Origin: a virus
Reading direction: 5' to 3' (one strand)
Virus record (IMG/VR): IMGVR_UViG_3300028393_003819
Location: 1-21,955 of that record
DNA: 21,955 nt
The notes beneath the pieces were generated by a model. It saw nothing but the letters and a program-made list of their open reading frames with translations, was not told the DNA's origin and did no database searches. The position numbers and the translations under genes were made by a program. The first letter of the stretch is position 1. Each line of letters opens with the position of its first letter. Positions 1 to 21,955 of this stretch are shown here, in pieces.

Positions 1-680
1 CTTCAATAGTCCAATCCACTTTTTTTAGTTCTGACTCAATCCAAGTCATATCAAAATCAAACATATCTAAAATTGCGGAGCGTAATCTATTATCTTCATT
101 CTTATAGAATCCATCATATACAAAAAACTTATCTTCATCTTTACTGATACACATCGTTAATTCAACCACAGGATAGTTGGTTGGGATGTTATACATAATA
201 TACTTCCCGTAGTAATAAAATAATCTTCCTTGTGATAGAGAATACCCGTGGGGGAACTCGGAGGTTGCTATAAGGTTCGTATTGTCTTTAATCGTATTTA
301 AATAGTAATCATCACCATAAGAGGTGGTGTTGTCCGAAATAAAGCTCTCAATTTGATTACCATTATAAGAACAGTTAATTGTATTATAATAGTTGTGAAT
401 GATTTGTTCTGGTTCGGTCATCTCAATATTATATTCAATTAAATCTATTGTGTGAGTAAGTTTTCTCCCGTCAGGTAAATTAATTTTTGTTTTAAATTCA
501 TCAAGGATTTCTCCCATATTTAATACATCACCATAAGATGTTTTTCCTTTAATAACAAAGAAATTAATACAATCTGCAACCTGAATAATCGTATGTTTTT
601 TATTTGGTATTTTTGATAAAATGAAATCGGCAAATAAATTTACAATTGCCGTTCTGCTATTAGGTGATTTTAATATCATA
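1..680 (-). CDS. Hypothetical phage protein, truncated by window edge, early frame break
   Basis: A leftward coding frame is open from about 670 to the left edge and continues beyond it. The body is rich in Tyr, Asn and acidic residues and I do not recognise a family. The only well-placed start is ATG at 680-678, behind an A-rich leader like those of the neighbouring genes. That ATG reads MILKSPK and then hits TAG at 659-657. Removing one A from the AAA at 662-660 joins MILKSP to NSRTAIVNLFADF and the rest of the long frame. The first in-frame ATG of the long frame is at 517, which would discard about 50 plausible residues. The gene is therefore either disrupted by a 1-nt insertion, affected by a sequence error, or frameshifted in translation. 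Function unknown. Confidence 0.6.
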
Positions 681-731
681 ATAATAATTTTTTAGAAACT
701 TACTAAAAATTAAAATATAATTAAATAGTTT

Positions 732-1706
732 TTAGGAGATATAGTCACCAAACATTTCATTAATATTATTTTCAACTTTTCTATAATCTGAGTAGTCAGG
801 AAATCTAACTCTTAAACAATCACCAGCATCTTTAAGCAAGTCAATATAGCTTCCGTGATATTCAAGAGTTGAATTACTATATTTTTTATTATTATCAAGA
901 TAATCAATAATAAATCTATCAAAATCTCTTATTGGTATTCTAATCATATCAACAAATCTATCTTTTTTACTACCATCTTTATCCCAACTATAACCTCTTT
1001 TAACTGAAACCCATTTTCTATCACCTGTATAGAAAAACTCGTCAAGTTTATCCCAAACTTCTTCATAATAATCATCTGATAAGGCACTTTGTTCGGCACT
1101 AAAATATAAACTATTCAATTCGGATTCTATGTTAGAAAGTTCATCATTAAGTATTAGTTTTACAATATCACTATCTCTGAATATCTCATCTATATTTTCG
1201 CTGGTTACTTCAAAGGACTCACCATCATATTCAATTTCTTTTCCTGAAAGTTCTCTAATAAAAATTTCTTTGAGTTTACGAAGATTTTCTATATTTAATT
1301 CGTGAATAACATTATCATATATATCAATATCATAACTATGCCAATCAAAATCTAAATCACCCGATAATATGTTGTCTATTGTTTCTATACTAACATCTCT
1401 ACTATCACAAAATAGGACTGAAAAATATCCTGGGTCACTAACGATATATGGTTTCCCATCAACAAACTCTACATCATTTAATAAGTCATTACACCAATGA
1501 TGGAATACATCAATGTTTGTATTGTGAAAATAAATTAATAATTCATTTTGATATTCATCTGCGAGAGAACCTTTTGGGTCTATATCAATTAGTTTATTTC
1601 TTCTTTCCAAAAATTTAAAAAAAGTTTGATAATCACCACCGAAGTATTCTAAAACACTATAATCGCCATCATTAAACCTTTCAACTATATCATCAATATT
1701 TCTCAT
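732..1706 (-). CDS. Acidic hypothetical protein, 324 aa
   Basis: Complete leftward ORF starting MRNIDDIVERFNDGDY. Asp, Glu, Tyr and Asn are abundant, especially around residues 50-200. No signal peptide, membrane segment or catalytic motif is visible. The start lies 11 nt left of the stop of the first paralogue (1718), and the sequence between them, AATATAAAAAATT, is almost the spacer that precedes the paralogues. It is therefore probably co-transcribed with the tandem family. I do not recognise the family. The coding call rests on length, codon use matching the neighbours, and the conserved start context. Confidence 0.8.
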   Translation of the reverse strand: MRNIDDIVERFNDGDYSVLEYFGGDYQTFFKFLERRNKLIDIDPKGSLADEYQNELLIYFHNTNIDVFHHWCNDLLNDVEFVDGKPYIVSDPGYFSVLFCDSRDVSIETIDNILSGDLDFDWHSYDIDIYDNVIHELNIENLRKLKEIFIRELSGKEIEYDGESFEVTSENIDEIFRDSDIVKLILNDELSNIESELNSLYFSAEQSALSDDYYEEVWDKLDEFFYTGDRKWVSVKRGYSWDKDGSKKDRFVDMIRIPIRDFDRFIIDYLDNNKKYSNSTLEYHGSYIDLLKDAGDCLRVRFPDYSDYRKVENNINEMFGDYIS

Positions 1707-1717
1707 AATTTTTTATA

Positions 1718-2047
1718 TTAAATGTTTTTCCACCTAAAAAAGTCATATGTTTCTCTAAAATCAGGTGTGATTCCCTCCAACTCTAAATGTTGTTCCACCC
1801 AGTCTTTTATAAGTTGTTTAGTTTCATCATAATCTAACGAAAACATATTTGATATATTACGCCAAATTGAGAATGGAACTCTCATCTCACCTGATTTTTC
1901 CAATTCTAACATCACCTCATCATCTTTTTTCCAAAATTTAGAGTGCTTATATTTTGCCGATTCAACTTCATACATATCCCCAAATAAGTAATCCAAATAC
2001 TTAAACTCTAATTTCCTCATTTGATTCTCTGTTATTAAAATCTTCAT
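1718..2047 (-). CDS. ITENQ-leader tandem paralogue 1 (leftmost), 109 aa
   Basis: One of four adjacent leftward paralogues. The N-terminus MKILITENQMRKLEFKYLDY is shared by all four, followed by a Tyr/Lys-rich stretch with FWKKDDEVMLELEKSG (about residues 38-53), an IW..ISNMFSL segment and VEQHLELEGITP. The C-terminus ends FFRWKNI, the apparently full-length tail. The leader contains I-T-E at residues 5-7, which fits the (I/L)-x-E cleavage rule of T4-type prohead proteases, so this may be an internal virion protein (inference). There are no membrane segments or Cys. Function unknown. Confidence 0.8.
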   Translation of the reverse strand: MKILITENQMRKLEFKYLDYLFGDMYEVESAKYKHSKFWKKDDEVMLELEKSGEMRVPFSIWRNISNMFSLDYDETKQLIKDWVEQHLELEGITPDFRETYDFFRWKNI

Positions 2048-2087
2048 AATTTTTATATTAAACGTTGTTCCACCTATAAACGTAAAG

Positions 2088-2390
2088 TTAAATTGGTATT
2101 AAGGGTATAATTCCCTCCAATTCTAAATGTTGTTCCACCCATTCCTTTATAAGTTGTTGTACTTCATAAGAATCCAATGAAAACATATTTTTAATATCTT
2201 TCCAAATTCTATTTGAAACATACAACCTACCTGATTTTTCCAATTCTAACAATATCTCCTTATTATCTTTTATAAAATATCTTACATCAGGATATTTTTT
2301 TGATTCCACTTCATACATATCCTCAAATAAGTAATCCAAATACTTAAACTCCAATCTTCTCATTTGATTTTCTGTTATTAAAAACTTCAT
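2088..2390 (-). CDS. ITENQ-leader tandem paralogue 2, shortened C-terminus
   Basis: Paralogue of the preceding gene, starting MKFLITENQMRRLEFKYLDY. It ends LIPI at TAA (2090-2088). The frame stays open beyond this stop for ten more codons (2087-2058), reading LYVYRWNNV and then TAA, which matches the full-length tail (RWKNI / WWWNNI) of the outer paralogues. The stop therefore looks like an acquired nonsense codon or a readthrough site. The DNA around it (2042-2115) is identical to 2385-2458 in the next copy. Function unknown; possible virion-internal protein by its I-T-E leader. Confidence 0.78.
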   Translation of the reverse strand: MKFLITENQMRRLEFKYLDYLFEDMYEVESKKYPDVRYFIKDNKEILLELEKSGRLYVSNRIWKDIKNMFSLDSYEVQQLIKEWVEQHLELEGIIPLIPI

Positions 2391-2430
2391 AATTTTTATA
2401 TTAAACGTTGTTCCACCTATAAACGTAAAG

Positions 2431-2796
2431 TTAAATTGGTATTAAGGGTATAATTCCCACCAACCCTAAACGTTGTTCCATCAAAGTCATGCCAGTCTTG
2501 ATTAAGCTGTTGGGTGTGACCCCCACCAACCCTAAACGTTGTTCCATCCAGTCTTTTATAAGTTGTTGAGTTTCATAATAATTTAATGAAAACATATTGG
2601 AAATATCACTCCAAATTGAACGTAAAACCCACAAATCACCTGATTTTTCCAATTCTAACATCACCTCATCATCTTTTTTCCAAAATTTAGAGTGCTTATA
2701 TTTTGCCGATTCAACTTCATATATGTCATCAAATAAGTAATTCAAATACTTAAACTCCAATCTTCTCATTTGATTTTCTGTTATAATGTATTTCAT
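2431..2796 (-). CDS. ITENQ-leader tandem paralogue 3, internal C-terminal duplication
   Basis: Third family member, 121 aa, starting MKYIITENQMRRLEFKYLNY. The block MEQRLGLVG occurs twice near the C-terminus (about residues 84-92 and 107-115), so part of the tail has been duplicated. It ends LIPI at a TAA identical in context to paralogue 2, again followed in frame by codons for LYVYRWNNV (2430-2401). The duplicated DNA carries the GTTGTTCCA element that recurs through the array, suggesting slippage or recombination between short repeats. Function unknown. Confidence 0.76.
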   Translation of the reverse strand: MKYIITENQMRRLEFKYLNYLFDDIYEVESAKYKHSKFWKKDDEVMLELEKSGDLWVLRSIWSDISNMFSLNYYETQQLIKDWMEQRLGLVGVTPNSLIKTGMTLMEQRLGLVGIIPLIPI

Positions 2797-2800
2797 AATT

Positions 2801-3130
2801 TTAAATGTTGTTCCACCACCAGGATAATTTGGGTTCGGCAGGCGGTGGTGTGATTCCCCCCAATTCTAAATGTTGTTCCACCCATTCCTTTATAAGTTGT
2901 TGAGTTTCGCGATTTTCCAAAGAAAACATATTGGAAATATCATTCCAAATTGAATGTAAAACCCATAATCTGTCTAATTTTACCAATTCTAATACAACCT
3001 TATCACCTTTCTTCCAAAATCTAGAATTAGGATAATGTTTTGACTTAACTTCATACATATCCCCAAATAAGTAATCCAAATACTTAAACTCCAATCTTCT
3101 CATTTGATTTTCTGTTATTAAAAACTTCAT
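2801..3130 (-). CDS. ITENQ-leader tandem paralogue 4 (promoter-proximal), 109 aa
   Basis: First transcribed copy of the four-gene family, starting MKFLITENQMRRLEFKYLDY. It retains an intact tail ending WWWNNI. Its stop lies 4 nt before the next start, so the array is probably one operon. TATAAATA at 3135-3142 (TATTTATA on the coding strand) is 4 nt upstream of the ATG, and a leftward terminator at 3144-3171 separates it from the gene before it. The array may therefore begin its own transcript here. The divergence (KSKHYPNSRF versus ESAKYKHSKF) shows that the copies are evolving apart. Function unknown. Confidence 0.78.
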   Translation of the reverse strand: MKFLITENQMRRLEFKYLDYLFGDMYEVKSKHYPNSRFWKKGDKVVLELVKLDRLWVLHSIWNDISNMFSLENRETQQLIKEWVEQHLELGGITPPPAEPKLSWWWNNI

Positions 3131-3143
3131 AACATATAAATAT

Positions 3144-3171
3144 AAAAAAAGGAGCGTTTTTCGCGCTCCTT
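3144..3171 (-). terminator. Intrinsic terminator, leftward
   Basis: AAGGAGCG (3149-3156) pairs with CGCTCCTT (3164-3171), followed on the minus strand by a run of seven T. It ends the transcript carrying the 52-aa protein gene, just before the tandem array. Confidence 0.85.
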
Positions 3172-3192
3172 CACCACATAAGTTTTTAAGTA

Positions 3193-3351
3193 TTATTTTT
3201 GTGTTTTGTTAACGTTATAATACTTCTCAATTGTTTTTTTAATTGAAGATTTTACGTCCTCACTAATCACCCTATCCTGTTTAGGTGCAGGATTTGGTTG
3301 AGGGGGTGGAGGAGGTGGTGGATTTTGATTGCCTTTGCAGCCACAAGCCAT
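3193..3351 (-). CDS. Small Cys/Pro-rich protein, 52 aa
   Basis: A short leftward ORF starting MACGCKGNQN, followed by seven consecutive prolines (residues 11-17) and a charged C-terminal part, VISEDVKSSIKKTIEKYY, that looks like one amphipathic helix. The two N-terminal cysteines (C3, C5) might bind metal or be modified. It lies 17 nt downstream of the GIY-YIG gene stop and directly ahead of a leftward terminator, as expected for a real last gene of a transcript. There is no signal peptide. Function unknown; a short adaptor or virion-associated peptide is possible but unsupported. Confidence 0.7.
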   Translation of the reverse strand: MACGCKGNQNPPPPPPPQPNPAPKQDRVISEDVKSSIKKTIEKYYNVNKTQK

Positions 3352-3368
3352 AGTTTTAAATTTTAATT

Positions 3369-3959
3369 TTAGTTTATTATTTTGAATTTATGTTTGTAAC
3401 AAGTTTTACGAATACATTTACTTTTTCCACCACAATTGACTTCTTTACCTCTTAAACTACTTGATAATTTCATTCTAATATTCCTTAAACTTGCTTTAGT
3501 AAATCCATTATCATATAAATAGTTTGCAGCCTCAAATAAAGTTTCAAATATATATTCTCTTTCAGTTTCTATATTTATTAATGCAAATTTTTCAAAATTA
3601 TTATTTTTCTTTAAATTATATTTTGAAAGTTGAATCTTGGTTTTGTCTGTTAATACATTTCTTCTACTATTACTAACAAGACATAAATTATATCCAAATT
3701 TCATATCGTTAGTTTTATTTTCTATAATATAATAATTTTCTTTTTCAACTAAATCTTTTTTATCGCACATTTCTATAATATCAAAAATAAAATTTTCTTT
3801 ACCATCTCTATCATAAGAACTCTGAAGGAATTTATTATCGTGAATTTTTTTTTGTAACATCCAAAAATGTTTTTCTTTTCTTTTTTTAATATTCACAGAA
3901 CTTCCTATGTATATTTTATTATTTTTGGTGTTAGTTATTTTATATATTCCGCATCCCAT
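3369..3959 (-). CDS. GIY-YIG homing endonuclease
   Basis: The 196-aa protein has an N-terminal GIY-YIG nuclease domain: GIY at residues 4-6, YIG at 17-19, an Arg/His-rich helix (R27, H31), the likely catalytic Glu in LVEKENYYI (E74) and the closing GYNL at 89-92. The C-terminal half looks like a DNA-recognition region: a NUMOD-like segment (FALINIETEREYIFETLFEAANYL, about 125-148) and a Cys/Lys-rich end (CGGKSKCIRKTC) that might bind zinc. Free-standing enzymes of this kind cut DNA near their own gene and spread between related phages. No intron is apparent around it. It is divergent from the 590-aa gene and carries a TATTTATT box just before its ATG. Confidence 0.9.
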   Translation of the reverse strand: MGCGIYKITNTKNNKIYIGSSVNIKKRKEKHFWMLQKKIHDNKFLQSSYDRDGKENFIFDIIEMCDKKDLVEKENYYIIENKTNDMKFGYNLCLVSNSRRNVLTDKTKIQLSKYNLKKNNNFEKFALINIETEREYIFETLFEAANYLYDNGFTKASLRNIRMKLSSSLRGKEVNCGGKSKCIRKTCYKHKFKIIN

Positions 3960-4001
3960 AATAATAAATATAGTACATTTGCAATTATATCAGGATAAAA
4001 C

Positions 4002-4009
4002 TATTTATT
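4002..4009 (+). promoter_or_regulatory. TATTTATT box, candidate phage late promoter element
   Basis: Lies 13 nt before the ATG at 4023. The same box occurs at nearly the same distance before 8254, 9251 and 15271. No host-type -7/-33 pair was seen here. The promoter role is inferred from recurrence only. Confidence 0.4.
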
Positions 4010-4022
4010 AAATAAAAAGAAT

Positions 4023-5795
4023 ATGAAATTTTCTAAAATTTTAATTGAAGGTAGAGTTGATGACTTTAAAACCAAATATACACAGAAGTATGGGGCACAG
4101 AATGTAGAGAGAATTGTTAATATGGTAACACCCAAGTATTTGGAGTGGGTTGGTAGAAACTTTGATGCAGTTAATTTTGATGAGAATTACGGAAAATTGG
4201 TTGCGGCATTAAATAATTTTGATAAAATCTCACATAACTTACCACAAACAGATATTAACCAGTATAAGAGTTTAGAACAACTTACAAGTGCAATAGAACA
4301 ATATAATAACACAACAAGAAGAGAAGTTGAGAAACACGAAGGTGGTAATGTTGTTTTTAATGATAATAGATTTTATGTGGTTAACCCATTAACTCACGAA
4401 GCGTCCTGTTATTATGGTAGAGGAACAAAGTGGTGTACGTCAGCAACAGGAGACGAACATTTTAGAAGATATAATACAGAAGGTAAGTTATTTTATATTA
4501 TAGATAAGACAAAACAGAGTTCAGACCCATTTTATAAAATCGCCATCCTCAGAAATTTTGATGGGTCGGAGAGTTTTTGGGATGCAAAAGATGATTCCAT
4601 ACCACAAATATGGGGAATAATAGGGAAAGACGAATTTGATAAAGTTAGTGAAAGTATCAATCAATATTTGGAACAAGAGTTTGCTGAACAATTAAAAATA
4701 TTCAGAGATAAGGAATTGGCAAAAAAAGAAAGAGAAAGGTTAGCAAGAATAGAATCCCAAAGAATATTAGACAGAAAAACCGCAGAGGCGAATGAAAGAA
4801 GATTAGATGGTGAGTGGGAACTGGGTCCTGATTGTCCTGATTTGGGATTAAAGGCACACGCTTTATTAGATTGGTTGGTTGATACAAGTGATGTTAGTGC
4901 TTTGACTAATGAAGATAGAATTGAAATACAAAGATTGAAAGATGAAATTGAAAGATTAAATGCCGAGTATGATGCCGGAGAAGACGCAGATACAGATTTA
5001 TTAGATGAAATAAGTGATTTGGAAGATGAATTAACAGAATTGGAAGAAAAGATAGATGTATATAACATTATTCCTGTTGGTGGACACTATGATTTACAAA
5101 GTTTTGAAGTTATAAATAGTGCAGATTTAGATGGTAGAGAATATGCGGTTGGAGATGAAGATGAAATAAAAAGTAGTTGTTATGATTATGTTGAGAGTCT
5201 TATAGATGATATTGGTTACGAAGGATTCTCTAAAGGATTTGCAGAGGATTATATTAGTCAAGAACAAGTTAAGGACTTTGCATATGACTTTTATTATGAT
5301 GATGTTAGAAACAGTCCTGAAAGTTATTTTGATGAAAACCAAAGAGAATTATCAAGAGAACAAGAAGATAGAATTTTACAATACAATACAAGAAAAGAGA
5401 GAATTGGAATTATGATAAGTTCTCTTGAAGGTAGAATGTCTGATATGGAAGATGAGGATGAAATTAGCGAGTTAGAAGACAAGGTTAGTGAATTAAATGA
5501 TGAATTAGATGAGATAGATACTGAAATTGAAGATATTGAAAATGACCCAGAGGGTGAATATCCTGATGATTTAATAGAAGATAAAGCGGAAGAATTGGCA
5601 AAAGATGCGGCATACGACCCGATGGATTGGTTAAGAGAAATGGGTTTAGATATAGATAATTTTATTGATAAACGTGAGTTTATTGAAGGAGTTATTGACG
5701 CTGATGGTTACGGACACACATTAAGTAGTTATGATGGAAATGCTGATGAAGTTACAGTTGAAGGAACAACATATTGGATTATCAGGTTAAATTAA
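4023..5795 (+). CDS. Large acidic phage protein with KWCTS motif and coiled coils, 590 aa
   Basis: The N-terminus MKFSKILIEGRVDDF closely resembles a T4 capsid-targeting leader (MKTYQEFIAE plus AR), with I-x-E just before Gly. Residues about 1-220 form a globular part containing ASCYYGRGTKWCTSATGDEHF and, shortly after, FYIIDK. I have an impression that this G-T-K-W-C-T signature recurs in uncharacterised large-phage proteins, but I cannot name a family. Residues about 220-270 and 300-350 are highly charged and probably coiled coil, and a second coiled coil lies around 440-510. The C-terminus is very acidic and ends VEGTTYWIIRLN. There is no signal peptide or membrane segment. It may be a packaged internal protein; activity unknown. 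Confidence 0.85.
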   Translation: MKFSKILIEGRVDDFKTKYTQKYGAQNVERIVNMVTPKYLEWVGRNFDAVNFDENYGKLVAALNNFDKISHNLPQTDINQYKSLEQLTSAIEQYNNTTRREVEKHEGGNVVFNDNRFYVVNPLTHEASCYYGRGTKWCTSATGDEHFRRYNTEGKLFYIIDKTKQSSDPFYKIAILRNFDGSESFWDAKDDSIPQIWGIIGKDEFDKVSESINQYLEQEFAEQLKIFRDKELAKKERERLARIESQRILDRKTAEANERRLDGEWELGPDCPDLGLKAHALLDWLVDTSDVSALTNEDRIEIQRLKDEIERLNAEYDAGEDADTDLLDEISDLEDELTELEEKIDVYNIIPVGGHYDLQSFEVINSADLDGREYAVGDEDEIKSSCYDYVESLIDDIGYEGFSKGFAEDYISQEQVKDFAYDFYYDDVRNSPESYFDENQRELSREQEDRILQYNTRKERIGIMISSLEGRMSDMEDEDEISELEDKVSELNDELDEIDTEIEDIENDPEGEYPDDLIEDKAEELAKDAAYDPMDWLREMGLDIDNFIDKREFIEGVIDADGYGHTLSSYDGNADEVTVEGTTYWIIRLN

Positions 5796-5831
5796 TATTC
5801 ACCATCATAGAAATATGTATTATATTTTGTT

Positions 5832-6581
5832 ATGGCAAGGAAAAAGAAAATATCATTTAAGCTCAATCCAGAATGGATGTTCAAAGAACCAATAGATTTT
5901 GAATATAACAAATATACTCTGTTAGATTACCTTAAAAAATGCGGAACAAACTTTGATAGTTTCAGGATTTATCCTGATTTTGTTGAATTATCACTTCATA
6001 TTGCAAATACGCAGTCCCTTATTAGAGAGAATATACTTTTATTAACAGACAAGAAGTTTGAGGCTTGTGATGATGAAATCCTCCTCAAAGAGTTGTACCC
6101 CAAAAAACCAAGAGACATAAGTGATGAAGAGAAACCAGAGTTAGAAAAAACTTTAAGGTATTCAAACACAAAATTATTTGATGCATTTAATATTGCTAAA
6201 TCAATATGGACTGTCGCCTATGATAATGTTATACTCTCATTAAAAAAGAATAAAGATAATGCGGTTGTTGGTTCAGGGTTTGTTGTTTTATTTAATAAGT
6301 TTGAGAATAAGATTATTGTTTGGGAATACCAAATGAAAAAACCAAAGAAGGGAGAATTAAATTATAAGCCACAACTTAAAAAGATATACGAGGGAGATGA
6401 AAATGAAGAAACCCTCACCTCAATTATTGAAACAAAATCAACTTGGAAAGAAGTTGAATTCCTTAAAAGATTACCGGTGTTTGAAGTTAAATTAACACAG
6501 GAACTTCCGTTGGAGGAGACAATCATCCCCATTCTTAAAAGAAAACTCCTTACATACGTTTTTAGTACCGCAAAAGTTTGA
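5832..6581 (+). CDS. Hypothetical phage protein, 249 aa
   Basis: Starts MARKKKISFKLNPEWMFKEP with a basic N-terminus, then a mixed alpha/beta-looking chain. Notable segments are FRIYPDFVELSLHIANTQSL (about residues 44-63) and an acidic patch with ISDEEKPELEK. There is no signal peptide, membrane segment or recognisable catalytic motif. It follows the 590-aa gene by 36 nt on the same strand and is probably co-transcribed with it. The even composition and long uninterrupted frame support a real gene. Function unknown. Confidence 0.85.
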   Translation: MARKKKISFKLNPEWMFKEPIDFEYNKYTLLDYLKKCGTNFDSFRIYPDFVELSLHIANTQSLIRENILLLTDKKFEACDDEILLKELYPKKPRDISDEEKPELEKTLRYSNTKLFDAFNIAKSIWTVAYDNVILSLKKNKDNAVVGSGFVVLFNKFENKIIVWEYQMKKPKKGELNYKPQLKKIYEGDENEETLTSIIETKSTWKEVEFLKRLPVFEVKLTQELPLEETIIPILKRKLLTYVFSTAKV

Positions 6582-6611
6582 CTATAATTTTTATTTTTCC
6601 TAAATTTTGGT

Positions 6612-6824
6612 ATGGGATTTAATAAAGTAATTGTAGATGAAAAAATACTAATGAAGTATTTTGAAAAGAATAAACCTTTGAAGATGTTATTCAAAGCGGA
6701 GGCATTTATCTTTATGGATAAGATAAGCTCGGAGGCGTATGATTTATATACAAAAGGAATGTCTGATGAAGAAATAAAATTAACAATTAAAAACATACAA
6801 AATGAAGTGTCTAAAAGCAATTAA
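6612..6824 (+). CDS. Small hypothetical protein, 70 aa
   Basis: Starts MGFNKVIVDEKILMKYFEKN and is mostly helical in appearance, with a hydrophobic stretch MLFKAEAFIFM in the middle and a charged C-terminus. It opens a chain of four genes, each overlapping the next (6802, 7016, 7134), with the methyltransferase gene at 7358 attached by 1 nt. This suggests translational coupling. It overlaps the next gene by 23 nt in another frame. No family recognised. Confidence 0.75.
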   Translation: MGFNKVIVDEKILMKYFEKNKPLKMLFKAEAFIFMDKISSEAYDLYTKGMSDEEIKLTIKNIQNEVSKSN

Positions 6825-7032
6825 GCCAACAAAGAATGTTGAGGTGGGTAAAGTCATTAGAATTGACGATAAAGAAGCCGATTTGAAAGTAAAGGACGGG
6901 TATTGGAAATATGTATCCAAAACTGAATGGAAAAAATCAAAAGGTATTGAAAAATCTACAGAAGAAGTATCTGAACCACAAGAAACAAAAGTAGAGAATA
7001 AGAAATCTAAAAAGAATGCAAAAAATAATTAA
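6802..7032 (+). CDS. Small Lys-rich hypothetical protein, 76 aa
   Basis: The first half (MKCLKAIKPTKNVEVGKVIRI to WKYVSKTEWKK) looks like a small beta-rich fold of the type seen in short phage proteins. The second half is a low-complexity Glu/Lys tail ending KKSKKNAKNN and is probably disordered. It overlaps its neighbours on both sides (23 nt upstream, 17 nt downstream), as the rest of this operon does. Function unknown. Confidence 0.75.
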   Translation: MKCLKAIKPTKNVEVGKVIRIDDKEADLKVKDGYWKYVSKTEWKKSKGIEKSTEEVSEPQETKVENKKSKKNAKNN

Positions 7033-7144
7033 AAAATTAGACTGGATTTGGGATTATTATTTTGTATATTTTTTATACAACGGAAACAAGTTGGATAGAT
7101 ATTACGAGTATATGAATAAAAAATGGAATAAAAATGGAAAATAA
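7016..7144 (+). CDS. Very small aromatic-rich protein, 42 aa
   Basis: A short ORF starting MQKIIKKLDWIWDYYFVYFL. The aromatic and hydrophobic core (residues 9-20) may form one short membrane-associated helix. It then becomes basic and ends NKKWNKNGK. It starts inside the end of the 6802 gene and ends 11 nt inside the DUF3310 gene, filling the only gap in an otherwise overlapping chain. That position is the main reason to accept it. Function unknown. Confidence 0.55.
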   Translation: MQKIIKKLDWIWDYYFVYFLYNGNKLDRYYEYMNKKWNKNGK

Positions 7145-7358
7145 AGAAATGGTTAATCACCCGAATCATTATGGGGGAGCCGACAACGCATATGAAGCGA
7201 TTAAGATTATTGAAGCCCTTGAATTGGACTTCCACACAGGGAACGCACTCAAGTATCTTGTAAGGGCGGGAAAAAAAGACCCCGAAAAAGAACTTGAAGA
7301 TTTAAAGAAAGCCGCTTGGTATCTCTACCGAAAAATAAAAAATATAGAAACTACGTAA
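7134..7358 (+). CDS. DUF3310 family protein
   Basis: A 74-aa protein with the family's two hallmarks: VNHPNHYGG near the N-terminus (residues 7-15), and the C-terminal segment HTGNALKYLVRAGKKD followed by LEDLKKAAWYLYRKI. DUF3310 proteins are small, common in tailed phages, and sometimes annotated as nucleotide-kinase-like; their biochemical role is poorly established. The length fits a single complete domain. The stop codon TAA shares its last A with the ATG of the methyltransferase gene, so the two are probably translationally coupled. Confidence 0.9.
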   Translation: MENKEMVNHPNHYGGADNAYEAIKIIEALELDFHTGNALKYLVRAGKKDPEKELEDLKKAAWYLYRKIKNIETT

Positions 7359-8212
7359 TGATAGAGACAAACAAAATAATAAATGGTAACTGTATTGATG
7401 TGATGAAAAATATGCCCGAAGGATGTATTGATTTAGTTGTCACGTCGCCTCCCTATGGTGTTGGAATCAAATATGACGTTCACGATGATGATATGGAATT
7501 CACCGAGTATCAGGAGTTCAGTAAAGACTGGCTCACACAAGCATACAGGATTCTTAAAGATGATGGTAGAATTGCTGTTAACATTCCGTATGAAATTAAC
7601 AGACAGGCGAAGGGTGGAAGAATCTTTATGGTTGCTGAAGTGTGGAAGATAATGCAAGAAATTGGTTTTGGTTTTTTTGGTATAATTGATTTAGAAGAAG
7701 ATAGTCCCCACAGAAGTAAAACCACGGCTTGGGGTTCTTGGATGAGTCCGTCCAGCCCTTATGTGTATAACCCAAAAGAATGTGTTATTCTTGCTTACAA
7801 GAAACAACATATTAAGAAAGTTAAGGGCGTCCCGCAGTGGGTCGGTGTTCCTACGGATATTGAAATGGAAGATGGAACAACCAAGAAAAAGATTGTTTAT
7901 CAAGATGATGATAAAAAAGATTTTATGGAACTTGTATTCGGGCAGTGGAAGTATCTTAACGACAGTCGTCCTATGACGAAGGCAACATTTTCTATGGATA
8001 TTCCAACCAAAGCAATTAAGATTCTTACTTATAAAGATGATATTGTCCTTGACCCGTTCTGTGGTAGTGGTACAAGTTGTGTTGCGGCAGAAATATTAGA
8101 TAGACGATGGTTGGGGATAGAATTAAGTGAAAACTATGCAAAAGTTGCAAGAGACAGGGTTCAGTTATTCATAGAGAAGAAAAAACAATTAGAAATAGAA
8201 GGGTTAGTTTAA
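7358..8212 (+). CDS. Beta-class DNA methyltransferase (N4-cytosine or N6-adenine)
   Basis: A 284-aa SAM-dependent DNA methyltransferase of the N6/N4 family. The catalytic motif TSPPYG (about residues 29-34) comes before the SAM-binding motif DPFCGSGT (about 232-239), which is the beta-class order. WLGIELSENYAKVARDRV after motif I is also typical. The SPPY form is common in N4-cytosine enzymes but does not settle the target base. I chose the ATG at 7358, which gives MIETNKIINGNCIDVM and overlaps the preceding stop by 1 nt; an upstream in-frame ATG at 7316 lies inside DUF3310. No restriction endonuclease gene is adjacent, so it is probably an orphan enzyme that protects phage DNA or marks sites. 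A terminator follows at once. Confidence 0.93.
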   Translation: MIETNKIINGNCIDVMKNMPEGCIDLVVTSPPYGVGIKYDVHDDDMEFTEYQEFSKDWLTQAYRILKDDGRIAVNIPYEINRQAKGGRIFMVAEVWKIMQEIGFGFFGIIDLEEDSPHRSKTTAWGSWMSPSSPYVYNPKECVILAYKKQHIKKVKGVPQWVGVPTDIEMEDGTTKKKIVYQDDDKKDFMELVFGQWKYLNDSRPMTKATFSMDIPTKAIKILTYKDDIVLDPFCGSGTSCVAAEILDRRWLGIELSENYAKVARDRVQLFIEKKKQLEIEGLV

Positions 8213-8222
8213 CCCTTTTTTC
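8199..8222 (+). terminator. Intrinsic terminator after the methyltransferase gene
   Basis: AAGGGTTA (8199-8206) pairs with TAACCCTT (8210-8217), followed by a T-rich run. The hairpin includes the stop codon of the methyltransferase gene. Confidence 0.8.
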
Positions 8223-8232
8223 TTTTCTTTAA

Positions 8233-8240
8233 TATTTATA
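8233..8240 (+). promoter_or_regulatory. TATTTATA box, candidate phage late promoter element
   Basis: Thirteen nt before the ATG at 8254 and directly after a terminator, so a new transcript must start near here. No TAnnTTTG element was seen. Role inferred. Confidence 0.45.
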
Positions 8241-8253
8241 AGAAAATGTTTTA

Positions 8254-9225
8254 ATGGCAACAATTCTAATAACAGAAAAACAATATTTGAATTTAGTAGA
8301 TTTTGAAAAAGATATTATAAAGGAGGACTTTATTGAAAACGCACTTATGGTTGCGGGATTTGTTCCTGTGATTGGTGAAGTGGCAGATATTATATTGATA
8401 TTGAGATATTTGTGGAAAGGAGAATATTTGTACGCAGGTTTAATGTTAATTGCTTTGATTCCTACTGTTGGTGATATCATCGCAAAACCAATAATAAGAT
8501 TATTAAAAGGTGCTGGAATTGCAGGGAGAGGGGCGATGACTTCAACTAAAGCTTTGGCAAAATATTGTGCAGAACATCCTGATTTTGCTGCGAGATATGC
8601 AAAAATAGGAGGACATTTGACAGACCCACTAATTACTAAAACAATTAATGGTATTGAGAGAATACCAGGGATAGGTGAGAAAGCCGCTAATGGATTGAGA
8701 AAATCTATATCGGGACATCTTTCAGTTGTAAACAAATTAAAACCTATACAAGCGGCTAAGGCGGTTGGTAGAGAAGTTGCTGCTGGTGGTAAACTTAGTA
8801 CAGGTCTTAAAAATTTCTTTAGGGATGAAAAGTTAGCTCAATATATTGCTAAAAAAGGTCAAGCACCAAGTAATTGGTTATCTAATTGGTGGAATGTTGT
8901 GATGCCGGCAAGAAGAGGACGTAGAAATATGGTAAAAAACTTTGTATTATCAAATAAATTATTAGATAAATTTGGTTTACCAAGTTTTGAAGCATTTGAA
9001 GATAAATTCAAAGAAGATGAAAATTTTAGAAAAGAATTGGCCAACGACCCGCAATTCTCACAAGTTGTTAATCAAACAACATCTCAAGATGATTTAAATC
9101 AAATTGAAGGAACCGGAACTGAATCAGACCAAACTGTAAGTGCTGGAACAACTCAAACATCAACACCGTCAATAGACCCATTCCAAGGATTGGTTAAAGG
9201 TTTATTATCTGGACAATTAGCTTAA
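8254..9225 (+). CDS. Candidate internal/ejected protein with hydrophobic pretoxin-like segment, 323 aa
   Basis: The leader MATILITEKQYLNLVDFEKD carries I-T-E, and further I-x-E sites follow. Residues about 32-80 form two hydrophobic stretches separated by a short charged turn: FVPVIGEVADIILIL, then YAGLMLIALIPTVGDII. This PVxGEVAD...G-x-Y...AL...IPxVGD pattern resembles the hydrophobic pretoxin-type segments found before toxin domains in polymorphic toxins. GIERIPGIGEKAANGLRK (about 131-148) looks like a helix-hairpin-helix DNA-binding motif. The middle is basic (MPARRGRRNMVKN) and the C-terminus is Ser/Thr/Gln-rich and disordered. An injected membrane- and DNA-interacting protein is plausible. 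No enzymatic motif was found. Confidence 0.8.
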   Translation: MATILITEKQYLNLVDFEKDIIKEDFIENALMVAGFVPVIGEVADIILILRYLWKGEYLYAGLMLIALIPTVGDIIAKPIIRLLKGAGIAGRGAMTSTKALAKYCAEHPDFAARYAKIGGHLTDPLITKTINGIERIPGIGEKAANGLRKSISGHLSVVNKLKPIQAAKAVGREVAAGGKLSTGLKNFFRDEKLAQYIAKKGQAPSNWLSNWWNVVMPARRGRRNMVKNFVLSNKLLDKFGLPSFEAFEDKFKEDENFRKELANDPQFSQVVNQTTSQDDLNQIEGTGTESDQTVSAGTTQTSTPSIDPFQGLVKGLLSGQLA

Positions 9226-9231
9226 TTGATA

Positions 9232-9239
9232 TATTTATA
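9232..9239 (+). promoter_or_regulatory. TATTTATA box, candidate phage late promoter element
   Basis: Located 11 nt before the ATG at 9251, in the 25-nt gap after the preceding gene. Same box and similar spacing as at 8233 and 4002. Confidence 0.4.
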
Positions 9240-9250
9240 ATAAAATAATT

Positions 9251-9622
9251 ATGAAAGAAGAATTAACATTAAAACTCATTCAGATACAAACTCAATTTAA
9301 GTTTTTGCATTGGCAAACATTTGGAGATGCTAAACATAAAGCATATGGTGAAATATATGATTTGTTAGGGGATAATATTGATACATTTGTTGAAGTTATG
9401 ATGGGAAAACAAGGAAGAGTTGAGTTTGACCCAGAGTTCTCAATTATGTTTCAAGATATCAAAAATTTAAGTGTTCAAAACTTTTTGGATGGTATAACAG
9501 AATTTTTGGTAGGAATGACGGAGCAGTTAGATAAAAAATATGATACTGATTTGTTAAACATTAGAGATGAAATGTTGGGAGACATTAATCAATTAAAATA
9601 CAGATTAACTTTAAAATACTAA
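9251..9622 (+). CDS. DUF5856-like helical phage protein
   Basis: A 123-aa all-helical protein with the pattern KFLHWQTFGDAKHKAYGEIYDLLGDNIDTFVEV and, later, DTDLLNIRDEMLGDINQLKY. The HWQT...HKA.G..Y...D.IDxFVE arrangement recalls the ferritin/Dps-like fold and matches my memory of DUF5856 proteins from large phages. Metal binding by His19, His28 and acidic residues is possible but unproven. The gene converges with the DUF192 gene, with only 5 nt between their stops. No clear terminator was seen. Confidence 0.75.
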   Translation: MKEELTLKLIQIQTQFKFLHWQTFGDAKHKAYGEIYDLLGDNIDTFVEVMMGKQGRVEFDPEFSIMFQDIKNLSVQNFLDGITEFLVGMTEQLDKKYDTDLLNIRDEMLGDINQLKYRLTLKY

Positions 9623-9627
9623 TATAA

Positions 9628-9975
9628 TTAAAAAATATATTCAACAGAATCTCCAGGTTTAATACCCAACCTTTCACAAGTACCACCACCCAATTCAAGA
9701 ACAATATTTCCTTTACCAACATAAGAGTCACAGTCCTCCGTTTCACACGGGGGACATTTGTGATGAATTTTAGTTATCTTATTATTTTTAATCATTATAA
9801 TATCTAAATCTATCACACAATTCTTCATCCAAAAAGATTGAGACTGACCACCCATTAAAAATAGAAGTCCGTCAAAACCATTATCAAATTTCTTTCCCAT
9901 CATACCTTTAGCTTGAGAAAATTTATCTGTAAGAGTTTTGACTTTGAAGATATTTTTGTTAACTTTAACTTTCAT
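9628..9975 (-). CDS. DUF192 (UPF0127) family protein
   Basis: A 115-aa protein with the DUF192 pattern: KGMMGKK early, FWMKNCVIDLDIIMI in the middle, then KITKIHHKCPPC and a C-terminal VLELGGGTCERLGIKPGD. Bacterial members are often exported, but this one has no signal peptide, so it acts in the cytoplasm or virion. Such short cytoplasmic versions also occur in large phages; their function is not established. The four Cys residues in CPPCETEDC and GGGTC could form a metal site. It is divergent from the Nudix gene, with 13 nt between the two start codons. Confidence 0.9.
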   Translation of the reverse strand: MKVKVNKNIFKVKTLTDKFSQAKGMMGKKFDNGFDGLLFLMGGQSQSFWMKNCVIDLDIIMIKNNKITKIHHKCPPCETEDCDSYVGKGNIVLELGGGTCERLGIKPGDSVEYIF

Positions 9976-9988
9976 AATATATAAATAT

Positions 9989-10411
9989 ATGGATACTAAA
10001 ACATACGTAGGTGTCGTAGTTAAATGTAAAGATAAAGTTCTTCTTTGTAAAAGAAATGCTCAAGGTTCATTTCCTGGAATGTGGTCCATTCCCGCAGGGA
10101 AGGTTGAAGATGGTGAAGAAACGATGGATGCGGCAAAAAGAGAATTCTTTGAAGAAACGGCAATTGATATTGATAACAAGGAGTTAACATTTGTCGGTTT
10201 AATTCCAAGACATACAAGAGATGGAAAGAAGATTAAAGGAATGATGTATGTGTATCAATATGATGTTGAAGATGAAATTTACCCTGATTTGGATAACGCA
10301 ATTGATGGTTCTGAACACACGGAATGTGGATATTTTACTACAAATCAAGTGTCGCAAGAGAACTCGGGAGAGTATTTACATAAACTAATTCAAATTATTT
10401 TAAAAAAATAG
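9989..10411 (+). CDS. Nudix hydrolase
   Basis: A 140-aa Nudix-fold protein. The Nudix box (G-x5-E-x7-REUxEExGU) is present as GKVEDGEETMDAAKREFFEE followed by TAI, about residues 36-58, with Ala replacing the usual last Gly. SFPGMWSIPAGK just before it is also typical of MutT-like enzymes. Its likely role is hydrolysis of nucleoside diphosphate derivatives, for example cleansing oxidised nucleotides or trimming RNA caps or NAD; the substrate cannot be read from sequence. I chose the ATG at 9989 because an upstream in-frame ATG (9938) lies inside the divergent DUF192 gene. Confidence 0.93.
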   Translation: MDTKTYVGVVVKCKDKVLLCKRNAQGSFPGMWSIPAGKVEDGEETMDAAKREFFEETAIDIDNKELTFVGLIPRHTRDGKKIKGMMYVYQYDVEDEIYPDLDNAIDGSEHTECGYFTTNQVSQENSGEYLHKLIQIILKK

Positions 10412-10442
10412 TTGACAGTTTAAAATAAAAATTATATCTTTA
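10412..10442 (+). promoter_or_regulatory. Bacteroidota-type promoter upstream of 10465
   Basis: TTG (in TTGACA, 10412-10414), 20 nt, then TATCTTTA (10435-10442), close to the -33 TTTG / -7 TAnnTTTG pattern of Bacteroidota primary sigma factor promoters. Confidence 0.6.
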
Positions 10443-10464
10443 TAAAAATTTAAAAAAAACAATT

Positions 10465-10974
10465 ATGAAAAAAGTATTAGTTATTTTAGGAGTTATTGCT
10501 TCTATCAACACTTTCGGTCAGACACCGGCAGTAAAAACAACAACAACATCTAAGTTCAATTACAGGGTGGGTATTGCAACAGGACTTCCAGTAGATGTTA
10601 ATGTTGAGGAAAGTAGATTAAAGACATCATCTACAATGGGTGAGGTGTCTTACAAAAACACAAAGTTATCTAAAAAAATCACATTAACCGCAAATGCAGG
10701 TTACTTAAGATTTACGTCAACAGACGGTACGGGATATGCAAAAATTCCTGTTATGGTTGGTGTTAGATATCCAATTAATGAGACTTTTTACTTCGGAGCA
10801 AGTGCAGGTCCATCTTTTTACAATAAAAAAGAAAATGGTACTACTGAATTAGTGTATTCACCATATGTCGGACTTCAAGTTAAAAAAATCTCTTGTGATT
10901 TCAGATATTTGAATTTCACACGTAAAGACTACGTTCAAAAGACAATTGGTTTGGTTTTTGGATACACCCTGTAA
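10465..10974 (+). CDS. Exported outer-membrane beta-barrel-like protein, 169 aa
   Basis: The N-terminal signal peptide MKKVLVILGVIASINTFGQ is followed by a mature chain of alternating hydrophobic/polar strands, including KITLTANAGYLRF, YAKIPVMVGVRYPI and FYFGASAGPSFY, ending in KTIGLVFGYTL with a C-terminal aromatic/hydrophobic strand. This suggests a small porin-like or OmpA-like barrel. Such proteins are normally host-encoded. A phage copy could alter the cell surface, for instance against superinfection (inference). It has a host-type promoter and its own terminator, so it is a self-contained unit. Confidence 0.75.
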   Translation: MKKVLVILGVIASINTFGQTPAVKTTTTSKFNYRVGIATGLPVDVNVEESRLKTSSTMGEVSYKNTKLSKKITLTANAGYLRFTSTDGTGYAKIPVMVGVRYPINETFYFGASAGPSFYNKKENGTTELVYSPYVGLQVKKISCDFRYLNFTRKDYVQKTIGLVFGYTL

Positions 10975-10999
10975 TAAAGAAAAAAACGAAATCTAAAGG

Positions 11000-11028
11000 C
11001 GACAAACATTAAGTTTGTCGTTTTTTTT
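11000..11028 (+). terminator. Intrinsic terminator after 10465 gene
   Basis: CGACAAAC (11000-11007) pairs with GTTTGTCG (11013-11020), followed by eight T. Confidence 0.92.
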
Positions 11029-11058
11029 GCTTATATGAGATATTTATCAGTAAAAGTT

Positions 11059-11547
11059 ATGAAAAAAACGTTATTATTATTTTTACTATTGACCGCGACA
11101 ATAGTTTCATTCGCACAATTTAAATTACCATCAAACAGAAGTAGCGCGGGAGTTGAGATATTTGTACCAACAGGTAATTTATCTAAAACACATTTTCTTG
11201 GTTTGAGCGCAAATCTTCAAATGGAGATGAGAAATCCAAAAAATCCTGCGGGAATCTTGTTATTTTCAGGATATAATTATTGTCTCCCAAAATCAGGTTC
11301 AAAATCTTTTATTATGTTTCCTGCACTTGTTGGTGTTAAATATCATTTGACTAATTTAATTTCAACAGGAAGTATGATGGGAGTTAGTTTTGTTAATAGA
11401 GGTGGAGGAATTAGGTATACCTACTCTATGTCTATGGGATTTGAAAATGAAGATTGGTCAACAGACATAAAATTCGGAGGTTCTACATTTCCCGGGCATG
11501 AAAATGACTATTCGGGATTTAGTGTAAGATTTGCTTACCGACTATAA
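11059..11547 (+). CDS. Exported beta-barrel-like protein, 162 aa
   Basis: The signal peptide MKKTLLLFLLLTATIVSFAQ is followed by a strand-rich chain (AGVEIFVPTG, LSANLQMEMR, YHLTNLISTGSMMGVSF) ending in FGGSTFPG and a final FSVRFAYRL, typical of outer-membrane barrels. I start at 11059, where the signal peptide begins, rather than at the in-frame ATG at 11035. TATTTATC lies 10 nt upstream. It resembles the preceding gene in size and layout and may be a distant relative. It has its own terminator. The role is unknown; surface modification of the infected host is a guess. Confidence 0.75.
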   Translation: MKKTLLLFLLLTATIVSFAQFKLPSNRSSAGVEIFVPTGNLSKTHFLGLSANLQMEMRNPKNPAGILLFSGYNYCLPKSGSKSFIMFPALVGVKYHLTNLISTGSMMGVSFVNRGGGIRYTYSMSMGFENEDWSTDIKFGGSTFPGHENDYSGFSVRFAYRL

Positions 11548-11556
11548 AAAGAAATT

Positions 11557-11580
11557 AAACTCCGCTAACCGGGGTTTTTT
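11557..11580 (+). terminator. Intrinsic terminator after 11059 gene
   Basis: AAACTCCG (11557-11564) pairs with CGGGGTTT (11570-11577), with one T-G pair, followed by T residues. The TATTTATA box at 11580-11587 of the next gene abuts it. Confidence 0.8.
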
Positions 11581-11611
11581 ATTTATAATAAATTAAAACA
11601 AAAAAACCAAA

Positions 11612-13603
11612 ATGAAAAAAATCACATTATTACTTTCGTTATTGTTTATGACGGTGTTATTCACGTCATTAAAAATAACAAGTAATCCAAATTGCCCAAC
11701 AGGGTATTCAACGGCTCCATCACTAAATGGTACAACTGTAAGGAATTGTACAAGTTGTCACGGAGATTATTCATTAAACACGGCTGGTGGAGGAATTACG
11801 GTAACAGGATTACCAACAACATTTACTCCAGGTACTGCATATCCTTTTAGTGTAAAGGTAACTCATTCAGCTGCGAACAGAACAGTATGGGGTGTTGCAA
11901 TTAAAGCGGTGGATACATTAACTCATGCAGTTATTGGAACTTGGACTACAACAAATCCAAACACATCAATTAAAGGAACTCCAACAATTGCAAATGGTAA
12001 TTATGAGTTGAGTCATGCAAATGCCGCAACATCAACCGCTACTAACACTTACACTTATTCTAATTTAACTTGGACAGCACCGGCGTTACCAACTGCGGTA
12101 CAATCAAGAGTTAAGTTTTATGTTTCTGCGGTTGCTGGTAACAGTAGTGGTGATGAAGCTGGTGATTATGTTTACTCAACATCATTAACTTCAAATCAGT
12201 ATGTTGCTCCAACTCCTTGTACATTTACTTACGGACAATGGACAACTTGTTCTAATGGTACACAAACAAGAAGTTACACAACAAGTCCGGCAGGATGTAC
12301 AGGAACTCCACCCGCAGATTCAATTCAAAGAACTTGTTCAGTTCCTTGTACTTTCACATATGGTGCTTGGACAACTTGTTCTAATGGAACACAAACAAGA
12401 AGTTATACAACATCACCAGCAGGTTGTACAGGTACACCTCCAACAGATAGTATAACAAGAACTTGTACGGTAGTTCCGCCCACATCATTACCAACACCTG
12501 TAACAATCACAGGAACAATAAATCCTGGCGTTTGTGATACTATAAGAACATTTACTGTTCAAAACCAAAGTAATGTATTTTATGCTTGGGTAATTAGTGG
12601 TGTTGGAAATTACATTACTAATGGACAGGGAACAAATGTATTGACTGCGGTTGTTAAAGCGGGAGGAAGTGTTACAGTATCATTAAGTAATACTGCAGGT
12701 TCAATCCCGTCAACAAGTTTGGCGTTCACTAAAGCAGTTCCACCAACTCCAACGGCTATGAATGGTAGTTTGGCACCTTGCCCTAACAGTACATTTACTT
12801 ATTCATTAACAAATCCTTTACCAAGTGCAACACAAGTTGCTCCAAATGTATTTAGATGGACAACACCAGCATTTACTACAATAACTTCAGCAAATGCTGA
12901 TAGTTCACAAATTACATTAAATTTTGGTGGTAGTTATGTTGGTGGTACATTATCGGCTAAAGGTGTTACAAACTGTGGTGCTGTAGGTAGTGCTAAATCA
13001 ATAGTTTTAGCGCCAACAAAGGCGGTGGATGTAGTTTCAAGTACAGGATTTTGGAATGGTTGTATTGGTAATTCAGTAAATTATTTTGTAGTTTCACCAG
13101 TTACTTCAATCTCACCTGTTTCAGGATATAGATGGACAACACCAGCATTTACAAGTATAACTTCAGCAAACGCTGATAGTTCACAAATCACATTACAATT
13201 TAACACAGGTTATAAGGGTGGTTCACTTAAAGTCCAAAGCTCAACAAGTTGTGGTTCTCTTGGAACTGCGGTTTCAAAAACTTTAACACATATTGGATGC
13301 GCAGCGGGACAGAGAAATGGTATTGAAGAAGAAACTCTTGTAACTGATTTAGTAAGTTTATTTCCTAATCCAAATAATGGTGAATTTACAATTAATATTC
13401 AAACAGGAGATAAAATAACTCAAAAGGCTTTAATTCAAATAATTAATTTACAAGGAAATCTTTTAGACCAATATACTGTTGGTGTTAATGGTGGTGTTAT
13501 TAGTAAAAAAATAACAAACACTTCATTAAAAACTGGTATGTATTTTATTACTTATATTATTGGTGATAAGAAGAAAACAATTAAGATGTATGTAACTCAA
13601 TAA
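11612..13603 (+). CDS. Secreted multidomain protein with CxxCH motif and type IX secretion sorting domain, 663 aa
   Basis: The signal peptide is MKKITLLLSLLFMTVLFTSL. Next comes a domain with a haem-type CxxCH motif (NCTSCHGD, Cys46-His50) and GLPTTFTPGTAYPFSVKVTH, like the choice-of-anchor V / Reeler-like domains of Bacteroidota. Two near-identical repeats follow from about residue 201 (CTFTYG.WTTCSNGTQTRSY), resembling thrombospondin type 1 modules, then Ig/PKD-like domains. One of these is duplicated (RWTTPAFT.ITSANADSSQ at about 415 and 508). The C-terminus, LVSLFPNPNNGEFTINIQ to KTIKMYVTQ (about 585-663), is a classic type A sorting domain, which directs export across the outer membrane by the host type IX system. 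A secreted or surface adhesin-like product is likely. Such a gene is unusual in a phage and suggests acquisition from a host. Confidence 0.88.
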   Translation: MKKITLLLSLLFMTVLFTSLKITSNPNCPTGYSTAPSLNGTTVRNCTSCHGDYSLNTAGGGITVTGLPTTFTPGTAYPFSVKVTHSAANRTVWGVAIKAVDTLTHAVIGTWTTTNPNTSIKGTPTIANGNYELSHANAATSTATNTYTYSNLTWTAPALPTAVQSRVKFYVSAVAGNSSGDEAGDYVYSTSLTSNQYVAPTPCTFTYGQWTTCSNGTQTRSYTTSPAGCTGTPPADSIQRTCSVPCTFTYGAWTTCSNGTQTRSYTTSPAGCTGTPPTDSITRTCTVVPPTSLPTPVTITGTINPGVCDTIRTFTVQNQSNVFYAWVISGVGNYITNGQGTNVLTAVVKAGGSVTVSLSNTAGSIPSTSLAFTKAVPPTPTAMNGSLAPCPNSTFTYSLTNPLPSATQVAPNVFRWTTPAFTTITSANADSSQITLNFGGSYVGGTLSAKGVTNCGAVGSAKSIVLAPTKAVDVVSSTGFWNGCIGNSVNYFVVSPVTSISPVSGYRWTTPAFTSITSANADSSQITLQFNTGYKGGSLKVQSSTSCGSLGTAVSKTLTHIGCAAGQRNGIEEETLVTDLVSLFPNPNNGEFTINIQTGDKITQKALIQIINLQGNLLDQYTVGVNGGVISKKITNTSLKTGMYFITYIIGDKKKTIKMYVTQ

Positions 13604-13622
13604 TAACTTCTTATATAGTAAA

Positions 13623-13655
13623 AAACCGGTATATGAAAATATATCGGTTTTTTTT
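13623..13655 (+). terminator. Strong intrinsic terminator after the sorting-domain gene
   Basis: A 12-bp stem, 13623-13634 with 13639-13650 (one G-T pair), closed by a GAAA tetraloop and followed by a T run. Confidence 0.92.
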
Positions 13656-13656
13656 A

Positions 13657-13687
13657 TTGACTTTTTTTAAAAAAATATGTATGTTTG
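13657..13687 (+). promoter_or_regulatory. Bacteroidota-type promoter P0
   Basis: TTG of TTGAC (13657-13659), 20 nt, TATGTTTG (13680-13687). It opens the RNA locus immediately after a strong terminator. Confidence 0.7.
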
Positions 13688-13693
13688 TAGTCC

Positions 13694-13760
13694 TTTGGGA
13701 AATATGAAGATATTTATATTTCCTGGTCCTCACGGACAAACACCCCAAAACCCCAAAATA
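13694..13760 (+). ncRNA. Short structured leader or small RNA from P0
   Basis: Directly after P0, GGAAATAT (13698-13705) pairs with ATATTTCC (13716-13723), then GTCC-TCAC-GGAC forms a small hairpin (13726-13737), followed by C/A-rich sequence. No ORF is present. It may be a separate small RNA or the 5' part of a longer tRNA transcript. Confidence 0.4.
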
Positions 13761-13773
13761 AGTTTCAAAAAGA

Positions 13774-13805
13774 TTTGATTAATTGAAAAGTTCTTCTTAA
13801 CTTTG
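13774..13805 (+). promoter_or_regulatory. Promoter P1 (repeat copy 1), upstream of tRNA-Met
   Basis: TTTG (13774-13777), 20 nt, TAACTTTG (13798-13805), within a roughly 55-nt repeat that recurs at 13984 and 14127. Matches the Bacteroidota -33/-7 consensus. Confidence 0.8.
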
Positions 13806-13831
13806 TGAAACAAATGAGATGAGAGTCTCAC

Positions 13832-13876
13832 AAACCCCACAAGTAGTTTGAGAAAATTATAATAAATGTGGGGTTT
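13832..13876 (+). other. Leader hairpin before tRNA-Met
   Basis: AAACCCCACA (13832-13841) pairs perfectly with TGTGGGGTTT (13867-13876). It lies between P1 and the boxA-like element, as the leader hairpin domain does before the large RNA. Confidence 0.7.
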
Positions 13877-13884
13877 ATTTTGAA

Positions 13885-13898
13885 AGTTCTTTAAATAA
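13885..13898 (+). promoter_or_regulatory. boxA-like antitermination element before tRNA-Met
   Basis: AGTTCTTTAAATAA resembles boxA of rRNA leaders (TGCTCTTTAACA in E. coli). The sequence at 14317-14330 is identical except for one base. Boxes of this kind recruit Nus factors to keep polymerase moving on untranslated RNA. The role here is inferred. Confidence 0.55.
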
Positions 13899-13905
13899 AT
13901 TATAC

Positions 13906-13977
13906 AGTGGCGTAGAGCAGTGGTAGCTCACTAGGCTCATAACCTAGGGGTCATTGGTTCGAATCCAATCGCCGCAA
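13906..13977 (+). tRNA. tRNA-Met (CAT anticodon), elongator type
   Basis: The cloverleaf can be drawn by eye: acceptor AGTGGCG with CGCCGCA, D stem GAGC/GCTC, anticodon stem CTAGG/CCTAG with loop CTCATAA, variable loop GGGTC, and T arm ATTGG-TTCGAAT-CCAAT. The CTCATAA loop and GGGTC variable loop match elongator tRNA-Met; an isoleucine tRNA with lysidine-modified CAT cannot be excluded. The terminal pair is an A-A mismatch, and the 3' end reads ACAA instead of ACCA, so CCA would have to be added or repaired by the host enzyme. It is preceded by a promoter, a hairpin and a boxA-like element. Confidence 0.9.
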
Positions 13978-13999
13978 CAAAAAAAAGTTTTAAAAAAGA

Positions 14000-14031
14000 T
14001 TTGATAGAATGAAAACTTCTTCTTAACTTTG
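14000..14031 (+). promoter_or_regulatory. Promoter P2 (repeat copy 2)
   Basis: TTTG (14000-14003), 20 nt, TAACTTTG (14024-14031). Same repeat and identical spacing as P1 and P3. Confidence 0.78.
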
Positions 14032-14036
14032 TGAAA

Positions 14037-14125
14037 CATTTCGGGGTAATTCTTCAGATTCCCTAAAAAGAATTGATTGGAAGAGCGGTATGGTGATGTC
14101 GCTACTGGTGAATCAAACCGAAAAA
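14037..14125 (+). ncRNA. Compact structured small RNA between P2 and P3
   Basis: Starts about 7 nt after the -7 box of P2. A closing stem TTTCGG / CCGAAA (about 14039-14044 with 14118-14123) encloses two arms. The first is GGG-AAT paired with ATT-CCC (14044-14063, one bulged T). The second stacks TTGATT/AATCAA (14073-14078 with 14111-14116) on an 8-bp hairpin AGCGGTAT-GGTG-ATGTCGCT (14084-14103). This is a three-way junction with no ORF. It ends in an A run, not a T run, so it may be the 5' domain of a transcript reading into the large RNA rather than a separate product. I know of no family match. Confidence 0.5.
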
Positions 14126-14140
14126 AAAGTTTCAAAAAGA

Positions 14141-14172
14141 TTTGATTAATTAAAAAGTTCTTCTTAACTTTG
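14141..14172 (+). promoter_or_regulatory. Promoter P3 (repeat copy 3), upstream of the large RNA
   Basis: TTTG (14141-14144), 20 nt, TAACTTTG (14165-14172). The surrounding repeat is almost identical to P1. The transcription start would be near 14179. Confidence 0.8.
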
Positions 14173-14182
14173 TGAAACAAAT

Positions 14183-14308
14183 GAAGAAGATGGGGTTGTA
14201 AAGATTCCATTATTCTTTCCCTACCGAAAGGAGTTCAAAAATTAGAACAAAAATCGGTGATTACAAGTGGGGGGAATGAGTGGTTGTAAAGATTCCAGCA
14301 TCTTCTTT
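14183..14308 (+). other. 5' leader domain of the large RNA
   Basis: GAAGAAGATG (14183-14192) pairs with CATCTTCTTT (14299-14308), enclosing a domain that begins and ends with an exact 16-nt repeat, GGTTGTAAAGATTCCA (14194-14209 and 14282-14297). Inside, ACCGA pairs with TCGGT and GTTC with GAAC. TTGTAA in either repeat copy can pair with TTACAA near 14260, so two alternative folds are possible. Confidence 0.6.
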
Positions 14309-14316
14309 AATTAGAT

Positions 14317-14330
14317 AGTTCTTTGAATAA
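14317..14330 (+). promoter_or_regulatory. boxA-like antitermination element before the large RNA
   Basis: AGTTCTTTGAATAA differs by one base from the element before tRNA-Met and resembles the rRNA-leader boxA. It lies just after the leader hairpin domain and before the highly structured RNA body. Confidence 0.55.
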
Positions 14331-15238
14331 AAATATTATCCATTCAGGATGTTGATGATGAGACCTTCGGGTTGATTCTGAGATAACTGATAAAAGGTAA
14401 TTGGCCGTATATGGTCATTAAATAAACCACGAAAGTGGCTTAAAGTGATTCACCTTGGTTTAGGTGGGTTGCGGCATCGGTAACGGTGCTTGAGTATACA
14501 AGCGAGATATCGTTTAACCTTAGTACCCGAGGGTAACACTGTAGGGGAGTTGGTTAGATGGATTGGCGATGTGGGTCGTCAGTTTGAGGTGGGAACACCA
14601 ATAAGAATAACTCGTAGAGTTAATGCAAAACATAGGGTTATCCGACTCTACTATTGCGTAACTCAGTATTAAAGTTGATTTAAAACCGAAAGGTAAGTTG
14701 GAGTACAGGTGGTGCTGTTACCAACCCTGACACGTCTCTACCAAGAGCGTCTCACTGAAGTTGACTTGAAATATGGAGGTAGGGATACTTCATAAGGGAG
14801 TTTAGTATTTGGTTGTTCAAAAGATAACTGAGCTAGCGACGGACCGCTTCCTTTTCCATCCACAAACCACTAAAACTTTGAATAAATTAATTCATAATTA
14901 AATCAATCAAGGAAAAGTGTCCGTCAGTCGGAAATGAAAGATGACTACATAGTCGTGAGTTGTTCACGGCCACAAAGGTTCCCAAGACTAATGTGATTTT
15001 TATGAAAGTCTTCTAGTCCCGCAAGGACTAATCAGGGTGGCAACCTTGAGGAGTGATGAGTAGTAAGAGAGTATTTTTCGACTTAAAGTGTGATTGACTT
15101 TATCAATCGTCATTAAGATTTACTTTTCAAAAGAAAGTGGAAACGAAGGGAAACAATAATCCTTCTAAAGAATCTTACAAGATGGTGTATTCTCAACCTT
15201 TTTTTTATTTACCTGTCACTTTTGACGGGTTTTTTTTA
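14331..15238 (+). ncRNA. Large ornate structured noncoding RNA, about 0.9 kb (GOLLD/ROOL-like candidate)
   Basis: No credible ORF, but many complementary segments. Examples are TGGCC/GGTCA (14402-14417), CCAC-GAAA-GTGG (14427-14438), GCATCG-GTAA-CGGTGC (14474-14489), GGTG-GGAA-CACC (14588-14599), GAGTTA(A)TGC with GCGTAACTC (14617-14626, 14656-14664), GTACAG/CTG(T)TAC (14703-14721) and ACG(T)CTCT/AGAGCGT (14732-14750). A long-range double helix joins GACGGAC and CTTTTCC (14838-14857) to GGAAAAG and GTCCGTC (14911-14925). TAGTCC/GGACTA (15014-15030) and GATTGA/TCAATC (15092-15108) follow, then a final three-way junction closed by TAAGATT/AATCTTA (15114-15120, 15171-15177). Several loops are GNRA tetraloops. 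Base composition is visibly richer in G/C than the flanking DNA. It has its own promoter, boxA-like element and terminator, and sits beside a tRNA, as reported for GOLLD RNAs of phages. Family identity is unverified; a new class is possible. Confidence 0.75.
15211..15237 (+). terminator. Intrinsic terminator ending the large RNA
   Basis: ACCTGTCA (15211-15218) pairs with TGACGGGT (15223-15230), loop CTTT, followed by a run of eight T. An earlier T-rich stretch (15199-15206) precedes it. Confidence 0.92.
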
Positions 15239-15249
15239 TGCCCTCACAC

Positions 15250-15257
15250 TATTTATT
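15250..15257 (+). promoter_or_regulatory. TATTTATT box, candidate phage late promoter element
   Basis: Thirteen nt before the ATG at 15271 and just after a strong terminator, so initiation near here is required. Same box and spacing as at 4002 and 8233. Confidence 0.45.
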
Positions 15258-15270
15258 ATAAAATTATATT

Positions 15271-16077
15271 ATGTCTAAACAATTTATAAATGAAGTAAGT
15301 AGAATGAAAGACCTTTTTGGATATAAAAAGGGACAAGTAATATCTGAACAAGTAACTTCAAAACAAAAAGAAGCCATGAATGCAGGATGGGGTCCCGTTA
15401 CTGATGAAATTGCAAAATCACTAAAAGTTGGTTCTGACGGTAAAATATTACCAAAGGAAGTAACTCAACCAAATTCATCTACAGACCCATTTGCGGCGTA
15501 TCTATGTGTTAAAAAGTTAGGACCTATTAAAACAGAAAATAGAGATGGTAAAAGTATGAAATTTGTCCAATCGGTAGAGGACAATACCGATGTAAATATT
15601 GGAGGATTTAATTATACTTTGTCAAGTATAAAATTCTTTGAGAATGGAGATGCGGTGATTGGAGGAAAGATAGTAAAAAAATTCAGTTGTGGTACTGGTC
15701 GTGAGATAATTATTGATGATGTTAAAATAACTCCAAAACTAATCACAAAACCAGTAGTTCAAATTCCAAAAGAATTAAAAGATTCTGAAGGTGTTAAAAA
15801 ATTCCAAGATTGGATGGATACTAATCATTCTAATTGGGTTAAGGGTGGTAAAAATTTAAATAAAGGCGGTGGGTATGGTAAATTTGGTCCAAGTACAAGT
15901 GCTGCTTGGAGTAAATATAAAAATGAATATTTAGGTGGTTCTAAAACAACAGATACAGGTTTTTCACCAATTAATAAAATGATGGCAGGAACTAAAGATT
16001 TTCCTGGTGCATTTAATACAGGTGGTATAGGTGTTTCTGATGAAGAAGATAAAGAATTATACACAACAAAAAATTAA
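15271..16077 (+). CDS. Leader-bearing phage protein with C-terminal peptidoglycan-binding-like segment, 268 aa
   Basis: The leader MSKQFINEVSRMKDLFGYKK continues to VISEQ and contains two (I/L)-x-E sites (I-N-E and I-S-E). It is nearly identical to the leader of the next gene, although the bodies differ. The middle (about residues 70-160) is strand-rich. The segment VKKFQDWMDTNHSNW...NKGGGYGKFGPSTSAAWSKYK (about 175-220) resembles phage peptidoglycan-binding-like repeats, where FGPxTxxAW is the recurring signature. It could be a virion protein, possibly targeting the cell wall. No signal peptide or catalytic motif was seen. Its stop is 5 nt from the next start. Confidence 0.8.
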   Translation: MSKQFINEVSRMKDLFGYKKGQVISEQVTSKQKEAMNAGWGPVTDEIAKSLKVGSDGKILPKEVTQPNSSTDPFAAYLCVKKLGPIKTENRDGKSMKFVQSVEDNTDVNIGGFNYTLSSIKFFENGDAVIGGKIVKKFSCGTGREIIIDDVKITPKLITKPVVQIPKELKDSEGVKKFQDWMDTNHSNWVKGGKNLNKGGGYGKFGPSTSAAWSKYKNEYLGGSKTTDTGFSPINKMMAGTKDFPGAFNTGGIGVSDEEDKELYTTKN

Positions 16078-16082
16078 TAATT

Positions 16083-17324
16083 ATGTCAAAACAATTTATA
16101 AATGAAGTAAGTAGAATGAAAAACCTCTTTGATTACAAAAGAGGTGTTGTCATTTCTGAACAAAAATTTTTGAACGAAGCTGAAATTCCATTTCCTGCGG
16201 GAGTATCCAAAGAAGCATATGATGAAATAATGGGTATTTCTGCAGAAAACAAAAAAACAGGGCGGGGTTCATACTTGTTTCCCACACAAGCTGCTGAAAT
16301 AGACAAAAAATACGGTGCGGGAATTTTCAAAAAATTTACTGATGCTGGAGGGTACGATGTTTTAGCGGGAAAATCAACTTTTACAACAACGGAACCTGGA
16401 GCTAAAACTAACTCTACATACTCCACCACATGGAATCCCGCGGCGCAATACGGCATTAAAGGTACTAAAGTTGAAGAATATCCTGAATGTGTTAGAGCAT
16501 TTGGAAATCCCATTTCAAATACGGCAAAAACAGTATATGGTATTGCTGGAACTGGTGAATATAAAGGATATTTTTTTTATTCTAATATAGGTGATAACGT
16601 GGCTCCGAAAGGAAGAGTTCTAAAATCAGATGGTACTATGGGTGATTATACTTGTTTCAACGGGAAAATTGTTATAGATGGTAATTATGGTGCCGCTCCG
16701 GCAGGGGCTGCGGCGGCAAAACAACCGACACAGTGGACTAAAGAACCTGCAACTTTGGATGACGATAAGAACACACTAAAAAAACAAATGACAGGTGAAA
16801 AAGTAAAACAATTACAAACAGGATTAGATATTAAAAATAAAGGTGGTAAATCTTTAGCAACAGGAAAATTTTGGACACTAACTGATACAAAACTAAAACA
16901 ATTATATCCTACTGAATATACAACACAAAAAGGTGTTACAAAAACTTTATTTGATAAGATTGTTAATCCAACATTAAAAGCATCAACAGCTGCGGCACCT
17001 ACAACAATACCTGTGACAGGAACAACACCTGCAGCAGGGGTAACACCGGCAACGGAAATAACCCCTACAATCATATCGGCACCACAAATTGCTGCTGCTG
17101 CAAAAACAACACCTGAGGAGTTTTATAATACTTTAAGGAAAAATGGATATATTCAGGGAGCGCCTGAGGAAGGTGATGGTAGGATTAAGTATAAAGCACC
17201 AAAAGGAGAAACTCCAAATCTTATGAAAGACCAACAAGATTTACTTACACAACAGATGAATACTTTTGGTTATGATTTTTACCGAAAAGGAAATGATAAT
17301 AGATTAGTTTATACTAAAAGATAA
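16083..17324 (+). CDS. Leader-bearing phage protein, 413 aa, Ala/Thr/Pro-rich linker
   Basis: Shares its first 26 residues, with only a few changes, with the preceding protein (MSKQFINEVSRMK, then VISEQ), and has a further F-L-N-E site. Residues 40-200 include a Gly/Tyr-rich part with a pair of Cys (ECVRAF, YTCFNG). LKKQMTGEKVKQLQTGLDI (about 236-254) followed by TGKFWTLTDTKLKQLYP resembles a peptidoglycan-binding-like helix bundle. An Ala/Thr/Pro linker (about 300-345) leads to a C-terminal domain starting TPEEFYNTLRKNGYI. This modular layout fits a virion or cell-wall-associated protein. Function unknown. It is followed by a terminator. Confidence 0.8.
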   Translation: MSKQFINEVSRMKNLFDYKRGVVISEQKFLNEAEIPFPAGVSKEAYDEIMGISAENKKTGRGSYLFPTQAAEIDKKYGAGIFKKFTDAGGYDVLAGKSTFTTTEPGAKTNSTYSTTWNPAAQYGIKGTKVEEYPECVRAFGNPISNTAKTVYGIAGTGEYKGYFFYSNIGDNVAPKGRVLKSDGTMGDYTCFNGKIVIDGNYGAAPAGAAAAKQPTQWTKEPATLDDDKNTLKKQMTGEKVKQLQTGLDIKNKGGKSLATGKFWTLTDTKLKQLYPTEYTTQKGVTKTLFDKIVNPTLKASTAAAPTTIPVTGTTPAAGVTPATEITPTIISAPQIAAAAKTTPEEFYNTLRKNGYIQGAPEEGDGRIKYKAPKGETPNLMKDQQDLLTQQMNTFGYDFYRKGNDNRLVYTKR

Positions 17325-17330
17325 TATTTA

Positions 17331-17355
17331 AACCCACTTTTATAGTGGGTTTTTT
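17331..17355 (+). terminator. Intrinsic terminator after the 413-aa gene
   Basis: AACCCACT (17331-17338) pairs with AGTGGGTT (17344-17351), followed by T residues. It overlaps the end of the convergent leftward gene. Confidence 0.88.
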
Positions 17356-17611
17356 AATCCCACGACTTTTTTAATGCGACAGGAGTATAAGTACCTTTCT
17401 CTTTCATCTCTTCAAAGTACTCTGATATCTTACGAGCAGTTTCTCTACCCTCTTCAAATATTAGGTTAATATATACGAATCTTGGAGTAATTTCGGATAA
17501 TTGAGATATGTCTAATTCTTTTAATAAGTGATTAATTAACATATTGGCATAATCTTTGGCATAATGTAAGTCTTCAAAGATTTGTCTTAAAATTTCAATA
17601 TCTCTTTCCAT
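17354..17611 (-). CDS. Small helical hypothetical protein, 85 aa
   Basis: I start at ATG 17611 (MERDIEILRQIFEDLHYAKD). A longer frame from a TTG at 17647 would overlap the promoter at 17633-17663 and is unlikely. The protein is almost entirely helical and charged, with FVYINLIFEEGRETARKISEYF in the middle and a Lys/Trp end. No motif is recognised. It is divergent from the SPFH gene, and both have host-type promoters in the shared intergenic region, so they may be expressed together early. Function unknown. Confidence 0.75.
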   Translation of the reverse strand: MERDIEILRQIFEDLHYAKDYANMLINHLLKELDISQLSEITPRFVYINLIFEEGRETARKISEYFEEMKEKGTYTPVALKKSWD

Positions 17612-17632
17612 AGTAGTTTTTTTATCGGTTAA

Positions 17633-17663
17633 CAAGTATACTAACAATCCCCCAGTTTTTCAA
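17633..17663 (-). promoter_or_regulatory. Bacteroidota-type promoter for the leftward 85-aa gene
   Basis: On the minus strand, TTG (17663-17661), 20 nt, TATACTTG (17640-17633). One base off the TAnnTTTG consensus, with correct spacing. Confidence 0.6.
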
Positions 17664-17685
17664 GTGGACAGTAATAAATAAATAT

Positions 17686-17716
17686 TTTGTAATTCAAAAA
17701 AGTATTCCTACCTTTG
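17686..17716 (+). promoter_or_regulatory. Bacteroidota-type promoter for the SPFH gene
   Basis: TTTG (17686-17689), 19 nt, TACCTTTG (17709-17716). Closely similar in sequence to the promoter at 18272, including GTAATTCAAAAA after the -33 box. Confidence 0.82.
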
Positions 17717-17736
17717 TTTAAACAAAATTAAACTAT

Positions 17737-18270
17737 ATGTTTGACAAATTAATAGAATTTTTAATACAGTTTTTGGATGATGTTCTTCCTTTTAAAGTGA
17801 TTAATGAGTGGGAGAAAGGGGTTTATTTGAGATTTGGTAAATATGTTAAAAACGTTGAACCGGGTATTGTGTTTAAGATACCATTTGCCGATAAGGTATG
17901 GCATTCACCTGTAATAACTCAAACAATTCACCTACAACCCCAAACTTTAACAACTCTTGATGAGAAGGATGTCGTATTAAAAGCAATTGTAAGATATCAC
18001 GTACAAGATGTTAAAAAATATCTATTAAATGTTATGCACGCATCTGACGTACTTGTTGATACCACTCAGGGAGTCATTAGAGACACCGTAGAGGGTTATA
18101 ATTGGGAGGACTTGTACAATATAAGTCAGACATTAGAAGAACAAGTTCAGGGTATTGTTGAGGATTGGGGTATTAGAATAGAAAGAATTACATTAACTGA
18201 CTTGGGTATTGTTAAGACATATAGAATTATGTCAGATAATACAAAACCAACACAAATAATTCCAGAATAA
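17737..18270 (+). CDS. SPFH / band-7 domain protein
   Basis: A 177-aa protein. A short N-terminal amphipathic segment (MFDKLIEFLIQFLDDVLPF) could attach it to membrane. The SPFH core follows: EWEKGVYLRFGKYVKNVEPGI with the typical GLY.R.G.......PG pattern, then KIPFADKV, QTLTTLDEKDVVLKAIVRYHV, and VIRDTVEGYNWEDLYN. It ends with GIRIERITLTDLGI. Cellular SPFH proteins (stomatin, prohibitin, HflK/C) have a long C-terminal coiled coil for ring assembly; here only a short tail follows, so the protein is minimal. The role in a phage is unknown; membrane organisation or interference with the host FtsH-HflKC protease are possibilities. Confidence 0.9.
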   Translation: MFDKLIEFLIQFLDDVLPFKVINEWEKGVYLRFGKYVKNVEPGIVFKIPFADKVWHSPVITQTIHLQPQTLTTLDEKDVVLKAIVRYHVQDVKKYLLNVMHASDVLVDTTQGVIRDTVEGYNWEDLYNISQTLEEQVQGIVEDWGIRIERITLTDLGIVKTYRIMSDNTKPTQIIPE

Positions 18271-18271
18271 T

Positions 18272-18302
18272 TTTGGTAATTCAAAAACTTTAATTACCTT
18301 TG
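18272..18302 (+). promoter_or_regulatory. Bacteroidota-type promoter for 18318-18877
   Basis: TTTG (18272-18275), 19 nt, TACCTTTG (18295-18302), just after the SPFH stop. Confidence 0.82.
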
Positions 18303-18317
18303 TTAAAACATTAAGAT

Positions 18318-18596
18318 ATGGAAATGAATCACAACATTAGAATTCAACACGAAAAGTTTGGTATTTTACTTGACGAGACATTTGTTAATCCGGTTCAGTT
18401 TAAACTATTTTTGAGATTAACTCAAAGCTGTGTTGAGATGAAACAGGATTTAACATTCTTTAACGGTACGGATTTCTTTATTCATATTCCTTATGATAAA
18501 TTGAAGGAGTGTATCATCAATACAAAAGTGGATACTTATACTTTAACAGACCATATTAGAAACAAATCAAAATTGGAGGCATTAGAAACATTATGA
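18318..18596 (+). CDS. Small hypothetical protein, 92 aa
   Basis: Starts MEMNHNIRIQHEKFGILLDE, followed by a mixed alpha/beta-looking chain (FFIHIPYDKLKECI, TYTLTDHIRNKSKLEALETL). There is no signal peptide or motif. It overlaps the next gene by 4 nt (ATGA), so the two are translationally coupled. A strong host-type promoter lies upstream, suggesting early expression and perhaps a host-takeover role (inference). Confidence 0.8.
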   Translation: MEMNHNIRIQHEKFGILLDETFVNPVQFKLFLRLTQSCVEMKQDLTFFNGTDFFIHIPYDKLKECIINTKVDTYTLTDHIRNKSKLEALETL

Positions 18597-18877
18597 TTAC
18601 ATTTAAAGACATACTAAAAAAAGCTGAAACTCATCCTATGGGTGAGGGTAAAATGGTTAGATACGAAACACCCCAACTGATAATCTCTATTGTCGGTGGT
18701 AGACAGGGTTTATATGGGGATTTTAACGAGTCATTTGAGATGGCGATTATCGATAAAAAAACCGATGATTTTATTTCGGATAAATTATACTCCGAATATT
18801 GTGATGGTAGCGGACAGATTATGCCGTATGTGACTCGGGAACAGATGTTGAAAGTCGTGAATGAGTTGGTGAAGTAA
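18593..18877 (+). CDS. Small hypothetical protein, 94 aa
   Basis: Starts MITFKDILKKAETHPMGEGK, with ATGA overlapping the preceding stop. The central part (LIISIVGGRQGLYGDFNESFEMAIID) is strand-like and is followed by an acidic, Tyr-containing stretch and a helical end (TREQMLKVVNELVK). No catalytic motif is obvious. Second gene of a two-gene unit that ends in a structured 3' region. Function unknown. Confidence 0.8.
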   Translation: MITFKDILKKAETHPMGEGKMVRYETPQLIISIVGGRQGLYGDFNESFEMAIIDKKTDDFISDKLYSEYCDGSGQIMPYVTREQMLKVVNELVK

Positions 18878-18880
18878 TAG

Positions 18881-18974
18881 TTTCCTGGTAGTATACTAAT
18901 AAACCAGGTGGTGGAGAATTGACCCTAAATCGGTCAGTCCTGAAAAGTGAGAGGTTAATCCTCTCATTTTTTTT
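18881..18974 (+). ncRNA. Structured 3' region, possible small RNA
   Basis: Three hairpins in 90 nt: CCTGGT (18884-18889) with ACCAGG (18903-18908), TGACC (18920-18924) with GGTCA (18932-18936), and the terminator stem. This is more structure than a simple 3' end needs. It could be a processed small RNA or an RNase-protective tail. Confidence 0.35.
18948..18974 (+). terminator. Intrinsic terminator after 18593 gene
   Basis: TGAGAGG (18948-18954) pairs with CCTCTCA (18960-18966), loop TTAAT, followed by eight T. It abuts the end of the convergent leftward gene. Confidence 0.92.
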
Positions 18975-19458
18975 ATTGATACCATATACCAAATCCACAC
19001 CTTGTGGAAATGTAATTATATGAGGCTGACCTAATCCAATCCATAAAGTCTTCCCACTCACTCATTCCACCCATATCAACGTTATTTGCCAATTCTTCAA
19101 GGGTTGTTTCATTACCATCTTCATCAATTATTTTATTCTCACCCCAACTATAATTTATGATTACGTCAGTTTCACTTTCTTCTAAATCTATCCAAAGACT
19201 ATGAATTATTATATCAATCCAAGCATCTGGATAACCAGTTATTTCGGGTATTCTTATTTTAATGTCTGAATGAATACCTGATGATAATTTGCTTAATGCT
19301 TTTTTGGCAAAATCAGTTGCACCTTCTTCACCAAGATTTTCAATTAAATCTGTTAAAAAATCCTCACCTTCATAATCTAATGCGTCAAATATCCTATCTA
19401 AATTTGAGTTGGGATAACCTTCTTTTGCTAAAATCTTTAATACTTTTTTAAATTCCAT
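18973..19458 (-). CDS. Hypothetical protein, 161 aa, partner of the zinc-motif gene
   Basis: Starts MEFKKVLKILAKEGYPNSNL with a helical N-terminus, then acidic (YEGEDFLTDLIENLGEEG) and strand-like parts (IKIRIPEITGYPDAWIDIII). The last third, WEDFMDWIRSASYNYIS, is aromatic. The start is 2 nt after the stop of the zinc-motif gene, so the two are co-translated and may act together. No family recognised. Confidence 0.8.
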   Translation of the reverse strand: MEFKKVLKILAKEGYPNSNLDRIFDALDYEGEDFLTDLIENLGEEGATDFAKKALSKLSSGIHSDIKIRIPEITGYPDAWIDIIIHSLWIDLEESETDVIINYSWGENKIIDEDGNETTLEELANNVDMGGMSEWEDFMDWIRSASYNYISTRCGFGIWYQ

Positions 19459-19460
19459 AG

Positions 19461-20396
19461 TTATGTGTTAAAATAAAAATATTCATCTTCTTCGTATAGT
19501 CCAAGTGAAAAATCTGCCTTCATATATAAACGAGGTTCAGTGGTGAAATAATAACAATAAACCTGTTCGGTTTCTAATTCAAAATCTTGTTCTCCGTGTT
19601 TTTCTTTTCTGCCCAAATTAATTATTTCTTTCCAAAAATCACCATAAGTATCATCCGTTGTAATTGGTTTTTCTGTATTTACGTTTAATTCACATAGGTT
19701 AAAAATATCTTTATTTGAAGTGCAAATATCATAAGTTACATAGTTAATTTCATCTGTGGGTTCTTCACCTCTACCATAGCAAGTATCACAAGTTGTAGTA
19801 CCATCTCCACCACATTCGCCGCATGATTCTTCACCATCTCCACCACAATCACCGCAAGTTTTTTCGCCCTTACCTTCACAATCACCACAAGTGGCTTCAC
19901 CGGAACCATTACATTCACCACAACTATCTCCTTCTTCATCCTCACCAGTACCATCACAGGTATCACAACTTACTTTACCATCACCATCACATTCCCAACA
20001 TCCTACCTCACCTTTCCCACCACATTCACTACACGTAACGATTCCATCCCCACTACATTCATCACACGACTCATAACCATCACCGGCGCAGTTATTACAA
20101 GTATCATAATAAGTTTCATTATCTGTTTCAAGAACCGATGCAAAAAATAAATTATTGATTATATTATCACCCAATTCAAATTTACCTGTCTTTAATAATG
20201 AATAAATGTAATAAGAGGTTTTAATATAACCCATTCTATCGGTTTTAAATAATTCTCCAAAGTATTCCCTTTGTCCTTTACAAATTTCTTTAAAACTTGA
20301 ATAAACATTATTAGGTGTTAAATCTTTTACTTTAACAAGTGAAGCAACTCTTTTTGCAAGACTTCTCCATTTTCTATTTGAAATTTCTTCCGCCAT
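19461..20396 (-). CDS. Protein with ten DnaJ-type CxxCxGxG zinc motifs, no J domain, 311 aa
   Basis: Residues 100-210 contain ten consecutive CxxCxGxG motifs: [72 protein letters not shown] and CDTCYGRG. In DnaJ four such motifs bind two zinc ions and hold unfolded proteins; here ten motifs (20 Cys) could bind about five. There is no J domain (no HPD), so it should not recruit DnaK through the usual route. The N-terminal 90 residues are helical ([17 protein letters not shown]). The C-terminal 95 residues are strand-rich and acidic, ending [11 protein letters not shown] chaperone-like or binding scaffold role is likely; partners are unknown. Confidence 0.88.
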
Positions 20397-20456
20397 AACT
20401 ATAAATATCCTTTGATTTATAACTTTTTTTATTTAAGTTTGTGTAAAGATAAATAT

Positions 20457-20714
20457 ATGGCAATAAAACTATACATCACAGAAGAAGAAATAAATTCAAA
20501 CAGAAACGACGCTGACTTGGGTCGGTTGATAAGAAAAAGATTTTGGAATTTAAAAGAAGAAAATGAATATTTAAAAGATGTTGAGTATGAACACTGTATG
20601 ATATGTGGTAAATTATCACCATATACTATAAACACAAAAACAACGGATAGAATTGGTTTTGTGGAAGGACAGGGGCAAGGTTGTTATCAACCCAATAAAT
20701 GTGATAAGATATGA
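20457..20714 (+). CDS. Small protein with ITE leader and putative zinc site, 85 aa
   Basis: I start at ATG 20457, giving MAIKLYITEEEINSNRNDAD; an upstream in-frame ATG at 20412 is less likely because the leader at 20457 matches the I-T-E leaders of other proteins here. The C-terminal part, HCMICGKLSPYT to GQGCYQPNKC, has four Cys arranged as C-x2-C and C-x5-C, probably a zinc-binding knuckle. The stop overlaps the next start (ATGA). Function unknown. Confidence 0.75.
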   Translation: MAIKLYITEEEINSNRNDADLGRLIRKRFWNLKEENEYLKDVEYEHCMICGKLSPYTINTKTTDRIGFVEGQGQGCYQPNKCDKI

Positions 20715-21040
20715 ATGGAGTATTATATTATGATGAGATAGAAAAGATATGGTATGTTAATTGGTTATACAAATTAGAAACTATGCCAGGTGCGGCCCTT
20801 AGTGGCAGACATAAAGTATGTGCGGAGTCTGTTGTGAGTATAGAATTGAGAGGGCTTAGTTCAGGTGATAGTGTTCTTTATATTGAAGAAGAAGGATATG
20901 CAAGGATTATTAATTCTGCTGATGATTTGAGTTTATATTCACAGATTGAACACCTTATTATCAAGTGGAATATTGATGGTACCAAAACTGCCGGAGATTT
21001 AACAAGACAGATTATGAAACTTATTCAAAAACAAAAATAG
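20711..21040 (+). CDS. Hypothetical protein, 109 aa
   Basis: Starts MNGVLYYDEIEKIWYVNWLY, coupled to the preceding gene by a 4-nt overlap. The chain alternates strands (GRHKVCAESVVSIELRGL, DSVLYIEEEGYARII) and ends in a helix (DLTRQIMKLIQKQK). No signal peptide or recognisable motif. Likely a small single-domain cytoplasmic protein; function unknown. Confidence 0.8.
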   Translation: MNGVLYYDEIEKIWYVNWLYKLETMPGAALSGRHKVCAESVVSIELRGLSSGDSVLYIEEEGYARIINSADDLSLYSQIEHLIIKWNIDGTKTAGDLTRQIMKLIQKQK

Positions 21041-21046
21041 ACCTAT

Positions 21047-21442
21047 ATGAAACATTTAATCCTTGCGGTATTGTTGTTAGCCGCGTGTTCAAAACCGAAC
21101 ATAACAACCTATGAAACAAAAGAAGTCTTTTATAAACTACAAGAAGTAGATAAAGACGGAAAAACAATTGAGAGTCCCATTCGCTCAACTAACGTAACAA
21201 TTACAAGTAGAGACGGAGATGACGAAGATGATGATGATGACCACAATCCTGTCCCAATTAAATTAGAGACATTTGTTGTTGTGAGATTAAATTCAAATAC
21301 CATTAAGGTGTATTGGGAAGCAACAAATGAAGATGGAGTAAGTCATTATAACATCTTAAAATCATTTGATAGTAAAGTTTGGGGTAGTTCAGTTAGACTT
21401 GAAAAAGGGGATGGAAAATACACTTATATAGATAAATTTTAA
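21047..21442 (+). CDS. Lipoprotein, 131 aa
   Basis: The signal sequence MKHLILAVLLLAACSKPN has a clear lipobox (LAAC, Cys14), predicting cleavage by signal peptidase II and lipid attachment. The chain includes a very acidic run (DGDDEDDDDDHNP, about residues 56-68). It ends in a fibronectin-type-III-like segment (IKVYWEATNEDGVSHYNILKS and WGSSVRL). Acidic stretches near the N-terminus can act as surface-export signals in Bacteroidota lipoproteins, but this one is well downstream of the Cys. Phage-encoded lipoproteins often block superinfection; that is inference only. Confidence 0.82.
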   Translation: MKHLILAVLLLAACSKPNITTYETKEVFYKLQEVDKDGKTIESPIRSTNVTITSRDGDDEDDDDDHNPVPIKLETFVVVRLNSNTIKVYWEATNEDGVSHYNILKSFDSKVWGSSVRLEKGDGKYTYIDKF

Positions 21443-21445
21443 TAT

Positions 21446-21631
21446 ATGGAATTACCAACAGCAAATGAATTTCTTAAAAGAAATTCTTCAACAGATAATG
21501 AAAAAATGTTAATAAAATTCGCCAAATTACACGTAGAAGCGGCATTAGAAGAGGCGTTTAAAGTATCGGCATTAGAAACTTGGGAGGGAGATATAGTAAA
21601 AAATTCATATCCGTTAGAAAAAATAAAATAA
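21446..21631 (+). CDS. Small hypothetical phage protein, 61 aa
   Basis: Starts MELPTANEFLKRNSSTDNEK and is followed by a helical core, LIKFAKLHVEAALEEAFKVS, ending SYPLEKIK. The PTAxEFL... FAKLHVEAAL... YPLExIK layout is one I associate with short conserved phage proteins of unknown role. It begins 3 nt after the lipoprotein stop and is likely co-transcribed with it. No membrane or catalytic features. Confidence 0.8.
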   Translation: MELPTANEFLKRNSSTDNEKMLIKFAKLHVEAALEEAFKVSALETWEGDIVKNSYPLEKIK

Positions 21632-21632
21632 A

Positions 21633-21664
21633 TTTGGCTGGTATTCTGGAAAGGTATATCTTTG
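21633..21664 (+). promoter_or_regulatory. Bacteroidota-type promoter for the right-edge gene
   Basis: TTTG (21633-21636), 20 nt, TATCTTTG (21657-21664). Consensus match with correct spacing. Confidence 0.82.
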
Positions 21665-21685
21665 TATTCTAAATCAATCAAACAT

Positions 21686-21955
21686 ATGTCTACAACAACT
21701 ACCACCACCGCAATCGCAACCACAAAAGATGTAATCATCTCAAGAGTTCGTAACTATCAAGGTTCAAACTCATTCGTTATTAAAATGAGAGACGCTTTGA
21801 AAAAATGGGGAAACCTTACCGACAATCAGTTAAACGCCGCTGAAAAGTGTCTTAACGCAGAAGTTAAAGTTGAGGTTAATATTGAAACTTTATCTGATGA
21901 TATGAAAAAAATTGCCAAGTATGAGGGTGAAAGTACCTTCGTAAAGGACATCAAG
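21686..21955 (+). CDS. Hypothetical protein, 3' end beyond window
   Basis: An open frame of 90 codons from ATG 21686 to the right edge, starting MSTTTTTTAIATTKDVIISR. After a Thr-rich start comes a helical, basic chain (VRNYQGSNSFVIKMRDALKKWG, then LTDNQLNAAEKCLNAEVKVE). It follows a consensus host-type promoter by about 20 nt and uses more GC-rich third positions (GCC, ACC, AAG) than most genes here, as highly expressed genes may. The rest lies outside the window, so no family call is made. Confidence 0.8.
   Translation, partial: MSTTTTTTAIATTKDVIISRVRNYQGSNSFVIKMRDALKKWGNLTDNQLNAAEKCLNAEVKVEVNIETLSDDMKKIAKYEGESTFVKDIK

Follow-up and report, generated by a model that had tools for sequence, protein, structure and literature searches.

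A strongly acidic ten-motif CxxCxGxG array in a phage protein, predicted to form a five-rung zinc hairpin

Results

The array gene and its surroundings

The window analysed here, 21,955 bases long, is an entire virus record of IMG/VR. Its minus strand encodes a 311-residue protein containing a row of CxxCxGxG motifs, followed by a partner gene and accompanied by three neighbours that are conserved in relatives and served as synteny markers:

19461-20396 (-): array gene, 311 aa, ATG start; predicted globular base with a ten-motif CxxCxGxG array inserted
20100-20396 (-): N-terminal half of the predicted base, aa 1-99; five helices and a long strand (84-99), AlphaFold2 pLDDT mostly >90; homologous in ~20 relatives
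19944-20099 (-): arm 1 of the putative zinc hairpin (aa 100-151), with motifs 1-5 at period 11; from motif spacing and arm symmetry
19923-19943 (-): putative tip of the hairpin, EDEEGDS (aa 152-158), in the 15-residue central gap; from spacing and the gap lengths of the family
19767-19922 (-): arm 2 of the putative zinc hairpin (aa 159-210), with motifs 6-10 at period 11; from motif spacing and arm symmetry
19464-19766 (-): C-terminal half of the predicted base, aa 211-311; strand 211-226, two helices and two more strands; homologous in relatives
18973-19458 (-): partner gene, 161 aa, whose start lies 2 bp beyond the stop of the array gene; predicted alpha/beta fold
18593-18877 (+): conserved convergent neighbour, ~98 aa, with 'SIVGGxxGLYGDF'; synteny marker
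18318-18596 (+): conserved neighbour, ~92 aa; synteny marker
20412-20714 (+): conserved divergent neighbour with CxxCG, likely start at ATG 20457; synteny marker

All ten motifs match CxxCxGxG exactly, beginning at residues 100, 111, 122, 133 and 144 and at residues 159, 170, 181, 192 and 203. The period is 11 throughout, the sole exception being a 15-residue gap at the exact middle, which splits the array into 5+5, and 20 cysteines fall within 112 residues. The sequence-only reading of this DNA had counted ten motifs in a row against the four of DnaJ. The count stands, and the motifs are kept in relatives, where most of the cysteine columns are invariant in alignments of 29 and 45 sequences. 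A chance origin of the array is excluded because relatives that are homologous at the N- and C-terminal regions also keep it. Codon usage varies from repeat to repeat, and a recent tandem duplication of DNA was ruled out as its origin because the codons are not alike among the repeats.

The same reading had proposed an expanded DnaJ-type zinc domain lacking a J domain. Searched by itself, the protein scores 15.4 bits against Pfam DnaJ_CXXCXGXG, under the cut-off of 32.7, its match to BSD2_CRD is likewise below cut-off, and Pfam, NCBIfam and PHROGs give it no family above a curated or useful level. A profile of 29 array relatives matches the solved zinc domains of DnaJ and BSD2 (1exk, E=1e-7; 9ci1, E=6e-7; 6jzb, E=8e-7), which supports the first part of the proposal. 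The second holds as well, as the J domain (PF00226) finds no match in the array ORF or elsewhere in the 22-kb record.

The rest of the window contains several other features. Four tandem paralogous ORFs of 100–121 aa at 1718-3130 (-) begin with MK(F/I/Y)(L/I)ITENQMR(R/K)LEFKYL, and PHROG matches identify a GIY-YIG homing endonuclease at 3369-3959 (-), a DNA methyltransferase at 7316-8212 (+) and a Dps-like protein at 9251-9622 (+). The phage protein encoded at 11612-13603 (+) combines PKD-like domains with a C-terminal Por_Secre_tail (type 9 secretion) signal, which points to a Bacteroidota host. It is followed by a gene-poor region (13650-15250), where a single tRNA-Met (13906-13978) and a 70-nt repeat in three copies (13748, 13974, 14115) are located; gene-poor stretches also lie near the array cluster in relatives such as L017 and L009. 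The adjacent genes at 15271-16077 and 16083-17324 (+) share the N-terminal stretch MSKQFINEVSRMK(N/D)LF.YK.G.VISEQ, with a similar start in L017 (4197-5240), and this stretch is possibly a sorting or cleavage tag. An SPFH/Band 7 protein is encoded at 17737-18270 (+), and counterparts of it recur near the array cluster in L014, L017 and L020.

A predicted base interrupted by the array

AlphaFold2, run with 29 sequences, modelled residues 11–100 and 211–300 mostly at a pLDDT of ~88–98, with the long strands 84–99 and 211–226 immediately bordering the array. Structure prediction, which the earlier reading had named as a check, gave a confident base and a poor array: aa 113–198 are mostly below a pLDDT of 50, and the hairpin discussed below is unconfirmed by the model. 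The N- and C-terminal parts had been taken as unrelated domains. They are probably not those of DnaJ: the flanks of the array gave no Pfam match, whether to the substrate-binding beta sandwiches CTD1/CTD2 or to another family, and the model has no confident fold match. The notion of two separate domains fares less well, as the model suggests that they are probably the two halves of a single base, with the hairpin projecting from it. A Foldseek search of solved structures gave no relative for this base. A fold search of BFVD with the base returned only A0A6J5L6F2, a phage protein annotated as 'Heat shock protein DnaJ, cysteine-rich domain' (E=6e-8).

Relatives in phages and cells

IMG/VR was scanned with a degenerate DNA pattern that demanded four exact motifs at period 11 within one arm and left symmetry free. 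The scan yielded at least 117 stretches. A pattern search of viral contigs starting from the single protein returned no array relatives, the array alignment being too variable. Among the matches listed, more than 60 distinct phage relatives and ~100 cellular arrays have matching mirror symmetry, and two architectures prevail in phages. Type A, to which the array protein belongs, has ~95 aa on each side of the array. One such protein, L060, is homologous to the array protein in both its N- and C-terminal regions (E=5e-45 and 1e-51), and ~20 further type A proteins are likewise homologous to the array protein in both flanks. Type B carries the array at the C-terminus, behind a long N-terminal part (~400 aa in several members) with 'SCM...FMDRIY' motifs, which matches no Pfam or PHROG family. 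Huge phages, LR745206.1 and LR756504.1 among them, carry type B; examples with acidic C-terminal arrays of 3+3 to 7+7 motifs are L002:3924-5324, L003:3855-5597, L061:11202-12914 and L090:1580-3274. A big phage record typically contains one or two array genes, and tblastn against a collection of 50,697 phage records gave matches only in three uncultured huge phages.

The same pattern finds cellular arrays in Bacteroidota, spirochaetes, planctomycetes, Firmicutes, Campylobacter, and Asgard and other archaea. These arrays (L136-L253, e.g. L151:4418-4897, L147:3113-4303 and L224) show palindromic spacing in many phyla, with up to 9+9 motifs and a charge that is mostly neutral or basic, and they often lie within proteins of 500–800 aa or in short, secreted-looking ones (Prevotella and other Bacteroidales). 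Expanded mirror-symmetric CxxCxGxG arrays were not found described in the literature searched, which covered few subscription papers, and the array protein is apparently a member of a widespread and so far undescribed 'zinc ladder' class.

Mirror symmetry of the arms

CxxC motifs were tallied on each side of the central irregular gap. Among the matches listed, 51 of 52 non-redundant type A proteins have the same number of motifs in both arms (4+4, n=35; 5+5, n=15; 2+2, n=1). The sole unequal case, L068, was counted as 4+3 owing to the motif-range cut-off and is 4+4 in full, as seen in L270 of the same contig. Equal arms were also found in 13 of the 17 type B proteins among these matches, spanning 3+3, 4+4, 5+5, 6+6 and 7+7, the other four being near-equal; some of the unequal counts stem from the same cut-off. 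The longest gap and the centre of the array coincide exactly in 61 of 67 distinct phage arrays among the matches listed (8.0 expected) and in 62 of 101 cellular arrays (8.3 expected). Even irregular gaps away from the centre are mirrored in cellular arrays, in 27 slots versus 7.5 ± 2.3 with one arm shuffled, as in the spacings 13,13,11x5,15,11x5,13,13 and 11x4,14,23,14,11x4. The central gap lengths cluster at 14, 15, 18, 19, 23, 27 and 31; these steps of four residues upwards from 14 or 15 fit a beta hairpin gaining two residues per strand.

The arms also change together. On a tree built from the flanking regions alone, in which two of the relevant sister pairs have modest support (0.47 and 0.74), the number of motifs underwent five changes in arm 1 and six in arm 2, on the same branches save for the miscounted L068.

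Known DnaJ zinc domains have two zinc sites, or one when truncated. In the two-site domain it is established that motifs 1 and 4 share one zinc and motifs 2 and 3 the other (Martinez-Yamout et al. 2000, cited in PMC9038755). The array very probably forms one antiparallel zinc hairpin of five rungs, in which the DnaJ cysteine-rich fold would be extended from two nested zinc sites to five. Motifs 1+10, 2+9, 3+8, 4+7 and 5+6 would each share one zinc, EDEEGDS would form the tip, and the hairpin would stand on an alpha/beta globular base built from both ends of the protein. Nested pairing, in which a motif is matched with the motif at the same position from the tip on the opposite arm, is favoured because it predicts both the mirror symmetry and the joint change of the arms. 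The sharing of zinc by neighbouring motifs within one arm was ruled out by arms with odd numbers of motifs (3, 5 and 7). The earlier suggestion of a rod with about five zinc sites gains support from the mirrored 5+5 arms, with zinc loading, nested pairing and rod shape all standing as predictions.

A zinc store or redox buffer, in which ten CxxC pairs would bind zinc or absorb oxidants in the manner of metallothionein, would suit the density of cysteines in the array. Storage would have no need of an exact period of 11, mirrored arms or rungs that change jointly, nor would it call for the base to be conserved or a partner gene to be linked, and we consider this function improbable.

Acidity of phage arrays

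The array contains 30 acidic and 5 basic residues out of 112, a net charge of -25 when side chains only are counted, without the charge of Zn-thiolates. Strong acidity is common to type A and type B: the median net charge per 100 aa is -22.9 in 115 phage arrays (10–90%: -26 to -19), versus +4.2 in 119 cellular arrays and -1.2 in other ORFs at the same phage loci. It is not a general property of the zinc domains of these phages, because the DnaJ zinc domains in eight array-phage records have +1.6 to +4.8 per 100 aa. Across the family, the total charge of the array has a standard deviation of 2.7, against 4.4 for independent sites when gaps and relatedness are ignored, and this comparison of sequences suggests that total charge is under selection. 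The earlier reading had noted neither this acidity nor the mirroring of the arms.

The array had been proposed to act as an unusual chaperone or client trap. That phage arrays are polyanionic, unlike the DnaJ zinc domain, argues against a simple trap for unfolded clients. Such concentrated acidity suggests instead an arm that would bind as a polyanion, acting as a decoy or docking arm for proteins that are basic or bind nucleic acids. Mimicry of nucleic acids does not follow from acidity alone, which may also serve solubility, cation binding or the binding of a basic client.

The partner gene and the neighbourhood

A search with the partner family by itself retrieved 53 loci, 49 of them with usable upstream sequence. 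The array gene lies upstream of the partner in 46 of these 49, within 2–46 bp in 43 and with one intervening ORF in 3; many of the contigs are near-identical and there are 23 distinct partner sequences, so that independent cases are fewer. The linkage of the two genes is genuine, as the description of a coupled partner gene at 18973 had anticipated, and the two proteins would presumably be in contact. L268 (4567-5483) and L272 lack the array gene, and there the 140-aa gene usually found upstream of it abuts the partner, which is therefore able to persist without the array protein.

The partner is modelled confidently (pLDDT 90) as an alpha/beta protein, and has no family in Pfam, NCBIfam or PHROGs. 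Its best fold matches, SpoIIIAF (Z 4.1) and several RbfA chains (Z 2–3.6), were rejected as too weak. Homology between the partner and the base of the array protein was also rejected (hhalign E ~0.3–0.5).

The recognisable neighbours of the array gene in relatives are auxiliary (2OG-Fe(II) oxygenase, DNA methyltransferase, kinase, NUDIX-like and Band 7 proteins), and no recognised head or tail genes were found among the neighbours in the relatives examined. This bears on the possibility that the protein is built into the virion as a rod or spacer, a role to which its expected rod-like shape and a length that is lineage-specific in phages, from 3 to 7 rungs, would be suited. The auxiliary neighbourhood speaks against it, as does the lineage of L268/L272, which lacks the array gene though the flanking genes stay, and a virion role appears improbable. 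The genome neighbourhood of the array gene revealed no link to defence or transcription.

DnaJ and Hsp70 in phages with arrays

A J-domain protein is encoded in 20 of the 27 array records longer than 60 kb among the matches listed, against 2 of 16 random viral contigs above the same length (p = 1e-4), and in 12 of the 13 partner-bearing records of this size (p = 2e-5 against the same controls). Hsp70 was found in 7 of 30 array records among the matches listed. The phage DnaJ proteins inspected are ordinary class A members with four CxxC motifs; a 'split DnaJ', with J domain and zinc domain in separate genes, was rejected, as the phage DnaJs own a full four-motif domain. DnaK together with DnaJ has been reported in aquatic Bacteroidota jumbo 'moraphages', which are similar to the array phages (PMC12619734).

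These data speak for an accessory chaperone linked to Hsp70, whose hairpin would hold phage clients and pass them on to the DnaJ/DnaK of phage or host while phage proteins are being made or assembled. Such a function would agree with the relation of the array profile to the zinc domains of DnaJ and BSD2, and the DnaJ zinc domain is known to bind clients (PMC12799103). However, an array protein without a J domain is not predicted to contact Hsp70 directly, and strong acidity is lacking in the zinc domains of the DnaJs that array-bearing phages encode. The co-occurrence may reflect shared ancestry rather than function, through inheritance within a clade and many near-identical records, and in the loci examined the array gene never adjoins DnaJ or DnaK. 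We regard this chaperone function as rather unlikely. In our judgement a holdase of this kind is the main rival to the polyanionic arm, with the zinc or redox buffer and the virion rod coming after it.

Discussion

A possible polyanionic arm

The explanation that we favour, a five-rung acidic zinc hairpin acting as a polyanionic arm, is tentative when taken as a whole and falls a little short of being probable. A stiff arm of this kind would cover a basic, nucleic-acid-binding surface of some host or phage protein, presumably the class to which its target belongs, and would serve as a decoy, an inhibitor or a protective docking arm, with specificity coming from the base and the co-encoded 161-aa partner. 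The mechanism itself, occupation of a basic or nucleic-acid-binding surface, is possible and put forward with slightly more reserve. A precedent for it is anti-TRAP, a small zinc protein that keeps TRAP from binding RNA (PMC2896485).

A broader proposal can be made, in which bacteria, archaea and phages all use CxxCxGxG arrays as a general zinc-ladder hairpin, expandable and of 3–9 rungs, and the phage version is a polyanionic rod mimicking nucleic acid that blocks host DNA- or RNA-binding proteins of defence or transcription. We consider it doubtful in this full form, and less likely than the chaperone function. Arrays with mirrored arms and 3–9 apparent rungs would mean that the hairpin can lengthen rung by rung. 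An expandable hairpin would be a ruler-like scaffold and would offer a simple test of the co-evolution of repeats in opposite strands, and the difference in charge that sets phage arrays apart from cellular ones is a concrete, testable sign of phage-specific use, possibly in host takeover by phages of aquatic Bacteroidota.

Comparison with known systems

The closest known domain is the zinc domain of DnaJ and other class A J proteins (PF00684), with which the array shares its CxxCxGxG motifs and profile matches to 1exk, 6jzb and 2ctt. The zinc domain of class A J proteins stands out from CTD1 (PMC12799103), and the array protein is similarly predicted to project a zinc hairpin from a globular domain. 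It differs from DnaJ in having ten motifs (five predicted rungs) instead of four (two), a fixed period of 11 residues, strong acidity, and neither a J domain nor a recognisable CTD. The plastid Rubisco assembly chaperones BSD2/ZnJ2 (PF25436) also carry a DnaJ-type zinc domain without a J domain and are matched by both the profile and the single sequence; unlike the array protein, they are small plastid proteins with four motifs and no comparable base, and they are not known to be acidic.

Among smaller modules, anti-TRAP (RtpA, PF15777) is matched weakly by the array profile (E=0.007) and differs in its far shorter zinc module (53-aa chain), its oligomeric state and the lack of a hairpin array. 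The DNA polymerases of HMO-2011-type phages contain a partial DnaJ central domain and are thus another instance of phage CxxCxGxG outside the context of J proteins, with two motifs only, set inside the polymerase (PMC9038755). The phage DNA mimics T7 Ocr and SPO1 Gp44 resemble the array protein in being phage proteins with concentrated negative charge, whereas their folds are unrelated and contain no zinc ladder, and mimicry is proven for them and proposed here. Set against these systems and the literature searched, what is probably new is a predicted DnaJ-type zinc hairpin that has been expanded, is free of a J domain and is strongly acidic in phages.
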